Virus record (IMG/VR): IMGVR_UViG_3300034072_001300
Location: 1-58,411 of that record
Origin: a virus
Length of the DNA: 58,411 nucleotides
Reading direction: 5' to 3' (one strand)
The translations under genes were made by a program, and so were the position numbers. Positions 1 through 58,411 of this stretch are shown here, in pieces. How positions within the stretch are numbered: position 1 is the first letter of the stretch; every line of letters starts with the position of its first letter. A model generated the notes under the pieces. The model saw only the letters and a program-made list of their open reading frames with translations, did not search any database and was not told the DNA's origin.

Positions 1-86
1 GGAATCACTATAAAATTAAGACTGTGGAGTCAGTATTAGACTTTTATTTTCAATAAAAGCATTTGTCTAAGAAGCAGTAAAGATAT
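1..86 (+). pseudogene. possible 3' remnant of an IS605-type tnpB gene
   Basis: In one forward frame the bases from about 21 read DCGVSIRLLFSIKAFV, a stop, then EAVKI. This resembles the tail of many TnpB proteins (a CG pair, an R, then an E-A near the end), but from memory only. Upstream residues GITIK lie in another frame, so if this is tnpB it is frameshifted and carries a stop. The stretch could also be the 3' end of a live gene in another frame that begins before the window. A TnpB gene with an intact frame lies at the opposite edge of the window. Confidence 0.25.
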
Positions 87-106
87 AGAACCTATAGGTT
101 CTTTTA
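87..106 (+). terminator. hairpin terminator
   Basis: A perfect 16-base palindrome AGAACCTATAGGTTCT is followed by TTTT. It reads as an intrinsic terminator for whatever enters from the left edge. In an IS605 context it could instead be a right-end hairpin. Confidence 0.5.
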
Positions 107-192
107 TATAAACTTATACTTTATTATACAATTTTTTATTTGTTATATAAGTTTATATTTATCTAGTATTATATAAAAAGTGGAGTAAAAAT

Positions 193-381
193 ATGAAAAT
201 TAAAGAACACAATGGTATTAAAAGGGTTGAACACCCAAAATGGGCAGGTTGGAAATTATTAGATTTTTATAATTCTATAAATGCAAATATATTTAATGCA
301 AATGAATGTAGAATTATAAAAATACTAGAAGAGAACTTTATTTTGGTAAAGAAATTAGAAGAAAATATAGAACAAAAATAA
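193..381 (+). CDS. small hypothetical protein (62 aa)
   Basis: A short basic protein starting MKIKEHNGIKRVEHPKW with GGAG seven bases before the ATG. No family is recognised. It converges on the terminase gene and ends at a hairpin shared between the two. It sits where T4 would have tail genes next to the terminase. Confidence 0.65.
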   Translation: MKIKEHNGIKRVEHPKWAGWKLLDFYNSINANIFNANECRIIKILEENFILVKKLEENIEQK

Positions 382-398
382 TATAATGTTCTATATTT
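363..398. terminator. bidirectional terminator between converging genes
   Basis: An 11-bp inverted repeat (AAATATAGAAC at 363-373 and GTTCTATATTT at 88-98 of the same line, i.e. 388-398) sits between the stop codons of the left forward gene and the minus-strand terminase. Either strand gives a stem followed by T-rich sequence. Confidence 0.55.
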
Positions 399-399
399 C

Positions 400-2886
400 T
401 TAATAGAACCCATCTGGTTCCATATTATATCCATTCCAAGTACTTTTTGGCATATATTCTTCATCTATATTTGTACCATCATCAAAACTCCCGATATTCA
501 GATATTCAGTAAATGAACTTTTATCTGTTTCGGTTCCTTCTACTTCTTCAGAATAAAGATTTTTAATTAAATCTTTCATATCATCAAAGTTTTTAGCATT
601 ACAAAATGGTGCGAATATTAATGCCAAACTCATAATCATATCATCGTGACAATTTTCATCTGCTTGATATTTATTATTAAGTAAAATAAATGTAAAAAAT
701 TCTTTTATGGTTTCTTTATCATTTATTTCTAAATTATTGTTTTCTATAAAGAGCTTCATTGTTTGTAAAATTAATTTTCTACTTTTACTTGATGTTCTAA
801 ATCCGGGATATTTTTTTCTACCTTTTGTTAAGTTAGTACTGTTTGAATTATCATTCTTATCATAATGTAAATTATCATAATCATAATCATTTTTCATTTG
901 ATCAGCTATACTTTGCCCTGCTCCCTCGTTGTTCTCTATGATTAAATATGGTAAATTATAATATTCGCACCAATCATTTATATATTCAGGCATTAGTAAA
1001 TAATCTATCTGTAATTGTGCTGAAGCAACTTGTTTAAATTTAAACCCTGTTATATCAATTATTTGCGCCGCAAATGCATCTTGACCATCTTTGGCTGGAT
1101 CAACTGCACAAATATATTGGTGTCCTTTTTCAGGGTATGCATAAATTTTTAATTTACCATCTCTAATTTCTAATGGTTCTTTTGAAGTAAATTCTTTTAA
1201 TTTCTCTGAACTAATTAGTGTATGTGAAGAACCAATTGCTTCATTTGCATAATTCTGATTAAAATATAATATACCATTTTTAGCAATAGTCTGTTCTTTA
1301 AATTCTTCGGGTGTCATTAAAGCGCCTTTTGAATTAAATCTCGGCACTCTTTGCCAATCTAAATCATAAAGAACAAAACCATTTGTACCTATAGTTAATA
1401 TTATTTTATAATTTTCATCATCTATAATTTCAATTTCTTTAAACAATCTTTCTTTTAATGATTCATTTATTGTTTTTTGATCTATTTTTGATATATCAAC
1501 ATAAATAATTTTTTCATAATCTGAATTATAATCTTTTAATAAACAATATTTTTTATTCTTTAGTTCAACTAATTTATCTCCTGACGCTTCAATAATTTTA
1601 TTATTTGAAGCTGATTTAGTAATTTCATACCAATGATTCATACCCTTCATAGTACTAATAATAATATTCTTTTTCCATGCCAATCCAGATTGTGAAGGCA
1701 TAATAGAATCAATAAACTCCAGCCAACGGTTAGATCTTATAAACGCTGCTTCATCAACGACTAAACAATTATGATGAGTAATATCATTAGAAATATATGA
1801 ATTACAATCTTGTACTTCAACTGGGTCGTAATAATATTTTTCACCATCATCTAAAATAATATTTGTGATTATTTTGCCTTTAATTTTATGATTAATCTTT
1901 AGGTTTTCTGCTTTTCTAAAAATTTTACCGGAGCTAGACTTACCAACTAATATCTGATGATTTTTTGTGCATTTTACTTCTGTAAAATCATTTAACTTTA
2001 AAATTATTCCAGTATTTATTGTTCTTCTTACACCTAAAAAATTCTTATAACCATCTTGTGTTTTTATTAAATATCTATTATTAAATTCATTATCTAACTT
2101 AGAATATATTTCTTCCAGAGATATTAATTTATAAGATTTATCAATTTTATCGTAAACTTCTACCGGTGAATCTCCGGTTAAACATGAAATTGTAAATCCT
2201 CTAAATGCGTCAGAACTTGGAACATCTGTTAGAATTCTCATTTTAGATTCATTTTCTATAGAACCTTTATTCCAAACAGTAGTACCTTGTTGCATCCAAA
2301 TTGGGATTTCTAATAACATATTTTTAGTTGTATTAAGAAATTCTCTTGCTTGTGCTCCTTTATTTCCTACTATTCCAATATTTAATTCTTTATTAAAACT
2401 ATACATCCAAGATAGGTAGATACCGGTCGAAACCGACTTTCCTGATTGTCGACCCATCTTACCTGCTATGTTCTCATGTTCATCAGGTAAAATTAATTCA
2501 ATAAATTCATTTTGATATTCCCTTAAATCAGGAAAGTTTACACCCTTTGGAGTTTTTATTTTTATATAATTATCTTTAAAATAATGAATATCATCTGAAC
2601 ATTTTTGAATCTCATGAATATGTATTGGAAATAAATTTATTTTTGTGTATGCTTTTTTTAATCCTCTATTACCATCAAAAGAAATCCTATTTCCAAATGC
2701 ATCTAAGTAATAGTTATCTTCATCCTTAGAAATATCCAAAATTTCTAGAGCCAAATGTTTTCCAGGATTACCAAAACTTCTTATTTCCTCAAGAAGTTCG
2801 GGTGTTATTTGATCTTTATTATTTTTAAGAAATTCAATAATCTCAGGTTTAAAAATTTCTTTTAATTTCTTTTCTTTATCTGACAT
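400..2886 (-). CDS. terL: terminase large subunit (T4 gp17-like) containing a mini-intein
   Basis: The motor that pumps DNA into the prohead and cuts the concatemer. The N-terminal ATPase has a Walker A motif GRQSGKS (145-151) and Walker B LVVDEAA (375-381); the coupling motif IIISTMKG follows (408-415). The C-terminal RNase H-like nuclease shows D596 (ICAVDPAKDG), E651 (YLIIENNEG) and D748/D749 (CHDDM). Residues 235-373 are an intein splitting the segment between AFRGFTIS and CLVVDEAA. Removing it leaves about 689 residues. A second stretch, about 428-500, after the coupling motif also looks inserted compared with T4 gp17, which passes quickly there to the nuclease linker. The start ATG lies inside the upstream gene (25-base overlap), so translation is probably coupled. 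A late promoter motif lies before that upstream gene. Confidence 0.93.
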   Translation of the reverse strand: MSDKEKKLKEIFKPEIIEFLKNNKDQITPELLEEIRSFGNPGKHLALEILDISKDEDNYYLDAFGNRISFDGNRGLKKAYTKINLFPIHIHEIQKCSDDIHYFKDNYIKIKTPKGVNFPDLREYQNEFIELILPDEHENIAGKMGRQSGKSVSTGIYLSWMYSFNKELNIGIVGNKGAQAREFLNTTKNMLLEIPIWMQQGTTVWNKGSIENESKMRILTDVPSSDAFRGFTISCLTGDSPVEVYDKIDKSYKLISLEEIYSKLDNEFNNRYLIKTQDGYKNFLGVRRTINTGIILKLNDFTEVKCTKNHQILVGKSSSGKIFRKAENLKINHKIKGKIITNIILDDGEKYYYDPVEVQDCNSYISNDITHHNCLVVDEAAFIRSNRWLEFIDSIMPSQSGLAWKKNIIISTMKGMNHWYEITKSASNNKIIEASGDKLVELKNKKYCLLKDYNSDYEKIIYVDISKIDQKTINESLKERLFKEIEIIDDENYKIILTIGTNGFVLYDLDWQRVPRFNSKGALMTPEEFKEQTIAKNGILYFNQNYANEAIGSSHTLISSEKLKEFTSKEPLEIRDGKLKIYAYPEKGHQYICAVDPAKDGQDAFAAQIIDITGFKFKQVASAQLQIDYLLMPEYINDWCEYYNLPYLIIENNEGAGQSIADQMKNDYDYDNLHYDKNDNSNSTNLTKGRKKYPGFRTSSKSRKLILQTMKLFIENNNLEINDKETIKEFFTFILLNNKYQADENCHDDMIMSLALIFAPFCNAKNFDDMKDLIKNLYSEEVEGTETDKSSFTEYLNIGSFDDGTNIDEEYMPKSTWNGYNMEPDGFY
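1768..2184 (-). other. mini-intein within terminase (139 aa)
   Basis: This in-frame insertion has the parts of a self-splicing intein. Block A begins with Cys235 (CLTGDSPVEV). Block B is CTKNHQILV with T307 and H310. Block F is around DPVEVQDCNSYISND. Block G ends HHN (371-373) and is followed by Cys374 as the +1 nucleophile. The distance from block B to block F is too short for a LAGLIDADG or HNH homing domain, so this is a splicing-only mini-intein. It sits directly before the Walker B strand, so an unspliced motor should be inactive. All expected catalytic residues are present, so splicing is likely. Confidence 0.93.
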
Positions 2887-3602
2887 AGTTTACCTTTAAA
2901 TAAATTTTTAAAGACATTTATTATTTTTTGTGTTAATGATATAGATTTTTGTGTGTTTTTATATAAGTACTCAGGTTTTTTAAATATTGGTTCACCAAGT
3001 TTTACAATTTTATATTCTGAATTTATGCACATTGATGGAACTACTGAATCTAAAAATTTAGTATAATCTGTATTTGCTTTATTTTCTAAAATATACAATT
3101 GTGTTAATCCGAATCCTCTAAATGCTTTTTCATCTATATTATCAAATATTAATTTATTTGATCCTAATTCTATAGATGATTTTAGAAATTTTCCTTTACT
3201 TTTAAAGAATTTTGGTAATTCATTATATATTTTTTTAATATTAGCTATTTCTTCAGAACACAAATTTGCATCACCAGCAACACCAATAATTTCATTTATT
3301 TCAAAAATTAGAGTATGTAAAATACATACTCTTGTAGCAACTGACTTGTATTCATTCATTTCTAAGTTAATTTCAGAAATTTTATTATTTTGTACAAAAA
3401 TAATTATTTCGTCTTGTGACTCAATTTTGTCTAAATTAATCAAATAATTATCTTTAAAGTAAATAATATCATTTTTGCAAATTTCTAATTCTTCTTTTAA
3501 TAATTCTGCATTTACTTTTTTACTAAGTAATTTATTTGCTTCAAGTTTTCCATCAATTCCTTTATTTCTTAGATTAAGTAATTCAGTTTCTGTTAATTTC
3601 AT
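2862..3602 (-). CDS. degenerate paralogue of the terminase ATPase domain
   Basis: A 246-residue protein that lines up with the ATPase half of the neighbouring terminase. CKNDIIYFKDNYL (42-54) matches CSDDIHYFKDNYI. NEYKSVATRVCILHTLIFE (83-101) matches the Walker A region RQSGKSVSTGIYLSWMYSF. IIGVAGDANLCSEEIANI matches IGIVGNKGAQAREFLNTT. KAFRGFG (159-165) matches DAFRGFT. ILENKANTDYTKFLDSVVPSM (171-191) matches LVVDEAAFIRSNRWLEFIDSIMPSQ. Both Walker motifs are lost (the P-loop GRQSGKS becomes MNEYKS; DEAA becomes ENKA), the nuclease domain is absent, and there is no intein. It is an intact frame, overlaps the terminase start, and occupies the place where T4 has the small terminase gp16. It could be a terminase regulator or subunit rather than a relic. 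Confidence 0.75.
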   Translation of the reverse strand: MKLTETELLNLRNKGIDGKLEANKLLSKKVNAELLKEELEICKNDIIYFKDNYLINLDKIESQDEIIIFVQNNKISEINLEMNEYKSVATRVCILHTLIFEINEIIGVAGDANLCSEEIANIKKIYNELPKFFKSKGKFLKSSIELGSNKLIFDNIDEKAFRGFGLTQLYILENKANTDYTKFLDSVVPSMCINSEYKIVKLGEPIFKKPEYLYKNTQKSISLTQKIINVFKNLFKGKLCQIKKRN

Positions 3603-3646
3603 TTTCTTCCTTTAAGTTTAATTTTTCTTTTAAATTGTTATATATT

Positions 3647-3654
3647 TATTTATA
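3647..3654 (-). promoter_or_regulatory. T4-type late promoter motif
   Basis: TATAAATA on the minus strand about 45 bases before the start of the terminase-paralogue gene. It matches the T4 late -10 sequence and suits a packaging operon. Confidence 0.55.
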
Positions 3655-3667
3655 TCTATTTATTTTG

Positions 3668-3690
3668 CTTTAATATTTTTGTGATATAAT
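3668..3690 (+). promoter_or_regulatory. middle-type promoter (CTTTAA-N11-TATAAT)
   Basis: TTTTGCTTTAATATTTTTG then ATATAAT. The TTGCTTTA core is identical to the T4 MotA box; the spacer is 11 rather than 12. It precedes the zinc-binding protein at 3733. Confidence 0.6.
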
Positions 3691-3732
3691 AATTAAGTTA
3701 AAAAAAAATATTTTAAAATTATAAGGAATAAA

Positions 3733-3879
3733 ATGAAAAATATAAAACCAAAGTGTTGTTCTCAATGCATAAATAAAGATGGATTTAAAAGAATAAAAAC
3801 ATTAGATGTAAAAACTCATAATTTATTTGTATGGGAATGTAAAACTTGTGGACATTTAATTTTAAAGAAAGGTATATAA
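3733..3879 (+). CDS. small zinc-ribbon protein (48 aa)
   Basis: MKNIKPKCCSQCINKDG and WECKTCGHLIL give a CxxC pair at each end (C9/C12 and C36/C39), typical of a zinc ribbon. An AAGGA ribosome site precedes the ATG. The stop overlaps the next start (TAATG). The function is not known; such small ribbons often bind nucleic acid or RNA polymerase. Confidence 0.7.
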   Translation: MKNIKPKCCSQCINKDGFKRIKTLDVKTHNLFVWECKTCGHLILKKGI

Positions 3880-4493
3880 TGATAATATGGATAGATGCAG
3901 ATGATACAATTTTAGATTTAAACACTAGAATTATAAATTATTTTAATAATGAATGCTATACAGATATAAAGGATAGATATCCAGATGGTATTAAAAAGGA
4001 GCATATAAAAACATTTAATGTAAAACATATTTCAGAAAATATAATGAATTTATTTGAAAGTTCTGATTTATATCATAAAGATGAAAAAATTTTAGTACAA
4101 GCAGTTGAAGATGCTTATGAATTTTTTGATATAATTAATAATATATGTGAGAAATATGGTACACAATATAAAATTTTAACTCACTCAATAAGTCCTGGCG
4201 CAGCAGAATCAAAAGATTTTGTACTAAGCGAACTTTTTGGTATATCTAAAAAAAATATAATTCACTCGGGCGATAAAGAAAATTATGTTAATTTAAACGA
4301 TATAATTATTGATGATGCATTACATAATCACAATGCAATTATTAATAAGCACGGTACAGAAAATAGAAAAAATCTAAATTATATGCCCGAGCAACCTTGG
4401 AATAATAAATTAAAGCATGTTTTTAGAGAGAATATTTTAGAGATTGCAAACAAAATAAAAGAAAATTTTGATTTGGGAATTTTAAAAAATTAA
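3879..4493 (+). CDS. HAD-family 5'(3')-deoxyribonucleotidase-like phosphatase
   Basis: The protein starts MIIWIDADDTILDLNTRI, the HAD motif I (DxDxT-like with D6 and D8). It ends with IIDDALHNHNAI as motif IV and a PEQPWN segment typical of the NT5C family, which removes phosphate from deoxynucleoside monophosphates. An ATG 33 bases upstream is open, but it lies inside the zinc-ribbon gene and has no ribosome site; the ATG at 3879 overlaps the upstream stop, so that start is chosen (204 aa). It probably adjusts the nucleotide pool. Confidence 0.75.
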   Translation: MIIWIDADDTILDLNTRIINYFNNECYTDIKDRYPDGIKKEHIKTFNVKHISENIMNLFESSDLYHKDEKILVQAVEDAYEFFDIINNICEKYGTQYKILTHSISPGAAESKDFVLSELFGISKKNIIHSGDKENYVNLNDIIIDDALHNHNAIINKHGTENRKNLNYMPEQPWNNKLKHVFRENILEIANKIKENFDLGILKN

Positions 4494-4498
4494 TTAAA

Positions 4499-4522
4499 CT
4501 TTAAACGCAAAATGTATATAAT
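4499..4522 (+). promoter_or_regulatory. middle-type promoter (CTTTAA-N12-TATAAT)
   Basis: CTTTAA, 12 bases, then TATAAT, 30 bases before the ATG at 4552. Confidence 0.6.
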
Positions 4523-4551
4523 TACATATATTAAAAATAAAAAGGATAAAA

Positions 4552-4830
4552 ATGAATTTTAGTACAGAACTAGAAGATTTTAAATTAAAACAGAAATTAA
4601 ATATACCTGAACATATTTTTCTAAAAATGAAATGGAATTTAAGTAATGAATTAATAGACAAAAGATCATATTTATTCAAAATGCTACAAAATGAAAATAT
4701 TTTTGTAAATTTTGATAAAATTTATAGCATTTCAGATTTAAAAATGTGTACTTTTTATAAAGATCTTATTATATATAAAGATAAAAATAAGCAATTGTTT
4801 GAATTTATATTTGGTTCAATATTTAGGTGA
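4552..4830 (+). CDS. hypothetical protein (92 aa)
   Basis: A lysine- and phenylalanine-rich protein beginning MNFSTELEDFKLKQKLNIPEH, with AAGGA before the ATG and its own middle-type promoter. No family is recognised. It ends five bases before the next start. Confidence 0.7.
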   Translation: MNFSTELEDFKLKQKLNIPEHIFLKMKWNLSNELIDKRSYLFKMLQNENIFVNFDKIYSISDLKMCTFYKDLIIYKDKNKQLFEFIFGSIFR

Positions 4831-4835
4831 TTTTT

Positions 4836-5054
4836 ATGAAATATGTATATACAAATTTAGGTTTACATGAATCAGAAAAAGGTTATAGTACACCCGAAAG
4901 AGCAATCTTAGAATATTATAAAGAACAAAAATTTTTGATTAATGATAGAATTAGAAAATCACGAGAAAATATTAGAAAAAACGAAAAAGAATTAAAAAAA
5001 TTAGAAGAAACATTTAAAAATGTGATCCACATGTTTCCTGAGCATTTAATTTAG
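4836..5054 (+). CDS. hypothetical protein with a basic coiled coil (72 aa)
   Basis: It begins MKYVYTNLGLHESEKGY, and residues about 30-60 are a charged helix rich in K, E and R. A GTG at 4827 is also open, but AGGTGA sits correctly spaced before the ATG at 4836, so that start is chosen. It follows the upstream gene closely and is probably co-transcribed. The function is unknown. Confidence 0.7.
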   Translation: MKYVYTNLGLHESEKGYSTPERAILEYYKEQKFLINDRIRKSRENIRKNEKELKKLEETFKNVIHMFPEHLI

Positions 5055-5078
5055 CTTTTATATATTTTTATATATAAT
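5055..5078 (+). promoter_or_regulatory. middle-type promoter (CTTTTA-N12-TATAAT)
   Basis: TTTAGCTTTTA, 12 bases, then TATAAT, upstream of the GNAT-like gene at 5105. One mismatch in the box. Confidence 0.5.
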
Positions 5079-5104
5079 TTTAAATAATTTTAAAAAGGTA
5101 AAAA

Positions 5105-5794
5105 ATGCAAGAACCACAAGAAAATATAAAAACTGAATTTATAAATTATGTAAAAAAGAAAATATATAATATAGAAGATATTGAATATGCTAATAAAGGA
5201 TTATCTGAAATGGCTATAGCAGCAAAAGGTGATTGGCCTAAAATAAAAGAAATGGTTACATCAATTACACCATTTATAATTGAGAAAAAATGGGATTATA
5301 TAGATTCTTTATATTTAAAGAATACAATATATAGAATATATAAGCAAAAAAACGTTTATGTATTAGGTTATTTTATAGAAAGAGCCGAAAGCACTGAGTT
5401 TATAGTGGAATTAGAAATAAAATTATCTCTTGAAACAGAAATAATGAATGAATTTAATTTTAAAAAGCAACTTATGAATGTTGATGGTGTTAGAGTAAGT
5501 GAAACTTCACAAGGGAGGGGATTGGCAACTCAAATGTATAAGTTTTTAGTTAAAAATGAAAATTTTATAATTCTTGGTGATGAGATACAATTCTTTGGTG
5601 CTAGAAAACTTTGGAGTAGATTATCTAAAGAAATTGATGTTAGAGTAGATATAATAGATATTGATTCTATTAAAGTTCTTGAGAAAGATGTTATTTTAAA
5701 GCACGGGACAGATGATTGGGATTTTGACAAAAGAGTTTGGTCTTATGATTTAGATAAAAGATATATTAGATTAGTTCTAAAAGAAATTAAATAA
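5105..5794 (+). CDS. GNAT-like acetyltransferase paralogue 1 (229 aa)
   Basis: The C-terminal half carries the signature shared by five proteins in this window. It has an acetyl-CoA loop-like SQGRGLATQMYKFL, then EIQFFGARKLWSRLS, then KHGTDDWDFDKRVWSYD and a closing IRLVLK. In GNAT enzymes the RGxG/A loop binds the pyrophosphate of acetyl-CoA. The N-terminal 100 residues are specific to this copy; KTEFINYVKKK (9-19) only loosely resembles the capsid-tag motif seen in others. The gene is alone under its promoter and ends at a terminator facing the endolysin. The substrate is unknown. Confidence 0.65.
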   Translation: MQEPQENIKTEFINYVKKKIYNIEDIEYANKGLSEMAIAAKGDWPKIKEMVTSITPFIIEKKWDYIDSLYLKNTIYRIYKQKNVYVLGYFIERAESTEFIVELEIKLSLETEIMNEFNFKKQLMNVDGVRVSETSQGRGLATQMYKFLVKNENFIILGDEIQFFGARKLWSRLSKEIDVRVDIIDIDSIKVLEKDVILKHGTDDWDFDKRVWSYDLDKRYIRLVLKEIK

Positions 5795-5812
5795 GCTCAA
5801 AAGAGCTTATTT
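5789..5812. terminator. bidirectional terminator
   Basis: AAATAAGCTC, loop AAAA, GAGCTTATTT: a 10-bp perfect stem overlapping the stop of the GNAT-like gene. It lies between converging genes and would serve the minus-strand endolysin too. Confidence 0.75.
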
Positions 5813-5822
5813 AAAAGAATAA

Positions 5823-6431
5823 TTAAGACATTAAAGTATTATATCTTTTTGTTCTATCTTCTAATCCGTGTGTTCCGCCATTTATTCTTTTAGTACAAGT
5901 TAAAATATCTTTAGAATCCGCAAATTTATTCAGATTATTTTTATTCCAAAACCAAACGGCTGTTTTTATTGCTATTGACAAATCACTTCTTATTAATTCT
6001 GGGTTTGAAACAATATCAATCCCTGTATCTTTACTAAAATTTGTAAAATTTTCTTTACCTGTTAATTGTATAAAACCAAATCCTCGATATTTCCATCCAT
6101 CACCCGAATTTTCCGAACCATTCCCCATTCGATTTGCATAAACTCTATTTGCTATTTTTTCGGGTTTTCTTTCATATTCTGATGCAATTTTATCATCTAA
6201 AAAATATCTTCCAAATACTCCTCTTAAAGCTTTAGCACTATAATTAAGATTTTCATTAAATCTCGTAAACCCCGCACTTTCATGCCCGCACTGTGCTAAA
6301 AACATATTTACTCTTTCCTTAGTATCAATACCAGATGAACTTAATATATTATCAAATAGATTACATAACTCATTAGGGTTTTTACATTCTGGGAAGGCCT
6401 GTTTAAACTTATTAATATCAATTTTATACAT
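5823..6431 (-). CDS. endolysin, glycoside hydrolase family 19
   Basis: A 202-residue single-domain GH19 (chitinase/lysozyme) enzyme that would cut peptidoglycan at lysis. The catalytic region reads AQCGHESAGFTRFNENLNYSA with E51 as the likely acid and E60 as the second carboxylate. GDGWKYRGFGFIQLTGKENF and the closing RTKRYNTLM are typical of the family. No signal peptide is seen, so it should need a holin; none is recognised here. It is a lone minus-strand gene with a TATAAATA late motif 19 bases upstream. The spanins lie about 2.3 kb away on the other strand. Confidence 0.9.
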   Translation of the reverse strand: MYKIDINKFKQAFPECKNPNELCNLFDNILSSSGIDTKERVNMFLAQCGHESAGFTRFNENLNYSAKALRGVFGRYFLDDKIASEYERKPEKIANRVYANRMGNGSENSGDGWKYRGFGFIQLTGKENFTNFSKDTGIDIVSNPELIRSDLSIAIKTAVWFWNKNNLNKFADSKDILTCTKRINGGTHGLEDRTKRYNTLMS

Positions 6432-6449
6432 TTTTAATCCTTTTTAAAT

Positions 6450-6457
6450 TATTTATA
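6450..6457 (-). promoter_or_regulatory. T4-type late promoter motif
   Basis: TATAAATA on the minus strand, 19 bases before the endolysin start and just outside the 54-bp repeat array. Confidence 0.65.
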
Positions 6458-6466
6458 ATTTTAATG

Positions 6467-6676
6467 AATTTTTCAAATTTAAAGAATTTTTTGAACTTAA
6501 AAAGAAAATTAATATATTCAAATTTTTGAAATTTAAAATATTTTTTGAACTTAAAAAGAAAATTAATATATTCAAATTTTTGAAATTTAAAATATTTTTT
6601 GAACTTAAAAAGAAAATTAATATATTCAAATTTTTCAAATTTAAAGAATTTTTTGAACTTAAAAAGAAAATTAATA
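6467..6676. repeat. four-copy 54-bp tandem repeat
   Basis: The core TTTTTTGAACTTAAAAAG repeats with GAACTT at 6493, 6547, 6601 and 6655, exactly 54 bases apart. Copies 1 and 4 carry TTCAAATTTAAAGAA before the core; copies 2 and 3 carry TTGAAATTTAAAATA. Each junction has small inverted repeats such as TTCAAATTTTTGAA. The array lies between divergent genes (endolysin and a forward operon), as replication origins or regulatory iterons often do. Related single copies occur near 41.08, 41.13 and 41.8 kb. Because 54 is a multiple of three, a minus-strand frame stays open here, but it is not a gene. Confidence 0.9.
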
Positions 6677-6718
6677 AAAAATGTATTAAAATCTAATAAT
6701 TCAAAATAAAGGAATAAA

Positions 6719-7402
6719 ATGAAATTAACAAAAGAAAATAAAGCAAAAAGAAAAGAAAATATAAGAAATTATATCTTATTTAGAAATAAATTAGAAGATG
6801 AATTAGATGAAGTAAAAAACACAACAAAAAATAATATAAAAAGTTATAAATTAAAGTTAAAAGATTTAGATATTTCTGTACAAAAAGTAGATAAACATAT
6901 AACAATGTTTAAAAATGAGATATCTGAAAAAAATATTAAACTTACATCAGAAAAAATTTTTAAATACTTAGTTGAATCTTTTGAATATATTAGTTCAGCA
7001 GAAAATTATAAAAAATGTGAAGAGCAAATAAAAGAATATATTTCTGATTACTTAAATTCTATTCTAGAATTAAAATTATATAGATCATATATAAGAAATG
7101 AAATGAAAGAATATAGAAATAGAAATAAAGGTCAATTTAATTTCAATTCTGCTGAGCATGCCTTTGTAGAAATGAGAAGAAATTTAAAAAATTATACAGA
7201 AGAAGATTATTTAGATGATTTAAAATTATCTAGAGAAGTAGCAGATGAGATTATGCAAGAAATTATTAGCAATCCCGCAAAAATAGTAGAATTAAAAATA
7301 GAAAAACCAAAAAAACCAAAAAAATATAAAATGACTGAAATGGAAGTTCTTCAAATGATATTTGGTAATAAAGATATGTTAGAATCAATTAAGAAATTAT
7401 AA
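6719..7402 (+). CDS. hypothetical coiled-coil protein (227 aa)
   Basis: A highly charged, lysine- and glutamate-rich helical protein. Long heptad-like stretches run from about 15 to 120, and a KKPKKPKKYKM segment lies near the C-terminus. Its stop overlaps the start of the MoxR-like ATPase by one base (TAATG). This fixed pairing suggests a partner or adaptor of that ATPase. No family is recognised. Confidence 0.75.
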   Translation: MKLTKENKAKRKENIRNYILFRNKLEDELDEVKNTTKNNIKSYKLKLKDLDISVQKVDKHITMFKNEISEKNIKLTSEKIFKYLVESFEYISSAENYKKCEEQIKEYISDYLNSILELKLYRSYIRNEMKEYRNRNKGQFNFNSAEHAFVEMRRNLKNYTEEDYLDDLKLSREVADEIMQEIISNPAKIVELKIEKPKKPKKYKMTEMEVLQMIFGNKDMLESIKKL

Positions 7403-8691
7403 TGAATATAACAAATTTAAAAGAACTTTTAAAATACAGTTATATTTCTGAAATACCTGTTCTAATAAATGGTAAGCACGGTATTGGTAAATCTTCAGTA
7501 GTTAAGCAATTTGGTCATGAAAATAATCTACATGTTGAAGTATTAAATCTTTCATTAATGGAACCAGCAGATTTATTAGGTATGCCTGATTCAGATAAAG
7601 AATTAAATAGAACAATTTGGTTGGAACCCGAATGGTTCCAAGAAATTATTGATAAAGCTTGGCCAATAAATTTTTATTTTGATGATTTAGAATTTACCGA
7701 TAAAGATTTTGAGAAATATATAATAGAAAATTTAGATGTTTCACAAACAATTAAAAGAAAAGAACTAAATAAATTATATTGTTCTTATTATAAGATATTA
7801 AGTAAAGATTTAGAATTAGTGAAGAATCAAAATTTTGTTAGTTGTAAAAAATCTATAAATTCAATTTTATTTTTAGATGAATTAAATAGAGCAAATTCCG
7901 ATGTTAGACAACCAGCATTACAATTAACTTTAGATAAAAAATTACAATGCCATGAATTACCATATATTAAAGGTAAAAGAACATTTATTGTTGCAGCTAT
8001 AAATCCCGCTGATTTATATCAAACGGATGAATTGGATATGGCTCTTTTAGATAGATTTTTACTTGTTGATTTAGAAGTAGACGTAAATGATTGGTTAAAA
8101 TATGGCGCTATTACACAAATAAATGAGTGTATTTTAAGCTATATTGCGGAAAAACCAGAAAACTTACATTATATATCAGAAGATATAACATTAAAAGGTG
8201 CTTCTCCAAGGTCTTGGGAAGAATTATCAGAACTTTTAAAAAATACTATAAAAAATCCGATAGTACTAGAAGGGATTATAAAGGGTAAGTTAGGAAGTTA
8301 TATAGGAACTGAATTTTATGTGTATTATAAAAAGTTTAAAGATTTATTTAAAATTGATGATTTAGTAAAAACAGTTTTCGATAATTCTAAAAAGGATGTT
8401 TCAGAAATATCTAATATATTAAAGGAACAAACGAAAAACATAGACACAATAAGAAAACAAGCATTATTAAATCATTTGTTAATATTGGCTTCTACTGAAT
8501 TGGAATCAAAAAATTATAATATAATTAGTTTAAGTTTAATTTCTTTTTTAAATTCTTTAAATTTTGAAATAAGCATTATGTTCATTAAAAAATTAAAAAA
8601 TTCTGACTATGATTTATATAATAATTTAGTTCTTTTAGATGAAAAAATAAACGCTAAAAAATTCTTTAATGCATTAGTTCAATATAGTTAA
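7402..8691 (+). CDS. MoxR/CobS-type AAA+ ATPase
   Basis: A 429-residue protein with Walker A GKHGIGKSS (24-32), Walker B SILFLDELNRA (D159, E160) and sensor 1 TFIVAAINPAD. LLDRFL, a few residues later, carries an arginine-finger candidate. The ELNRA sequence and the segment after the P-loop (LSLMEPADLLGMP) are typical of the MoxR/dynein-related group, which often remodels a partner protein with a metal-binding domain. The C-terminal 180 residues are helical and unassigned. Similar ATPases are common in T4-like phages but their role is not settled. It is translationally coupled to the coiled-coil protein. Confidence 0.85.
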   Translation: MNITNLKELLKYSYISEIPVLINGKHGIGKSSVVKQFGHENNLHVEVLNLSLMEPADLLGMPDSDKELNRTIWLEPEWFQEIIDKAWPINFYFDDLEFTDKDFEKYIIENLDVSQTIKRKELNKLYCSYYKILSKDLELVKNQNFVSCKKSINSILFLDELNRANSDVRQPALQLTLDKKLQCHELPYIKGKRTFIVAAINPADLYQTDELDMALLDRFLLVDLEVDVNDWLKYGAITQINECILSYIAEKPENLHYISEDITLKGASPRSWEELSELLKNTIKNPIVLEGIIKGKLGSYIGTEFYVYYKKFKDLFKIDDLVKTVFDNSKKDVSEISNILKEQTKNIDTIRKQALLNHLLILASTELESKNYNIISLSLISFLNSLNFEISIMFIKKLKNSDYDLYNNLVLLDEKINAKKFFNALVQYS

Positions 8692-8696
8692 TTCTT

Positions 8697-8704
8697 TATA
8701 AATA
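8697..8704 (+). promoter_or_regulatory. T4-type late promoter motif
   Basis: TATAAATA 19 bases before the i-spanin ATG, as expected for lysis genes. Confidence 0.65.
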
Positions 8705-8722
8705 ATTTTAAAAGGAGTAACT

Positions 8723-9193
8723 ATGGGTACTATAAAAAGTGCATTTTATATTATTATAGGTCTTGCTATTATTAGCTCTATATGGTGGGTTTATGATTTA
8801 TACAAAGAAAATCAGATTCTAACATTAAATAATCAAAAATTGGAATTTAGTATTACTGAACAAGATAAAGTAATTAAACAAAAAGAAAAAGATTTGGTTG
8901 ATAAAGAAAGAATTCAAAATGAACATAAAATTGTTGTACAAAATTTAGAAAATGAGAAATTTGAATTAGAACAAAAATTTACCAAAGAAAAAACAGTGAC
9001 TGTTATTATAGATAATAAAGAAACAAAAATAAAAAAACAAAGAGATATTGGTAAATTGGCTGTCGTAAAACCAAAAATGGTTCAAACAGTCATCAATAAA
9101 GGAACTATTAAAGAATTTAGATGCTTAGAAGCTATTACAAATCCAGAATTTAAAAATTTTGATAATTTACAAGGAGTTCAAGAATGCAAATAA
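8723..9193 (+). CDS. inner-membrane spanin (Rz-like)
   Basis: The protein has one N-terminal membrane segment (about residues 5-25, AFYIIIGLAIISSIWWVY). A long periplasmic coiled coil (30-115) and a cysteine-containing tail follow. This layout plus the overlapping lipoprotein gene is the classic Rz/Rz1 arrangement that fuses inner and outer membranes at the last step of lysis. At 156 residues it has the usual length. AAAAGGAG precedes the ATG and a late promoter lies upstream. Confidence 0.8.
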   Translation: MGTIKSAFYIIIGLAIISSIWWVYDLYKENQILTLNNQKLEFSITEQDKVIKQKEKDLVDKERIQNEHKIVVQNLENEKFELEQKFTKEKTVTVIIDNKETKIKKQRDIGKLAVVKPKMVQTVINKGTIKEFRCLEAITNPEFKNFDNLQGVQECK

Positions 9194-9537
9194 AGCAAAT
9201 AATTAAAAATATTATTTTAGCAAGTTCATTATTATTTATTACAGGTTGTTCAACAAAAACAATAGATATTAAAACAACTGAATCGCAAAGAACAAAATTA
9301 AATTTAAGTGAACCAAATGCAGTAAATTTAAAAGATGTTAATTTTTTAATAATAACACAACAAAACACAAATGAAGTTTTTAAACAGTTAGAAACATCAA
9401 ATAAAGATAAAGTTCTAATTGGGTTAACAGATGAAGATTATATTAAAATGTCTGAAAATCTCCTTGAATTAAAGAGATATATTTTAGAACAAAGAAAAAT
9501 TATAAATTCTTATAAAGAATATTATGAATCTAATTAA
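9184..9537 (+). CDS. outer-membrane spanin lipoprotein (Rz1-like)
   Basis: The signal sequence ends in a lipobox LFITGC (Cys22), so the mature protein is a lipoprotein with S-T at +2/+3, consistent with outer-membrane sorting. A middle segment NLSEPNAVNLKDVNFLIIT resembles o-spanins of other T4-like phages. The start overlaps the end of the i-spanin gene by 10 bases in another frame. It would join the i-spanin across the periplasm. Confidence 0.8.
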   Translation: MQIKQIIKNIILASSLLFITGCSTKTIDIKTTESQRTKLNLSEPNAVNLKDVNFLIITQQNTNEVFKQLETSNKDKVLIGLTDEDYIKMSENLLELKRYILEQRKIINSYKEYYESN

Positions 9538-9542
9538 TTTAG

Positions 9543-9566
9543 GTTTAATACTATTTAGTATATAAT
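9543..9566 (+). promoter_or_regulatory. middle-type promoter (GTTTAA-N12-TATAAT)
   Basis: GTTTAA, 12 bases, TATAAT before the gene at 9585. Confidence 0.5.
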
Positions 9567-9584
9567 TAAATAAAGAAGGAAATA

Positions 9585-10235
9585 ATGCTAAAGTTCAGAG
9601 AATGGTTAAAAGAAAAGGAATTAAATGAAATGTCACCAGTAAAAATGATGGGAAATGCACCATTTGAAAGTTTAGGAAATTTATCGAAAAGTAAAAACTC
9701 ATTAGAAGAAGACTATATTAAAATTGCGGAATTAAATGAATATGATGTTGTTTATAAGCACAAGAAATTAGAATTAATAATTGTTGTTAGAGAATTTTTT
9801 GAAGAATTACGACAAGAGATTAGATATGCTATTATAGCAGAAATGAGTTTTAAAATAGATAAAATAAAATCAACAAATAAATTAATAAACAATAAAGAAG
9901 CAGTAATTTTAAAGACTATAAATGTTAGAGAAGCAAATAGAAGACAAAATATAGCATCTAAACTATATTTACTACTTTCTGAGTATTATATTGTTATTTC
10001 AGACAGTGTTCAATATGAAGGAGCAGTAAAACTTTGGAAATCATTTATAAGAATTCCAAATATAGTTCTTTATATTTGGGATGAGCAAGAAGATAAAATT
10101 ATTTCAAAAATGACTTCTAAAACCCATGATAATGCAATTTGGAGTAATGGTGATTTAAAAGATTATTCTAAAATGAAAGTAAGATTAATTTTAATAAATG
10201 CAGATAGTAAAAATAATTCAAATAAAGATAATTAA
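9585..10235 (+). CDS. GNAT-like protein with capsid-targeting-like N-terminus (paralogue 2)
   Basis: The first residues, MLKFREWLKEKELNEMS, match the layout of the T4 capsid targeting sequence (MKTYQEFIAEA): aromatic, x, E, aromatic, hydrophobic, x, E. LNE followed by M would be a plausible site for a gp21-type prohead protease, which cuts after hydrophobic-x-E. The rest is GNAT-like: NRRQNIASKLYLLLS, then DSVQYEGAVKLWKSF, ending with KVRLILIN. If packaged, the enzyme would enter the cell with the DNA. It is 216 residues long and sits between the spanins and ClpP. The substrate is unknown. Confidence 0.65.
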   Translation: MLKFREWLKEKELNEMSPVKMMGNAPFESLGNLSKSKNSLEEDYIKIAELNEYDVVYKHKKLELIIVVREFFEELRQEIRYAIIAEMSFKIDKIKSTNKLINNKEAVILKTINVREANRRQNIASKLYLLLSEYYIVISDSVQYEGAVKLWKSFIRIPNIVLYIWDEQEDKIISKMTSKTHDNAIWSNGDLKDYSKMKVRLILINADSKNNSNKDN

Positions 10236-10253
10236 TACTATTTAGTATATAAT
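10230..10253 (+). promoter_or_regulatory. middle-type promoter (AATTAA-N12-TATAAT)
   Basis: AATTAA, 12 bases including TTTAGTA, then TATAAT before clpP at 10272. Confidence 0.5.
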
Positions 10254-10271
10254 AAAACAAAAAGGAGATTA

Positions 10272-10853
10272 ATGTATCACACACCATATATTACAAAACA
10301 AATAGGAAGATCAACAAAATTAATTGATATTCCAACAGAAATGCTTTCACAAAGAATTATTTACTTAGGAACAGAAATAAATGATTATGTTGCAAATAGT
10401 ATTATTCAACAAATGATGTGGTTAGCAACAGTTAGTGAAGATGATATTGATTTATATATCCAAAGTCCAGGCGGTTCTGTATATGCTGGCTATAGCATAA
10501 AAGATTGTATGGATATTCTTGCTAAAAAAGGCATAAAAGTTAATACAATTGGAACTGGTTTGGTTGCAAGTATGGGTGCTTATCTATTATCGGCCGGTAC
10601 AGGTAAAAGAAAAGCAACAAAAAATTGTAGAATAATGCTTCACTCAGTATCTAGTGGTACAAGAGGAACAATCCATGATATGACTGTTGATTTTGAAGAA
10701 TCTAAATTTTTAAATGATTCTTTGATGGTTGATATTTCTAACTTCACAAAAAGTAAAAGTACAGTTGAAGATATTAGAAAAAAATGTGAAAGAGATTGTT
10801 ATATGTCTGCAGAAGAAGCAATTAAAATAGGATTAATAGATGAAAAAATTTAG
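10272..10853 (+). CDS. ClpP-like serine protease
   Basis: A 193-residue ClpP-fold peptidase. QSPGGSVYAG (64-73) is the oxyanion-hole loop. The catalytic triad is Ser100 in GLVASMGAYLLSAG, His124 in RIMLHSVSSG and Asp175 in ERDCYMSA. The length matches bacterial ClpP. No ClpX/ClpA partner is seen in the window. Phage ClpP-like enzymes sometimes act as prohead proteases; that is possible here given the capsid-tag genes next to it, but T4 uses gp21 instead. Its end overlaps the next start by 14 bases. Confidence 0.88.
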   Translation: MYHTPYITKQIGRSTKLIDIPTEMLSQRIIYLGTEINDYVANSIIQQMMWLATVSEDDIDLYIQSPGGSVYAGYSIKDCMDILAKKGIKVNTIGTGLVASMGAYLLSAGTGKRKATKNCRIMLHSVSSGTRGTIHDMTVDFEESKFLNDSLMVDISNFTKSKSTVEDIRKKCERDCYMSAEEAIKIGLIDEKI

Positions 10854-11373
10854 CGAAATAATTATTGAAAACATTATTAAATTTCAAAGAGAAAATAACT
10901 CTTCAATAGTAGAAAATACATTTAGAGTTGGGACAGAATATTGGTGTAAATACTGGGAGGGTCTAAAGGAAAATAAACAAAAATATTTATCAGAATTAAA
11001 TGAGTTCGAAAAAGAAATCTTGGAAACAGATATTGGTCTTAAAGCAATATATGAAAATGAAGAAGTTCTTTTAGATTATCCTTATATAAATGAGAAATAT
11101 GAAGATGTTGAATTAAATTCACCAAAACGAGGTGGTGATAAGAAATTTTATGTTTATGTTAAAAATGATAAAGGTAATATTGTTAAAGTTCAATTTGGTG
11201 ATACTACTGGTCTAAAAGTGAAAATAAATGATAAAGAAGCAGCTAAAAGTTTTGCAGCTAGGCACCAATGCGAACTAAAAACAGATAAAACAACACCTGG
11301 CTATTGGGCTTGTAGAGTACCTAGATACGCAAAACAATTAGGATTAGAAGGCGGCGGGAATTACTGGTGGTAA
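10840..11373 (+). CDS. conserved phage protein with GGGNYWW C-terminal domain
   Basis: The N-terminal half is helical and acidic. The C-terminal half (about 92-177) is a compact domain: SPKRGGDKKFYVYVKNDKG, FGDTTGLKVKINDKEAAKSF, AARHQCELKTDKTTPGYWAC, RVPRYAKQLGLEGGGNYWW. I recall closely similar domains in many T4-like and cyanophage genomes without an assigned role. C-terminal aromatic residues are kept. The gene overlaps clpP and is followed after one base by the cupin-like gene, so the three are one operon. It may be a head or protease-linked protein, by position only. Confidence 0.6.
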   Translation: MKKFSEIIIENIIKFQRENNSSIVENTFRVGTEYWCKYWEGLKENKQKYLSELNEFEKEILETDIGLKAIYENEEVLLDYPYINEKYEDVELNSPKRGGDKKFYVYVKNDKGNIVKVQFGDTTGLKVKINDKEAAKSFAARHQCELKTDKTTPGYWACRVPRYAKQLGLEGGGNYWW

Positions 11374-11374
11374 T

Positions 11375-11659
11375 ATGAAATATTGTCTTACTAAAAATAA
11401 AGAAAATCCATATACGTATAAAGGACATTTAAGAATATTTTCTAAAGAATTAAATTCAAATGAACTTAAATGGCATAGAGACCGAGGTGATAGATTTATT
11501 AAAGTTATCTCTGGGGAAAATTGGTATTTGCAGTTTGATAATTGTGTACCAATTTTGCTTTTAAAGAATAAAATTTATAAAATACCTTCATCAGCTTATC
11601 ATAGATTAATAAATAATTCCAATACAGATTTAAGAATTAAAATATTAACAAAAATATAA
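11375..11659 (+). CDS. small cupin-like protein (94 aa)
   Basis: One compact beta-barrel pattern: ELKWHRDRGDRFIKVISGENWYLQFDN, then IPSSAYHRLINNSNTDLRIKI. His34 and His77 could be metal ligands, but the canonical cupin motif 1 is not complete. Similar small cupins occur near the DUF-type protein in T4-like phages, as far as I recall. The start lies one base after the previous stop. Confidence 0.55.
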   Translation: MKYCLTKNKENPYTYKGHLRIFSKELNSNELKWHRDRGDRFIKVISGENWYLQFDNCVPILLLKNKIYKIPSSAYHRLINNSNTDLRIKILTKI

Positions 11660-11662
11660 ATA
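11655..11662 (+). promoter_or_regulatory. T4-type late promoter motif
   Basis: TATAAATA 20 bases before the ATG at 11682. It would drive the two capsid-tagged genes that follow. Confidence 0.65.
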
Positions 11663-11681
11663 ATATAAAAAGGAAATAAAT

Positions 11682-12050
11682 ATGGGTCAATTTAGAGAAT
11701 ATTTAAACAATTTAGGTTTAGATAAAGAATTATCCGAAGCATTTAAAAATACAGCTATTCCTACAAAAATTCTTGGATTCAAAGAAGATTATATAATTAA
11801 TCAAGTTCTAAAAGATACAATTGATATTTTTGATAAGGATGGTGAATTTGTTACACTAAAACCAAAAGATTCTTTATTTAAAGAACTTGAGAAAATTATT
11901 CAAAATTCAGAAATTACAAAATACTATGATTATAAAAAAGAATTTGATCACAATAAGTACTATATTAAAAATGATTGGGATTCAGATTATGTTGTTACAA
12001 AAATTGTTGGTGATTTGCCAATAAATAAAATCAAAAAACTATTTAACTAG
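11682..12050 (+). CDS. unknown protein with possible capsid-targeting N-terminus (122 aa)
   Basis: It begins MGQFREYLNNLGLDKELSEAFKN. FREYL matches the aromatic-x-E-aromatic-hydrophobic pattern of the capsid tags, although the following E is replaced by N. LSE followed by A (17-20) fits a gp21-type cleavage site. The rest has no family I recognise. A late promoter motif upstream and the ferritin-like gene 10 bases downstream support a virion role. Confidence 0.55.
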   Translation: MGQFREYLNNLGLDKELSEAFKNTAIPTKILGFKEDYIINQVLKDTIDIFDKDGEFVTLKPKDSLFKELEKIIQNSEITKYYDYKKEFDHNKYYIKNDWDSDYVVTKIVGDLPINKIKKLFN

Positions 12051-12060
12051 GAGAAAAATT

Positions 12061-12516
12061 ATGATTAAATTCAAAGATTGGATGGCTGAAAAAGAAGCAG
12101 CTAAAAATATTAACGAAAAAATCACAACTGGATCAGATACCGGTAACATTAATATGTTATTAACAGAAACGTTACATTTTGCAAATCAAATTCACGTTTG
12201 GCATTGGTTAGCTAAAAGCGGGCAAAAACACACCGCATTAGGAGCTTTTTACGCAGTATTAAGAGAATCTATAGATGGTATTGCAGAAACTTTAATCGCT
12301 CAAGGTATTACACCTGTTTCTAGAGGTTCTAAGACATTAGATGTTATGTATTCAGATGACGTAATAACATATCAAACAAATGAATATAGACAATTTATTA
12401 CAAATTTAATTGATGAAATTTCAGTTGATAAAACAGATATTTCAAATCTTAGAGATGCCTTAGTTGATATTCAAGAAGAAATTGATAAATTTATTTATCA
12501 ATTTGATTTAGAATAA
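12061..12516 (+). CDS. Dps/ferritin-like protein with capsid-targeting-like N-terminus
   Basis: Residues 1-14 read MIKFKDWMAEKEAA, close to the T4 capsid tag; MAE followed by K, or KEA, could be a processing region. The remaining 130 residues are a helical bundle: NMLLTETLHFANQIHVWHWL, KHTALGAFYAVLRESIDGIAETL. The H-x-W-H and E-x-x-D-x-x-A-E layout recalls Dps/ferritin-like proteins (DUF5856-type in phages). It may bind iron or protect DNA, and would be packaged if the tag works. It follows the late-promoter gene at 11682. Confidence 0.7.
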   Translation: MIKFKDWMAEKEAAKNINEKITTGSDTGNINMLLTETLHFANQIHVWHWLAKSGQKHTALGAFYAVLRESIDGIAETLIAQGITPVSRGSKTLDVMYSDDVITYQTNEYRQFITNLIDEISVDKTDISNLRDALVDIQEEIDKFIYQFDLE

Positions 12517-12529
12517 TCTAAATTTAAGA

Positions 12530-12553
12530 AATTAATCTTTTGTTGTATATAAT
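12530..12553 (+). promoter_or_regulatory. middle-type promoter (AATTAA-N12-TATAAT)
   Basis: AATTAA, 12 bases ending TTGTTGTA, then TATAAT before the gene at 12579. Confidence 0.5.
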
Positions 12554-12578
12554 TTTAAAAATACAATGAAAGGTTAAA

Positions 12579-13667
12579 ATGCAACAAGCAAATCAAACAC
12601 AAAAAATATTAAATATACAACTTTTTGCCGGTCCTTGTACTGGCAAATCTACAATATCATCTGGGTTATTTTACAATATGAAAATTCAGGGGTACAGTGT
12701 TGAGTTTATTGCAGAATATGCAAAAGGTTTAACATACTCACAAGACTACACAAAACTTAAAGATCAATTAATGGTTTTTGCAAATCAATATCACAAATTT
12801 TTCAGAACTAAAGATTCAAATATAGATTATTTAATACATGAAAGTCCTGCCCTAATGACTTTAGCATATTTTACGGAAGATGAAATAATTAAAGAAGAAT
12901 TTTTTAGCCCTTTAGTTGTTAATATGTATAATAATATGAATAATCTAAATATATTTTTAGAAAGAAATTTAGATAATGGGTACCAGCAATTTGGTAGAAA
13001 TCAAACATTGGAAGAAGCAATTGAAATAGATAATAAAATTTTAAAAATTCTAGATTATAATAATATTCAGTATATTAAAATAAAATCCGATAATAATGCT
13101 GTTGGAAAAATATTAGAAATTATAGAATCAATCAAAAATAAAGCTATAGATTTACACAATAATAATTTGGAATTTATTCATATTGGCAATTTAACAAATA
13201 AAATAACAAACACAGAATTTATAAATTATTGTAAAGAATTGGCAGTAAAATATAAATTAAATGGTAGAACATTTAAAGATGTTTTAGAACACACAATTTA
13301 TGGTGAAGCAATTGAAGATGCTGTTTGTAAAAAATTTGGATTAACAAAAATACCATTTGAAATTTCTGAATATGACGCAGAAAAAGACGGAAAGAAATAT
13401 GAAATAAAACACACTATAAGTGAATCTGATTGGTGGGTTTTTAATCCAGATGGATATCAATTCTTTTTTCAAAATGCTAAAAATTTAGATTATATAGTTC
13501 TTATATATCTAAACAAACAAACAAATGATATTTATTTGAAATATGTTGCAAATGCAAAAACATTTAAAGATTATTGCAGAAAAAGTTCATATAATGAAAA
13601 ATATATTTATGATGTTAGAAGTGCAGAAATAAATAATGAAGTAAAAAGCTACAAGATACAAAATTAA
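12579..13667 (+). CDS. NadR-like P-loop kinase fused to a putative PD-(D/E)XK nuclease domain
   Basis: Residues 10-185 are an AAA_28/NadR-type P-loop domain: IQLFAGPCTGKSTIS with Walker A GPCTGKST (18-25), then EFIAEYAKGL and IHESPALM. In NadR this domain phosphorylates nicotinamide riboside; in phages its role is not firmly known. Residues about 205-362 form a separate domain: YGEAIEDAVCKKFG (helix with E243/E246), then EYDAEKDGKKYEIKHTI. The D266 or D270 followed by E275-I-K277 fits the PD-(D/E)XK nuclease core, with a later strand LDYIVLIYL. The kinase part alone is the size of stand-alone phage homologues, so the second half is an addition. The target of the nuclease is unknown. Confidence 0.7.
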   Translation: MQQANQTQKILNIQLFAGPCTGKSTISSGLFYNMKIQGYSVEFIAEYAKGLTYSQDYTKLKDQLMVFANQYHKFFRTKDSNIDYLIHESPALMTLAYFTEDEIIKEEFFSPLVVNMYNNMNNLNIFLERNLDNGYQQFGRNQTLEEAIEIDNKILKILDYNNIQYIKIKSDNNAVGKILEIIESIKNKAIDLHNNNLEFIHIGNLTNKITNTEFINYCKELAVKYKLNGRTFKDVLEHTIYGEAIEDAVCKKFGLTKIPFEISEYDAEKDGKKYEIKHTISESDWWVFNPDGYQFFFQNAKNLDYIVLIYLNKQTNDIYLKYVANAKTFKDYCRKSSYNEKYIYDVRSAEINNEVKSYKIQN

Positions 13668-13712
13668 TAGCTTTTAGAATATAATAAAGAAACTTAAAAA
13701 TAAAGGATAAAA

Positions 13713-14126
13713 ATGCAAAACAAAATAAAAGAATTTGAAGCGGTTAGACAATGGGGTGCTATTAGAGGGATTGATGGAGCTTCGGCTGATATTCAATATC
13801 AGAGGTTCTTACAGGAAGGAATCGAAATACATAAAGCAATGGTTGAAAATGATGAAGAAGAATTCATTGATGCTATTGGGGATACAATAGTAACATTAAT
13901 TAATCTTGCAAAAACTAAAGGCTATAACGCTGAGGATTGTTTAGCAAAAGCATTTGAAGTTATTGAATTAAGAAAAGGATTAAATGTAAATGGATCATTT
14001 AATAGATACGCAAAATTATCTGATGAAGATAAAAAGATTTGTGATGAAAAACAAGGTAATCCAGGAAATCAATATTTTGAAAGAAATATGCTAAATAAAT
14101 TAGAACCAAAAGATTTTTTAAAATAA
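13713..14126 (+). CDS. MazG-like nucleotide pyrophosphohydrolase
   Basis: Residues 25-70 (IQYQRFLQEGIEIHKAMVEN, DEEEFIDAIGDTIVTLINLA) show the all-alpha MazG pattern of acidic pairs on two helices (ExxE and ExxxD/DxxD), which bind magnesium and hydrolyse NTPs or dNTPs to monophosphates. At 137 residues it is a single-domain form. Phage MazG proteins have been linked to dNTP or ppGpp pools, but the substrate is open here. Confidence 0.8.
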   Translation: MQNKIKEFEAVRQWGAIRGIDGASADIQYQRFLQEGIEIHKAMVENDEEEFIDAIGDTIVTLINLAKTKGYNAEDCLAKAFEVIELRKGLNVNGSFNRYAKLSDEDKKICDEKQGNPGNQYFERNMLNKLEPKDFLK

Positions 14127-14137
14127 CTTTTATATAG

Positions 14138-14161
14138 CTTTAAAACAATTTTTGATATAAT
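14138..14161 (+). promoter_or_regulatory. middle-type promoter (CTTTAA-N12-TATAAT)
   Basis: TATAGCTTTAA, 12 bases, TATAAT before the small gene at 14195. Confidence 0.6.
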
Positions 14162-14194
14162 TATAATTATAATTATAAAATAAAAGGATTAAAT

Positions 14195-14374
14195 ATGAAA
14201 AATGTATCAGAAATTGTTAACTACTTTGATGAAATATATCATATTAAATTAATTAAGAATATTATTTTAATTGATGGTATTAAAAATGGTATTATTCAAA
14301 ATGAAAGAATAGAATATAAATTTGAAAAAGTAGCAAAAGAAGTTTATAAAAGAATTTCTTGGGTTATGAAATAA
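14195..14374 (+). CDS. small hypothetical protein (59 aa)
   Basis: MKNVSEIVNYFDEIYHIKLI and a closing YKRISWVMK. AAGGA precedes the ATG and a middle-type promoter lies upstream. No family is recognised; it is rich in isoleucine and lysine. Confidence 0.6.
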   Translation: MKNVSEIVNYFDEIYHIKLIKNIILIDGIKNGIIQNERIEYKFEKVAKEVYKRISWVMK

Positions 14375-14390
14375 CTACAAAGGAACAAAT

Positions 14391-14726
14391 ATGAATTGGA
14401 ATGAAGAAGAACACAAATTATCAACAGAAGAAGTAGATAGATTTTTGCATGGGCCCATCGATGAATTAATAGATAATTTTCAAGAGTCACAATGGTTAAA
14501 ATATGATGAATCTTGTATGCATGTTAAATATTCATTGTTTATTAAATTGATTTATGATTTAATACTTCATGAGGGTTGGACAACAGAAATGATTAAATCT
14601 GATTTTGAAATTCATTTAGAAAATGTCAAAAGTATACTAAATAAAAATAATAAAGAAAAATCTGAACCAATTTCAGATGAAGAATATATTCAAAAACTTG
14701 AAAATATAATTAAAGAAAACTCTTAA
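14391..14726 (+). CDS. hypothetical acidic protein (111 aa)
   Basis: It begins MNWNEEEHKLSTEEVDRFL and is helical and acidic. AAGGA precedes the ATG. It is followed by a hairpin at 14737. No family is recognised. Confidence 0.7.
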   Translation: MNWNEEEHKLSTEEVDRFLHGPIDELIDNFQESQWLKYDESCMHVKYSLFIKLIYDLILHEGWTTEMIKSDFEIHLENVKSILNKNNKEKSEPISDEEYIQKLENIIKENS

Positions 14727-14736
14727 ATCTCAAATA

Positions 14737-14758
14737 AATCTAGGAATTCACCTAGATT
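14737..14758 (+). terminator. hairpin, possible terminator
   Basis: AATCTAGG, loop AATTCA, CCTAGATT: an 8-bp stem just after the stop of the preceding gene. No clear T-run follows, so termination is less certain. Confidence 0.45.
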
Positions 14759-14767
14759 CTCCCAAAA

Positions 14768-14791
14768 AATTAACATCTCTTATATTATAAT
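14768..14791 (+). promoter_or_regulatory. middle-type promoter (AATTAA-N12-TATAAT)
   Basis: AATTAACATCT then TTATATTATAAT, ahead of the clamp-loader ATPase. The AATTAACATCT form recurs at 22967. Confidence 0.6.
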
Positions 14792-14818
14792 AATCATATC
14801 AAAATTAAAAGGATAATA

Positions 14819-15745
14819 ATGAAAATAATAAACAACAAAAGCAGTATTTTCTACGAAAAATATAAACCTCAATGCATTGAAGATTTAATATTGCCGTCAG
14901 AATTAAAAAGTAAACTGCAAACATCAGTAAATACTCAAAAATTCCCTCACATGTTACTAGCGTCTTCGGTTGGTGGCACAGGAAAATCGGTGACCGCAAA
15001 TGCAATACTTAAAGAAATAGGTGGAGAAGCACTTTGGATAAATGCATCTTTAGAAAATGGTATTGATACATTAAGAGGAAAAATTCAAAAATTTGTAAGC
15101 ACAAGTTCGTTCGATGATAATATTAAAATTGTTGTAATGGATGAAGCAGATCATATGAGTGCGAACGCCTTAGCAGCCTTCAGAGGGTTCTTAGACGAAT
15201 TTGGTGATAATTGCGTATTTATTTTTACTTGTAACTTCAAAGAAAAAATTATAGAACCTTTATTAACAAGATTACAAATTTTTGATTTTAATAATTTCAG
15301 TAAAGAAGAAATGATTAAACCAATTTTTGAAAGACTTAAATTCATTCTTGAAAATGAAAATATTAAATATGAACCAAAAGATTTAGTTCCTGTAATCAAT
15401 ACATATTATCCAAGTATTAGAAATATGATTGGGGCGCTACAAAAATTATCTCATAATGGTGAATTTAAACTTGCAGATTTAGATGATACAAATATTTATG
15501 ATAAAGTTATGCAATTTGTAACTGTTCCGACATATCTTGATATGATTACCGAAGTTAATAAACTAAATGCACCAGAAAATATGTATACTTTTTTATATAA
15601 AAATGCGTCTAAATATTTTTCACAATCTGCATATCCAAAGGTGATTGTAACTATTGCTAAATATCAACATATGTCTAGTACAGTTAGAGATAGAAACCTC
15701 AATCTGGCAGCCTGTTTAACAGAATTGGTGGGGTTAAGACAATGA
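14819..15745 (+). CDS. clamp loader ATPase subunit (T4 gp44-like)
   Basis: A 308-residue AAA+ protein of the RFC/gp44 group that opens and loads the sliding clamp for the polymerase. It starts FYEKYKPQCIEDLILP (the typical KYRP-like lead). Walker A is GGTGKS (52-57) and Walker B is VVMDEADHMS (DEAD 108-111). IFTCNFKEKIIEPLLTRLQIF stands where sensor 1 and the SRC-like arginine finger occur. In T4 the small subunit gp62 follows directly; here the likely gp62 is about 15 kb away. Confidence 0.9.
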   Translation: MKIINNKSSIFYEKYKPQCIEDLILPSELKSKLQTSVNTQKFPHMLLASSVGGTGKSVTANAILKEIGGEALWINASLENGIDTLRGKIQKFVSTSSFDDNIKIVVMDEADHMSANALAAFRGFLDEFGDNCVFIFTCNFKEKIIEPLLTRLQIFDFNNFSKEEMIKPIFERLKFILENENIKYEPKDLVPVINTYYPSIRNMIGALQKLSHNGEFKLADLDDTNIYDKVMQFVTVPTYLDMITEVNKLNAPENMYTFLYKNASKYFSQSAYPKVIVTIAKYQHMSSTVRDRNLNLAACLTELVGLRQ

Positions 15746-16104
15746 TTTCAAAAGAATTGTTAGATACTGTTCTAAGAACAAATGTTCAACAAGATGATTA
15801 TTATCTTAAAAATAATTTTTTAAGTTATTCTTATTGTAGAAGTGACAATGAATGGATATCTAAAGAAATTAACATTTATGAATTAGCCCATAAATGTAAA
15901 GAATGGGCAAAATATAAAGGATATTATATTCATAGTTCAGTAGGTGATGCTTCGTGGGGTCATTTTGAATTTACACCTACCGCTAAAATACAATCCTCTC
16001 GTGATGGATTTTTAAATATTGATTCTTTTATGGGTGAGACTGAACCTGAAGCAATATTTAAAGCTTGTGAATGGATATTAAAACAAAAGGAGAACAATGA
16101 ATAA
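15742..16104 (+). CDS. KCKEWA/ACEWIL family paralogue 1 (120 aa)
   Basis: One of three related proteins in the window (others at 52793 and 54640). Shared features are MISKELL at the start, YELAHKCKEWAKYKGY in the middle and EPEAIFKACEWILKQK at the end. The start overlaps the clamp-loader stop by four bases (ATGA). It takes the place of gp62 in T4 but shows no resemblance to it. The function is unknown. Confidence 0.75.
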   Translation: MISKELLDTVLRTNVQQDDYYLKNNFLSYSYCRSDNEWISKEINIYELAHKCKEWAKYKGYYIHSSVGDASWGHFEFTPTAKIQSSRDGFLNIDSFMGETEPEAIFKACEWILKQKENNE

Positions 16105-16651
16105 AAATGAAATAAAAGAAAAATTTAAAGAGTTCGTAAAAAGAAAACTTCAAATTACTGAAAAAACAGAAGACAAAGGAATTTATCTTGCTGCCAAATT
16201 TACACAAAGTAATGAAGATGATTTATTTATCTTCATAAAAGATAATAACATACCAAGCACATTAACTAGAGATGACTTTCATAGCACAATTATTTATAGC
16301 AGAAAATATGCTGATTTACCAATAAATGATACAGAAGATTTAGGTTATGCAGAACCAGAAAAATTTCACATTTTTGAAACACAAGAAGGAAAAAGGGCTT
16401 TGGTTATCTTATTAAAATCAGATTATCTTTTAAATAGACATAATGAGTTAATGAAAAAATATGATTTAACTTATGATTTTGAAGAATATTTACCACACGC
16501 GACATTATCATATGACATTGGAGATTTTGATATTTCGGTTCTAAATATTAAAGATTTGCCAAAACATTTTACTATAAATACAGAATACAAAGAGGATTTA
16601 GATTTAGATAAATCATATTCAGATGTATCTGATAAAGAAAAAACAAATTAA
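16097..16651 (+). CDS. 2H phosphoesterase, Acb1-like (candidate anti-CBASS protein)
   Basis: Two HxT motifs mark the 2H phosphoesterase fold: FHSTIIYS with H62/T64 and LPHATLSYD with H134/T136. The 72-residue spacing is close to that I recall for T4 Acb1 (about 69), and YLAAKFT (30-36) before the first motif is like the Acb1 N-terminal strand. Acb1 cuts cyclic di- and trinucleotides made by CBASS defence. The N-terminal KFKEFVKRKLQITE helix (9-22) loosely resembles the capsid tags. Other 2H enzymes (LigT, RNA phosphodiesterases) are the alternative. Confidence 0.7.
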   Translation: MNKNEIKEKFKEFVKRKLQITEKTEDKGIYLAAKFTQSNEDDLFIFIKDNNIPSTLTRDDFHSTIIYSRKYADLPINDTEDLGYAEPEKFHIFETQEGKRALVILLKSDYLLNRHNELMKKYDLTYDFEEYLPHATLSYDIGDFDISVLNIKDLPKHFTINTEYKEDLDLDKSYSDVSDKEKTN

Positions 16652-16660
16652 GGGGTATAA

Positions 16661-16963
16661 ATGAAAACATTAGGAAATACATGCGCAAATGGCGCAACAA
16701 AAAACGTTAAAGACATTGTATTCTGGGGAGATGGAGATACTTTTAAACTCATATCAAAAGCATCTTCTGATTCAGAAGGTTGGATGAAATCAACTAAAGC
16801 AATGCAATGTGGTAATGATGTTGTTATTCAAGTTACTACACAGCAAAGAAATCCTGATGGTTCATATTCTGTTGCAGAAGCATTAACTACAATTTCAAAT
16901 AAAATAATTGTAGAAGAAAAAGAAAATGATATTGTAGTTTCAAGAAGAATTGTAGAAAGATAG
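16661..16963 (+). CDS. conserved phage protein of unknown function (100 aa)
   Basis: A beta-rich protein: IVFWGDGDTFKLISKASSDS, EGWMKSTKAMQCG, VIQVTTQQRNPDGSYSVAEA. I recall close relatives in other T4-like phages, all unassigned. It has a short N-terminal cysteine (NTCANG). It follows the Acb1-like gene by nine bases. Confidence 0.65.
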   Translation: MKTLGNTCANGATKNVKDIVFWGDGDTFKLISKASSDSEGWMKSTKAMQCGNDVVIQVTTQQRNPDGSYSVAEALTTISNKIIVEEKENDIVVSRRIVER

Positions 16964-16967
16964 TAAC

Positions 16968-17225
16968 ATGTTTCACCATTTAACAAATGAACAGTTGGAT
17001 TCAATGAATCTAACAACGGAACAAAGATATAATTATGAAAATAAACTATCTGAAGAAATTGTAAATTTGACAATCGCAAAAAATAAATTCTATAAAAATA
17101 AAAAGCAAATAGTACCAAATTCTAGATGTAGTTGTGGTAGGTTAGCTGGTTTTGGTATAGATGTAGACGGTTGTCTATTTTTACAATATTGTTGTGATGG
17201 AAATGTTCCAACTTGGAATCATTAA
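16968..17225 (+). CDS. small cysteine-containing protein (85 aa)
   Basis: The C-terminal third carries SRCSCGRLAGFG and LQYCCDGNVPTWNH, a C-x-C...C-C set with a final His that could bind zinc. The N-terminal part is helical (LTNEQLDSMNLTTEQRYNY). The start lies four bases after the previous stop. No family is recognised. Confidence 0.65.
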   Translation: MFHHLTNEQLDSMNLTTEQRYNYENKLSEEIVNLTIAKNKFYKNKKQIVPNSRCSCGRLAGFGIDVDGCLFLQYCCDGNVPTWNH

Positions 17226-17247
17226 AAAATTAAAATAAAGGATAAAA

Positions 17248-18417
17248 ATGAATATTAATGGGCAGCTTGCTTTAGAGAATTATTTTTCTATAGAAGAAAT
17301 AATTGAATTACAAAATAATAAGGAACACGGGTTTAACTATATAAGAATAGAAAATTATATGAAAACAAATAATTTTCATTTTATGATTGATGAAATTTTA
17401 ACTAAATATAAACTAGATGTTTTTGATTATAGTAAAAGTGCTTATAACACAGAGAAAAAATACTTTTCAGATTCTGTTATTATAACAACCGCAGGAAATT
17501 CTAGAGATTCAGCATTTAATTTATATTGTAAATCGGAATATGATTTAAATGAAATTTTTAGTATTTATTTAAAACATTCAAAGGATGAAGGTGAATCAGA
17601 AGTTAAAGGATTTTTCGAAAGTATTTTCTTAAAAGGAAATGGTTTAGATAAAACAACAAAAATTCTAAAATCATCTGATTTAAAAGATATTTCAGAATTA
17701 TATTACCCATTTTTAGACACTAAAGCACTTTTTGATCAATTTTGCACGGGAAATGAAAATATTTTAGTACTTCTTGGTGCACCGGGATTAGGAAAAACAA
17801 AATTAACAAATTGTTTATTTAAGTACTTAATGTCTAATCCAGAAATGATTCCTTATGATAAATTAGAAGCTATTCCAGAACTAGAAGAACAATTCTTTAA
17901 TATTTGTTATGTTAAAAGTAATGATATTTTAACTATGGATGAATTTTGGAGAAATTTACAAAAAGATTTACCTGATTTTGTTGTTCTAGATGATTTGGAT
18001 TATATGCTTACAAAGAGAGATTCAGAAGTTCTAACATCAGAAGATGCAAAGAAAAATGCATTTTTAAATCAATTGTTATCATTTACAGATGGTGTTTCAA
18101 AAAATAAAACAAAGTTTATTATAACAACAAATCAACATTTTGATGACGTTGATGCAGCAATTCTTAGAAAAGGTAGATTATTTGATATTCTTGAATTTAG
18201 AGAATTAAATAATTCTGAAGCTTTAAATATTTGGCTAAATGAAGAATTACCTGAAGCAGAATTTCATAAATTATTCTCTGATAAAGTTTCACAAGCTGAT
18301 TTAGGTTCTGAAATTGCTAAAAGAAAAAATAAAAGAATCGAAAATACAACTTCTTCATATTTAAAAGAACCGGGTATTTCAAAAATTCAAAGAAAACCAA
18401 AAAGGATGAAATTATGA
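17248..18417 (+). CDS. AAA+ ATPase (389 aa)
   Basis: Residues 165-330 form an AAA module: Walker A LLGAPGLGKTKL (175-186), Walker B FVVLDDLDYML, sensor 1 FIITTNQHFDDVD and AILRKGRLFDILEF with a likely arginine finger, in the style of classic AAA (FtsH/Bcs1/p97-like) proteins. The N-terminal 150 residues are unassigned. The last 35 residues are basic. T4-like phages often have such an ATPase of unknown job. Its stop overlaps the next start by four bases. Confidence 0.8.
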   Translation: MNINGQLALENYFSIEEIIELQNNKEHGFNYIRIENYMKTNNFHFMIDEILTKYKLDVFDYSKSAYNTEKKYFSDSVIITTAGNSRDSAFNLYCKSEYDLNEIFSIYLKHSKDEGESEVKGFFESIFLKGNGLDKTTKILKSSDLKDISELYYPFLDTKALFDQFCTGNENILVLLGAPGLGKTKLTNCLFKYLMSNPEMIPYDKLEAIPELEEQFFNICYVKSNDILTMDEFWRNLQKDLPDFVVLDDLDYMLTKRDSEVLTSEDAKKNAFLNQLLSFTDGVSKNKTKFIITTNQHFDDVDAAILRKGRLFDILEFRELNNSEALNIWLNEELPEAEFHKLFSDKVSQADLGSEIAKRKNKRIENTTSSYLKEPGISKIQRKPKRMKL

Positions 18418-18599
18418 AAGATAACACTTTTTGGATTTTATTTTGGTTATTAGTAGCATCTTTCATTCTTGTAGATAATTATATTGATTATTTGCAAGAA
18501 AAAGAAATGAATGAATTTAAAATAAAATCAGCTGAAATAGAAAATTCAAAAATTAATGAATTATATAAAATGATTGAAGAATTAAAACAAACTAATTAA
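18414..18599 (+). CDS. small membrane protein (61 aa)
   Basis: One membrane segment, residues 6-22 (FWILFWLLVASFILVDN), then an acidic coiled coil (YLQEKEMNEFKIKSAEIEN). The start overlaps the AAA+ gene stop (ATGA), which suggests the two work together at the membrane. Confidence 0.65.
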   Translation: MKDNTFWILFWLLVASFILVDNYIDYLQEKEMNEFKIKSAEIENSKINELYKMIEELKQTN

Positions 18600-18617
18600 T
18601 AGAAATTTTGTTATAAT
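18594..18617 (+). promoter_or_regulatory. middle-type promoter (AATTAA-N12-TATAAT)
   Basis: AATTAA, 12 bases, TATAAT, upstream of the large glycosyltransferase. A late motif lies just downstream, so the gene may be expressed in both periods. Confidence 0.5.
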
Positions 18618-18622
18618 CTATC

Positions 18623-18630
18623 TATAAATA
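18623..18630 (+). promoter_or_regulatory. T4-type late promoter motif
   Basis: TATAAATA 24 bases before the ATG at 18654. Confidence 0.6.
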
Positions 18631-18653
18631 CTTATATAATTTAAAGGAGAAAA

Positions 18654-20942
18654 ATGAAAGAAGCAATTAGAAAAATTTCTGTTAAATTCTTTACTGAAGA
18701 AGCTATTAATGAATTCTCAAAAAAATTAATAACTACCAATCAAGAACTAACAAAAAACGTAAAAGAACTACACATAACATATAAAACAGAAGAAAAATCT
18801 ATAAATGAACTTAATTACAAGTTAATATATAGAAAACCTGTTTTTCAAAAACCAAAAGATAAAAAAGAATGGGAATATCATTGGAATGATTTAACTCCTT
18901 TTTATATAACTCCATCAAAAGCATTAGCAACTATTGAAATGTATTTCCCGGACTGTTTTACAAATTCAATTTTAGCTGAACTTTTTAACCAATCGATAAC
19001 AAATGCAACAAAATCAATAAGTTATCCGAAGGCAGAAGTTCTAGAAGTAAATAAAAAGAGATGGCTAGGCGAAAGGGGTAATCCAAAATATCCTATTTAT
19101 ATTATTTCTAAAGGCCGTTCAGAAACTTGTATCACGGCTGATCATCTTATAAAAATGGAAATACCATTCCACATTGTTATTGAAGAACAAGAGCACGAAG
19201 ATTATGCTAGATTTTATGGAGATAATGAACTTGTAACATTATTACATTTAGATTTAAAATTCAGAAAAGAATATGATACATATATTGAAGATTTTGATGA
19301 AACAAAATCAAAAGGTTCGGGTCCTTCAAGAAACTTTGTTTGGAATCATGCTAAAGAATCAGGCGCAAAATGGCATTGGATTATGGATGATAATATTATG
19401 GGATTCTATTACTACAATGATAATCAAAGAATAAAAGCAGTTGATGGGACATTATTTGCAACAGCGGAAGATTTTGTTGACAGATACGAAAATATTGGTA
19501 TTGCTGGTTTAAATTATTTTATGTTTGCAGTTCCTGGTGCAAAAGATAGACCTTATGTAGCAAACACAAAAATTTATTCTTGTTTACTTATTAGAAATGA
19601 TACAACTGTTAGATGGGCAGGTAGATATAATGAAGATGTTGATGTTTGTATAAGAGCATTAAAAGAAGGATATAGTACAATTCAGTTTGATGCTTTTTTA
19701 TCGGATAAAATGCAAACACAATCAATGGGTGGTGGAAATACCGATGCTTTCTACGCAGAAGAAGGAACATTACCAAAATCAAATATGTTAATGCATAATC
19801 ACCCTGATATTACAGAAGTTATGTGGAGATTTCAAAGATGGCACCACTTAACAAATTATGATATTTTTGATTATTACAAAGATAGAAATCTTAAAGAAAC
19901 AATTCAAGATATGATGAAACCACAAATTTTAGATAGAATATTAGATGCTGATATTATTAATGAAATTTCAAAAATTGATTTTAGTAAATTAAAAAAATGG
20001 GATATTTTAAAAGATATACCAAATTCAAAAAGAGAAAAAATATTTGAATGCTTAAAATTCTATAGATATAAAAAGAACACAGAAGAAATTATTGATATTA
20101 TTACAAGACCCCAATTAATAAGTTGTGATTTAGATTCATATCTTTTAGATAATGATATTCCTGACACTTTAGATAATAAAATAATGCTAGATATTTTTAA
20201 TCTAGGTGAACACAAAGAAGACAAATTATTTTACTGGAGAGATTTTAATGAATATTTTTCATATGTTCCAGAAGAAAGAAGAAAATTAATTATAGCAGAA
20301 TTAATTAGAAATAAATATCTTCAAAAACCTTATGAAAAATATACATATAATATTAAAGAAGTTATTCTTTCACAAGAAGATCATTTACAATTTAGAGATT
20401 CAAAACCGGTTATTCAAAATATTTTAAATATTGATGGTATTTCAGATAGACCTGAAATAGCTACAAGAATATGTTTAAGAAAAAGAGGCGAATTAAAGGT
20501 TCAGAATAAAAAGAAATTTAAAGTTAATTTAACTGCTAGAGGTTCAGTTCTTAAAAAAGAACACGAAGGTAAAACATTGATGCTGATTGGTGATGAAAAT
20601 TTTGATAGTACAGAAATTTTCGAAAGTACAACAGAACAATTCATCAAAGATTATAATATTGATGAAATTATTAACTCTGTTAATTACAAGGTTGATTTAA
20701 TGAGTGCAAATTTTGCTCTTGATAAAAAACTTAAAAATAGAGAATTTGTTCCAGATTTAATACTTCACACAAAAGGTGCTTATGCAGAAATGTATAAAAA
20801 TATGGTTCAATATACAGATTATTGTATTATATTCTCATCTGATAAATTAACAAAAGATTTAGAATTTTTGGTAGAACAATTAAAAATTAACAATAAAGAG
20901 TATATAATCAAATACAAAAACATAGTTGCAGATGAATGGTAG
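18654..20942 (+). CDS. TET-associated-type glycosyltransferase (TAGT) with C-terminal extension
   Basis: Residues about 140-400 are a GT-A-like transferase of the TAGT type: YPIYIISKGRSETCITADHL, then FHIVIEEQEHEDYARFYG, SGPSRNFVWNHA, HWIMDDNIMGFYYY (DDN as the metal site), and RWAGRYNEDVDVCIRALKEG. TAGT enzymes are known from phages as transferases that add sugars to hydroxymethylated bases in DNA. The N-terminal 130 residues and the 350-residue C-terminus are not assigned. No hydroxymethylase or TET/JBP oxygenase is in the window, so a DNA target is inference. The following sugar-nucleotide genes fit a donor supply. A terminator overlaps the stop. Confidence 0.75.
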   Translation: MKEAIRKISVKFFTEEAINEFSKKLITTNQELTKNVKELHITYKTEEKSINELNYKLIYRKPVFQKPKDKKEWEYHWNDLTPFYITPSKALATIEMYFPDCFTNSILAELFNQSITNATKSISYPKAEVLEVNKKRWLGERGNPKYPIYIISKGRSETCITADHLIKMEIPFHIVIEEQEHEDYARFYGDNELVTLLHLDLKFRKEYDTYIEDFDETKSKGSGPSRNFVWNHAKESGAKWHWIMDDNIMGFYYYNDNQRIKAVDGTLFATAEDFVDRYENIGIAGLNYFMFAVPGAKDRPYVANTKIYSCLLIRNDTTVRWAGRYNEDVDVCIRALKEGYSTIQFDAFLSDKMQTQSMGGGNTDAFYAEEGTLPKSNMLMHNHPDITEVMWRFQRWHHLTNYDIFDYYKDRNLKETIQDMMKPQILDRILDADIINEISKIDFSKLKKWDILKDIPNSKREKIFECLKFYRYKKNTEEIIDIITRPQLISCDLDSYLLDNDIPDTLDNKIMLDIFNLGEHKEDKLFYWRDFNEYFSYVPEERRKLIIAELIRNKYLQKPYEKYTYNIKEVILSQEDHLQFRDSKPVIQNILNIDGISDRPEIATRICLRKRGELKVQNKKKFKVNLTARGSVLKKEHEGKTLMLIGDENFDSTEIFESTTEQFIKDYNIDEIINSVNYKVDLMSANFALDKKLKNREFVPDLILHTKGAYAEMYKNMVQYTDYCIIFSSDKLTKDLEFLVEQLKINNKEYIIKYKNIVADEW

Positions 20943-20964
20943 AATTTTAAAATTCTACCATTTT
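20935..20964 (+). terminator. terminator overlapping the glycosyltransferase stop codon
   Basis: AATGGTAGAATTTT followed at once by AAAATTCTACCATT: a 14-bp perfect palindrome spanning the TAG stop, then TT. Confidence 0.7.
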
Positions 20965-20969
20965 AAGAC

Positions 20970-20977
20970 TATAAATA
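20970..20977 (+). promoter_or_regulatory. T4-type late promoter motif
   Basis: TATAAATA 23 bases before the dehydrogenase ATG. Confidence 0.6.
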
Positions 20978-20999
20978 CTTAAAAACTTAAAGGAGATTT

Positions 21000-22166
21000 A
21001 TGAAAATTACAGTAGTAGGAAGTGGTTACGTAGGAACAAGTATAGCAGTTTTACTTGCACAAAAAAATAAAGTGAGATTATTAGATGTTATTCCAGAAAA
21101 AATTGAAATGATTAATAATAAAATATCACCAATAGAAGATAAAGATATTTCTGAATATCTACAAAAAGATTTAAACTTAATTGGAACATTAGATAAAGAA
21201 TATGCATATAAAAATTCTGATTTTGTTGTTATTGCGGTACCAACTGATTATAACCCAGAAACAAATTATTTTAATACTTCACTTATTGAATCAGTTATTA
21301 AAGATGTTTTAGAATATGCACCCAAAACTGTTAATATGGTTATTAAAAGTACAATTCCCGTTGGATATGTTGAAAAAGTTAGAAAAGAATTTGGTATAAC
21401 AAATATTATGTTCAGTCCAGAATTTTTAAGAGAAGGAACTGCACTTAAAGATAATCTTTACCCAAGTAGAATTATTGTTGGTGAAAAACATACTAAAGCA
21501 ATTGAATTTGCTAATTTATTGTTAGAATGTTCTTTAAAGAAAGATGTTAAAGTTATATATACTAATCCAACCGAAGCAGAAGCAGTAAAATTATTTGCTA
21601 ATAATTATTTAGCAATGAGAGTTTCATTTTTTAATGAATTAGATTCTTATGCAGAAGTTAATGGTTTAAATACAAAGGATATTATTGATGGTGTTAGTTT
21701 GGATCCAAGAATTGGAACACATTATAATAATCCAAGTTTTGGGTATGCAGGCTACTGTTTTACAAAAGACGTTCAACAATTAAAGGCTGATATGTATAAT
21801 ACACCTAGTAATCTAATTACATCTATTCACGATTCAAATGAAAAAAGAATTAAATTTATTGCTGATAACATTATTGCTAAAAATCCAAAAACTGTTGGTA
21901 TTTACAGATTAACAATGAAAGCAAACTCAGATAACTTTAGAAATTCAGCGGTTCAAAGAATATTAACATATTTACAAGAAAAAAATATAAATGTTATTAT
22001 TTATGAACCAACTTTAAAAACAAATAAATTTAATGATATTGATGTTTTAAATACAGATGAATTTTTTGAAACTTCAGATATTATTATCGCTAATAGATTT
22101 GAACACAAATTAAGTGATTATGAAGATAAAGTTTATACGAGGGACATATTCAATACTGATTCTTAG
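21000..22166 (+). CDS. ugd: UDP-glucose 6-dehydrogenase-like enzyme
   Basis: A 388-residue nucleotide-sugar dehydrogenase that oxidises UDP-glucose to UDP-glucuronate with two NAD+. The N-terminus has the Rossmann motif VVGSGYVGTSIA (4-15). The family markers STIPVGY, SPEFLREGTALKDNLYPSR, the NNYLAMRVSFFNEL helix and GYAGYCFTKDVQQL with the catalytic cysteine are all present. The length is typical of short Ugd forms. GDP-mannose or UDP-ManNAc dehydrogenases are alternatives. It lies between the glycosyltransferase and the epimerase, so it probably feeds the same pathway. A terminator overlaps its end. Confidence 0.85.
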   Translation: MKITVVGSGYVGTSIAVLLAQKNKVRLLDVIPEKIEMINNKISPIEDKDISEYLQKDLNLIGTLDKEYAYKNSDFVVIAVPTDYNPETNYFNTSLIESVIKDVLEYAPKTVNMVIKSTIPVGYVEKVRKEFGITNIMFSPEFLREGTALKDNLYPSRIIVGEKHTKAIEFANLLLECSLKKDVKVIYTNPTEAEAVKLFANNYLAMRVSFFNELDSYAEVNGLNTKDIIDGVSLDPRIGTHYNNPSFGYAGYCFTKDVQQLKADMYNTPSNLITSIHDSNEKRIKFIADNIIAKNPKTVGIYRLTMKANSDNFRNSAVQRILTYLQEKNINVIIYEPTLKTNKFNDIDVLNTDEFFETSDIIIANRFEHKLSDYEDKVYTRDIFNTDS

Positions 22167-22181
22167 TATTGAATATTTTTA
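22146..22181 (+). terminator. terminator overlapping the ugd stop codon
   Basis: ATATTCAATACT, loop GATTCTT, AGTATTGAATAT: a 12-bp perfect stem then TTTTT. The homing endonuclease gene starts right after it. Confidence 0.8.
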
Positions 22182-22185
22182 AAAT

Positions 22186-22965
22186 ATGTCAAGAAAACAA
22201 AAAGATTACAAGTATCATTATACATATAGGATAACAAATATAATAGAGAAAAAATACTACTATGGTGTTCATTCATGTAATTGTTTACCCAAAGAAGATA
22301 TAGGAGTTAAATATTTTAGTTCAAGTAAAAATAAAGCATTTAAAGATGATATTAAAGAAAATCCCCAGAATTATAAGTACAAGGTTGTTAAAATATTTTC
22401 TACTAGAAAAGAAGCTTTAGAGCATGAAATATTTTTACACAATAAATTTAATGTTGGTGTTAATAAAAAATTCTATAATGATTCGAAACAGGGTTCTACA
22501 AACCGTGATACATCAGGTTTATTCCCTGCTAGGGATGTAGATGGTAATATATTTATGATCTCTAGAGATGACGAAAGATTTATATCCGGAGAATTAGTGT
22601 CAATAAATAAAGGGCGAAAATTGAATTTTTCTATAGAACATAGAGCAAATCTATCAAAAGCTCTAACAGGCAAACCAAAATCACCTGAACACCGTTTAGC
22701 AACTAGTCTCGCGACTAACACCCGAGGCAAAAATCACCCAAGATTTAAAGGTTATTATGTAACACCTATGGGTACATTTGATTCACCTGCTGCTTGTATA
22801 CCAATTATATCTTTAACACAAATGAAAATATATTGTAATGATTGTGATACTAAAATAACAGCTAAAGCTTATAATAAATCTAGGTTTTTGCAATTATTTT
22901 ATGCATATGAAGAAGTTAAAGATAGAACATATAAAGATTTAGGATTTTGGAGAGATTATATCTAA
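22186..22965 (+). CDS. GIY-YIG homing endonuclease 1
   Basis: Residues 10-95 form a GIY-YIG domain: YHYTYRITNIIEKKYYYGVHS, then KYFSSSKNKAF, VVKIFSTRKEALEHE. The central region FSIEHRANLSKALTGKPKSPEHR is a NUMOD3-type DNA-binding repeat. The architecture matches the free-standing Seg-type enzymes of T4. It has no good ribosome site (AAAAT before ATG) and begins straight after the ugd terminator, so it looks like an inserted gene. It splits the two sugar-nucleotide genes. Confidence 0.85.
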   Translation: MSRKQKDYKYHYTYRITNIIEKKYYYGVHSCNCLPKEDIGVKYFSSSKNKAFKDDIKENPQNYKYKVVKIFSTRKEALEHEIFLHNKFNVGVNKKFYNDSKQGSTNRDTSGLFPARDVDGNIFMISRDDERFISGELVSINKGRKLNFSIEHRANLSKALTGKPKSPEHRLATSLATNTRGKNHPRFKGYYVTPMGTFDSPAACIPIISLTQMKIYCNDCDTKITAKAYNKSRFLQLFYAYEEVKDRTYKDLGFWRDYI

Positions 22966-22966
22966 A

Positions 22967-22990
22967 AATTAACATCTTGTATTATATAAT
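22967..22990 (+). promoter_or_regulatory. middle-type promoter (AATTAA-N12-TATAAT)
   Basis: AATTAACATCT, then TGTATTATATAAT, upstream of the epimerase. The same wording as at 14768. Confidence 0.6.
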
Positions 22991-22992
22991 TC

Positions 22993-23000
22993 TATAAATA
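22993..23000 (+). promoter_or_regulatory. T4-type late promoter motif
   Basis: TATAAATA 18 bases before the epimerase ATG. Together with the middle-type promoter just upstream, the gene has two promoters. Confidence 0.6.
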
Positions 23001-23017
23001 ATCTAAAAGGATAATAA

Positions 23018-23902
23018 ATGAAAAACAAAAAAATATTAGTTACAGGTGCAGCTGGTTTTATTGGTAGCAATCTGTGCGAAAGACTTGTAGCAGATAATGA
23101 AGTTGTTGGAATTGACAATTATTTCACTGGTTCAAAAGATAATCATATTGTTGGAGTTAAATATATTGAATCAGATGTAAAATATATTGATAAATGCTTA
23201 GAAGAAATTAAATTTAAACCGGATGTTATATATCATTTAGGGGAATATTCAAGAGTTGAACAATCTTATGAAGATGTTGGAACTGTTTTAGATTTTAATA
23301 TGGATGGTATAAAAGCAGTTTTAGAATATGTTAGAAAAAATGGATGTAAATTAATTTATGCAGGGAGTTCTACAAAATTTTCTGACATTGGGAAAGATGG
23401 GTCACCTTATGCTTGGACAAAAGCAACAAATACTGAACTTGTTCAAAATTATGGTAAATGGTATAACATAGATTACGCAATTACATATTTTTATAATGTT
23501 TATGGTCCGAGAGAAATTAAAGACGGAAAATATAGTACATTAATTGCTAAATTTTCTGAATTGTATAAAGAAAATAAAGAATTAACTATTGTTTTACCGG
23601 GTAAACAAAAAAGAAATTTTACTCATATTGATGATACTGTTGATGCTTTAGTTCTAATTGGTGAATTTGGAAAAGGTGATGAATATGGTATTGGTTCAGA
23701 TGAAGCATTTAGCATTTTAGATGTTGCTAATATGTTTTATTCAGATAAAACAAAAATCGAATTTTTACCCGAAAGACCAGGCAATAGAATGACTGCTTCG
23801 GTTGTAACAGATAAAACCAGAGCATTGGGTTGGGAACCTATAAGAAATCTAAGAGATTATATATCTAATATAAAGGAAAAATATGCAACAAATGCAAAAT
23901 AA
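23018..23902 (+). CDS. NAD-dependent sugar-nucleotide epimerase/dehydratase (extended SDR)
   Basis: The N-terminus ILVTGAAGFIGSNL (5-18) is the NAD-binding Rossmann motif. The catalytic pair is in SPYAWTKATN (Tyr and Lys of YxxxK). FYNVYGPRE and the late NFTHIDDTVDAL segment are typical of UDP-glucose 4-epimerase-like enzymes. With UDP-glucuronate from Ugd the product could be UDP-galacturonate (epimerase) or UDP-xylose (decarboxylase); the sequence alone does not decide. Its end overlaps the next gene by 20 bases. Confidence 0.82.
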   Translation: MKNKKILVTGAAGFIGSNLCERLVADNEVVGIDNYFTGSKDNHIVGVKYIESDVKYIDKCLEEIKFKPDVIYHLGEYSRVEQSYEDVGTVLDFNMDGIKAVLEYVRKNGCKLIYAGSSTKFSDIGKDGSPYAWTKATNTELVQNYGKWYNIDYAITYFYNVYGPREIKDGKYSTLIAKFSELYKENKELTIVLPGKQKRNFTHIDDTVDALVLIGEFGKGDEYGIGSDEAFSILDVANMFYSDKTKIEFLPERPGNRMTASVVTDKTRALGWEPIRNLRDYISNIKEKYATNAK

Positions 23903-24851
23903 TGAAAATAGAACAAATGTTGTTCTATTTTGGAGCTCAAAATACAATGGTGAAACACCCGAAGAATACAGAAATACGGAATTGGAACTTTCTGTATTTA
24001 CTGAACTAACTTTAGAATCACATAAAAAATATAATAATACAGAATTATATACTTATCAAAAAATTAAAAATATTCCAGAACATATTACTATAAAAGACGC
24101 AAATGAAATATTCCCCTTTGAATTAGCATTTGATGCATTAAAAAGAAATCATAGTATAGCTCATATTTCAGATGTTGTTAGATTAAAAAGAGCGTTGGAA
24201 ATAAATGCTGTTGTTCTTGATTTGGATGCAGTCCAAATCAACCCATTTCCTGATATTCCTTGCTTTACTTGCACAATGCCTGCTAAAACTTCAGGTGGCG
24301 TAGCTATAAAATGGGGTAAATCACACCCACCTTTTATAATTCATGATGGTTCTTGGGATGGTAAAGCATTATCTGCATTCCCAATTAAAGTACATAAATG
24401 CATTGAGACAGAAATAAATGCTTTAATTAATAGAATTATTAAATGTTTATCAGAAGAACCAATGAAAGATACAAAAGGTTGGAATTATATTATGTGGGAA
24501 TTAAAAAATATTGCTAATAATAACCCAGCGGTCAAAGTTTTTGAACCAATTAAATGTTGTCCAGTTCCCGCTTGGAAATCGGCCGGTAATTGTTATACAC
24601 TTGAATCCCCAACAAAATTTGACGGTAAATCAGAATTATTTGGTTATAAATTACCCTCAATTGATGAAATCTTTGAAAAATCATATGTTATTCAACATTT
24701 TTTTGAAAGTTCATTTAAGAATTCAGAAAAATCAAAAGAAGATTTTTTCTATAATGTAAAACCAGGTTCAGTTCTATATAAAGAGATGGAACATATATTT
24801 GGAAAGGATAATAAATATTTTAATAAATTAATTTCTACTGATGAGTGGTAG
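23883..24851 (+). CDS. glycosyltransferase-like protein (GT32/DXD type)
   Basis: The central segment SIAHISDVVRLKRALEINAVVLDLDAVQ is like the GT32 and capsular-transferase signature, where an S-D and a later D-x-D (DLD, about 118-120) bind the nucleotide sugar and metal. The G-G-x-Y-x-D form is changed to EINAVVLDLD. The remaining parts are unassigned. It overlaps the epimerase gene and so belongs to the sugar operon. A hairpin terminator covers its stop codon. Confidence 0.6.
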   Translation: MQQMQNNENRTNVVLFWSSKYNGETPEEYRNTELELSVFTELTLESHKKYNNTELYTYQKIKNIPEHITIKDANEIFPFELAFDALKRNHSIAHISDVVRLKRALEINAVVLDLDAVQINPFPDIPCFTCTMPAKTSGGVAIKWGKSHPPFIIHDGSWDGKALSAFPIKVHKCIETEINALINRIIKCLSEEPMKDTKGWNYIMWELKNIANNNPAVKVFEPIKCCPVPAWKSAGNCYTLESPTKFDGKSELFGYKLPSIDEIFEKSYVIQHFFESSFKNSEKSKEDFFYNVKPGSVLYKEMEHIFGKDNKYFNKLISTDEW

Positions 24852-24863
24852 AAATTAATACAT
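24828..24863 (+). terminator. terminator overlapping the GT32-like stop codon
   Basis: TTAATTTCTAC, loop TGATGAGTG, GTAGAAATTAA: an 11-bp stem, then TACATTTTT. Confidence 0.6.
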
Positions 24864-24876
24864 TTTTAAATATAAT
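24853..24876 (+). promoter_or_regulatory. middle-type promoter (AATTAA-N12-TATAAT)
   Basis: AATTAA, 12 bases, TATAAT, 25 bases before the DNA polymerase start. The box overlaps the right arm of the terminator hairpin. Confidence 0.55.
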
Positions 24877-24900
24877 TTTTAAAGAAAATAAAGGATATAA

Positions 24901-27819
24901 ATGAAATTTGAAACAGCTTGGAAAGAAGAATTTAAGTATTATGAAAGGGTTTTTGATGAAAAATTGGGAAAATCAATTAAAAGAGAAATAAAACCGCTTT
25001 TTGAATGGTATGAACCAAATTCTTTAGGTTTATATACATCTGTTATTGATGACACAATTAAATTAACTAAAAAAGAATCATATTCTTCAAAAGAAGGAAG
25101 AGATAAACACGGGTTTTTGGATCCTTTATATAAAAGCATAAGAGATAATTATTGGAATAAAGATTTATATTGCACTGATGCAAATATTTGGTATTTAGAT
25201 ATTGAAACAAGGTCAAGTGTATCATATAAAAATCCAGGTTCAGATAAAAAAATAAAAATTAAAAATAAAGAAACAAATACGGAATATGAAGAAAGTGCTA
25301 ATAAACTAAGATCTGCATTTAAAAATGGGAAGGAAGAAAATTTTCTTTATTTTAATTCATTAGAAAATAAATGGGAAGAATTAAAGGGTTCATACTATTT
25401 TCAAAGAAATATAGGATTTCCAGTACCGGAAAAATCATTAGAAGAAATTGTTCTTATGCAATTCTATGATAAGAATTCAAAAACAATGTATGTTATTGGT
25501 GATAGAGATTGGAAACATAAAGATGATTATGATTTTCAATATAATCTAAAATTTATAAATGCAGGTTCTGAATTAGAAATAATTGAAACTTATTTAAAGT
25601 TATTTAAGACATTGAACCCACTTATTATTTATGCTTGGAATGGGATGGGATTTGACTACCCTTATATTCACAATAGATTAAAAAAATTAGGAATCGACCC
25701 AAATAGATTATCAAACTATGGCAATGTTTCATATTCTGAAAGGGAATTTCAAGGAAAAATTGAATTTAGATTTAGAGCAGACGGGCACCATTATATAGAT
25801 TTAATGGAAGTTTACAAAAACTTTGTTTTTAAACCGAGAGCAAGTTATATTTTAAATGCTATCGCTGAAGTTGAAGTTAATGATAAAAAGGTAAACCATA
25901 CAGAGTACAAGCGATTTGACGACTTTTATCTAGGAAATTATGAAATACCATTAAATCCAACAGAAGAACAAAAGAATTCTAAAATTTATAATGAAGCGAT
26001 TGCCGGTAATTGGGCAGAAGTTAGAGAATTAGCATATTCCGATTTTTGTTATTATGGTGCTAAAGATACATATTTATTGGTTCTTATAGATAATAAATTA
26101 AAATTCACACAATTACAATTTATGATTGCAGAAAAAATGGGTGTTTTATTATCTGATGCTACAGCAACAGTTAAACCTTGGTCTCAATATATTGCCAATA
26201 TGTCTTATTTAGAAAATAAAGTTCTTCCTCCTAGAACTGAACATGGATCACCACATGTTGTTGGTGGTTATGTTAAAGACCCACAAAAAGGTAAACATAA
26301 ATGGGTAATGTCAGCAGACGTTAATAGTATGTATCCTTTACTATCAATGGTTGGGTTTAATATGAGCCCAGAAACATATGTTCCAATGCATAAAGTTCCT
26401 TCAGATTTAAAAGAAATTTTATTAACTTATTTTAATGACCAAGATGAAGGAAAAAGATTAGAACTAGATAAAAATATTTGGGCTAAAACAACTGAATTAC
26501 TTCAAAAATATAATTATTCGTTAGGAATAAATGGCGCAGTTTTTACAAAAGATAAACTTGGTATGATTCCAAAAATGATTATGGATATTTATACAGCAAG
26601 AAAGGTTGCTAAAAAGGAACAATTCAAATATGAACAACAAAAAGTTCTTATAAAAGAAATAATATCAAAATATAATTGTTCAAATCAAATAAATATTACT
26701 CATTCAGATGTTTTAGAATATACAAAAGAAGAATTAGAAAATTTATCATTGGACACATTAAAAGATTTAGCATTAGAAGCTGAATCAAAAGAAAATGAAT
26801 ATAATACAAGACAACTGGTTTTGAAAGTTCAGATCAACGGACTTTATGGGGCACTTGCGAATACACACTTTCCCTTATTTAATGAGCAAATGGCCGCAGC
26901 AATTACTGGAAATGGAAGATATTTTATTCAGAAAAAATCAAATTATATCGAAAGTAAATTACAGGGTATGATTCCATCACAAAAACCTTATATAATATAT
27001 AACGATACAGACGCCGCTTATTATCACATAGAACCTTTTATGAATAAATATCAAGAGCAAAATTCAAACTTAACTATTGAAGAATATACTACTTGGGCAA
27101 ATTCATTTGAAGAAAAGGTAATTCAACCAACCATTCAACATTCTGTTGATGATTTTGCGCACGAATTAAATGCTTATAATAAAGATGTTATTAAATCAGA
27201 AAGGGAGGTTATTTCAGATTCTGCATTATGGGTAGCAAAGAAAAAATATTTAGCAAGAGTAAGAGATTCAGAAGGTACTAGATATCCAGATGATAATCCA
27301 TATATGAAAGCAATGGGACTTGAAATTGCGAAATCATCGACATCAGTTTGGGCTAAAAAGAAATTAAAAGAAAGTATTAATAAAATACTTGATGGGACAG
27401 AGGAAGAATTATCGAGTTGGATTAAAGAATTAAAAATTGATTTTGTGAAAGCAGATTTAAATGATTTAGCACAAGTTGGGGCTGCATCTAATTTGGATTA
27501 TGATTTAAGTGATAAAGGAGTTCCTTTTGGTTCAAGAGCAGCAATATGTCATAATATCTATATTAAAGAGTACAACAAAGATGAAACATATTCACCAATT
27601 CAAGCAGGTGAAAAAACAAAAAGACTATTTTTAATTGAACCAAATCCGTTAAAAACAAATATAATTGCTTATAGTTCAGATAATTTTGTAAATGAAATAA
27701 AAGATTATATTGATTATGATACAAATTTTGAGAAAAGTTTCTTGAATCCACTTCAATTAATGGTTGAGTGTTTGAATTGGGACTTAAATAAGAAAACTGA
27801 ATCACTAGATGATTGGTAA
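24901..27819 (+). CDS. DNA polymerase, family B (T4 gp43-like)
   Basis: The replicative polymerase with proofreading. Exo I is YLDIETRS (D100, E102), Exo II is around IIYAWNGMGFDYPYI and Exo III is YYGAKDTYLL. Polymerase motif A is MSADVNSMYPLLSM (D473), motif B is KVQINGLYGALANTHFP and motif C is YNDTDAAY (D702, D704). All metal-binding carboxylates are present. At 972 residues it is slightly longer than T4 gp43 (about 900). It is uninterrupted, with no intein or intron. A terminator overlaps the stop and thyA follows. Confidence 0.95.
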   Translation: MKFETAWKEEFKYYERVFDEKLGKSIKREIKPLFEWYEPNSLGLYTSVIDDTIKLTKKESYSSKEGRDKHGFLDPLYKSIRDNYWNKDLYCTDANIWYLDIETRSSVSYKNPGSDKKIKIKNKETNTEYEESANKLRSAFKNGKEENFLYFNSLENKWEELKGSYYFQRNIGFPVPEKSLEEIVLMQFYDKNSKTMYVIGDRDWKHKDDYDFQYNLKFINAGSELEIIETYLKLFKTLNPLIIYAWNGMGFDYPYIHNRLKKLGIDPNRLSNYGNVSYSEREFQGKIEFRFRADGHHYIDLMEVYKNFVFKPRASYILNAIAEVEVNDKKVNHTEYKRFDDFYLGNYEIPLNPTEEQKNSKIYNEAIAGNWAEVRELAYSDFCYYGAKDTYLLVLIDNKLKFTQLQFMIAEKMGVLLSDATATVKPWSQYIANMSYLENKVLPPRTEHGSPHVVGGYVKDPQKGKHKWVMSADVNSMYPLLSMVGFNMSPETYVPMHKVPSDLKEILLTYFNDQDEGKRLELDKNIWAKTTELLQKYNYSLGINGAVFTKDKLGMIPKMIMDIYTARKVAKKEQFKYEQQKVLIKEIISKYNCSNQINITHSDVLEYTKEELENLSLDTLKDLALEAESKENEYNTRQLVLKVQINGLYGALANTHFPLFNEQMAAAITGNGRYFIQKKSNYIESKLQGMIPSQKPYIIYNDTDAAYYHIEPFMNKYQEQNSNLTIEEYTTWANSFEEKVIQPTIQHSVDDFAHELNAYNKDVIKSEREVISDSALWVAKKKYLARVRDSEGTRYPDDNPYMKAMGLEIAKSSTSVWAKKKLKESINKILDGTEEELSSWIKELKIDFVKADLNDLAQVGAASNLDYDLSDKGVPFGSRAAICHNIYIKEYNKDETYSPIQAGEKTKRLFLIEPNPLKTNIIAYSSDNFVNEIKDYIDYDTNFEKSFLNPLQLMVECLNWDLNKKTESLDDW

Positions 27820-27835
27820 TATAAATATTACCTTT
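27815..27835 (+). terminator. terminator overlapping the DNA polymerase stop codon
   Basis: GGTAATA, loop TAAA, TATTACC then TTT: a 7-bp stem containing the TAA stop. Confidence 0.55.
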
Positions 27836-27837
27836 CT

Positions 27838-27845
27838 TATAAATA
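27838..27845 (+). promoter_or_regulatory. T4-type late promoter motif
   Basis: TATAAATA 18 bases before the thymidylate synthase ATG. Confidence 0.55.
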
Positions 27846-27862
27846 ATATAAAAAGGAATTAA

Positions 27863-28714
27863 ATGAAGCAATATTTAGATTTATGTCAAAGAATTATAGA
27901 TGATGGGCATTGGATTGAAAATAAAAGAACAGGGCAAAAAGTAAAAACTATCATAAACGCTGATTTTACTTATGATGTTGATGAAGGTAAATTTCCAATG
28001 ATAACAACGAGAAAAACATTTTATAAAGCAGCAATTGGTGAACTTTTGGGATACTTAAATGGATGTTCAGATGCTATGGAATTTAAAGAAAGATTTAAAA
28101 CTCCTACTTGGTTAGCTAATGCTAATGAAAATGAAAGTTGGTTAAAAAATCCATTTAGAACAGGCGAAAATGATATGGGAAGAGTTTATGGAGTTCAAGG
28201 TAGGGAATGGACTAATAGTAGAGGTCAAAAATTTGACCAATTAAGAAAGATTTATAATAATCTAAAAAATGGTATAGATGATAGAGGTGAAATTTTAACA
28301 TTTTGGAATCCCGGTGAATTTGATCAAGGGTGTTTAAGACCTTGTATGTACCAACACCAATTTTCACTTTTAGATGGTGTTTTATATTTAAACAGTACAC
28401 AAAGAAGCATTGATGTTCCTCTTGGTTTAGTTTTTAATCAAATTCAAGTTTATGTTTTATTGGCACTAATGGCTCAAATTACTGGTCACAAACCGGGAAA
28501 GGCGTATCACAAATTAGTTAATGCTCATATTTATGAAAATCAAATAGATTTAATGCATGAACAATTAAAAAGAAAACCTTTTGAATTGCCTAAGTTAGTT
28601 ATTAATCCTGAAATTAAAACTCTTGAAGATATTGAAACTTGGGTTACTGTTGATGATTTTATTGTTGAAGAATACAAACATCATGATCCGATTCAATATC
28701 CATTCTCGGTTTAA
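27863..28714 (+). CDS. thyA: thymidylate synthase
   Basis: Makes dTMP from dUMP with methylene-tetrahydrofolate. The catalytic cysteine is C161 in [11 protein letters not shown] and the phosphate-binding segment is QRSIDVPLG (R181, S182, D184). Asn192 in LVFNQIQVY is the residue that selects dUMP; dCMP hydroxymethylases have Asp there, so this is not a T4 gp42. The residue after the cysteine is Met instead of the usual His, and the usual R-R pair reads RG ([11 protein letters not shown]). I recall a phage and gammaproteobacterial ThyA subgroup with these same changes. DHFR lies 0.5 kb downstream, which suits the folate cycle. Confidence 0.88.
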
Positions 28715-28723
28715 AGGAATAAA

Positions 28724-28984
28724 ATGAGTTTAACATATGAAGAATTAAAAAATATGAAAATTGGTGAAGTATATTATGAATCAAGTCAATATGCTAATAT
28801 AAAATTTACTGTAAAATCAAAACCAATAGAAAAACAAAATAAAGATTTAACACAATTAACTTGGATTGGTTCAGTAAAAGATCAAGATAATATTGAATAT
28901 CTTATAACGAAAGGGTTGGAACATTATGGGCCAAAAATTTATAAATTTCCAGCTTATGTTGGAGTTGAACAATGGGGATATTAA
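28724..28984 (+). CDS. hypothetical beta-rich protein (86 aa)
   Basis: It begins MSLTYEELKNMKIGEVYYES and ends KIYKFPAYVGVEQWGY. AAGGA precedes the ATG. It sits in the thyA-DHFR operon with short gaps. No family is recognised. Confidence 0.7.
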   Translation: MSLTYEELKNMKIGEVYYESSQYANIKFTVKSKPIEKQNKDLTQLTWIGSVKDQDNIEYLITKGLEHYGPKIYKFPAYVGVEQWGY

Positions 28985-28993
28985 GGAGAACAT

Positions 28994-29215
28994 ATGAAAT
29001 TTGAAAATTATACAGATGTATTTTATAAAATAGATAATGAGGGTTTAGGATATTTCATAGAAAATTATGCATCAGCTGATTCAATGCCAGATAAAACTGG
29101 TGAAGAATTATTTAGAATTGCAGAAGAAGCATTATCTAATTTTTCTAATTATGTAGAGGAAAAAATGGAATTAGAAGATATTACTGAAGACTTTGAGGTT
29201 GAAGATTTTGAGTGA
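28994..29215 (+). CDS. small acidic protein (73 aa)
   Basis: An acidic helical protein with a very acidic tail (MELEDITEDFEVEDFE), which could act as a DNA mimic, although that is speculation. AAGGAG precedes the ATG. It overlaps the DHFR start. Confidence 0.7.
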   Translation: MKFENYTDVFYKIDNEGLGYFIENYASADSMPDKTGEELFRIAEEALSNFSNYVEEKMELEDITEDFEVEDFE

Positions 29216-29726
29216 TAAAAATATTAATCTAATAGTCGCTTGTGGAAACAATGGGCAAATAGGAAAAGATAATAAATTACTTTGGCACATTCCAGAAGAT
29301 TTTAAACATTTCAAAGAAAAAACAACAAATTCAGTAATAATTATGGGAAGAAATACTTATGAATCTTTACCAGGAATGTTACCAAATAGAACCCATATTG
29401 TCATTACATCTAAAGAATTGGAACAAAAAGATAATTTATACGCGGTGAAATCGATTGAAGAAGCAATTCATTTATCTAAAAAGTTGGTGTACTCCAAAGA
29501 TGAAGCTATTTGGGTTATTGGTGGTGCTCAAATATATAATGAATTTATTAAAAGAGATTTAATAAATAAAATATATTTAAGTTCAATAAATTATTCTGGT
29601 GATGCCGATGCATATTTTGATTTGAGATTTTTAAGTTCAGGTAGATATACTATAAAATCAGCTGAATATTTTGAGAAGAAAAACAATACACCTGAATGGT
29701 CATTAAAAATATATGAAAGGATATAA
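29208..29726 (+). CDS. folA: dihydrofolate reductase
   Basis: Regenerates tetrahydrofolate used by ThyA. It shows INLIVACGNNGQIGKDNKLLWHIPEDFKHFK with the acidic D/E and W pair of the active site, VIIMGRNTYESLP and AIWVIGGAQIYNEF. There is no ATG at the start. TTG at 29208 is chosen because GAGG at 29195-29198 is well spaced for it; other TTG codons at 29193 and 29199 are open but have no ribosome site. This gives 172 residues, and the start overlaps the upstream stop. Confidence 0.88.
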   Translation: MSDKNINLIVACGNNGQIGKDNKLLWHIPEDFKHFKEKTTNSVIIMGRNTYESLPGMLPNRTHIVITSKELEQKDNLYAVKSIEEAIHLSKKLVYSKDEAIWVIGGAQIYNEFIKRDLINKIYLSSINYSGDADAYFDLRFLSSGRYTIKSAEYFEKKNNTPEWSLKIYERI

Positions 29727-30323
29727 ATGCAGGAAATGCAAGAAACTCCAAAAAATAGTTTGGAAGATAAAAATATTATTTTAGTAAATGGTTTACCTAG
29801 AGCAGGTAAAGATACATTTGCTGATTATATGTGTGAAAAATATGGTTTTGTTAAATTTAGTTTTGCAGATGAGTTGAAGGATATTGTTTGCAGAACATTT
29901 GATATTTCAAGAGAAGATTTAGATTATTTTAAGAATGATCAAATAGAACTTTGCTATAATAATGGTGGGAGATATGAAGAATTAATCAATTTCAGAGATT
30001 TATTAAGAAGATTTGGGACTGAAGGAATGAAACCTGCATTTGGTGATTCGGTTTGGGCAGATGTACTGTATAGAAAAATAGAACGATCAAAACACAAAAA
30101 TATAATTGTTCCTGATTTTAGATTTTTATGTGAATACAAAAATTTAGATAACATAAAAACGGTTCTTGTACAAGATGAAAGAGAGCTTCCAATTGAAGGG
30201 CACGCCTCTGATGTTGAACTGTATCAAAACAATTTTAAGTTTAATTATGTTTTATATAATAATAAAGATGAATCTTTCTTTAAAGAAATTGATAATTTAA
30301 CTAAAGAATTAATTAAAAATTAA
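29727..30323 (+). CDS. deoxynucleoside monophosphate kinase (T4 gp1-like)
   Basis: Phosphorylates dNMPs for phage DNA synthesis. The P-loop is NGLPRAGKDTFADYM (residues about 20-34), followed by YGFVKFSFADELKDI, FRDLLRRFGTEGMK and IIVPDFRFLCEY, which line up with T4 gp1 and related phage kinases. It starts directly after the DHFR stop. Confidence 0.82.
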   Translation: MQEMQETPKNSLEDKNIILVNGLPRAGKDTFADYMCEKYGFVKFSFADELKDIVCRTFDISREDLDYFKNDQIELCYNNGGRYEELINFRDLLRRFGTEGMKPAFGDSVWADVLYRKIERSKHKNIIVPDFRFLCEYKNLDNIKTVLVQDERELPIEGHASDVELYQNNFKFNYVLYNNKDESFFKEIDNLTKELIKN

Positions 30324-30341
30324 TAAAATGTTGTATATAAT
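30318..30341 (+). promoter_or_regulatory. middle-type promoter (AATTAA-N12-TATAAT)
   Basis: AATTAA, 12 bases ending GTTGTA, TATAAT before the gene at 30371; the box overlaps the kinase stop codon. Confidence 0.5.
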
Positions 30342-30370
30342 TATCCATATTTAAAATAAAGGAACATCAA

Positions 30371-30664
30371 ATGAAACAATTTAATGAAAAGATATTTAAA
30401 GAAGTTAAAAGAGATAGAATTACAACAAGTAATATTTTTAAATCTACATCAGGTAGTGATTTAACTAAAAAATTAGCAGAAGCAATTTTTAATACTGATA
30501 TAACAATTTATCCAAAATATAAATTAATTGACGCAGGAGGAACAATTTTAATTGAAACTTCTGCAGGTGAATTTAAGTCTTTGGGGTTACATCATATGTC
30601 AGAAGAAGGTGTTCTTTGTAATGATTTAGAAACATTCATTAAATGGGAAGATTTTTCAAAATAA
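30371..30664 (+). CDS. hypothetical protein (97 aa)
   Basis: It begins MKQFNEKIFKEVKRDRITTS. The second half is beta-rich (YKLIDAGGTILIETSAGEF). It lies between dNMP kinase and the gp62-like gene. No family is recognised. Confidence 0.7.
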   Translation: MKQFNEKIFKEVKRDRITTSNIFKSTSGSDLTKKLAEAIFNTDITIYPKYKLIDAGGTILIETSAGEFKSLGLHHMSEEGVLCNDLETFIKWEDFSK

Positions 30665-30685
30665 AATTAAAATAAAGGATTAAAT

Positions 30686-31057
30686 ATGTTTCCTACTATG
30701 TGGAGTTCTTTAGATAAGAATAAAAATGCATCAGCAGAAGACTTAAAAAAAGTTTCTGCATTTATGTTTTGCAGATGGTTGGCTGGTAATCCCAGTACAA
30801 TCAGAAAAGCAGCCGAATATAATATTTACCCTGATATTCCTGTTGAAAATATGTACTACAGCACAAAATATGAATTTGCTGGTAAAATTAGAAATATAAA
30901 ATGGGTAAAATCAGAAACAGAAGATATTGATCAAAATACAATTGATATGCTATGTACGCACTTTAAAATTTCTGTTGAAAAAGCAAAAGAATATATAAGC
31001 ATTATATCAATGGAAGAGTTGGAGTACTTAAAAGAATTATATAGGCCTAGAAAATGA
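30686..31057 (+). CDS. probable clamp loader small subunit (gp62-like)
   Basis: At 123 residues it resembles the small clamp-loader subunit of cyanophage and other T4-like phages rather than T4 gp62 itself. Markers are FMFCRWLAGNPSTIRKAAEY (a conserved F-R-x-L...A-x-x-N-type helix), NIYPDIPVENMYYS and the end LCTHFKISVEKAKEYISII, SMEELEYLKELY. Those three blocks keep order and spacing in the homologues I recall. It lies 15 kb from the gp44-like gene but near polymerase genes. Confidence 0.6.
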   Translation: MFPTMWSSLDKNKNASAEDLKKVSAFMFCRWLAGNPSTIRKAAEYNIYPDIPVENMYYSTKYEFAGKIRNIKWVKSETEDIDQNTIDMLCTHFKISVEKAKEYISIISMEELEYLKELYRPRK

Positions 31058-31236
31058 ATTATTCAAAAGAAGTTAGTGCATTTACGGGATCAATAATTTT
31101 GTGGGGTATGCTTTTAGGAAATATAACTTCTTGTGAACTATTAAATATTATCTTTATTTGTATTTTAGGATTTATTACTTCAATTTCATTAAATTGTGAA
31201 TCAAAAATGAATATAAATATTTTAAAAAGGAAATAA
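31054..31236 (+). CDS. small membrane protein (60 aa)
   Basis: Two hydrophobic segments (about 8-24 TGSIILWGMLLGNI and 28-46 LLNIIFICILGFITSISL). The start overlaps the gp62-like stop by four bases. The function is unknown. Confidence 0.65.
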   Translation: MNYSKEVSAFTGSIILWGMLLGNITSCELLNIIFICILGFITSISLNCESKMNINILKRK

Positions 31237-31240
31237 ATGA

Positions 31241-32134
31241 ATGCTAGAAATAAATAAACCTTATGTGTATCGAATTAAAAATAAAACTACCGGTCAATTC
31301 TATTACGGCAGTAAATACTCAAAGGTTTGTTGTTATACAACATTTTGGAAAGACTACTTCACTAGTTCAGCAACAATTAGAAAATTAATTAAATTATATG
31401 GTAAAGATGATTGGGATATAAAAATATTAAAAACATATCAGACCGCTCGTGAAGCACTTTTAAATGAACAAAAATATATTAAAAGGTGTTTTAAAAGTAA
31501 ATATTCTTTAAATTTAAGATATTTTGAATACAATGGTGAATCTTTAGATGACTTAGATACTATAGAAAAAATGGTAATGACTAGAAAAATACCAGATGAA
31601 AATGGAAAAACTTCATATCTTATTGGGGGTAGAAAAACTGCTGATACTAAAAAATCAATCATTATGCCTGATGGGAGATCATTAATGCAAGTAACTGTTG
31701 ATAAAACTGCTCAAATTAGACACAATAGAGGTGATTATAAAAAATTATCTAAAGAAATGACCGGTGTAGGAAAGGGCATTTGTCCCGAAAGAAAAATCTG
31801 TGTGTATTGTGACGCTAACACGAATTTGGGAAATTATTTTAGATGGCATGGAGAAAACTGTAAAAAGAATCCAAATATAACTGAAGAACAATTAAAGAAA
31901 AGAGAACCTTGGAATAAGACTAAAGAAGATGGAACAACTAGAAAAGTCTCAGATGCAACTAGATTAAAGAATAAATTAGCTCAACAAAAACTTGTTAGTG
32001 CTTTTGATGTACAAACTTTAAAGTTTGTTAGAATAAATAAAGATATATTTAATGAATTCAAACATATTAGATATTATGGAACAACACATAGTAAAGTTAA
32101 GGAAATTTTAAAATTAAAGGAAATAAATGAATGA
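31241..32134 (+). CDS. GIY-YIG homing endonuclease 2
   Basis: The N-terminal GIY-YIG domain reads PYVYRIKNKTTGQFYYGSKYS, then DYFTSSATIRKLI and ILKTYQTAREALLNEQ. A zinc-finger-like CVYCDANTNLGNYFRWHGENC (C2HC) follows, then a basic DNA-binding tail. AAGGA precedes the ATG. It lies between the small membrane protein and the DHH phosphoesterase, overlapping the latter by 8 bases. It differs in length and C-terminal domain from the other copy, so the two are separate arrivals. Confidence 0.85.
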   Translation: MLEINKPYVYRIKNKTTGQFYYGSKYSKVCCYTTFWKDYFTSSATIRKLIKLYGKDDWDIKILKTYQTAREALLNEQKYIKRCFKSKYSLNLRYFEYNGESLDDLDTIEKMVMTRKIPDENGKTSYLIGGRKTADTKKSIIMPDGRSLMQVTVDKTAQIRHNRGDYKKLSKEMTGVGKGICPERKICVYCDANTNLGNYFRWHGENCKKNPNITEEQLKKREPWNKTKEDGTTRKVSDATRLKNKLAQQKLVSAFDVQTLKFVRINKDIFNEFKHIRYYGTTHSKVKEILKLKEINE

Positions 32135-33053
32135 TGAATTAATAATATTGTTACATTGTGATTGTGATGCCGCAGGATGTGCTTTAAATATAGAATATAA
32201 AATGCCAAATGTTAGGAAAAAATATTTCTATACAAATTATGGAGATTTACCAAAAAAAGTACAAGAGATAGAAGATTATATAAAACAACACGGAAATACA
32301 CACTGTTTAATGGCTGATGTATCTTGGAGTACACACCCAAATGAATTGCACATAATGTGCAATATGTTTCAAAAAATAACACTAATTGATCACCACTTGT
32401 ACCCAAATGGATTTTTTGATAACTATCCAAAACTGAAGGTCCATTGGGATAAAAGTAAATGTGCAACATTATTGTGTTATGAATATTTTAATAATCAAAA
32501 TGATAATCTTTATAAATTATCAAAATTAATTGATGTTTATGATATTTGGCAAGATTCACATCCAGCCTTTGATATTTCTCAAGACTTAAATAGATTCTTT
32601 TGGGAAATTGGAATGCAAAAATTTGTTGAAGATTGTATTTCTTCTGGATACACATTACCTTATTATTATAAATCTGTTGTTGATTCTATAACATCTAGAT
32701 ATACAGAAGCAATATTAAAATATGAAAATAGAAAGTTAATCCATAGAACAGATAAAATAACTCTTGCGTTTGTTGACGATTGGTTCAATGAAATTTTAGT
32801 TCAAGAAATGAAAAATGGGAAAGACTTTGTTATTAATGGGACATCATTTGGTATTATGAAAATAAGAATAAACAATAAAGCAAATATCACACCTGAAATG
32901 AAAGATAATTTAAGAATAGCTTTGGTTGGTACAAAAGACATTGGTCATGCTAATGCTTTTACATATAAAATGAAAAAATCTGTTTCATTTGAAAATATAA
33001 TGAATGAAATGAAACACATTGTTCAAAATATTAATGATATATGTTATAAATAA
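32127..33053 (+). CDS. DHH-family phosphoesterase
   Basis: Metal-binding motifs of DHH enzymes are present in order: LLHCDCDAAGCAL (DxD), LMADVSWS (D) and KITLIDHHLYP (DHH). A further D occurs in LIDVYDIWQD. The C-terminal DHHA1-like part (about 210-300) lacks an obvious GGGH motif. Such enzymes cleave short oligonucleotides, cyclic dinucleotides or single-stranded DNA (RecJ). Because RecJ and NrnA types overlap in motif, the substrate is open; breakdown of signalling nucleotides would fit beside the Acb1-like gene. Confidence 0.75.
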   Translation: MNDELIILLHCDCDAAGCALNIEYKMPNVRKKYFYTNYGDLPKKVQEIEDYIKQHGNTHCLMADVSWSTHPNELHIMCNMFQKITLIDHHLYPNGFFDNYPKLKVHWDKSKCATLLCYEYFNNQNDNLYKLSKLIDVYDIWQDSHPAFDISQDLNRFFWEIGMQKFVEDCISSGYTLPYYYKSVVDSITSRYTEAILKYENRKLIHRTDKITLAFVDDWFNEILVQEMKNGKDFVINGTSFGIMKIRINNKANITPEMKDNLRIALVGTKDIGHANAFTYKMKKSVSFENIMNEMKHIVQNINDICYK

Positions 33054-33062
33054 AGGATAAAT

Positions 33063-33185
33063 ATGAAGAATAAATTAATTATTGGGACTGCTATTATATT
33101 AACTATGTTGTGTGGGATATTTATATCAATAATAAATGAACCCATAATTATTGATTCGATTAAAAATTCAATACAGGATAAATGA
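33063..33185 (+). CDS. tiny membrane protein (40 aa)
   Basis: MKNKLIIGTAIILTMLCGIF then SIINEPI: one membrane segment, residues 4-24. AAAGGA precedes the ATG and the stop overlaps the next start. Confidence 0.5.
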   Translation: MKNKLIIGTAIILTMLCGIFISIINEPIIIDSIKNSIQDK

Positions 33186-33388
33186 TGGCTGAAATTAATC
33201 CAGAATATATAAATCATTTAGAAAAACAACTACATTCTGCCAAAATAATGCATTTTAAGAAGGTTCAAGAAATAAATGAAATTTTAAAATTCATTGAAAG
33301 TACTGAAACAGAATTAATCAAAATAAAACCTAAAAAATCTACTGAAACATTGGAACTTTCTGATAATTTAGAATGTTCTGATATCTAA
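33182..33388 (+). CDS. hypothetical protein (68 aa)
   Basis: A helical, charged protein starting MMAEINPEYINHLEKQL. The start overlaps the previous stop (ATGA). It ends at a hairpin. No family is recognised. Confidence 0.6.
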   Translation: MMAEINPEYINHLEKQLHSAKIMHFKKVQEINEILKFIESTETELIKIKPKKSTETLELSDNLECSDI

Positions 33389-33395
33389 TCTTAAA

Positions 33396-33417
33396 ATTCC
33401 GAGAAAAACCTCGGAAT
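33396..33417 (+). terminator. hairpin terminator
   Basis: ATTCCGAG, loop AAAAAC, CTCGGAAT: an 8-bp stem with three G-C pairs, unusual GC-richness for this genome. It follows the gene ending at 33388. No long T-run. Confidence 0.6.
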
Positions 33418-33455
33418 ATCACAAAATAAAATCATTTAAACATACTTTAATACAG

Positions 33456-33479
33456 CTTTAATAAACTATAATATATAAT
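33456..33479 (+). promoter_or_regulatory. middle-type promoter (CTTTAA-N12-TATAAT)
   Basis: CAGCTTTAA, 12 bases, TATAAT, before the gene at 33503. It lies just after a terminator. Confidence 0.6.
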
Positions 33480-33502
33480 AAAGAAAAAATAAAAGGAGAC
33501 TT

Positions 33503-33883
33503 ATGTTTGGAATTATAATATTTGGAATTATATTTTCCGTTGGATTAATGGCGATTATTTTCACGGCATTATATGTTATTCTAACAAAAAGAAAAAAGGA
33601 ACTAAATACTAAGTTCGTTGTGGTGTTATCTTCTATTTTAATAATAGTATCATTTTGGTTATCATATAAGATGTTTACAGAAATGATCTGGTATAATTAT
33701 GATAGTAAATATACTGCATCAAAGGGATTATTATTTAAAGATACATTAATGCTTTCAGAGCACAAATTAATTGGTTCTTCTGATTACATTATATTTAAAA
33801 TAGATATGTACAGTCGTTCTGACAGACAATTGGAAGTTATAAATGTTATCCAAAATGAAAATAAAACAAAGGATATTAAATGA
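33503..33883 (+). CDS. membrane protein (126 aa)
   Basis: Two membrane segments (about 2-28 GIIIFGIIFSVGLMAIIFTAL and 40-60 FVVVLSSILIIVSFWLSY) then a soluble tail with YDSKYTASKGLLFKDTLMLS. The start overlaps nothing. Its last bases overlap the next start (ATGA). No family is recognised; small membrane proteins in this position are often superinfection or defence modulators, which is only a guess. Confidence 0.65.
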   Translation: MFGIIIFGIIFSVGLMAIIFTALYVILTKRKKELNTKFVVVLSSILIIVSFWLSYKMFTEMIWYNYDSKYTASKGLLFKDTLMLSEHKLIGSSDYIIFKIDMYSRSDRQLEVINVIQNENKTKDIK

Positions 33884-34341
33884 AGGAGTTAATTGGCAAA
33901 AAAGTAAAAATTCAAAAAGATTTTGAATTTACTAGAATTCTAGCTGCTTTACAAAACTTAAATATAGATACAAAATTAATTTCGGATAAATTTGAACTTC
34001 ATAGTTTATTTTTTAAAGAGAATGAAACATTATTTCTTTTAAATAAGTCAATATCTGATGCAGAATTTGAAAATGCTGATTTTGAAGAAATTAATTTTGA
34101 AGATTTTTTAAAAATGATTGATATACAAAATAAAGAATCTGGGATATCTAAATATAATTCAGATGATTTTATTCATATAAAATATAATTCTGAAAATTTT
34201 TTATTTAATAAGAAAGAAATTTCATATTTGCATTATAAAGAAAAAGAAAAAATTTTAACTATTAATCTTTGTAATAAAGATAATATTAGATTAACGTCAA
34301 TCTCGGAAGAAGATTATCTAAACATTAGGAAATTATTTTAA
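33880..34341 (+). CDS. hypothetical protein (153 aa)
   Basis: MKELIGKKVKIQKDFEFTRI at the start and an acidic centre (DAEFENADFEEINFEDFL). No family is recognised. It overlaps the genes on both sides by one to four bases. Confidence 0.65.
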   Translation: MKELIGKKVKIQKDFEFTRILAALQNLNIDTKLISDKFELHSLFFKENETLFLLNKSISDAEFENADFEEINFEDFLKMIDIQNKESGISKYNSDDFIHIKYNSENFLFNKKEISYLHYKEKEKILTINLCNKDNIRLTSISEEDYLNIRKLF

Positions 34342-34556
34342 TGTTTAGTTTTAGTTTAATTTATGCAACACAAGATGGTGCAATTACTGATGAAGTTTAT
34401 GTGTATAATTTGTTTGATTCTTGTCTTTTTAAAACAAAGGTATTTAATAGATTTAGTCGAGAAAATATTAATATCACTATTACAGAATTAAAAGGCAAAA
34501 ATTGGGATTTTGCATTAAAAACATTTGTTGAAGTAAAACAACAAATTAAAATTTAA
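34341..34556 (+). CDS. hypothetical protein (71 aa)
   Basis: MFSFSLIYATQDGAITDEVY begins a short beta-rich protein. The start overlaps the previous stop by one base (TAATG). No family is recognised. Confidence 0.6.
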   Translation: MFSFSLIYATQDGAITDEVYVYNLFDSCLFKTKVFNRFSRENINITITELKGKNWDFALKTFVEVKQQIKI

Positions 34557-34561
34557 TTTAG

Positions 34562-34585
34562 CTTTAATATTCTTTGGTATATAAT
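34562..34585 (+). promoter_or_regulatory. middle-type promoter (CTTTAA-N12-TATAAT)
   Basis: TTTAGCTTTAATATTC then TTTGGTATATAAT, a close match to the consensus, 30 bases before the ATG at 34615. Confidence 0.65.
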
Positions 34586-34614
34586 ACTTATTATTAAAAT
34601 AAAAGGATAAATGA

Positions 34615-34794
34615 ATGAATAGAACATTAGAAGAAATTACGGAAATATCAACAGAATATAAAGTAATGTGCACAAATTATGATATAGAAACAAAATTTTG
34701 GGTTAGATTATATGGTTCTATATATTATGATGTTATTCTTAATTCTGATGAATTAAACAAAATAAAAGAAACTTTAAAACAAAAAGAGTTCTAA
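34615..34794 (+). CDS. small hypothetical protein (59 aa)
   Basis: MNRTLEEITEISTEYKVMC begins a helical protein ending LKQKEF. An ATG at 34611 is closed after three codons, so the second ATG is the start. Its stop overlaps the next start. No family. Confidence 0.55.
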   Translation: MNRTLEEITEISTEYKVMCTNYDIETKFWVRLYGSIYYDVILNSDELNKIKETLKQKEF

Positions 34795-35129
34795 TGCAAG
34801 TATATGATTCTAAAGAACTTTTTGATATTTTATGCAGTGAAACATTTAAACTTGTATCAATTAAATCTCCTAACGCAAATAATATAACACAAAGACATAG
34901 TGGAAATTGTAATTTTTTTAAATGCGAATCTGATTTAGAAATATTACAATGTGAAATTATTTTTAGAAAAGATACAGATTTTTATGAAGTTTCAGCAACA
35001 TTAGAATTATTAACAAGTTATGATGACGGTAATGTTTATTATGTAAACAAGATTATGAATATTGAATGTTATACTTTTAAAGATATGGTACAAACAATTT
35101 TTGGACAAAAAGAAAGAATAAAAATATGA
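34794..35129 (+). CDS. hypothetical protein (111 aa)
   Basis: MQVYDSKELFDILCSETFKL begins it; the middle has three cysteines (NCNFFKCESDLEILQCE). One-base overlap with the preceding gene. No family is recognised. Confidence 0.6.
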   Translation: MQVYDSKELFDILCSETFKLVSIKSPNANNITQRHSGNCNFFKCESDLEILQCEIIFRKDTDFYEVSATLELLTSYDDGNVYYVNKIMNIECYTFKDMVQTIFGQKERIKI

Positions 35130-35167
35130 TATTATTAACAATATAATTAATAAGAACTTTAATAAAT

Positions 35168-35191
35168 CTTTAAACAAAATAAGTATATAAT
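35168..35191 (+). promoter_or_regulatory. middle-type promoter (CTTTAA-N12-TATAAT)
   Basis: ATCTTTAA, 12 bases ending AAGTA, TATAAT, before the gene at 35213. Confidence 0.6.
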
Positions 35192-35212
35192 TTATTATAT
35201 AAAGGATTGAAT

Positions 35213-35506
35213 ATGAAAAACCCAGATAAATTTACTTATAAAATTAAATTCTATAAAAAACAATATAAAACAATAGCAGTTTCAGATATTGAAGCTATTT
35301 CACATATTGCGTATATTATTATGAAAGAATATTCTTGCACTTTTGAACATGCTAAAAGTAAATTAGAAATTGTTGGAAAATCATTTCACTCAAAAGGCGA
35401 ATATAAAAACAGAAAGAAAGATTTTAATAAAATAAATGAATTATATTCTGAATTATATTTAGAACAAGCAAAAGAATATGAAAATCAAATAAAGGAAATA
35501 TTGTGA
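35213..35506 (+). CDS. hypothetical protein (97 aa)
   Basis: A basic protein starting MKNPDKFTYKIKFYKKQYKT. TTG at 35207 is open, but AAAGGA is spaced for the ATG at 35213. It overlaps the next start by four bases. No family. Confidence 0.65.
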   Translation: MKNPDKFTYKIKFYKKQYKTIAVSDIEAISHIAYIIMKEYSCTFEHAKSKLEIVGKSFHSKGEYKNRKKDFNKINELYSELYLEQAKEYENQIKEIL

Positions 35507-35934
35507 AAGATAAATTATTTACCATAAAACTAAATAGAAAAGAATTGGCTGCTTTGGCAGTGTTTAAACCTGAATTACAACAAATTTTAGATGATTATGA
35601 TAATCATTATAACATATATGTTGATAAAATTATGCACTTATTTGGTGTTTTAAAGTATTTATCAGAAAAATCTATTAAAGATGAGTTGTCAAAAATAAGA
35701 TTATTAAGAAATTTATTATGTGATTATTTCTTTTTAGATAGTACTAAAAATTTTATTTCAGAGTTTTTCTTAAATAATTCAGATTATTGTAAATTTATTG
35801 GGTACATAGATTCTATTTATAGAGTAACATTAGATATAATAGAGAATGATTTATCAGATGAAGAATTATTAGATTATCAAATTCTATTTAAAGAATATTT
35901 AGAAGATTTATCAGAATTAAAATTAACAGAATAA
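35503..35934 (+). CDS. hypothetical helical protein (143 aa)
   Basis: GTG start (MKDKLFTIKLNRKELAALAV) overlapping the previous stop, with AAAGGA upstream. Mostly helical. No family is recognised. Confidence 0.65.
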   Translation: MKDKLFTIKLNRKELAALAVFKPELQQILDDYDNHYNIYVDKIMHLFGVLKYLSEKSIKDELSKIRLLRNLLCDYFFLDSTKNFISEFFLNNSDYCKFIGYIDSIYRVTLDIIENDLSDEELLDYQILFKEYLEDLSELKLTE

Positions 35935-35943
35935 GGAATTAAA

Positions 35944-36156
35944 ATGAGTAGTAAAAAAGAAAAACAAGAGATGACCGAGAAAAGATTTTTAAATTATAAA
36001 GATGAAAGATATGAAGTAACAAATGTATTTTCACATCAACAAAGAGATTATATTACAATAGATGTTAAAGATACAGAAGGGAATCCTTATACAATTTGTG
36101 ATGTGAATGATTCATTATACAAGAAGATAGAAAAAATAAAAGTTCCAAAGAATTAA
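35944..36156 (+). CDS. hypothetical protein (70 aa)
   Basis: It begins MSSKKEKQEMTEKRFLNYKD and is beta-rich afterwards (ITIDVKDTEGNPYTICD). AAGGA precedes the ATG. Confidence 0.65.
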   Translation: MSSKKEKQEMTEKRFLNYKDERYEVTNVFSHQQRDYITIDVKDTEGNPYTICDVNDSLYKKIEKIKVPKN

Positions 36157-36157
36157 A

Positions 36158-36421
36158 GTGAAAAATATTTTAAAATTAGTTTTAGTACTAAGTGCTGTTT
36201 TTGCGATTTTTGTTTTAACTGGTTGCACAGAAAAAGATAAAACCGAAGTATTACTCAAAAACAAGGATATACTCATATAACAACGGATGGTTATTCTTTC
36301 TTTGGTTGTTCTAAAGGTGATACTTTTAGAACAAAATTTTATGCAAAAAGCTCAACAGGAGAAACAATCAGCGGTGTTGCTTGTAGTGGTTGGTTAAAAG
36401 GAACAACTTTAAGATTTGACT
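36158..36421 (+). pseudogene. frameshifted phage lipoprotein gene
   Basis: A GTG start gives a signal peptide with lipobox VLTGC (Cys23), MKNILKLVLVLSAVFAIFVL, then runs to a stop at residue 40. The likely rest of the protein, GYTHITTDGYSFFGCSKGD and FYAKSSTGETISGVACSGWL, KGTTLRFD, lies in the -1 frame. The switch can be placed at the four-A run in GATAAAACC. I recall small phage lipoproteins ending this way, some blocking adsorption or superinfection. It may be a true mutation, a programmed -1 slip, or a sequencing error. This gene fills most of the 330-base gap here. Confidence 0.6.
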
Positions 36422-36435
36422 AAAATTTAATACTA

Positions 36436-36459
36436 CTTTAATATTCTTTTGTATATAAT
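36436..36459 (+). promoter_or_regulatory. middle-type promoter (CTTTAA-N12-TATAAT)
   Basis: CTACTTTAATATTCTTTTG then TATATAAT, an exact consensus copy before the GNAT-like gene at 36487. Confidence 0.65.
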
Positions 36460-36486
36460 TAATATAAATTAAAAAGGGAAGATAAT

Positions 36487-37071
36487 ATGATTAAATTTAC
36501 TGATTGGTTAAAAGAAAAAGAATTAACGGAAATGCCAAGATATATTGATCACGAATATTTAGATTTTAAACCTATGAAGGATTTAGGTATGACTGGTTTA
36601 GAAAAAACTTGGCAACAATTAGAAGTAAAATTCATTGGAAATAAAAAGAATGATTCACTGTGTTTTGTAAAAAAGAGTAAATCTATAGCAGTTATTGGTT
36701 TAACTGTTTGGGATGATAATTATAAGTGCTGGAATTTAGAAGTGGCTAGTTATGTTAAACTTGAAAAAACACCAATAACAGGAGATCACTATAAAGTTAT
36801 TGGTGTTTTTACAAAAGAAGATTATAGATTAGAAAAATATACATTAACATTATATTATACATTAATAAAGAACGGAATTAAGTTGTGTTCTGATAATGAA
36901 CAATATCAAGGTGCTAAATATTTATGGAAAGCATTATCTAGAATAACACCAATTGAAATTTATGATGAATTAAACAATACTTATAAAGATTACTCTTTTG
37001 TGAACACAAAAGATGAAGAAGTATGGAGTAAAAATTATTCAAAATATGATATTGTTTTAAGAAGTAAATAA
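36487..37071 (+). CDS. GNAT-like protein with capsid-targeting-like N-terminus (paralogue 3)
   Basis: MIKFTDWLKEKELTEMPRY mirrors the tag at 9585 (MLKFREWLKEKELNEMS) almost residue for residue, including the LxE-M junction that could be cut by a prohead protease. The body has EDYRLEKYTLTLYYTLI where others have the acetyl-CoA loop, then DNEQYQGAKYLWKALS and a closing KYDIVLRSK. The loop glycines are poorly kept, so enzymatic activity is doubtful. It is 194 residues long. A middle-type promoter lies upstream and a terminator follows. Confidence 0.65.
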   Translation: MIKFTDWLKEKELTEMPRYIDHEYLDFKPMKDLGMTGLEKTWQQLEVKFIGNKKNDSLCFVKKSKSIAVIGLTVWDDNYKCWNLEVASYVKLEKTPITGDHYKVIGVFTKEDYRLEKYTLTLYYTLIKNGIKLCSDNEQYQGAKYLWKALSRITPIEIYDELNNTYKDYSFVNTKDEEVWSKNYSKYDIVLRSK

Positions 37072-37093
37072 TTTACAACCGAAATGTTGTAAA
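37072..37093 (+). terminator. hairpin terminator after the GNAT-like gene
   Basis: TTTACAAC, loop CGAAAT, GTTGTAAA: an 8-bp stem overlapping the stop of the preceding gene's tail. No strong T-run. Confidence 0.5.
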
Positions 37094-37120
37094 ACTAAAT
37101 ATTATCTAAGGAGTTTAGAA

Positions 37121-38566
37121 ATGCAAAATATTAAAAATTTTGAAGAAAATAGAGTTATGCTAAGTGATTCTTACAAGTACAGTCACTATTTACAATATCC
37201 AAAAAGAACTGTAAATATGTATGATTATGCTGAAGCACGAAGCTTAAAAGAATATGATAAAACATTGTTCTTTGGTTTACAAATGATGTGGAAAAAGTAT
37301 TTTACTAAAAAAATAACAATTAAAGAAGTTGATGAAGCATCTATGTATGCTAAAGCTCACGGAATTCCGTTTAATTTAAAGGGTTGGAAAAGAATTGTTA
37401 GAAAGTACAAAGGTAGATTACCTGTTACTATTAAAGCTGTTCCAGAGGGAACTGTTATTCCGAATAAAATGGTTTTATTCACGGTTGAATTAACAATAAA
37501 TGATAAAGAAATTTTTTGGTTACCTTCTTGGTTAGAAACATTCTTAATGAAAGTTTGGTATACTTGTAATGTTGCCACAAGAAGTTATTTTGTTAAAGAA
37601 ATGTTATTAGAACAAGGAAAATTAACATCTGATAATTCATTTGTTGATTTCCAATTTCATAATTTTGGGGATAGAGGTTCAAGTTCGGTAGAATCTGCTG
37701 CTTTTGGTGGAGTTGCTCACTTAGCTTGTTTCAAAGGGACAGATAATTTTAATTGTTTAAGATATGCTCATTTACTTATGAATGAACCTATTGAAAATAT
37801 TGCATATAGTATCGCTGCATCAGAACATAGCTCAACAACAGCTTGGGCAAAAGATGGTGAATTTGATATGGTTATGAACCATTTAGAAAACAATAAAGGT
37901 AACCCTTTAATGGCTTCAGTTGCTGATTCATATGATGTATTTAATTTTACGGATAAAGTAACATCGGGTGAATTTAAAAGAAAAATTGAATCTGATGAAT
38001 ATCCAAAATTCATTGAAAGACCAGATAGTGGTTATGCACCTGATATTATTTCGGAGATGTTAAATATTCATGAGAAAAATGAAGTGAAATTCACTGAAAA
38101 TTCAAAAGGTTATAAAACATTTGATAAGTATGGCTTTATTTGGGGTGATGGTATTAAAATGAATACTATGGTTGATATTTTGACTACTCTTAGATTAAGA
38201 ATGTATTCAACTGAAAATCAAGCATTTGGATCAGGCGGTTGGTTAATGCAACAACACGATAGAGATACTTTAGGTTTTGCTATTAAATGCAGTAATATTA
38301 CTTTAGAAGATGGTTCAGAAATTGAAGTTTATAAAGATCCAATCACAGATCCGGGTAAAAAATCTAAAAAAGGTAAAGTTACAACATATTTTAATAGAGC
38401 AACAGATGAATTCTTTGTGGATATTATTGGTAATGAATCAATTGATTGTCCAGAAGTTCTTGAAACAGTTATTGAAAATGGAATTCTTGTAAAAGAAGTT
38501 ACATTATCTGAAGTTAGAAATAGAGTTGATAAACAATTGGCCGGTATTAAATTTGGGAATTTATAA
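37121..38566 (+). CDS. nadV: nicotinamide phosphoribosyltransferase (NadV)
   Basis: Joins nicotinamide to PRPP to make NMN. Family markers are present along the whole 481 residues: LSDSYKYSHYLQYP at the N-terminus, FHNFGDRGSSSVESAAFGGVAHL (the NAMPT active-site stretch), SIAASEHSSTTAWA with the conserved AxEHS, SVADSYDVFNF, RPDSGYAPDI, IWGDGI and AFGSGGWLMQQHDRDTLGFA. With the NMNAT-Nudix enzyme 0.6 kb downstream it gives a two-step route from nicotinamide to NAD+. AAGGAG precedes the ATG. Confidence 0.95.
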   Translation: MQNIKNFEENRVMLSDSYKYSHYLQYPKRTVNMYDYAEARSLKEYDKTLFFGLQMMWKKYFTKKITIKEVDEASMYAKAHGIPFNLKGWKRIVRKYKGRLPVTIKAVPEGTVIPNKMVLFTVELTINDKEIFWLPSWLETFLMKVWYTCNVATRSYFVKEMLLEQGKLTSDNSFVDFQFHNFGDRGSSSVESAAFGGVAHLACFKGTDNFNCLRYAHLLMNEPIENIAYSIAASEHSSTTAWAKDGEFDMVMNHLENNKGNPLMASVADSYDVFNFTDKVTSGEFKRKIESDEYPKFIERPDSGYAPDIISEMLNIHEKNEVKFTENSKGYKTFDKYGFIWGDGIKMNTMVDILTTLRLRMYSTENQAFGSGGWLMQQHDRDTLGFAIKCSNITLEDGSEIEVYKDPITDPGKKSKKGKVTTYFNRATDEFFVDIIGNESIDCPEVLETVIENGILVKEVTLSEVRNRVDKQLAGIKFGNL

Positions 38567-38769
38567 TGTTATTAAGTGAATTAATTGAAAAATTACAAAA
38601 AATTCAATCGGAATATGATAAAGATTTAGAAATAATAACAATTGCAGAAATTGGAGTTGTTACTATTAATAAAGTGCTTGAAGCATATACAGATGATGAA
38701 GATGAGTTAATAACTTTAGATGAAGATAATGAAATTGAAGTAAATTCAGTTTTTCTATCTTGGAATTAA
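38566..38769 (+). CDS. hypothetical acidic protein (67 aa)
   Basis: It starts MLLSELIEKLQKIQSEYDKD and has a very acidic C-terminus (AYTDDEDELITLDEDNEIE). One-base overlap with nadV, so it is co-translated. No family. Confidence 0.65.
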   Translation: MLLSELIEKLQKIQSEYDKDLEIITIAEIGVVTINKVLEAYTDDEDELITLDEDNEIEVNSVFLSWN

Positions 38770-38774
38770 TTTTA

Positions 38775-38798
38775 TTTTAAGTGATTTTTATATATAAT
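38775..38798 (+). promoter_or_regulatory. middle-type promoter (TTTTAA-N12-TATAAT)
   Basis: TTTTAA, 12 bases, TATAAT, ahead of the broken gene at 38827. Confidence 0.45.
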
Positions 38799-38826
38799 TA
38801 TTATATTAAAATAAAAAGGGTATAAA

Positions 38827-39103
38827 ATGATTTCAGGATTTTTTAAAGCAACATTAAAAATACATCAAGTCATAGATTAATTGAAAACCATTATTTATTT
38901 GGTTGGATGATGTAATAGAAGATAAAATTCATTTAAAGGGATATTTGATAGGTACAAAATTTTATGATGATTGTACATTGTCTTTAGCTGATAAAAATGA
39001 CGCTGATTTTATAAAATATTTTGGAAGTGATTTAGTTCAAATTCAAAAAGATATTGATAAATTAGAATTATTAAAATCTAGATTATCACAAGCATTAAAA
39101 TAA
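38827..39103 (+). pseudogene. disrupted small gene
   Basis: An ATG with a good ribosome site gives MISGFFKATLKIHQVID then a stop. A different frame continues KPLFIWLDDVIEDKIHLKG, YLIGTKFYDDCTLSLADKND, DADFIKYFGSDLVQIQKDID, and runs to 39103. Read together they look like one protein of about 85 residues broken by a frameshift near 38875-38890. The 3' part alone is open from TTG at 38903 (66 aa) but without a ribosome site. Confidence 0.55.
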
Positions 39104-39122
39104 TATAATTAGGGAGACTAAT

Positions 39123-40181
39123 ATGAAAAAGAAAAAAGTAGCAATCTACATTGGTAGATTTGCTCCACCACACAAGGGGCATGAAGAAACAATCCAATAT
39201 TGTTTAAATAAATATGATGAAACTATAGTTTTTATTGGTTCACAAAATAAAAGAAGAACTTTAAAAAACCCATTTAAAGTAGATAATATTATAAAATGGA
39301 TATATAGATCTGTTAATTTTAATGACAGATTAATATGTAAGTCTATTAATGACTATTTATATTCTGATAATAAATGGATAGCACAAATTGAAGATTATGT
39401 GTATTCAATATTTAATAAAGATGAGTATGAATTTACAATTGTTGGTCATATCAAAGATGATTCAAGTTATTATTTAAGAATATTTCCAACTTGGAAAGTA
39501 GATTTAACACCTGAATTTGATAATGGTATTTCAGCAACAGATATTAGAAACATTATTTTTATGGAAGATGAAAGACATTTTGAAGTTCTTTTTGAACACA
39601 ATTGTAAACCGCATTTATCTGATAATGTTGCAAATGATATAATTGAATTCAGAAAAACACAAGAATTTAAAGATTTAATGCAAGAACAAACGTATTTTCA
39701 AAAAGAAGATGCTAAATTTGCAAATTATCCTTATAAAGATACTTTAAAATTTAACTGCTCAGATGCTGTCGTCGTTTGTGATGGTAATGTGCTTTTAATC
39801 GAAAGAACAAGAGCACCAGGAAAAGGAACTTGGGCATTACCAGGAGGTTTTGTTAATAAAAATGAAACTTATGAACAAGCCGCAATTAGAGAATTATTTG
39901 AAGAAACTTGTTTAAAGGTTCCTGAAAAGGTTTTAAAAGGTTCATTAAAAAGAAGTAAAATTTTCGATAGTCCTAAAAGAAATGAAGGGATTCCTAGAAT
40001 TACAAATGCATTTTACTTTGAAATTCAACCAGATTATAAAAATGGTTATCCTAAATTACCAAAAGTAAAAGGTTCCGATGATGCGGTTAATGCTAAATGG
40101 TTCAGCTTAGCTGAAGTAAGACATATGACATTATTTGATGATCACGCAGACATAATTGATTATTTCACGAATTCATATTAG
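39123..40181 (+). CDS. bifunctional NMN adenylyltransferase / Nudix hydrolase
   Basis: Residues 5-170 are a nucleotidyltransferase: IYIGRFAPPHKGHEETIQYC with the HxGH motif (17-20) and the late ISATDIRNI (like the ISSTxxR motif). They adenylate NMN to NAD+. Residues 205-345 are a Nudix domain: GGFVNKNETYEQAAIRELFEETCL, with all acidic residues of the box but Cys in place of the last Gly. The fused layout is known from NadM-Nudix proteins of bacteria and T4-like phages. With NadV it forms the NAD+ salvage pair. AGGGAG precedes the ATG. Confidence 0.92.
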   Translation: MKKKKVAIYIGRFAPPHKGHEETIQYCLNKYDETIVFIGSQNKRRTLKNPFKVDNIIKWIYRSVNFNDRLICKSINDYLYSDNKWIAQIEDYVYSIFNKDEYEFTIVGHIKDDSSYYLRIFPTWKVDLTPEFDNGISATDIRNIIFMEDERHFEVLFEHNCKPHLSDNVANDIIEFRKTQEFKDLMQEQTYFQKEDAKFANYPYKDTLKFNCSDAVVVCDGNVLLIERTRAPGKGTWALPGGFVNKNETYEQAAIRELFEETCLKVPEKVLKGSLKRSKIFDSPKRNEGIPRITNAFYFEIQPDYKNGYPKLPKVKGSDDAVNAKWFSLAEVRHMTLFDDHADIIDYFTNSY

Positions 40182-40189
40182 TATAAATA
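40182..40189 (+). promoter_or_regulatory. T4-type late promoter motif
   Basis: TATAAATA 20 bases before the ATG at 40209, a gene with a capsid-tag-like start. Confidence 0.65.
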
Positions 40190-40208
40190 ATTAAAAAGGG
40201 GGAAGTTA

Positions 40209-40916
40209 ATGTCAACATTTAGGGAATGGTTACGAGAAGCAGAGATTAACGAAGTCAAAAAATACGATAAAGTTGTGAAATTTATAGATAAAATAAAAAA
40301 TATCTCTGTTAAAAATTTTTTATTTCAAAGACTAAGACTAAAAGATAAACCAACAATGGGTTATAAAGGTGGATATGGAGACACATATATTATTAAAAAT
40401 GGAAAAAGAGAAAATTCTATAGATTTTATACATTATTATAATGGTGTGAAATTAACGTCTGGTTATATACAGATACTTTTTATTAGTGGTAAAAATGTTA
40501 TTGTTTTTGGTTCACAGGGAAGTACAGACTATGAATTTTTAAGAGCAACAGATAAAGAAAGTTTGAAGAACGCCATAAGTGATTTACAAATAGTTGGTAA
40601 AATATTATTAGTTTTAGGCACACAAGAAATTAAAACTTATGAAGGTTTTGTTAATAATGCATTAGATGAATTGAATACCAATTTAAACTCTAAAAAAGAG
40701 AAAAAAGTTGTTTTTGAAGAATGTGTTGAATATATGTATAACGCAATAAAAGCTAGAAAGACTAACAAATTATCTTTTCAAATATCTGAATCTGATGTTA
40801 GAAATTATTTAGATGAGTACGATGGATTAACAAGGGTTAAAACACTTGATGAATTTAAGAATAAAGTAAAAGATATAGATTATTATATTATGAGAATTGT
40901 AAATACAGATATGTAA
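40209..40916 (+). CDS. unknown protein with capsid-targeting-like N-terminus (235 aa)
   Basis: The first residues MSTFREWLREAEINEVKKYD match the tag pattern (F-x-E-W-L-x-E), and INE followed by V is a plausible prohead-protease site. The middle is beta-rich (YGDTYIIKNGKRENSIDFIH, GKNVIVFGSQGSTDYEFLR). The C-terminal third is helical. No family is recognised, and it is not of the GNAT group. A late promoter motif and the following strong terminator make it a single-gene late unit, as expected of an internal head protein. Confidence 0.65.
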   Translation: MSTFREWLREAEINEVKKYDKVVKFIDKIKNISVKNFLFQRLRLKDKPTMGYKGGYGDTYIIKNGKRENSIDFIHYYNGVKLTSGYIQILFISGKNVIVFGSQGSTDYEFLRATDKESLKNAISDLQIVGKILLVLGTQEIKTYEGFVNNALDELNTNLNSKKEKKVVFEECVEYMYNAIKARKTNKLSFQISESDVRNYLDEYDGLTRVKTLDEFKNKVKDIDYYIMRIVNTDM

Positions 40917-41011
40917 ATTTAAAATAATTAATTTAAAATAATTAATTTAAAGGTATGAAAATTATTTATATAAATTAAATTCTATTTATTAAAAATAAAT
41001 TTATTTTGAAT

Positions 41012-41042
41012 AAAAGCTAGATAGAAATATCTAGCTTTTTTA
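41012..41042 (+). terminator. strong intrinsic terminator
   Basis: AAAAGCTAGATA, loop GAAA, TATCTAGCTTTTTT: a 12-bp perfect stem with a tetraloop and a six-T run, the clearest terminator in the window. Confidence 0.92.
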
Positions 41043-41060
41043 GTTTAGAAAACAAATTTA

Positions 41061-41158
41061 AAAAATTTAAAAGATTTTTTGAACTTAAAATTTAAAACAA
41101 GATCTATAACTAAACTTATATCCATTTGCTTTTTAAGTTCAAAAATTTCTTTAAATTT
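41061..41158. repeat. inverted pair of the dispersed GAACTT repeat
   Basis: Left arm AATTTAAAAGATTTTTTGAA plus CTTAAAA (41061-41090). Right arm TTTTAAGTTCAAAAATTTCT plus TTAAATTT (41131-41158), its imperfect reverse complement. The loop is about 40 bases. The arms match the core of the tandem array at 6.5 kb, and a further forward copy has GAACTT at 41805. Confidence 0.7.
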
Positions 41159-41181
41159 TAAAAATTAAAATTTTAATTTAT

Positions 41182-41205
41182 CTTTAAAATGTTTTAGTAT
41201 ATAAT
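41182..41205 (+). promoter_or_regulatory. middle-type promoter (CTTTAA-N12-TATAAT)
   Basis: TTATCTTTAA, 12 bases ending TTTTAGTA, TATAAT, before the GNAT-like gene. Confidence 0.6.
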
Positions 41206-41230
41206 TATGTATTTAAAATTAAGGAAAAAT

Positions 41231-41794
41231 ATGCCAAAAGCAATAAAAGGGGATTATAATATATCTACTGATTTAAGAACTTTAAATCAAGATGAAATGA
41301 AAAACTATATTTTTATAGATAAAATAGATACATTTGAGTTATATAATAGAATTAATACAGAAATTAAATTGATTAATAATTGCGATTATATTCTTGGTTA
41401 CTACGCACTAAATAATCAATTTAAGAAAGTTGCTAAAATTTATTTTAATAAAATAGATAATTATTATGAAGTTGATACAATTTATGTTTCAAAAGATTTT
41501 AGAGGTTCTGGAATAGCATCTAAATTATATACTTATTTTGCTAAAAATCTAAATTATAGTATCTTAAGTTCTGATATGCAAAGATTTGGAGCAAGAAGAC
41601 TTTGGAGTAAATTATCTAAAAATTCAAATTTAACTATTGATGTTATTGATTTTAATAATAAAGAAATACTTGAGAATAATATAATTATTAATCACGGAAC
41701 AAAAGATGAAGAATTTGATAATGGATTTTGGTCTTATGATAATGATAAGAAAAATATTAGATTTATCTTAAAAAGCTTAAATGCTAAAATTTAA
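41231..41794 (+). CDS. GNAT-like acetyltransferase paralogue 4 (187 aa)
   Basis: The start ATG at 41231 (MPKAIKGDYNIS) has AAGGA five bases before it. An ATG at 41207 is open but lies on the promoter's transcription start, so it is rejected. The conserved core is VDTIYVSKDFRGSGIASKLYTY, a good GNAT RGxG/A loop, then SSDMQRFGARRLWSKLS, NHGTKDEEFDNGFWSYD and IRFILK. Its beginning matches paralogue 5 at 43101 (MSKAIKGVYEI), so these two are the closest pair. No capsid tag is seen. Confidence 0.75.
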   Translation: MPKAIKGDYNISTDLRTLNQDEMKNYIFIDKIDTFELYNRINTEIKLINNCDYILGYYALNNQFKKVAKIYFNKIDNYYEVDTIYVSKDFRGSGIASKLYTYFAKNLNYSILSSDMQRFGARRLWSKLSKNSNLTIDVIDFNNKEILENNIIINHGTKDEEFDNGFWSYDNDKKNIRFILKSLNAKI

Positions 41795-41822
41795 AGAAAT
41801 TTTTGAACTTAAAATTTAAAAA
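41794..41822 (+). repeat. single copy of the dispersed GAACTT repeat
   Basis: AAAGAAATTTTTGAACTTAA at the end of the GNAT-like gene, matching the core of the array at 6.5 kb. The duplication near 41.06 kb is in both orientations, so this GNAT gene is flanked by copies. Confidence 0.7.
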
Positions 41823-41832
41823 ATTAATTTAT

Positions 41833-41856
41833 CTTTAAACTGTTTTAGTATATAAT
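41833..41856 (+). promoter_or_regulatory. middle-type promoter (CTTTAA-N12-TATAAT)
   Basis: TTATCTTTAA, 12 bases ending TTTTAGTA, TATAAT, before 41881; nearly identical to the one at 41182. Confidence 0.6.
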
Positions 41857-41880
41857 AAAATAAAAAGCAAAAGGGTAAAT

Positions 41881-42117
41881 ATGAAATACAAATATTTAGA
41901 AATTGGTAATAAACATCTAAATTGTGAAATTAGAAAGGTTATAGAAAAAGAATATTCAAGTTCTAAATTAATTAATTTTATGTCTCACAAGATTAAAAAT
42001 ATTGAACATATTAAAGTTTATTTTAAAAATGAATTACATTTAGTAGTTTCTATAAAAATAGACGAACCATTTGCTACGATTTTAGGTATTTCAAAAGTTT
42101 TAGAAGTAAAGGAATAG
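41881..42117 (+). CDS. hypothetical protein (78 aa)
   Basis: MKYKYLEIGNKHLNCEIRKV begins a small alpha-beta protein. AAGGG lies before the ATG. It is followed after two bases by the next gene. No family. Confidence 0.65.
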   Translation: MKYKYLEIGNKHLNCEIRKVIEKEYSSSKLINFMSHKIKNIEHIKVYFKNELHLVVSIKIDEPFATILGISKVLEVKE

Positions 42118-42119
42118 AT

Positions 42120-42776
42120 ATGTACTTAGAAAATATACCAACCGAGTGTAAAAAATTCGGAATAAATAAATTACTTGTAACAAGGGGCTTAACAATAGAT
42201 TGGAAACATAGAGATACCGAAATTCACTTAAGAACACCTGAATTATTGGATAATATTTCAGAAGATTTTTCAATTTCTGATGTCTATAAATGCCGTTCGC
42301 AACAATTAAGATATATTTATCATATTTCAAGAAGTACAATGAAAAATACAAATCCAAATGAATTAACAAATTCTTTTAGTAATATGAGCATAAATATGCT
42401 TTTTGAACTTGAAGCATCATTTTTTATTGATTTTGAATTAATAAGAAATCATATAGAACTAATACCAAATAATATTTTAAAAGAATCGTTTGTATTTTCA
42501 TTAAATATAAATCAGCGAGAAATAATTAAATATTTTGTGAAGCATAATATTGATATCCCAAAAAGAATAGATAGATTAAATAAAAAAGAACTTTTTAATG
42601 AAATGAATAAAAATATTAGTACTGTTCTATATAAAGAAAATACATTCACAAATGAAGATGAAATTACTTTTTGGATAAGTAATTTTCATTTATATTCATA
42701 TATTGAAGGAAATAATGGATTAAAAAGTATCAAATTCAAATCAGATAAATATCTATCAAAAATAAAAAGATTATAA
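42120..42776 (+). CDS. hypothetical protein (218 aa)
   Basis: MYLENIPTECKKFGINKLLV begins it; a helical region follows with PNNILKESFVFSLNINQREI. It is one of the longer unknowns of this region. No motif points to a function. Confidence 0.65.
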   Translation: MYLENIPTECKKFGINKLLVTRGLTIDWKHRDTEIHLRTPELLDNISEDFSISDVYKCRSQQLRYIYHISRSTMKNTNPNELTNSFSNMSINMLFELEASFFIDFELIRNHIELIPNNILKESFVFSLNINQREIIKYFVKHNIDIPKRIDRLNKKELFNEMNKNISTVLYKENTFTNEDEITFWISNFHLYSYIEGNNGLKSIKFKSDKYLSKIKRL

Positions 42777-42785
42777 GGAATAAAT

Positions 42786-43046
42786 ATGAATAAAATATTA
42801 AAGTTCGGTGATACATATAGATTTAAAACAAAAGGAATGCATAAATTATTTAATTACGTAAGAGAAGGGGAAGTTCTTTATTATTGGACTGATGCTTTTG
42901 CTGATGTTTCAAATATTAACAATTTGGAAATTGTTAAATCTCAAGATTATAGTGCTTATGAAGCTGATAGAAAATGGTGTGAATATAAAAATAAATTAAA
43001 AATCAAAATAAATAATTGCTTATATAACGAAATATTAAAACTTTAA
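42786..43046 (+). CDS. hypothetical protein (86 aa)
   Basis: MNKILKFGDTYRFKTKGMHK begins a protein with a small beta segment followed by a helix. AAGGA precedes the ATG. No family. Confidence 0.65.
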   Translation: MNKILKFGDTYRFKTKGMHKLFNYVREGEVLYYWTDAFADVSNINNLEIVKSQDYSAYEADRKWCEYKNKLKIKINNCLYNEILKL

Positions 43047-43051
43047 TTTAT

Positions 43052-43074
43052 CTTTAAATTGTTTTAGATATAAT
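43052..43074 (+). promoter_or_regulatory. middle-type promoter (CTTTAA-N11-TATAAT)
   Basis: TTATCTTTAAATTGTTTTAG then ATATAAT; spacer 11. It precedes paralogue 5 of the GNAT-like group. Confidence 0.5.
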
Positions 43075-43100
43075 AAAATATATAAAATAAAAGGAAATAA

Positions 43101-43670
43101 ATGTCGAAAGCAATTAAAGGAGTATATGAAATTCCAGAAATCTATATGAATGCAATAGAAATCGATAATTTTAAAGAAAAATATGTGTTTCAAGATTATT
43201 TAATTAATTATTTACTATATAAACATAAAACAGATAATAATTGGTGTTTAGGTTATCTTAATGATTCTGAAACATTATTTATTCCTATAGGTCGAATATG
43301 GTTTGATACAGAATATGGTAACAAATTAAATAATTCTTATAGAAATATACACATTGTTGATGAAATAGCAGTAAATAAAGATTATAGATGTTTGGGTGTA
43401 GCAACTAAATTATATACTTATTTTGTTAAAAAACATAATTATACATTAATGAGTTCTTATTTGCAATATTTTGGTTCTAGAAAATTATGGTCTGCACTAT
43501 CAAGAGATAATAATTTAAGCGTTGATATTATAGATATTGAAAATAACAAATTAATTGATAAAAATGCTATTATATATCACGGTGATTTAGATGAAGAATT
43601 TGATAAAAGAGTTTGGTCATATAATTCAGATGCTATAAATATAAGATTAATTCTAAAAGCCAAACTTTAA
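43101..43670 (+). CDS. GNAT-like acetyltransferase paralogue 5 (189 aa)
   Basis: It begins MSKAIKGVYEIPEIYMNAIE. The core is VDEIAVNKDYRCLGVATKLYTY, SSYLQYFGSRKLWSALS, YHGDLDEEFDKRVWSYN and IRLILK. The acetyl-CoA loop here reads YRCLGVA rather than RGxGIA, with Cys for the first Gly, so binding may be weakened. It is the closest relative of the gene at 41231; a local duplication is likely. Confidence 0.75.
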   Translation: MSKAIKGVYEIPEIYMNAIEIDNFKEKYVFQDYLINYLLYKHKTDNNWCLGYLNDSETLFIPIGRIWFDTEYGNKLNNSYRNIHIVDEIAVNKDYRCLGVATKLYTYFVKKHNYTLMSSYLQYFGSRKLWSALSRDNNLSVDIIDIENNKLIDKNAIIYHGDLDEEFDKRVWSYNSDAINIRLILKAKL

Positions 43671-43675
43671 TTTAT

Positions 43676-43699
43676 CTTTAATATTCTTTTGTATATAAT
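43676..43699 (+). promoter_or_regulatory. middle-type promoter (CTTTAA-N12-TATAAT)
   Basis: TTATCTTTAATATTCTTTTG then TATATAAT, a full consensus copy, before 43719. Confidence 0.65.
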
Positions 43700-43718
43700 A
43701 AAATAAAAAGGAAATTAA

Positions 43719-43898
43719 ATGTCATTAGCATCTCATAGAAATTATTTAATAGATGAAATTATTAAGAATAGCAACATCGAAGTCAAAAGAGAATTTTTAA
43801 GAAAATTTAAAGTTCAAATTCTTCAATTAATGCTACAAAATTTAACTGAAAGGGATTCAAGTGCCGAAAATGCAGAATATATTATTAAGTCGTGCTAA
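43719..43898 (+). CDS. small hypothetical protein (59 aa)
   Basis: MSLASHRNYLIDEIIKNSNI begins a basic helical protein. AAGGA precedes the ATG. It overlaps the next gene by 38 bases. No family. Confidence 0.5.
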   Translation: MSLASHRNYLIDEIIKNSNIEVKREFLRKFKVQILQLMLQNLTERDSSAENAEYIIKSC

Positions 43899-44235
43899 AG
43901 TTCTAGGAGAAAAAAGATATGTTATTGGGAATTATCTAAAAGAATATTTCCACCCAGTACTTTTAAAAAGATTTCAACACATTATTTTTACTTCAAGTAC
44001 AGAATTTGAAGAAATAGATGAAAAAACATTGGCAATTTGTTTAAATGAATATAATCATTTTTCTTCTTTAAGTTCAATTGGTACTGGTGGGGATATATTT
44101 TTAGATGACGATAATGAGCAAATTGTTAGTATGTTTTATAATGGTCAATTTGAGTTTAGATATATTTACATTAATAAAGTTGGTGCTAGAATTATACCAA
44201 CAGTATTAGATAAAAGCATAGGAATTAAAGAATGA
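43861..44235 (+). CDS. hypothetical protein (124 aa)
   Basis: GTG start (MPKMQNILLSRAKVLGEKRY) with AAGGG upstream. The second half is beta-rich and acidic (GGDIFLDDDNEQIVSMFYNG). No family. Confidence 0.6.
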   Translation: MPKMQNILLSRAKVLGEKRYVIGNYLKEYFHPVLLKRFQHIIFTSSTEFEEIDEKTLAICLNEYNHFSSLSSIGTGGDIFLDDDNEQIVSMFYNGQFEFRYIYINKVGARIIPTVLDKSIGIKE

Positions 44236-44498
44236 AATTAAAAATGATTTGGAATAAAATAAAACCGTTAGATTATCAAAAGAATCCAATTGGTGCATTA
44301 AAATTAGAAATATTCTTTTGGTTGTCATTAATTTATATAACAGCAACATATACTGCATTATTTGAAGCTCTTTATGTATTAGAACTTGTGAATTACTATT
44401 TTCCAAATTGGATAATAATTTTATTAGTTATTATTTCTTGGTGTAGAATTGCAATTAAATTAAATATGTTCATAGAAAAGGATAATAATGAAAATTAG
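44232..44498 (+). CDS. small membrane protein (88 aa)
   Basis: Two hydrophobic segments, about 28-50 (FFWLSLIYITATYTALFEAL) and 56-74 (NWIIILLVIISWCRIAI). Overlaps the previous stop by four bases. The function is unknown. Confidence 0.65.
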   Translation: MKLKMIWNKIKPLDYQKNPIGALKLEIFFWLSLIYITATYTALFEALYVLELVNYYFPNWIIILLVIISWCRIAIKLNMFIEKDNNEN

Positions 44499-44655
44499 AA
44501 TATGCGCAAGTACTAATATCGTACAAAGTAAATGTGAAACAGATTGGTTTGAAGTTCCAGATGATATAACTGAAGAAGAACTTCAAAATATCGCTCTTGA
44601 AGAAGCTCTTGGAAATGGATTATGTGAAATCTGGTGGGAAATTGAAGGGAAATAG
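44488..44655 (+). CDS. small acidic protein (55 aa)
   Basis: MKIRICASTNIVQSKCETDW, then an acidic FEVPDDITEEELQNIALEEA and CEIWWEIEGK. It resembles a small phage family with a GSxxE and acidic WE-rich end, from memory. AAGGA precedes the ATG. Confidence 0.6.
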   Translation: MKIRICASTNIVQSKCETDWFEVPDDITEEELQNIALEEALGNGLCEIWWEIEGK

Positions 44656-44695
44656 TTTAAATATTTTCAAATTAATAAAATAAAAAGGATTAAAA

Positions 44696-45178
44696 ATGAA
44701 AAAACTAGAAAAATTAAAGAATTTTATATGTAATTATTATGAAGATATTTTTAAAGTTATTGTGTTAATTGGCTTCTTTATATTGGTATATATTGGTTTA
44801 AAAGAATCATATGTATATTTAGCAATTTATACACTGATTATTACAATATATGTAGCATATTCTTATTCTGATGAGCATGCTTTAGGTCTTTTAGTATTTG
44901 CTATTATTATAATACTTATAGCTCATAGTTTCTTTTATATTGCTAAAGACTTCGATAACTATTATGAAACAACATCAGAAAAGAAAATAAAGTTATTAGA
45001 AAAAGGTATCATTCTTTTTGATGATTTAACAACATTGGAAGATAGACAATTATACTATTCTTGTTTAGAATTTAATTGTACACATATAGTTACATCTAAA
45101 TACACTAAAGGGTTTAAGGGTTACAATGATATTTTTAATAAATCACAAACTTCACTAGCACCAATTAAGAAAAATTAG
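44696..45178 (+). CDS. membrane protein (160 aa)
   Basis: Three hydrophobic segments lie between residues 18 and 88 (IVLIGFFILVYIGL, LAIYTLIITIYVAYSY, LGLLVFAIIIILIAHSFF), followed by a soluble tail with two cysteines (YYSCLEFNCTHI). AAGGA precedes the ATG. The function is unknown. Confidence 0.7.
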   Translation: MKKLEKLKNFICNYYEDIFKVIVLIGFFILVYIGLKESYVYLAIYTLIITIYVAYSYSDEHALGLLVFAIIIILIAHSFFYIAKDFDNYYETTSEKKIKLLEKGIILFDDLTTLEDRQLYYSCLEFNCTHIVTSKYTKGFKGYNDIFNKSQTSLAPIKKN

Positions 45179-45193
45179 AAATTTTTAATTAAT

Positions 45194-45217
45194 CTTTAAT
45201 ATTCTTTAGTATATAAT
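45194..45217 (+). promoter_or_regulatory. middle-type promoter (CTTTAA-N12-TATAAT)
   Basis: TAATCTTTAATATTCTTTAG then TATATAAT before 45236. Confidence 0.65.
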
Positions 45218-45235
45218 AAAATAAAAAGGTATAAA

Positions 45236-45448
45236 ATGAACAAAGATGATTTTACTTATTTGGATTATCATAAATTGGTAACAGCTTTAAATAATCCAAA
45301 ATTTTTATTAGAACATATCACGTTAAATGAAATTCAGAAATTTAAAGAAAAAACCGTAATTGAAAAACTTAGAATTGTTAATAATAATCCAAATATGCAA
45401 AGAGCAGCTAGATTAGATTATGAAATAGAAAGAAGAAAATACTTATGA
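45236..45448 (+). CDS. hypothetical protein (70 aa)
   Basis: MNKDDFTYLDYHKLVTALNN begins a helical protein; it is the first gene of the NAD kinase operon. No family. Confidence 0.65.
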   Translation: MNKDDFTYLDYHKLVTALNNPKFLLEHITLNEIQKFKEKTVIEKLRIVNNNPNMQRAARLDYEIERRKYL

Positions 45449-46062
45449 AAGATTATAATATTGAAATTCATGAATTGGTTGCAACAATTGGGAGAGAATT
45501 AATTCATAGTTATGAAAACTATATTAAGAATTTCTTTAAATCTCCTGAAGATATAAGATTAAAATTAAATTGTAAATATAAAAATTGTGATTTGCGATTA
45601 TTAGATCAGTATTTTTATTTAGCTTGTGGTAACTATAATTTACGACAACAGTATCCAGCTTATTTAAAATATTCCAAGAATATTGTTGATAGAAAAGAAC
45701 ATTGTATAATGCAATTAAACAAAAATAATCAAGGAAATGTTATAAGTTTATCTTTTTTCATTGATTCTAAAAATGAAATATCTTTTGATATTTTTGAAGC
45801 AGAATTATCATATTATACAGATAGAGCATCAAATTGGTATAAATTTTATGGTATAAATGGATTTAAGTTAAATAATAATTCACTAAAATTTTCAGAATTT
45901 GAAAAGTATTTTAATGAATTTAAAGATGAATTTAAAGACAAATTAAATTTAGTAATAAAAGAAATTAATAAAGCCAAAATTAATCATATAAAATATTTAC
46001 AAAATTTAGAACAAGATAAAATAAAAGCAAGAGAAAATGAACTAAGGAGTTTTTTAAAGTGA
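45445..46062 (+). CDS. hypothetical protein (205 aa)
   Basis: MKDYNIEIHELVATIGRELI begins it; a long C-terminal helix (KAKINHIKYLQNLEQDKIKA) follows. It overlaps both neighbours by four bases, so it is translated together with NAD kinase. No family. Confidence 0.65.
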   Translation: MKDYNIEIHELVATIGRELIHSYENYIKNFFKSPEDIRLKLNCKYKNCDLRLLDQYFYLACGNYNLRQQYPAYLKYSKNIVDRKEHCIMQLNKNNQGNVISLSFFIDSKNEISFDIFEAELSYYTDRASNWYKFYGINGFKLNNNSLKFSEFEKYFNEFKDEFKDKLNLVIKEINKAKINHIKYLQNLEQDKIKARENELRSFLK

Positions 46063-46769
46063 AAATTTATGATGATTATGATAAAAACAAATATATAGAA
46101 GATATTGGTGATTATATAATTGCTAAGGGTGGCGATGGTACTCTTATAAGAGCAATTCATATGTTTGATCACTTAAGTAAGCCATTTTTTGGTATTGCTG
46201 CAGGAACTGCAAATTTTATGATGAATGATGAGTCAAAAATTAATTTATTATCAGGAACAACTTTAAAATTTAATTTAATAAAAGTACAAGTATTCACAAA
46301 TGAATGGGTAACTAAATCAGGTGAATCATGGTGTGATTACCAAGAACTTGTTGAAAAATCAGAAATAGTTTATGCATTTAATGATGTGATAATTGGCGAA
46401 TTTAATGCTTGGATTGATTTTCAATGTGAACATAAAGAAAATATTCTTGGTGATTTTAAAGGTGCTGGTTTATTGATTAGTACAGCTCAAGGTAGTACAG
46501 GTGCAAATAAAAATAATAATGGTGTAATTATTCCGTTAAGTTCTAAACATTGGGTTGTTTCAGGCGTTATGACAAATAGAGATATTAGATATGTTATAGA
46601 ACCAAATGAATTAATAGTAAAATGCAAAAGTAGAGGCAATATTAAGATAAATGTTGATGGAACACACTTTGAAAAATCAGGGGTTACTAAAGTAATTATT
46701 TCAAAATCAGATATTGATGTGAATGTTATTTTTAATGATTTGAAAAAATTCCAAGATAAAAGGAAATAA
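46059..46769 (+). CDS. NAD kinase
   Basis: Phosphorylates NAD+ to NADP+. The GGDGT motif is at 24-28 (IIAKGGDGTLIRAI), followed by PFFGIAAGTANFM (like the NxGxxGFL stretch) and ISTAQGSTGANKNNNG (like the conserved TPTGSTAY-SxGG). A late NVDGTHF matches the family's DG. At 236 residues it is shorter than E. coli NadK (292), losing part of the N-terminal domain. A GTG start follows AAGGAG. It extends the phage NAD+ pathway 7-9 kb upstream. Confidence 0.85.
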   Translation: MKIYDDYDKNKYIEDIGDYIIAKGGDGTLIRAIHMFDHLSKPFFGIAAGTANFMMNDESKINLLSGTTLKFNLIKVQVFTNEWVTKSGESWCDYQELVEKSEIVYAFNDVIIGEFNAWIDFQCEHKENILGDFKGAGLLISTAQGSTGANKNNNGVIIPLSSKHWVVSGVMTNRDIRYVIEPNELIVKCKSRGNIKINVDGTHFEKSGVTKVIISKSDIDVNVIFNDLKKFQDKRK

Positions 46770-46770
46770 A

Positions 46771-46989
46771 ATGAAATACATTCAAATTATTATAACTTCG
46801 TTTATTATAATATATTTAATTGCGATATTTGGAAGTTGGGTTGTAACATTAGATACACAATATGTGAATATAACAAATTGGAATGAATATGTTAGATTTT
46901 TATATTTGATGTTGAGTATTATTTCCTCAATTATGATGTGTATTATTTATGATTTTAGAAGGGGAATAAATGAAAGAAAATTTAATTGA
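46771..46989 (+). CDS. small membrane protein (72 aa)
   Basis: Two hydrophobic segments, about 4-26 (IQIIITSFIIIYLIAIFGSW) and 44-62 (FLYLMLSIISSIMMCIIY). It overlaps the next gene by 20 bases. The function is unknown. Confidence 0.65.
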   Translation: MKYIQIIITSFIIIYLIAIFGSWVVTLDTQYVNITNWNEYVRFLYLMLSIISSIMMCIIYDFRRGINERKFN

Positions 46990-47377
46990 TTATATTAATA
47001 GCAAATTAAAAGCAATAGAAGAACTGTGGTGTATATCTGATAATGATTGGAAAAAGTTACCTGAATCACAAAAGAAAGCATATTACGCAAAGGAAACTGA
47101 GTATTTATCAAAGATTTCAATTGCTGTTAAAGACTCATTTGATAGTGGGAAATATTTTACTATTTGTGAAGAATACGGTAATTTGAAGTCAAAAGAGTTG
47201 GATTTAGTACTAAATATATGTAATGAAAATATTCAAATTGAACGAGGTACTTTTGGAACTCAAGAATACAAATATCACATAATAGAATTTAATCCAAATA
47301 AATTCAAAGAAAATTTATTTGAGTTTTTTGAGAAAACTATTAATTGGTACATTAAAAATGATGGGATTTGTGAATAA
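46970..47377 (+). CDS. hypothetical protein (135 aa)
   Basis: MKENLIDYINSKLKAIEELW begins it. GGGG lies before the ATG. It overlaps the next start by one base. No family. Confidence 0.65.
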   Translation: MKENLIDYINSKLKAIEELWCISDNDWKKLPESQKKAYYAKETEYLSKISIAVKDSFDSGKYFTICEEYGNLKSKELDLVLNICNENIQIERGTFGTQEYKYHIIEFNPNKFKENLFEFFEKTINWYIKNDGICE

Positions 47378-47595
47378 TGACATTAAGTGCAAAAATAAAA
47401 CAAATTCAAAATAAATATATACTTATAGATGGCTCAGAATTAACTTTTGGTGCAATTATATCTGAATTAGGAAGCTGTGATTACCCAGTTAATGTGAATT
47501 CATGGTCTGAAAATGAATGTGTTTATGAATTAGGCGCATTGGTTCAATATTGGTTAAATGCAAATTGTATAAAGGAAAGAAATGTTAACAAATGA
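47377..47595 (+). CDS. hypothetical protein (72 aa)
   Basis: MTLSAKIKQIQNKYILIDGS begins it; three cysteines are scattered in the C-terminal half. It overlaps the next gene by 14 bases. Confidence 0.6.
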   Translation: MTLSAKIKQIQNKYILIDGSELTFGAIISELGSCDYPVNVNSWSENECVYELGALVQYWLNANCIKERNVNK

Positions 47596-47878
47596 ACAAA
47601 TAAAAGAAATTTTACAAGATTTTATTAAAAACTCTAAAGAAAATGAAAGTATATCATTACCTGATATGGTTGGTATTGGCGATTTTTGTGATGTTGTAAA
47701 TGAATTATATTACCCAGTAATTGATAATACTATGGAAGATTATATAGAACCATATATTCAAGTAAGTTATATCGATTTAGATTTTGGGTTACCCTTTAAA
47801 GCAAATGATACAAATTTTCAATTAATTGGAACTTTTAGATATGGATATATGCATTTAACAAATTACGGTAAAATATAA
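47582..47878 (+). CDS. hypothetical protein (98 aa)
   Basis: MLTNEQIKEILQDFIKNSKE begins it; DMVGIGDFCDVVNELYYPVI follows. AAGGA precedes the ATG. No family. Confidence 0.6.
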   Translation: MLTNEQIKEILQDFIKNSKENESISLPDMVGIGDFCDVVNELYYPVIDNTMEDYIEPYIQVSYIDLDFGLPFKANDTNFQLIGTFRYGYMHLTNYGKI

Positions 47879-48306
47879 TGTTTAAATCTAAAATACAATC
47901 AAATGAATATTACGAAACCTTAAATAAATTTGAACATTATTGTAATAATTATTCAAAACATATAGAGTATTATAATAAAAGAACACAATATATACTAAGT
48001 GTATTACCTAAAGATACATATACTATTAGTTATAATAAAGATAAACTATGTTTTGAATTTAAAGGTATTAAATATAAACAATATGTATCAGAAGAAATAT
48101 TTGATACTTATGATTTATATAAAGATGATGAATTTGTTAGTATTAAAGATAGATTATATCAGTTATATAAACCAGCATTATTGGAATGTTATTATAATGA
48201 TGGGAATACGTATAATTCAATTCAAACAAATAAAATTGTATCAAAATTGTTAAAAACATTATATAATTATAAAATAAATTATAGCAAAATCGCAAAAGGA
48301 GATTAA
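47878..48306 (+). CDS. hypothetical tyrosine-rich protein (142 aa)
   Basis: MFKSKIQSNEYYETLNKFEH begins a basic protein very rich in Tyr and Lys. One-base overlap with the preceding gene. No family. Confidence 0.65.
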   Translation: MFKSKIQSNEYYETLNKFEHYCNNYSKHIEYYNKRTQYILSVLPKDTYTISYNKDKLCFEFKGIKYKQYVSEEIFDTYDLYKDDEFVSIKDRLYQLYKPALLECYYNDGNTYNSIQTNKIVSKLLKTLYNYKINYSKIAKGD

Positions 48307-48420
48307 ATGTGTTTTTATAATTCAATCTTTAGAATTTAAAGAAAGATTTGATGAGGTTAGAAAAGATTGAGGTCCAGTACCTATGCTTATTATAAAAAAT
48401 TTTTATTACATAATACAATA
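48307..48420 (+). pseudogene. gene fragment, possibly SRAP-like
   Basis: A good ribosome site (AAAGGAG) leads to ATG and MCFYNSIFRI before a stop. Another frame continues SLEFKERFDEVRKD, then a stop and GPVPMLII. A start with Met-Cys and an F-x-E-R-F helix recalls SRAP/YedK proteins, where Cys2 bonds to abasic DNA, but this is a weak likeness from a very short remnant. Confidence 0.25.
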
Positions 48421-48436
48421 TTAAAAGGGAATCACA

Positions 48437-48628
48437 ATGGAAATTAGAACATTTATAGATGCTAAAGTAAATAGAGAAAAAGCAGAAAAATACCAAAAAA
48501 TAATTGACGGGAATTATAACATTTTTATTAATGAAAAAGAAGAATATAATTTATTTAATAAAGAAAGATTTAATTGTTTCTTATTAAAAGAACTACAAAT
48601 ACTAAATGATGAATTTGAAAAACTATAA
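48437..48628 (+). CDS. hypothetical protein (63 aa)
   Basis: MEIRTFIDAKVNREKAEKYQ begins a charged helical protein. AAGGG lies before the ATG. Confidence 0.55.
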   Translation: MEIRTFIDAKVNREKAEKYQKIIDGNYNIFINEKEEYNLFNKERFNCFLLKELQILNDEFEKL

Positions 48629-48638
48629 GGATATAAAA

Positions 48639-48800
48639 ATGAGTAAAATAAAATTAAGAAAATCTGGATATAAAATTAAAAATCAATGGGTTAAAGCAAA
48701 TTTTTGTTTAAATTATATTGGATTTAAAATATTTTTGGCGATTTATTTTTTAATGGCAGAATTGGTAAAAAGAAATAAATTACAATGTGCTTTAATTTAG
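48639..48800 (+). CDS. small membrane-associated protein (53 aa)
   Basis: MSKIKLRKSGYKIKNQWVKA, then one hydrophobic segment (FKIFLAIYFLMAELV). AAGGA is spaced for this ATG; an upstream in-frame ATG at 48606 lies inside the previous gene and is rejected. Confidence 0.55.
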   Translation: MSKIKLRKSGYKIKNQWVKANFCLNYIGFKIFLAIYFLMAELVKRNKLQCALI

Positions 48801-48824
48801 CTTTAATATTCTTTTGTATATAAT
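48801..48824 (+). promoter_or_regulatory. middle-type promoter (CTTTAA-N12-TATAAT)
   Basis: TTTAGCTTTAATATTCTTTT then GTATATAAT before 48852; a full consensus copy. Confidence 0.65.
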
Positions 48825-48851
48825 TATAATATATAAATTAAAGGATATAAA

Positions 48852-49118
48852 ATGACAAAAGAATTTCAAATAAAATCAGGTATTAATTATTTCATAGTGA
48901 ATATAAAAGATAAAACTGTGCTTTGTGAAAATAATAAATTTAAGCCGTTATACATTAATTTGTTAACAGATGAAAAAGTTCATTTATGCTATAGTTTTAT
49001 TAAAAATGATACAGCTGGTAATTATTTAGAAAGAAATGAAATTTTAATTGATGATTTAGATGATATTTATTTTTTAACATATGAAGAATTATTAAAATTA
49101 ATGCTAGAATTAATTTAA
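48852..49118 (+). CDS. hypothetical protein (88 aa)
   Basis: MTKEFQIKSGINYFIVNIKD begins it; the C-terminus is acidic (LIDDLDDIYFLTYEELL). AAGGA precedes the ATG. Confidence 0.65.
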   Translation: MTKEFQIKSGINYFIVNIKDKTVLCENNKFKPLYINLLTDEKVHLCYSFIKNDTAGNYLERNEILIDDLDDIYFLTYEELLKLMLELI

Positions 49119-49128
49119 AGAGTATAAA

Positions 49129-49299
49129 ATGAAAGTTTTAAATTTAATAGCAGTAATATTTATTGCTTTTGTTATTGGTACTGAATATTACACAGAATAT
49201 ATAAATGAAGATAATTACACACCAGACCCATTTGCAATTATTATACTAGTTATTTTGCTTATATTAAATGTATGTGTCCTTATAAAAAAGGAAGATTAA
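49129..49299 (+). CDS. small membrane protein (56 aa)
   Basis: MKVLNLIAVIFIAFVIGTEY and AIIILVILLILNVCVLIKK: two membrane segments joined by an acidic loop with TPDPF. AGAG lies before the ATG. Confidence 0.55.
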   Translation: MKVLNLIAVIFIAFVIGTEYYTEYINEDNYTPDPFAIIILVILLILNVCVLIKKED

Positions 49300-49300
49300 A

Positions 49301-49408
49301 ATGACATTAGAAGATTTAAAAGAAAATATTTGGAATTCAAATTTTAACAAAATACATTACGAAGTCTCATTTGATTTTTATCATCTTAAAGAAACATTAT
49401 ATTACTAG
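49301..49408 (+). CDS. tiny hypothetical protein (35 aa)
   Basis: MTLEDLKENIWNSNFNKIHY then EVSFDFYHLKETLYY. AAGGA lies upstream. Too short to assign; it could be the remnant of a longer gene. Confidence 0.35.
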   Translation: MTLEDLKENIWNSNFNKIHYEVSFDFYHLKETLYY

Positions 49409-49464
49409 TTAAAGCAACAACCAGTTTTAATTCAAATTACAATATTTTAATAGGAGAGATTATT

Positions 49465-49773
49465 ATGTTTAATACAGATGATATTTTAAGACAATTAAAT
49501 GAACATAAAGCAAATAAAATTAACACATTTTTAGAAATGACTAAAAAACAATTTATAGATGATGTTGAGGGAACTGCAAAAATATATACAAGAGATAAAG
49601 GTCAAAATGGATACACGGTTTGTAAACTAAAAAGTGGAACATATGCTCTTGTGAAAAATGGTGAAATTATTTATAGAAATGATGATGTTCATCTTTGTAA
49701 GGTTGAATTTATAGTTAAGACAAAATTAAGTTTAGATAATTCAGAATTATTTCAATTCATAAATAAATTATAA
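49465..49773 (+). CDS. hypothetical protein (102 aa)
   Basis: MFNTDDILRQLNEHKANKIN begins it; the second half is beta-rich (GYTVCKLKSGTYALVKNGEI). AGGAGAG lies before the ATG. Confidence 0.65.
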   Translation: MFNTDDILRQLNEHKANKINTFLEMTKKQFIDDVEGTAKIYTRDKGQNGYTVCKLKSGTYALVKNGEIIYRNDDVHLCKVEFIVKTKLSLDNSELFQFINKL

Positions 49774-49782
49774 AGGAACAAA

Positions 49783-50100
49783 ATGAGAATAATTGAAGCT
49801 TATATTAGTACAACAGGTAATCTTTATTTAGATAAAGAAAGTTGTGCAGCGGAAGATGGATTGGTAAAATGCAAAATTTGTTCTGGAAAAGGACAGGAAA
49901 AATATGAGCATATTGAAATTATTCCATACCCAAGTGGTCGACCTGATAGTGGTTGGGTTGAACCTAAAAGAATTATTACACCAAAAACTAGAGAATGTAC
50001 TAGATGTCTTGGTTTAGGTTATGTTCAAGAAAATATTGAAGATAATGAAGAATATCAAAAATATTTAGAACTTAAAAATAAATTCAAAAATAAGGAATAA
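49783..50100 (+). CDS. DnaJ-type zinc-finger-like protein (105 aa)
   Basis: Two CxxCxGxG-type repeats, CKICSGKGQ (residues about 31-39) and CTRCLGLGY, separated by about 35 residues, as in the zinc centre of DnaJ. No J-domain is present. Such small proteins may bind zinc and a protein partner. AAGGA precedes the ATG. Confidence 0.65.
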   Translation: MRIIEAYISTTGNLYLDKESCAAEDGLVKCKICSGKGQEKYEHIEIIPYPSGRPDSGWVEPKRIITPKTRECTRCLGLGYVQENIEDNEEYQKYLELKNKFKNKE

Positions 50101-50101
50101 A

Positions 50102-50371
50102 ATGAGTTATAGAGCCTGTGAAGTGTGTGGAAAAAATGATTTAGAAACACACGTATTTACATCAACAATTGGTGCAATGAGCTATAATTATTGTAAATGT
50201 TGTTTATCAATGTCTGCTGAACCATCTGGGTTAGAGAATTTAGTTGGAACATATATAACATATGATAAATTAAGTGATTCTTACAGATATGGATTAGTGA
50301 TAGTTCCTATTAAATTAAAAAGTGGTTCAGAATTTAAAACAAGAACTGAATTTGTTAATTTAATTATGTAA
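50102..50371 (+). CDS. small zinc-binding protein (89 aa)
   Basis: CEVCGKNDLETHVFT and YCKCCLSMS give a four-cysteine set (C7, C10 and later CKCC), typical of a zinc ribbon. The rest is unassigned. It starts one base after the previous stop and has the second zinc motif in this operon. Confidence 0.6.
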   Translation: MSYRACEVCGKNDLETHVFTSTIGAMSYNYCKCCLSMSAEPSGLENLVGTYITYDKLSDSYRYGLVIVPIKLKSGSEFKTRTEFVNLIM

Positions 50372-50399
50372 TAGAAAATAATTTAAAATAAGGTAAAAA

Positions 50400-50876
50400 A
50401 TGCAATTAACACGTAAAATATATGAATTTCATAAAGAAAAAAGTAAATCAAAAGATTTTCATAATAATGGTGATGCAAAAATCTTCTTATCTATGATGCC
50501 TGTTGAGCCATATGCAGAAATAAGATACATTTTCACCGGTATTATTAGAGTAGATTTTAAAGTTAGTTACATTGATAATGGGAAAACAATTACATTAAAT
50601 TTTAGAAAAGATTTTGAAACAGAAGATGTTAATAGATTTGAATTATCTGATTATGCTTTAGATACAATTGGTGCAGATATTTATAAGAATTATGATTTAA
50701 CAATAAAATGTGATATTTCTCAAGAATTTAAAATGCTTGGTTATTATGGTGATTTGAACCAAGAATTTCCTTGGAAAGAATATAAAACTTTACAAACAGG
50801 ATTTTGGCTTTTAGATTTTAAAAAATTTGAAGAAATAGATAAAAAATTATGCGAGTTCACGAAAGGAATAAAATGA
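50400..50876 (+). CDS. hypothetical beta-rich protein (158 aa)
   Basis: MQLTRKIYEFHKEKSKSKDF begins it; IRYIFTGIIRVDFKVSYIDN follows. No family is recognised. Overlaps the next start by four bases. Confidence 0.65.
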   Translation: MQLTRKIYEFHKEKSKSKDFHNNGDAKIFLSMMPVEPYAEIRYIFTGIIRVDFKVSYIDNGKTITLNFRKDFETEDVNRFELSDYALDTIGADIYKNYDLTIKCDISQEFKMLGYYGDLNQEFPWKEYKTLQTGFWLLDFKKFEEIDKKLCEFTKGIK

Positions 50877-51103
50877 AATTAAAAGATTATTTAGAAAATA
50901 TTAATAAAATGGTTCAAAATAACCCTGAAATTTTAGAATTAGATGTTATTTATGCAAAAGATGATGAAGGAAATTATTATGATTTTGTGACATTCATACC
51001 AACAATTGGACATTTTGGATGGGCTAATTGTGACTTTATCAATGAATTGCAATTTGATGAATTTAATGAAAATCTTGAAACAAATGCAATTTGTATTAAT
51101 TAA
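50873..51103 (+). CDS. hypothetical acidic protein (76 aa)
   Basis: MKLKDYLENINKMVQNNPEI begins it. AAGGA is spaced for the ATG at 50873; an open ATG at 50849 is inside the previous gene without a ribosome site. Confidence 0.6.
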   Translation: MKLKDYLENINKMVQNNPEILELDVIYAKDDEGNYYDFVTFIPTIGHFGWANCDFINELQFDEFNENLETNAICIN

Positions 51104-51171
51104 TTTTGAATTTTAATTTATATTTTATATTCTTTATAATATAATATAACTAATTTAAAAAAAGGTTATAA

Positions 51172-51849
51172 ATGAATTCAAATAAAAATTTATCAGTATT
51201 AACAAATTTTGGGTGTCCGTATAGTTGTGTTTTCTGTATATCAGATTCTCAAAAAACAAAAAATGATTTTAAATTTAAGTTAAGTGATGCCAGGAATATT
51301 AAAAAACTATTAATAACTGGTAAATATGAAAGATTATCTATATCAGGTGGTGGAGACCCATTGTATTCTCATAGTGATATTAGTAATAATATTGAATTAT
51401 TCTATAGATATATTGTTAATTTAACAAATGAATATAATATACATTTAAGTATACATACAAATTATAAAAAACCAACAAAAATATGTAATTTATTTGATAA
51501 TTTTGTTATTAGTATTCATAAAGATGATTATTTACATAAGTTTCATTATTGGTTTGACCAAGTTTGGGATTCTAAATATAATTTAAGATTTACATATATA
51601 ATTGGTTATAACAACAATGATTTAGAAATAATTAAAGATATTATCAAATATCTTCCCAAAGATGCTAGATTAACATTAAAGCAATTAGATTTAAAAGATA
51701 TTGGTGAAATAGAAGATTTTAATGAAATTATGAAATTGATAAAAGATTATAAAAATATTCAGTTTTTACAGAGTGGTGATTATAATACTTATTATAATTT
51801 AAAAGATGGTAAAATATATACTAAATTTAAAGATATAGAATGGAGATAA
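51172..51849 (+). CDS. radical SAM protein (225 aa)
   Basis: NFGCPYSCVFCISDS holds the CxxxCxxC motif (C15, C19, C22) that binds the 4Fe-4S cluster, and RLSISGGGDPLYS gives the GGE-like SAM-binding stretch with GGGDP. A strand-helix repeat with LSIHTNY and FTYIIGYNNND follows, as in a partial TIM barrel. There is no extra C-terminal cluster domain. Phage radical SAM proteins of similar length occur in Campylobacter phages, as I recall. The reaction is unknown. Confidence 0.8.
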   Translation: MNSNKNLSVLTNFGCPYSCVFCISDSQKTKNDFKFKLSDARNIKKLLITGKYERLSISGGGDPLYSHSDISNNIELFYRYIVNLTNEYNIHLSIHTNYKKPTKICNLFDNFVISIHKDDYLHKFHYWFDQVWDSKYNLRFTYIIGYNNNDLEIIKDIIKYLPKDARLTLKQLDLKDIGEIEDFNEIMKLIKDYKNIQFLQSGDYNTYYNLKDGKIYTKFKDIEWR

Positions 51850-51850
51850 A

Positions 51851-52000
51851 ATGAAAAAAGTATATCAAGTCGAAATTAAAATTGCGTTTAAAGACCCTTA
51901 TCATTATGGTTTATTTTCTAGTAAGAAGAAAGCTAAAAAGTATATTTCTGAACAAGAAAATCCAGAGCTGTACAGTATTCAAGAATTAAAAGTAAATTAA
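51851..52000 (+). CDS. tiny hypothetical protein (49 aa)
   Basis: MKKVYQVEIKIAFKDPYHYG then SKKKAKKYISEQENPELYSI. A GGAG site lies upstream. It follows the radical SAM gene by one base and may be its partner. Confidence 0.5.
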   Translation: MKKVYQVEIKIAFKDPYHYGLFSSKKKAKKYISEQENPELYSIQELKVN

Positions 52001-52002
52001 AA

Positions 52003-52248
52003 ATGAGAACTACATTAGATAAATTAAGAAATTTAGCAAATAAAGCAAAAGAAGATTTGCAAATTAAATTATATAATTCGGGGTTTGAGTCTTTAGAAGA
52101 TTATTTAGATTATATTCATAATCTAGAAAGTTTTGAATCATTTCATACTGTTGATGATGTTTTATATCAATTAGATTATTATGTAAATATACAAAGAAAA
52201 ATTCTAAATGAATTAGAAGGTATTAAATTTTTAGAGGAAAATAAATGA
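52003..52248 (+). CDS. hypothetical protein (81 aa)
   Basis: MRTTLDKLRNLANKAKEDLQ begins a helical protein (LEDYLDYIHNLESFESFHT). The next gene overlaps its stop by four bases. Confidence 0.6.
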   Translation: MRTTLDKLRNLANKAKEDLQIKLYNSGFESLEDYLDYIHNLESFESFHTVDDVLYQLDYYVNIQRKILNELEGIKFLEENK

Positions 52249-52598
52249 AACTATTTATCACTTTGTGTGTAATTTCGTTAATTACTTATGCAGATGTTAT
52301 TAAAATAAAAGACAAATATTATGCTTATAATGAAAATTGCTATGGAAATTCAATGGAATTGTCTTTTTATGAAGTACAAGGTATTGCCAATAATAATGAA
52401 GAAATAAACATCTTTATAGCAGACAGATATCAAAAATGCTATCATAAAGAAAAATTATATGTTAGTGATGGGTATGCTAGAGATATTAATAACAATCCAA
52501 TTTGCTCAGAAAAACAATTTAAAAACGATGATTGTCCAATAACGCCGGCATTAACAAAAAAGAATATAACTAAAATCATATTAAAAGAAATTAATTAA
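52245..52598 (+). CDS. probable secreted protein (117 aa)
   Basis: A signal peptide MKLFITLCVISLITYADVIK with likely cleavage after ITYA, then a small domain with four cysteines (NENCYGNS, YQKCYH, PICSEKQ, DDCP), suggesting two disulphides in the periplasm. No family is recognised. AGAGGA lies before the ATG. Confidence 0.65.
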   Translation: MKLFITLCVISLITYADVIKIKDKYYAYNENCYGNSMELSFYEVQGIANNNEEINIFIADRYQKCYHKEKLYVSDGYARDINNNPICSEKQFKNDDCPITPALTKKNITKIILKEIN

Positions 52599-52599
52599 A

Positions 52600-52623
52600 C
52601 TTTAATATTCTTTTGTATATAAT
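52600..52623 (+). promoter_or_regulatory. middle-type promoter (CTTTAA-N12-TATAAT)
   Basis: AACTTTAATATTCTTTTG then TATATAAT, 12-base spacer; it precedes the truncated duplicate at 52635. Confidence 0.65.
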
Positions 52624-52634
52624 AAAATAAAAAG

Positions 52635-52799
52635 GTGAAAAATGATGATGGTATTTTAATCGAAGAACAGAAAGTTCAATTGGAACCTAAAAATATGAAT
52701 GAATTGTTTTATTATATATTCTTTAAAGAAGAAATTATTGTTGATAATTCGTTTTTATGCGATGAATTTATATTTAGAATTAAAGGAATGAAATGCTAA
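52635..52799 (+). pseudogene. 5'-truncated duplicate of the gene at 53477
   Basis: From GTG the frame reads MKNDDGILIEEQKVQLEPKN, then NELFYYIFFKEEIIVDNSFL, nearly identical to residues 37-86 of the protein at 53477. The first 35 residues of that protein are missing, and the promoter joins directly to the truncated body. A neighbouring ATG gives only a five-residue frame. It overlaps the next gene by seven bases. Confidence 0.7.
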
Positions 52800-53167
52800 T
52801 TAAAGATAAAAAACTAATTTCACATGAACTTTTAACAGAAGTTCTGGGAAACAAAGCTTGGCAAATGACAGGTAATAATATTGATTTTTTATTAAATACA
52901 AGAGAAAATGATATTGTATTTGAAAGAACTAGTGAAACACAATATCTTATTGACTCCGATAAGTTAGGAAGATTATGTAAAGAATGGGCATTAGAAAAAG
53001 GTTATGAATTATTTTCGGTTACTCAAAAATCAGATAAAGGTTGCGGATATTGCGAGATATGGTTTGGATTTAGATGTATTGAAAATTTTAGAGAAGAAAC
53101 AGAACTCATAGCAATTATAAAAGCTTGTGAATGGATTTTAGAAAATACAAGAGTTAAAAGTGAATAA
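52793..53167 (+). CDS. KCKEWA/ACEWIL family paralogue 2 (124 aa)
   Basis: It shares LISHELLTEVLG at the start, LGRLCKEWALEKGYELF in the middle and IAIIKACEWILENTR at the end with the genes at 15742 and 54640, with the first block LAHKC changed to LGRLC. AAGGA precedes the ATG. It ends eight bases into the next gene. Confidence 0.7.
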   Translation: MLIKDKKLISHELLTEVLGNKAWQMTGNNIDFLLNTRENDIVFERTSETQYLIDSDKLGRLCKEWALEKGYELFSVTQKSDKGCGYCEIWFGFRCIENFREETELIAIIKACEWILENTRVKSE

Positions 53168-53480
53168 TATCACAACAAATACCGAAGAAATAAAACACAA
53201 AACAATTGTAAAATTATCAACACAGTACTATAAAGATAATAATAGCGCTTATATTAAAAAGGTTCTAACCAGATTAAAAAGAAAATCAACTGGATATGAT
53301 TTATTACTTGAAGAATGTGATAATACTGGTTGTGAATATATGTTATCTGGTATTGTCAATTTATTTGAAGTACCTGATGGTATTTATGAGTTATGTGCAT
53401 ATAACATTGAATATAATTATTTTACTGGGTATATTGATGACTTGGAGTATATTTTAAAAGAATATAAGGAAAATAAATGA
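53160..53480 (+). CDS. hypothetical protein (106 aa)
   Basis: GTG start (MNNITTNTEEIKHKTIVKLS), overlapping the previous gene. The C-terminal region DDLEYILKEYKENK is helical. Three cysteines. No family. Confidence 0.6.
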   Translation: MNNITTNTEEIKHKTIVKLSTQYYKDNNSAYIKKVLTRLKRKSTGYDLLLEECDNTGCEYMLSGIVNLFEVPDGIYELCAYNIEYNYFTGYIDDLEYILKEYKENK

Positions 53481-53737
53481 TTTTACACATTGAAAAAGAA
53501 ATATTGTTAGAAAATAATGTTTTTGAATCTGAAGGTGATAAAGATGAATGTAAAGATATTCTAGAGCAGTTTACAATATTTTATAAAGAAACAAATGATG
53601 GTATTTTAATTGAAGAACAGAAAGTTCAATTAGAACCTAAAAATATGAATGAATTATTTTACTTCGTGTTCTTTAAAGAAGAAATTATTGTTGATAATTC
53701 TTGTTTATGTGAAGAAATGAGGTTCAGAATTAAATGA
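53477..53737 (+). CDS. hypothetical protein (86 aa), parent of the duplicate at 52635
   Basis: MILHIEKEILLENNVFESEG begins it; the 3' part (residues 37-86) is repeated upstream at 52635. Overlaps neighbours by four bases. No family. Confidence 0.65.
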   Translation: MILHIEKEILLENNVFESEGDKDECKDILEQFTIFYKETNDGILIEEQKVQLEPKNMNELFYFVFFKEEIIVDNSCLCEEMRFRIK

Positions 53738-54201
53738 AAAATAGGCATTTAAAAACATTAGAGGAAAGATTTGGTGTAAATGAAAAATTAAAAACAAAAA
53801 ATGATTTATCTAAAAAATGTATTGAGTTCAATAAAAATTTAAAATTCTACTATAATAAAATCAAAAAGGATAATAGCAAATTTAATTTAAATGATGCTTT
53901 TAATTTTTGCTCTATAATACCAAAAGGAATTTTTTATCTCAGAGCCAAATCAGAAGATAAAAACACTTATGGTTCTGTTGATATGAGTGATTCTTCTTTT
54001 GCTGTTTATGAAAAGGTACCCAAACAAGTTAAATTTAAAACTGATAATTTTATGACATTTTGTAAATTTTATGTTATTGATATTTCTCTAGATGGTTATA
54101 TTTGGGTTATATATGAATACCCAAATTCTGATATAGATTATGATTTTATTCAAACAAATAAAATATTGCTTGAAGGTAATATTGGCATTTATATAAAATA
54201 A
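53734..54201 (+). CDS. hypothetical protein (155 aa)
   Basis: MKNRHLKTLEERFGVNEKLK begins it; FCSIIPKGIFYLRAKSEDKN follows. No family is recognised. Confidence 0.6.
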   Translation: MKNRHLKTLEERFGVNEKLKTKNDLSKKCIEFNKNLKFYYNKIKKDNSKFNLNDAFNFCSIIPKGIFYLRAKSEDKNTYGSVDMSDSSFAVYEKVPKQVKFKTDNFMTFCKFYVIDISLDGYIWVIYEYPNSDIDYDFIQTNKILLEGNIGIYIK

Positions 54202-54211
54202 GGAAAGCTAA

Positions 54212-54643
54212 ATGAAAAAATATTTAATTAAAAGCGTATATTTTTATTATGATGATTTTGATATTCAAGATGTTTGTGTATGTGACACTAAAGAACAAGC
54301 AAATAAACTTATTAATGAATATAAGCACCAAATCGAAACATTTAAAAAAATTAATGGATATGTTGTATATTTAGATGATGTCTATAATGAAGATGATTAT
54401 AAAAATATAGATAGTAAAAATATAATTAAACACAATAAGATTTTAAATTTATTTTTATCTGAAAATGATTATAAAAATATAAGCAATGAATTATTAAAAT
54501 CTGATGTTCATATAGAAAGAATTAACTATTTTGAGTTTTTAACTTGGCACACTGAAAAAGATACAATTATTAAAAAGATATGTAATCATATATCAGCAAA
54601 TTTAATTATAGAAGAAATAGATTATATAAAGGGTTTTAAATGA
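54212..54643 (+). CDS. hypothetical protein (143 aa)
   Basis: MKKYLIKSVYFYYDDFDIQD begins it, with an acidic beta start then AKE-type helices. AAGGA precedes the ATG; the end overlaps the next start. Confidence 0.6.
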   Translation: MKKYLIKSVYFYYDDFDIQDVCVCDTKEQANKLINEYKHQIETFKKINGYVVYLDDVYNEDDYKNIDSKNIIKHNKILNLFLSENDYKNISNELLKSDVHIERINYFEFLTWHTEKDTIIKKICNHISANLIIEEIDYIKGFK

Positions 54644-54978
54644 TTTCTAAAAAACTTATGCAAGAATTAATGAAAAATTTAACTGTTAAAGAAATTATTA
54701 GTACCGGTAATAATAAAGTAGATAATAATATCTATTATAAAGTTGAAGAAATTGATATACTTCAAAGTACCAACATTTTTGAATTAGCTCACAAATGCAA
54801 AGAATGGGCAGTTAGTAAGGGTTATAATATTTGGTCTTCTGCTTATGGGTGTGAATGCTATATAGATGGTAGAAATCTTGTAAATAATGAAAATATTAGA
54901 TTTTTAGCTTGTAATGAACCAGAAGCAATATTTAAAGCATGTGAATGGATACTAAAACAAAAGGATATAAAATGGTAG
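54640..54978 (+). CDS. KCKEWA/ACEWIL family paralogue 3 (112 aa)
   Basis: MISKKLMQELMKN, FELAHKCKEWAVSKGYNIW and EPEAIFKACEWILKQKD match paralogue 1 at 15742 almost block for block, much closer than paralogue 2. The middle is variable. The function is unknown. Confidence 0.7.
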   Translation: MISKKLMQELMKNLTVKEIISTGNNKVDNNIYYKVEEIDILQSTNIFELAHKCKEWAVSKGYNIWSSAYGCECYIDGRNLVNNENIRFLACNEPEAIFKACEWILKQKDIKW

Positions 54979-55385
54979 ATTTAATAAAAGAAATTTTAGA
55001 CTCAGGTTCGGAAATTAAAGTTATTTATAATTCAGAATTAATTTTTGATTATGATTTAACAACATTTTCAAGTGGTGATACAAATGAAATTCCCTTTGAT
55101 GAATTAGATGAAGATTATCTAAAATTTGCGTTGTTTAATGAAATTGAAATTTCTTCTGATATGAAAGAATTTTTAAAATTATTAAATACAATAAAGAAAA
55201 CATTTGGAACAGATAAACAAAAATATTGGGTAACAATAAATGAATGCGAAGATATAGTTGCAGATGAAGCATTTGAAGAATTATATGATTTATCATTTTT
55301 AATTGAACGATTCTACGATTTACAAGTTTTTGAAGTTAAATATTTAGATGTTAAAACTGTTCAAAAATTATTAAAAGGTGAATAA
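54972..55385 (+). CDS. hypothetical acidic protein (137 aa)
   Basis: MVDLIKEILDSGSEIKVIYN begins it. AAGGA is spaced for this ATG; the earlier in-frame ATG at 54945 lies within the previous gene. Acidic throughout. No family. Confidence 0.6.
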   Translation: MVDLIKEILDSGSEIKVIYNSELIFDYDLTTFSSGDTNEIPFDELDEDYLKFALFNEIEISSDMKEFLKLLNTIKKTFGTDKQKYWVTINECEDIVADEAFEELYDLSFLIERFYDLQVFEVKYLDVKTVQKLLKGE

Positions 55386-55795
55386 TGAAAACAACACCTT
55401 ATAATCCATTCCTATATGAGGATAATAGATTTATGAAAATGATGAATAATTATAAAAAATTTGGAAATTTAGTAATTGGTGTTGATTTTGATTTTACACT
55501 AAATGACCCAGTAACTAAAGAAACTTATTTAGATATTGTTTCTTTAATAAAAGAACTAAATAATCTAAATTTTAAAATATGTATTTGGACAGCAAATGAA
55601 GATAGAGAATATGTTGAGAATACTTGGGCTGAACATAATTTAAAATGGGAATATTATAATTATTCTCCAATAAATCCAAGTTCATTGAAACCTCATTTTA
55701 ATATTCTTTTAGATGATTCAGCTGGTTTAAATGAATCAGTAGAACTTTGTTGGAGAATAGTTAATTATTTAAAGGAACAAAAATGCAAAAACTAA
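55385..55795 (+). CDS. HAD-family phosphatase-like protein (136 aa)
   Basis: VIGVDFDFTLNDP (residues about 31-43) is the DxDxT motif I, KICIWTANEDREYV carries motif II, and KPHFNILLDDSAGLNES the acidic motif IV. There is no cap insertion, so it is a small HAD. Similar phage proteins act on nucleotides or on RNA 3' phosphate, but the substrate is not deducible. It overlaps both neighbours. Confidence 0.75.
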   Translation: MKTTPYNPFLYEDNRFMKMMNNYKKFGNLVIGVDFDFTLNDPVTKETYLDIVSLIKELNNLNFKICIWTANEDREYVENTWAEHNLKWEYYNYSPINPSSLKPHFNILLDDSAGLNESVELCWRIVNYLKEQKCKN

Positions 55796-56316
55796 AATTT
55801 AATGAAATAATTCAATATTTAAGAGATGAAAACAAAGAATACCCAAAAAGAAAAATATCTTTAGAAGAAACTACAGCAATTTTGGTACACGAGATTTATA
55901 CTATTCTTTACAACAAAATTGAAAGAATGACATCATACGATAAAAGAGATTCAGGATGGTTGGAAGCATTTGAAGTTATTGATGATAAAATGGATAAAAT
56001 TATTTCTTTATTAAAAGATATGAATATTGAAAATTGGGAAATGGGTTTAAATGAACAATATGAAACAAAGTTTAATTATGAAAATGGGACATACTCATAT
56101 CGAGGATTCAATTATACAAATGAAGCATCAAAAAATTTTGAACGTTTATTTATGCCTTTTGAAAAATTAATTGATATTTTTAGAGATAGTAATATAGAAG
56201 AAATTAAAATAAAATCTAAATTAACTGGTGAATCATTTAAGATTATTATGAATGATAATATTTTTACTGTAGAAAAGATTTATGGAAATAAAAATGATAT
56301 TAATAATATATACTGA
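55783..56316 (+). CDS. hypothetical protein (177 aa)
   Basis: MQKLKFNEIIQYLRDENKEY begins a helical protein. AAGGA precedes the ATG. It overlaps the HAD gene by 13 bases and is likely translated with it. No family. Confidence 0.6.
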   Translation: MQKLKFNEIIQYLRDENKEYPKRKISLEETTAILVHEIYTILYNKIERMTSYDKRDSGWLEAFEVIDDKMDKIISLLKDMNIENWEMGLNEQYETKFNYENGTYSYRGFNYTNEASKNFERLFMPFEKLIDIFRDSNIEEIKIKSKLTGESFKIIMNDNIFTVEKIYGNKNDINNIY

Positions 56317-56593
56317 CGGCGACTCAGGAATCAAAAGCCCTAGTGATGGTTTACAATGTAAAAAATTCTTAAATGATTATGAATATGCATTCTTAATTGG
56401 TGAAAATGAGATTAATAAGTTCTCCGAACATTGGTATTTGAATAAATTTAATTTATCTAAAATTGTTTGGAATTGTCTCAATTATATGATTCCCGATGTT
56501 ATACATGCTTTAGAAAATGGGAATGAAGATATTTTCAAAAATGATAATTATTATATAAGAACAGTGAAGGAATGCAATTTTTATCTTATTTAA
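56294..56593 (+). CDS. hypothetical protein (99 aa)
   Basis: MILIIYTDGDSGIKSPSDGL begins it. GGA lies seven bases before this ATG; an ATG at 56282 is also possible. The TDGDS stretch is acidic but not a known motif. Overlaps the previous gene by 23 bases. Confidence 0.55.
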   Translation: MILIIYTDGDSGIKSPSDGLQCKKFLNDYEYAFLIGENEINKFSEHWYLNKFNLSKIVWNCLNYMIPDVIHALENGNEDIFKNDNYYIRTVKECNFYLI

Positions 56594-56598
56594 TTTAT

Positions 56599-56622
56599 TT
56601 TTAATATTCTTTTATATATAAT
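56599..56622 (+). promoter_or_regulatory. middle-type promoter (TTTTAA-N12-TATAAT)
   Basis: ATTTTTAATATTCTTTTA then TATATAAT before 56652; C of the box is T. Confidence 0.55.
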
Positions 56623-56651
56623 TATAATATATAAATTAAAGGATATATAAA

Positions 56652-56960
56652 ATGGAATTAACAATACAATTTGACTTATTTTGCAACAGTAATTCACTAA
56701 AAAATGCTACAAAAAAATTTAATAAATCAAAATTACCTGTAATTGAAGTTTTACATAGTACACAAACAAATTATTTTGCAGAATGCGTTTACTATATGAC
56801 TTCAGACGAGTGTAAACATTTAGGTATAACAGGAGAAAATTTTAAAAATTTTGATTTTTATAAGTATTTTACAAATTTAATACCATTAGAATATTTGAGA
56901 ACAAGAAAAAATAAAACTGGAATTTTTGTTGATTTTGTTAGTGCGTATTTACAAAATTAA
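56652..56960 (+). CDS. hypothetical protein (102 aa)
   Basis: MELTIQFDLFCNSNSLKNAT begins it. AAGGA precedes the ATG. No family is recognised. Confidence 0.6.
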   Translation: MELTIQFDLFCNSNSLKNATKKFNKSKLPVIEVLHSTQTNYFAECVYYMTSDECKHLGITGENFKNFDFYKYFTNLIPLEYLRTRKNKTGIFVDFVSAYLQN

Positions 56961-56973
56961 AAAAGGATATAAG

Positions 56974-57138
56974 ATGGCTTACACTAGATTTATAGATAAA
57001 CTATATGCTAAAAGAATGGCGAGAAAATCATCATCTGGGTTATGGATTAAAATTTCAAAATTTACTGAAGATAGGACTATTCAGATAATTCGCAGAAGGA
57101 TTAATGCTCGTAAATTTAATAATTTTCTATTTCACTAA
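56974..57138 (+). CDS. small basic protein (54 aa)
   Basis: MAYTRFIDKLYAKRMARKSS and RTIQIIRRRINARKFNNFLF: strongly basic, as in nucleic-acid binders. AAGGA fits the ATG at 56974; the longer frame from 56926 lies inside the previous gene. Confidence 0.55.
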   Translation: MAYTRFIDKLYAKRMARKSSSGLWIKISKFTEDRTIQIIRRRINARKFNNFLFH

Positions 57139-57160
57139 TTGAATATAATCATATATAAAA

Positions 57161-57291
57161 ATGTATAAATATAAAGGTGCAAAAGAAGTTAAAGATAACA
57201 AATCAAACACTATACAATTGAAGAACATCAAATAAGATTAAATATAAAATGTATTCAAATAGAAGAGAAATTAAAATCTAGTGAAAATTAA
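57161..57291 (+). pseudogene. frameshifted small gene fragment
   Basis: MYKYKGAKEVKDNKSN leads to a stop; the +1 frame continues YTIEEHQIRLNIKCIQIEEK, LKSSEN and a stop at 57291. Read across the shift near 57205 this looks like one broken gene of about 43 residues next to the mobile tnpB. Confidence 0.45.
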
Positions 57292-57309
57292 TATCTTATA
57301 TTATATAAT
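57286..57309 (+). promoter_or_regulatory. middle-type promoter (AATTAA-N12-TATAAT)
   Basis: AATTAATATCTTATATTATATAAT before the TnpB gene, in the same AATTAA form as at 14768 and 22967, so the mobile gene appears to be under phage-type control. Confidence 0.55.
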
Positions 57310-57336
57310 ATAACATAAAATTAAAAGGAGGTAAAG

Positions 57337-58411
57337 ATGGAAATTATTAGAACAAATAAGTACAGATTGTATCCTAATTCTAAACAGAAATTTTTACTTC
57401 ATAATATGTTTGGACAAACAAGATTTGTATTTAATTCTGTTCTAAATATGATTCAAGATTGTAAATTTGGTTCTTATATTAATAAGAAAGGTATGACTTG
57501 TGGTTCAATTCCATCTCAAACTGTTCTTATTAATCAAGTAACTGAACTAAAGAACAAATATCCATTTCTATATCAAACTGGAAATGACTTTTTACAAGCT
57601 GAGTTAAATAATTTATATCTTGGAACAAAAGGTTTTCTTAAGGGAATCTATGGTTATCCTAAATTTAAGTCAAGAAAAAATAAAGAGCAATCTATTAATC
57701 TAAGAGCTGGTTCTAGAGCTAAATTTGATTCTGAATTTGTTTATTTACCTTTTGCTAAAGGAACACAATTCAATAAATCTGATTTTAAAATTAAATACAA
57801 GAAACATAGTACAAATTATTCTCTTCCAGAGAAAATAACTAGTTATACTATATCTAAAGATAATCTAGATAGATATTGGATTTCATTTACTTTTAAAATA
57901 GAATTAATGTATAAAATAAAAGGAGCAAATAAACAATGTGGTATAGATTTAGGTATAAAGGATTTAATTATAACATCAGATGGGGTAAAGATACCAAATG
58001 ATAATTTGATTAAAAAATCAGAACTTAAATTAACTTTTCTTCAAAGAAGATTATCTAAGAAGAAAAAGGGATCAAAGAATAGAAACAAAGCTAGATTAAA
58101 AGTTGCTAAATGCCAAGATAAAATTAAAAACAAAAGACAATATAGGAATCATAACATCTCTAGAATGTTAGTTAATCTTTATGACTTCATAGGAGTAGAA
58201 ACTTTAGCTGTTAAAAATATGATTAAGAACAAATCTTTATCTAAAGCAATAGCTAACGTTTCATGGTCTGATATTATATCTAAAATTGAATATAAAATGA
58301 CTGAAAAACAAGGTCATTTAATTAAAATAGATCAATTTTATCCTAGTAGTAAAACTTGTTCTAATTGTGGTTCTGTGAAACAGGAGATGCCATTAGAAAT
58401 AAGAATATATG
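57337..58411 (+). CDS. tnpB: TnpB (IS605 OrfB) RNA-guided nuclease, 3' end cut by the window
   Basis: An open frame of 358 codons runs to the window edge with AAAGGAGG before the ATG. The N-terminal KYRLYPNSKQKFLLHNMFGQTRFVFNSVLN matches the OrfB_IS605 helical start. The RuvC core shows CGIDLGIKD (D204) and GVETLAVKNM (E288). The zinc-ribbon half CSNCG (C341, C344) is present; the second CxxC and the last RuvC Asp would lie beyond the edge. No TnpA is seen. Known TnpB proteins cut DNA with a right-end omega-RNA. T4-like phages also carry such genes as homing-like elements. Confidence 0.88.
   Translation, partial: MEIIRTNKYRLYPNSKQKFLLHNMFGQTRFVFNSVLNMIQDCKFGSYINKKGMTCGSIPSQTVLINQVTELKNKYPFLYQTGNDFLQAELNNLYLGTKGFLKGIYGYPKFKSRKNKEQSINLRAGSRAKFDSEFVYLPFAKGTQFNKSDFKIKYKKHSTNYSLPEKITSYTISKDNLDRYWISFTFKIELMYKIKGANKQCGIDLGIKDLIITSDGVKIPNDNLIKKSELKLTFLQRRLSKKKKGSKNRNKARLKVAKCQDKIKNKRQYRNHNISRMLVNLYDFIGVETLAVKNMIKNKSLSKAIANVSWSDIISKIEYKMTEKQGHLIKIDQFYPSSKTCSNCGSVKQEMPLEIRIY

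What the first reader, a model, noticed from the sequence alone, without database searches (positions are those of the whole stretch)
1768..2184. Mini-intein splits the terminase Walker B motif
Cys235, T307-H310, HHN373 and Cys374 are all present in a 139-residue in-frame insertion directly before LVVDEAA. Inteins in phage terminases at ATPase motifs are known; a minimal one with no homing domain implies it is either vertically kept or mobilised in trans. Packaging motor activity would depend on splicing, which could act as a timing switch.
Basis: partly seen in the sequence, partly recalled or inferred. Interest (0 to 1): 0.7.

Follow-up and report, generated by a model that had tools for sequence, protein, structure and literature searches.

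The report
Mini-intein inside a phage packaging motor
A DNA-packaging motor gene of a T4-like phage carries a small self-removing protein insert next to its ATP-splitting site; it is a real intein of a known kind, and its nearest relatives are two-piece inteins with a homing nuclease gene between the halves, so this one is probably a version that lost that gene.

Summary
Confirmed. Window 1768-2184 (minus strand) encodes a 139-residue class-1-type mini-intein, C235-N373, in a T4-type large terminase (828-aa precursor; predicted 79.8-kDa spliced terminase and 16.1-kDa intein). All splicing residues are present. Stock intein profiles match only below their cut-offs, but a profile of related terminase inteins built without the window gives 2e-41. 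The predicted fold (pLDDT 95.5) is a complete Hint/intein fold, and related terminases have a length-exact empty site. The insert sits at the N-terminal edge of the Walker B strand (RGFTIS|CLVVDE).

Two IMG/VR contigs (L035, L070) carry the same intein at the same site, split after about 30 residues, with a T5orf172 (GIY-YIG) homing-endonuclease gene between the halves. Homologous nucleases sit in related split inteins two codons upstream (L049, L039, Campylobacter phage IBB_35). The window's intein is the contiguous, nuclease-free form. A sister case (L075) shows an intein re-joined after about 1.1 kb of nuclease DNA was deleted. Re-joining is the favoured origin here too, but the tree does not prove it. 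No endonuclease lies in or beside the intein. Nothing found supports a packaging timing switch. New member of a known kind.

The parts
400..2886 (-). Large terminase (T4 gp17 type) precursor, 828 aa, interrupted by the intein
   Evidence: ORF; PHROG 5989 terminase large subunit 6.3e-61 and phrog_2 1.9e-31; Pfam Terminase_6C 1.6e-5
2185..2886 (-). N-extein, residues 1-234, including the Walker A region
   Evidence: Alignment with intein-free terminases
1768..2184 (-). Mini-intein, residues 235-373 (139 aa)
   Evidence: Motifs, profile 2e-41, fold, empty-site relatives
2155..2184 (-). Intein block A, C235-LTGDSPVEV (first nucleophile Cys1)
   Evidence: Sequence; aligned with other terminase inteins
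1957..1968 (-). Intein block B, T307-K-N-H310
   Evidence: Sequence and alignment
1765..1776 (-). Intein block G and +1 residue, H371-H372-N373|C374
   Evidence: Sequence and alignment
2083..2094 (-). Four-residue joint (DNEF) at the place where the same-site relatives are split; contains an out-of-frame ATG one base off the C-half start codon of L035
   Evidence: an ATGAA at one of five offsets is expected by chance at about 0.036
2434..2451 (-). Walker A region R146-QSGKS151, uninterrupted here (an intein site in Campylobacter phages)
1750..1767 (-). Walker B strand C374-LVVDE379; C374 is the intein +1 residue
400..1767 (-). C-extein, residues 374-828 (rest of the ATPase domain and the nuclease domain)

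Best explanation
A cis-splicing class-1-type mini-intein. After translation, Cys1 (C235) attacks its own peptide bond, the N-extein passes to Cys+1 (C374), Asn139 (N373) cyclises with help from the penultimate His, and an S-to-N shift joins RGFTIS to CLVVDE, giving a 689-aa terminase. Without splicing, the Walker B strand and the ATPase would be disrupted, so packaging should depend on splicing (inferred). In origin it is the nuclease-free, contiguous form of an atypically split terminase intein whose close relatives carry a T5orf172 homing-endonuclease gene between a roughly 30-residue N-half and a roughly 105-residue C-half. Most likely that gene was lost and the halves re-joined. It is now kept because only exact loss is harmless, and it can move only if a nuclease supplied from elsewhere cuts an empty site. 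Shown by sequence and computation: motifs, fold, exact empty site, same-site split relatives with nuclease genes, re-joining in L075. Inferred: that it splices, that packaging needs it, the direction split-to-joined in this phage, present immobility.
For: All nucleophiles and block A/B/G residues are in place. A profile of 26 other terminase inteins, built without the window, matches it at 2.1e-41. CatC, the engineered consensus of GOS-TerL and AceL-TerL, matches at 3.9e-6. The AlphaFold2 model has mean pLDDT 95.5, and its best structural matches are inteins, including VidaL 6VGV at Z 18.1, 1.9 A over 132 residues. Relatives have the empty site at identical spacing. L035 (60% identical) and L070 (44%) carry the intein at the identical site, split, with a T5orf172 gene between the halves (Pfam 4.9e-12 and 7.5e-9). 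Homologous nucleases sit in the gap of L049, L039 and IBB_35. The window falls in a clade of eight Walker B-site inteins with 98/96 or 97/97 support and pairs with split L035 (95/85). L075 DNA matches the split L039 locus minus about 1.1 kb, with matching stretches from both ends of the nuclease gene.
Against: Curated profiles score below their cut-offs: Pfam Intein_splicing 22.0 against 35.8 bits, TIGR01445 16.2 against 24.5. The block F His of many inteins is Asn here (CNSYIS), though L035 shares this. Direction of change is not proven: a tree with the four split relatives held together without the window is not rejected (p-AU 0.075 and 0.10), and the pairing with L035 loses strong support when the two distant Walker A inteins are left out. 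The full-length precursor model was of low confidence in this region and says nothing. No splicing was observed.
Confidence: 0.9

Rival explanations
1. The contiguous mini-intein is the older state. The split, nuclease-bearing forms in L035, L070 and L049 arose later when a T5orf172 gene inserted at the same place in inteins that were still in one piece.
For: Trees with the split forms together are not rejected (p-AU 0.075 and 0.10). Contiguous inteins are common at the other terminase sites.
Against: The gap nucleases of L035, L070, L049, L039 and IBB_35 are homologous along their length, and those where the place could be compared sit at about the same point after 30-36 intein residues, which fits one old arrangement better than repeated insertion. 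In L075 the contiguous form contains DNA matching both ends of the nuclease gene, so re-joining does happen in this clade.
Confidence: 0.35
2. The insert is a decayed intein or an inert Hint-like domain that no longer splices, and the terminase works with it or is dead.
For: Sub-threshold matches to curated intein profiles and loss of the block F His.
Against: Every catalytic residue including Cys+1 is kept, the reading frame is open throughout, and the model is a full-length high-confidence Hint fold. The terminase nuclease part is nearly identical to that of a relative, L001.
Confidence: 0.05
3. Splicing is conditional and acts as a timing switch for packaging.
For: The insert is in an essential ATPase next to its catalytic motif; inteins in such places have been proposed as sensors (PMC5050341).
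Against: No regulatory feature was found. Relatives with an empty site, and relatives with inteins at other sites of the same protein, show that this site is not needed for control. Five tested mycobacteriophage terminase-type inteins spliced readily.
Confidence: 0.03

Closest known systems
AceL-TerL and GOS-TerL atypically split inteins, and their engineered consensus Cat (PMC11766414; PDB 6DSL)
   Same: Inteins of large terminases; detectable sequence similarity (3.9e-6 to CatC); the window's joint falls where those inteins are split (N-part of about 25-37 residues).
   Different: The window's intein is in one piece. Its site before Walker B differs from the FE|C site which I recall, without having tested it, as that of AceL-TerL.
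Split intein of Campylobacter phages vB_CcoM-IBB_35 and CP21 near Walker B (PMC3322345)
   Same: Same gene, same part of the ATPase, related intein (32-34% identity).
   Different: Split, with a T5orf172 gene (shown for IBB_35) between the halves, and inserted two codons upstream (RGYA|CNIIVVDE). The published account of IBB_35 speaks of an intein and an intron.
Contiguous terminase inteins of T4-like phages, e.g. Vibrio phage vB_VmeM-32
   Same: One-piece mini-intein of 142 aa in the terminase, 32% identical.
   Different: Inserted after the catalytic DE (DE|CAFI), six residues downstream of the window's site.
Terminase inteins of mycobacteriophages (PMC5050341)
   Same: Inteins in the terminase ATPase domain close to its functional motifs; representatives shown to splice.
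   Different: Mostly another terminase family (TerL1), some with their own homing-endonuclease domain inside the intein.
'Fractured genes': split inteins with a nuclease gene between the halves (Dassa et al. 2009, known here only as a cited reference)
   Same: Arrangement seen in the window's same-site relatives L035 and L070.
   Different: The window has neither the split nor the nuclease gene.

Membership tests
Class-1-type intein (Hint domain) | N-terminal Cys/Ser, block B TxxH, penultimate His, C-terminal Asn, +1 Cys/Ser/Thr | tested here: met
   C235, T307-H310, H372, N373, C374
Class-1-type intein (Hint domain) | Hint fold | tested here: met
   Model pLDDT 95.5; top PDB matches are inteins, Z up to 18.4
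Class-1-type intein (Hint domain) | Curated profile match above cut-off (an annotation threshold rather than a biological defining feature) | tested here: not met
   Pfam PF14890 22.0 against 35.8 bits; TIGR01445 16.2 against 24.5; a family-specific profile gives 2e-41
Class-1-type intein (Hint domain) | In-frame insertion with length-exact empty sites in homologues | tested here: met
Class-1-type intein (Hint domain) | Protein splicing demonstrated | not testable with these tools
   Needs expression
Mini-intein | No endonuclease domain inside the intein | tested here: met
   139 aa, all of it accounted for by the Hint fold
Atypically split terminase intein (AceL-TerL kind) | Sequence kinship | tested here: met
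   CatC 3.9e-6; clade with split terminase inteins
Atypically split terminase intein (AceL-TerL kind) | Encoded as two separate pieces | tested here: not met
   One open frame, 400-2886
Fractured-gene arrangement | Homing endonuclease gene between intein halves | tested here: not met
   None in the window's terminase; present in L035 and L070
T4-type large terminase | Profile match, Walker A/B and nuclease domain | tested here: met

The most novel reading that the evidence does not exclude
Atypically split inteins can revert in nature: when the homing-endonuclease gene between the halves is deleted, the two pieces re-join into one cis-splicing mini-intein. L075 shows it with matching remnants from both ends of the nuclease gene, and the window's intein is an independent, cleaner case.
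Probability: 0.5. Interest if true: 0.55.

Novelty: new member of a known kind. Interest (0 to 1): 0.4.

Why it matters
The short, disordered N-half of the atypically split terminase inteins is used for protein labelling, but how such inteins came to be split, and whether the split can be undone, is unclear. Here is a one-piece relative at the identical site, joined at the split point, next to split relatives with a homing endonuclease in the gap: a natural series for testing how splitting, nuclease gain and re-joining follow each other. It also shows that one terminase in one phage group is an intein hot spot with at least five insertion points.

Tried and rejected
Curated libraries alone (Pfam, NCBIfam) would have left the case open; they score below cut-off. 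A close-relative scan with the intein alone found nothing in IMG/VR, and an alignment of the C-halves had no stretch conserved enough to scan with. A search of the window for a second intein found none. An automatic table of sites by profile gaps proved unreliable, because matches overlapped across inserts; the junction listings were used instead. Group I or other intron families as cause of the broken relatives: no Rfam match in ten loci or the window. The full-length precursor structure was too poor to use. I considered whether the extra 70 or so residues in the terminase (about 429-497) are another intein; they have no splicing motifs, and relatives carry inserts of varying length there. 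The one genome-contig scan found a single distant relative.

Full report
What was checked. The terminase ORF lies on the minus strand at 2886-400 (828 aa). The reported insert is residues 235-373, exactly 1768-2184, with C235, T307-H310, HHN373 and C374 as described. None of 300,000 shuffles kept that set. The enzyme is a T4-type large terminase (PHROG 5989, 6e-61).

Is it an intein? Curated profiles match only below their cut-offs (Pfam Intein_splicing 22.0 against 35.8 bits, TIGR01445 16.2 against 24.5), so a standard annotation would miss it. Other evidence is strong. It is similar to CatC, the engineered consensus of GOS-TerL and AceL-TerL (3.9e-6; PMC11766414). A profile of terminase inteins built without the window matches at 2.1e-41. 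An AlphaFold2 model from 17 sequences has mean pLDDT 95.5. Foldseek's matches are almost all inteins, and the structural aligner gives VidaL (6VGV) Z 18.1, 1.9 A over 132 residues, and TliVMA Z 18.4. The 12-residue stretch from RG to DE is uninterrupted, at the same length, in many relatives.

Where it sits. The junction RGFTIS|CLVVDE lies before the first residue of the Walker B strand, four residues ahead of the catalytic D378-E379. It does not separate the acidic pair. The +1 Cys takes a position that is V, I or L in most empty relatives.

Relatives at the same site. A scan of IMG/VR with a terminase alignment gave 65 loci. L035 (RGFSIH|C...HHN|CAIIDE) and L070 (RGFTIS|C...HHN|CLVIDE) have the intein at the identical place, but split: an N-half of 30 or 33 residues ends with a stop, a separate gene follows, and the C-half starts with its own ATG. 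The gene in the gap is a T5orf172/MUG113 (GIY-YIG) nuclease. Homologous nucleases (33-45% identity, similar from end to end) lie in the gap of L049 and L039 and of Campylobacter phage IBB_35, whose inteins sit two codons upstream. T5orf172 genes are known phage homing endonucleases often found beside terminases (PMC10448857).

Contiguous or split, which came first? In the intein tree the window falls in a clade of eight Walker B-site inteins (98/96; 97/97) and beside split L035 (95/85). Without the two distant Walker A inteins the inner order is unresolved, and a tree holding the four split forms together is not rejected (p-AU 0.075; 0.10). Two further points favour re-joining. First, contiguous L075 is the sister of split L039 (97/90), and its DNA matches L039 up to about 23 bases past the nuclease start codon (82%) and again from about 45 bases before the nuclease stop codon (76%), with about 1.1 kb missing between. 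These outer stretches are short and AT-rich. Second, the window's joint is four residues (DNEF) exactly at the split point and holds an ATG one base off the position of the L035 C-half start codon; the chance of ATGAA at one of five offsets is about 0.036, so this is only suggestive.

Mobility and recombination. The closest relative, L001, lacks an intein at this site but has a mini-intein at another (FE|C, residues 349-485 of its protein). The two terminases are 82-100% identical in DNA after residue 560 and about 47-85% between residues 41 and 555; the change falls at L001's intein site. L001's ATPase part is nearest to Vibrio phages phiKT1024 and Va1 (71%), the window's to L040 and L065 (about 71-73%). 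This mosaic fits replacement of the ATPase segment by recombination, perhaps driven by homing; the direction is not known. No homing endonuclease lies in or beside the window's intein. A SegE-like GIY-YIG gene at 31241-32134 (Pfam 8.5e-6) is the only candidate seen, and nothing links it to this site; not every ORF of the window was scanned.

A crowded gene. In this group inteins occur at five points of the terminase: Walker A (RQ|S), RGxx|C, the window's site, DE|CAFI, and FE|C. L070 has three inteins in one terminase, as has CP21. Terminases are also the commonest intein hosts in mycobacteriophages, where all seven sites lie in the ATPase domain and five tested inteins spliced readily (PMC5050341).

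Verdict. The thing is a class-1-type mini-intein, a new member of a known kind at a site for which I found no annotated case among the top phage hits examined (and the regions read after them); records near the window's own genome may be left out there. The interesting part is its kinship with split, nuclease-bearing inteins and the likelihood that it was re-joined. The suggested timing switch has no support beyond plausibility. Splicing itself has not been shown. The 0.9 confidence is for the identity as a splicing-competent mini-intein and its kinship; the re-joined origin alone I put at about 0.5 to 0.6.

Noticed in passing
window 2862-3602 (-), overlapping the terminase start; homologue L001 537-1250: A 246-aa ORF that is a degenerate copy of the terminase ATPase domain (phrog_5989 2.2e-16) without a recognisable Walker A glycine pattern or Walker B acid pair. 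It is kept in L001 with dN 0.14, dS 0.59 (ratio about 0.24), suggesting it is under selection. It stands where T4-like phages carry the small terminase gene.
   Followed up: partly
window 1396-1602 (-), terminase residues about 429-497: Roughly 70 extra residues in the terminase between the STMKGMNH motif and the DLDWQRVPR motif. Relatives carry inserts of very different length and sequence here; L065 has the most similar one. Not an intein.
   Followed up: partly
L052, L077, L099, L102 (N-side) and L064, L066, L069, L091 (C-side): In several relatives the terminase reading frame breaks at that same variable place, without intein motifs and without an Rfam intron match in those searched; in L064, L066, L069 and L091 no N-terminal part was found in the roughly 3.5 kb held upstream. 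Possibly genes in pieces.
   Followed up: partly
L012 2681-3946 (IBB_35): The ORF annotated as hypothetical inside the IBB_35 terminase is a T5orf172 nuclease between the halves of a split intein; the paper describes an intein plus an intron in this gene (PMC3322345).
   Followed up: partly
window 31241-32134 (+): SegE-like GIY-YIG endonuclease gene, a candidate free-standing homing endonuclease.
   Followed up: partly
L001 5152-6462 (-): C-terminal part of another intein-like sequence (ending IIYHN|TLLM) in a replicative-helicase-like gene of the closest relative.
   Followed up: no
window 37121-38566 and 39123-40181 (+): Nicotinamide phosphoribosyltransferase and a cytidylyltransferase-NUDIX gene close together, suggesting a phage NAD salvage pathway.
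   Followed up: no
L105: The only relative found in the genome collection is on a 10-kb contig of a MAG labelled Helicobacter cetorum; with the Campylobacter phages this hints at, but does not show, a Campylobacterota host for the group.
   Followed up: no

What the first reader, a model, noticed from the sequence alone, without database searches (positions are those of the whole stretch)
2862..3602. ATPase-dead terminase copy in the gp16 position
The 246-residue protein aligns block by block with the terminase ATPase domain, yet both the P-loop and DEAA are replaced, the nuclease is absent and no intein is present. The frame is intact and overlaps the terminase start. It could be a pseudo-ATPase that replaces or assists the small terminase, or a motor ring subunit. 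I do not know of such an arrangement described.
Basis: partly seen in the sequence, partly recalled or inferred. Interest (0 to 1): 0.8.

Follow-up and report, generated by a model that had tools for sequence, protein, structure and literature searches.

The report
Dead copy of a phage packaging motor
Right in front of the gene for its DNA-packaging motor, this T4-like phage keeps a second, shortened copy of the motor's engine domain that has lost its ATP-burning parts yet is still protected by natural selection, which suggests it is a non-working partner or regulator of the motor.

Summary
ORF 2862-3602(-), 246 aa, is a diverged paralogue of the T4 gp17-type large terminase (TerL) ATPase domain: a TerL-only profile finds it at E 1.5e-19, and its best structural match is T4 gp17 (Z 21.6, 206 residues). 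It corresponds only to gp17 residues ~69-313; lid and nuclease are missing. The active site is degenerate: Walker B DE is EN, the second P-loop Gly is lost, STxxG is LGEP. The P-loop Lys-Ser, Q-motif Gln and FRG motif remain, so "P-loop replaced" is only partly right.

A second phage (L016) has a 76% identical orthologue in the same place with the same dead Walker B. dN/dS is 0.24, like TerL (0.27), so it is not a decaying pseudogene. A TATAAATA late promoter stands 43-44 nt upstream in both; the gene probably leads the TerL transcript.

Replacement of gp16 is not supported: the predicted fold is not a small terminase, and complete relatives lack both the copy and a recognisable T4-type gp16. 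Most likely it is a pseudo-ATPase that modulates the packaging motor; the interaction is inferred, not shown. Only two genomes carry it. I found no published description, in open-access papers only.

The parts
2862..3602 (-). ATPase-dead TerL paralogue, 246 aa (first subdomain of the gp17 ATPase domain only)
   Evidence: orthologue L016:537-1250
3342..3362 (-). degenerate Walker A, residues 81-87 EMNEYKS (Lys-Ser kept; GRKEHKS in L016)
3078..3095 (-). degenerate Walker B, residues 170-175 YILENK (DE changed to EN; identical in L016)
2865..2957 (-). basic, amphipathic C-terminal tail, residues 216-246 (net +8; +5 in L016), in place of the lid subdomain
   Evidence: pLDDT under 50 for 216-245
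3647..3654 (-). T4-type late promoter element TATAAATA, 44 nt before the ATG; also 43 nt before the ATG in L016
3606..3613 (-). ribosome binding site AAAGGAAG of the dead copy
   Evidence: read from the sequence
2893..2897 (-). ribosome binding site AAAGG of TerL, inside the last codons of the dead copy
   Evidence: read from the sequence
400..2886 (-). TerL (gp17 homologue), 828 aa, with an intein inserted at Walker B

Best explanation
The 246-aa protein is a pseudo-ATPase derived from the TerL ATPase domain and is probably made late in infection, at the head of the TerL transcript. Shown by computation: TerL descent and fold, loss of the catalytic motifs in two phages, purifying selection, a late promoter element in front of it in both phages, and gene order with overlap or near contact to TerL. 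Inferred: it keeps the subunit-binding and possibly nucleotide-binding surface of TerL, cannot hydrolyse ATP, and binds TerL (or the TerL site on the portal) to modulate motor assembly, initiation or activity. Its basic amphipathic tail, in place of the lid, is a candidate docking or DNA-binding element.
For: Homology. Fold: AlphaFold model with pLDDT about 80-95 over most of residues 31-200; best match T4 gp17 ATPase, Z 21.6, 206 residues. Orthologue, 76% identical, directly before TerL in L016. dN/dS 0.24 (bootstrap 0.16-0.38), close to TerL's 0.27 between the same two phages; codon-position differences 41/21/69; the block holding the P-loop is the least conserved, as expected once catalysis is given up. 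TATAAATA at 43-44 nt before the start in both phages; in this window the element precedes 10 of 65 ORFs against 0.7 expected, so it is very probably a working late promoter. Feasibility: the T4 motor tolerates one to three ATPase-defective gp17 subunits, at lower speed and with more pausing (PMC8589836).
Against: No interaction or expression data. Only two genomes carry it and most relatives do without it. The TerL ATPase domains of the two phages are only about 44-60% identical while the dead copies are 76% identical, which argues against tight co-evolution with that domain. The copy lacks the lid and nuclease domain of a full motor subunit. The good structure model used TerL rows in the alignment; the model from the two orthologues alone was poor (pLDDT 38.8).
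Confidence: 0.5

Rival explanations
1. It replaces the small terminase (gp16): it loads TerL on DNA and stimulates its ATPase.
For: It lies directly before TerL, as gp16 does in T4, and no T4-type gp16 (PF11053, phrog_445, phrog_735) was found in the window or in four complete relatives. Its tail is basic.
Against: Small terminases are 15-21 kDa proteins with a helical oligomerisation core (PMC9611059); this is a ~28 kDa protein with a predicted TerL ATPase fold. Complete relatives lack both this copy and a recognisable gp16, so the gap was not filled by this gene across the clade. A diverged small terminase cannot be excluded.
Confidence: 0.12
2. It acts outside the motor: a repurposed TerL domain that binds DNA or another late protein.
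For: Basic amphipathic tail, loss of the lid and nuclease, and independence from the swapped TerL ATPase domain. A second dead TerL-like domain in L010 is joined to an Arc-like DNA-binding N-terminus.
Against: Its gene is linked to TerL in both phages.
Confidence: 0.18
3. It is a decoy for bacterial sensors that recognise TerL (Avs/AVAST family): it binds the sensor without triggering it.
For: Avs1-4 sense terminase or portal among other phage proteins (PMC12931631), and the model matches the TerL bound by Avs3 (8dgc, Z 18.7). A faster changing nucleotide-site block would fit.
Against: No direct evidence; a TerL-like domain could as well trigger the sensor; it is probably expressed together with TerL rather than before it.
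Confidence: 0.08
4. It is a passive remnant of a tandem duplication, at most a leader cistron that sets TerL translation.
For: Overlap with TerL (25 nt), a promoter-proximal position, and presence in only two genomes.
Against: dN/dS 0.24 with a 95% range below 0.38. The lineage has diverged by about 2.5 changes per site from TerLs with the frame still open. Selection acts on the protein, not only on the RNA.
Confidence: 0.07

Closest known systems
T4 gp17 large terminase, ATPase domain (PDB 2o0j, 2o0h, 3cpe)
   Same: Fold and order of elements over gp17 residues 69-313; Q-motif Gln, P-loop Lys-Ser and the conserved FRG motif of this TerL group
   Different: No Walker B DE, no second P-loop Gly, no STxxG motif, no lid subdomain, no nuclease; 18% identity
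T4 gp16 small terminase (PF11053, phrog_445, phrog_735)
   Same: Position before the TerL gene only
   Different: Predicted fold, size and profile matches
Dead TerL-like protein of L010 (IMG/VR 3300031565_005683, 312 aa)
   Same: TerL ATPase homology (E 5.5e-25), no nuclease, catalytic Glu also changed to Asn, no intein
   Different: P-loop Lys changed to Ile; Arc-like DNA-binding N-terminus; no TerL beside it on its short contig
ATPase-defective gp17 subunits in T4 motors (Q163A; PMC8589836)
   Same: Subunit that cannot hydrolyse ATP; tolerated in the pentamer
   Different: Laboratory mutant of full length, not a natural separate gene

Membership tests
TerL, T4 gp17 type | ATPase domain fold of the TerL kind | tested here: met
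TerL, T4 gp17 type | Walker A GxxxxGK(S/T) | tested here: not met
   EMNEYKS / GRKEHKS: Lys-Ser kept, second Gly lost
TerL, T4 gp17 type | Walker B Asp plus catalytic Glu (DE) | tested here: not met
   EN in both orthologues
TerL, T4 gp17 type | C-terminal RNase H-like nuclease | tested here: not met
   absent; the protein ends after the first ATPase subdomain and a short tail
TerL, T4 gp17 type | packages DNA | not testable with these tools
   needs experiment
T4-type small terminase (gp16) | profile match to PF11053 or PHROG small-terminase families | tested here: not met
   no such match for the protein in Pfam or PHROGs
T4-type small terminase (gp16) | small helical protein that forms a ring | tested here: inconclusive
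   246 aa with a predicted TerL ATPase fold speaks against; the model was guided by TerL rows, and ring formation cannot be tested here
Intein- or intron-split TerL exon | fragment needed to complete the downstream TerL | tested here: not met
   the downstream TerL is complete by itself

The most novel reading that the evidence does not exclude
A natural viral packaging motor that contains, or is regulated by, a dedicated non-hydrolysing paralogue of its own engine subunit: a hetero-motor in a family treated as homomeric, with a comparable device perhaps evolved a second time in the L010 phage.
Probability: 0.25. Interest if true: 0.85.

Novelty: new variant of a known kind. Interest (0 to 1): 0.58.

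Why it matters
Terminase motors are treated as homo-oligomers of one TerL. A conserved, natural, ATPase-dead paralogue beside TerL would offer a ready-made system for asking whether ring coordination can be tuned by a dedicated inactive subunit, a question so far studied with laboratory mutants in T4. It also indicates that catalytically dead terminase domains can be kept by selection, so short 'terminase' hits in phage genomes need not be fragments or annotation errors.

Tried and rejected
Pseudogene: rejected by dN/dS, with the limit that this rests on one pair of sequences. Fragment of an intein- or intron-split TerL: rejected, the downstream TerL is complete (such splits do occur in relatives such as L022, L033 and L035). 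More orthologues: four scans of viral contigs found only L016, and one scan of genome contigs with TerL as query gave no upstream copy. Evolutionary origin: the tree puts the pair on a very long branch near the base of this TerL group; origin inside the nearest clade is not excluded (AU p 0.07). An earlier AU test was invalid because I left L022 out of the named clade, and I disregard it. Resemblance of the dead copy's N-terminus to the N-terminus of this clade's TerLs is weak (p about 0.003 to 0.02 by profile tests, not significant against most single TerLs), and I tested it after noticing it. Structure from the two orthologues alone failed (pLDDT 38.8). Literature searches for a described terminase paralogue found nothing relevant, within open-access papers only.

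Full report
What is there. ORF 2862-3602 on the minus strand encodes 246 aa and overlaps the start of the TerL gene (400-2886, minus) by 25 nt. The window is an IMG/VR virus record of 58,411 bases, presumably a genome fragment. Its nearest named relatives, by TerL and by DNA polymerase, are Vibrio phages pv27, phiTY18 and Va1 and, further off, Campylobacter Firehammervirus phages.

Homology. The protein matches the PHROG terL family phrog_5989 at E 2.2e-16 and its own TerL at E 7e-7. A profile built from TerL sequences without the two dead copies finds it at E 1.5e-19 among 3969 ORFs. A profile of a wider alignment, which includes the dead copies, hits T4 gp17 structures first. An AlphaFold model on a 25-row alignment has pLDDT of about 80-95 over most of residues 31-200 (mean 74.5). 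Its best solved match is the T4 gp17 ATPase domain, Z 21.6 over 206 residues, covering gp17 69-313. Caveat: the rows include TerLs, so the fold is partly guided by them; the model from the two orthologues alone was uninformative (pLDDT 38.8).

What is missing. The copy stops after the first ATPase subdomain: the lid and the nuclease are absent. Walker A is EMNEYKS (window) or GRKEHKS (L016) against GRQSGKS in the window's TerL; Walker B is ILENKA against VVDEAA; motif STxxG is LGEP or LGNP. Q-motif Gln63, Lys86-Ser87 and Arg162-Gly163 are kept. Loss of the catalytic Glu should abolish hydrolysis; nucleotide binding may survive (inference from established P-loop ATPase chemistry). Among 151 TerL-like ORFs in all loci fetched, most other motif failures are intein or intron interruptions or truncated ORFs; the clear exceptions are this pair and L010. 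A few full-length TerLs (for example L138, with GMS in Walker A) have a single unusual residue that I did not examine.

Conservation. L016 (IMG/VR 3300024239_000329) has a 237-aa orthologue, 76% identical, at the same place; there the copy ends 4 nt before the TerL GTG start. dN/dS is 0.24 (bootstrap 0.16-0.38), against 0.27 for TerL between the same two phages. Differences by codon position are 41, 21 and 69. The block with the P-loop is the least conserved, 57.5% identity with omega 0.5. This is what a selected protein that has given up catalysis should look like. It rests on one pair of sequences.

Expression. TATAAATA, the T4 late promoter element (established knowledge), precedes 10 of 65 ORFs of 100 aa or more within 60 nt, against 0.7 expected. 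The total count in this AT-rich window is not raised, so the signal is in the placement. One copy lies 44 nt before the dead copy and, in L016, one lies 43 nt before it, with a similar leader. No such element was seen in the 120 bases before the L016 TerL start; in the window the TerL start lies inside the dead copy, where one search also finds none. The dead copy is therefore probably the first cistron of a late TerL transcript.

Relation to gp16. In the near relatives L019 (pv27) and L023, TerL stands alone behind divergent genes. T4-type small terminase models (PF11053, phrog_445, phrog_735) find nothing convincing in the window or in pv27, Va1, WX1 and F379, but do find it in a more distant T4-like record, G004. 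Those complete relatives also lack the dead copy. So the clade manages with an unrecognised small terminase or none, and this gene is an addition in one sub-lineage rather than the clade's replacement. In Campylobacter phages a 68-aa gene (phrog_24021) sits before TerL; its match to a small-terminase family is not significant (E 0.15).

Mosaic TerL. Between window and L016, TerL residues 1-50 are 94% identical and the nuclease part 92-95%, but the ATPase part is only 44-60% identical; the tree places the two ATPase domains with different relatives. The inteins differ in site. The dead copies stayed 76% identical across this swap, so they are not tightly matched to one TerL ATPase domain. That weakens, without excluding, a model in which the copy is a regular ring subunit.

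Mechanism. Best reading: a pseudo-ATPase co-expressed with TerL that modulates the packaging motor. The T4 motor is known to work with one, two or even three ATPase-defective gp17 subunits, with motors that hold inactive subunits being slower and pausing more (PMC8589836), so incorporation of a dead subunit would not be lethal in principle. All steps after expression are inferred.

Second case. L010 (IMG/VR 3300031565_005683) holds a 312-aa TerL ATPase-like protein whose P-loop Lys is Ile and whose catalytic Glu is Asn, with an Arc-like N-terminus. In the tree it does not join the window pair as a supported clade, and both are long branches, so independent origin is likely but not proven.

Noticed in passing
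window 400-2886 and L016:1255-3537: The two TerLs carry inteins at different sites (Walker B in the window; ATPase/nuclease boundary in L016), and the ATPase domain appears to have been swapped by recombination while both ends stayed 92-95% identical.
   Followed up: partly
L010:55-993: Another short, apparently ATPase-dead TerL-like protein, joined to an Arc-like DNA-binding N-terminus.
   Followed up: partly
window 5105-5794, 9585-10235, 36487-37071, 41207-41794, 43101-43670: What looks like a repeated family of related proteins of about 190-230 aa, possibly acetyltransferase-like; the first two match the same PHROG of unknown function (phrog_15502). The other three were grouped by eye only.
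   Followed up: no
window 8723-9537: A pair of overlapping small genes, membrane protein then lipoprotein-like, that resembles an inner/outer spanin pair, behind a late promoter element.
   Followed up: no
window, 10 sites upstream of ORFs: TATAAATA late promoter elements stand 17-44 nt before 10 of 65 ORFs against 0.7 expected.
   Followed up: yes
L033:1422-1727: A 101-aa, probably helical protein directly before TerL; a candidate diverged small terminase. The near-identical L111 TerL comes from a metagenome bin labelled Helicobacter cetorum.
   Followed up: no
L138:4902-6716: A full-length TerL with SRQVGMS in place of the P-loop GKS/T (Lys to Met) but an intact DE; could be an alignment shift.
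   Followed up: no
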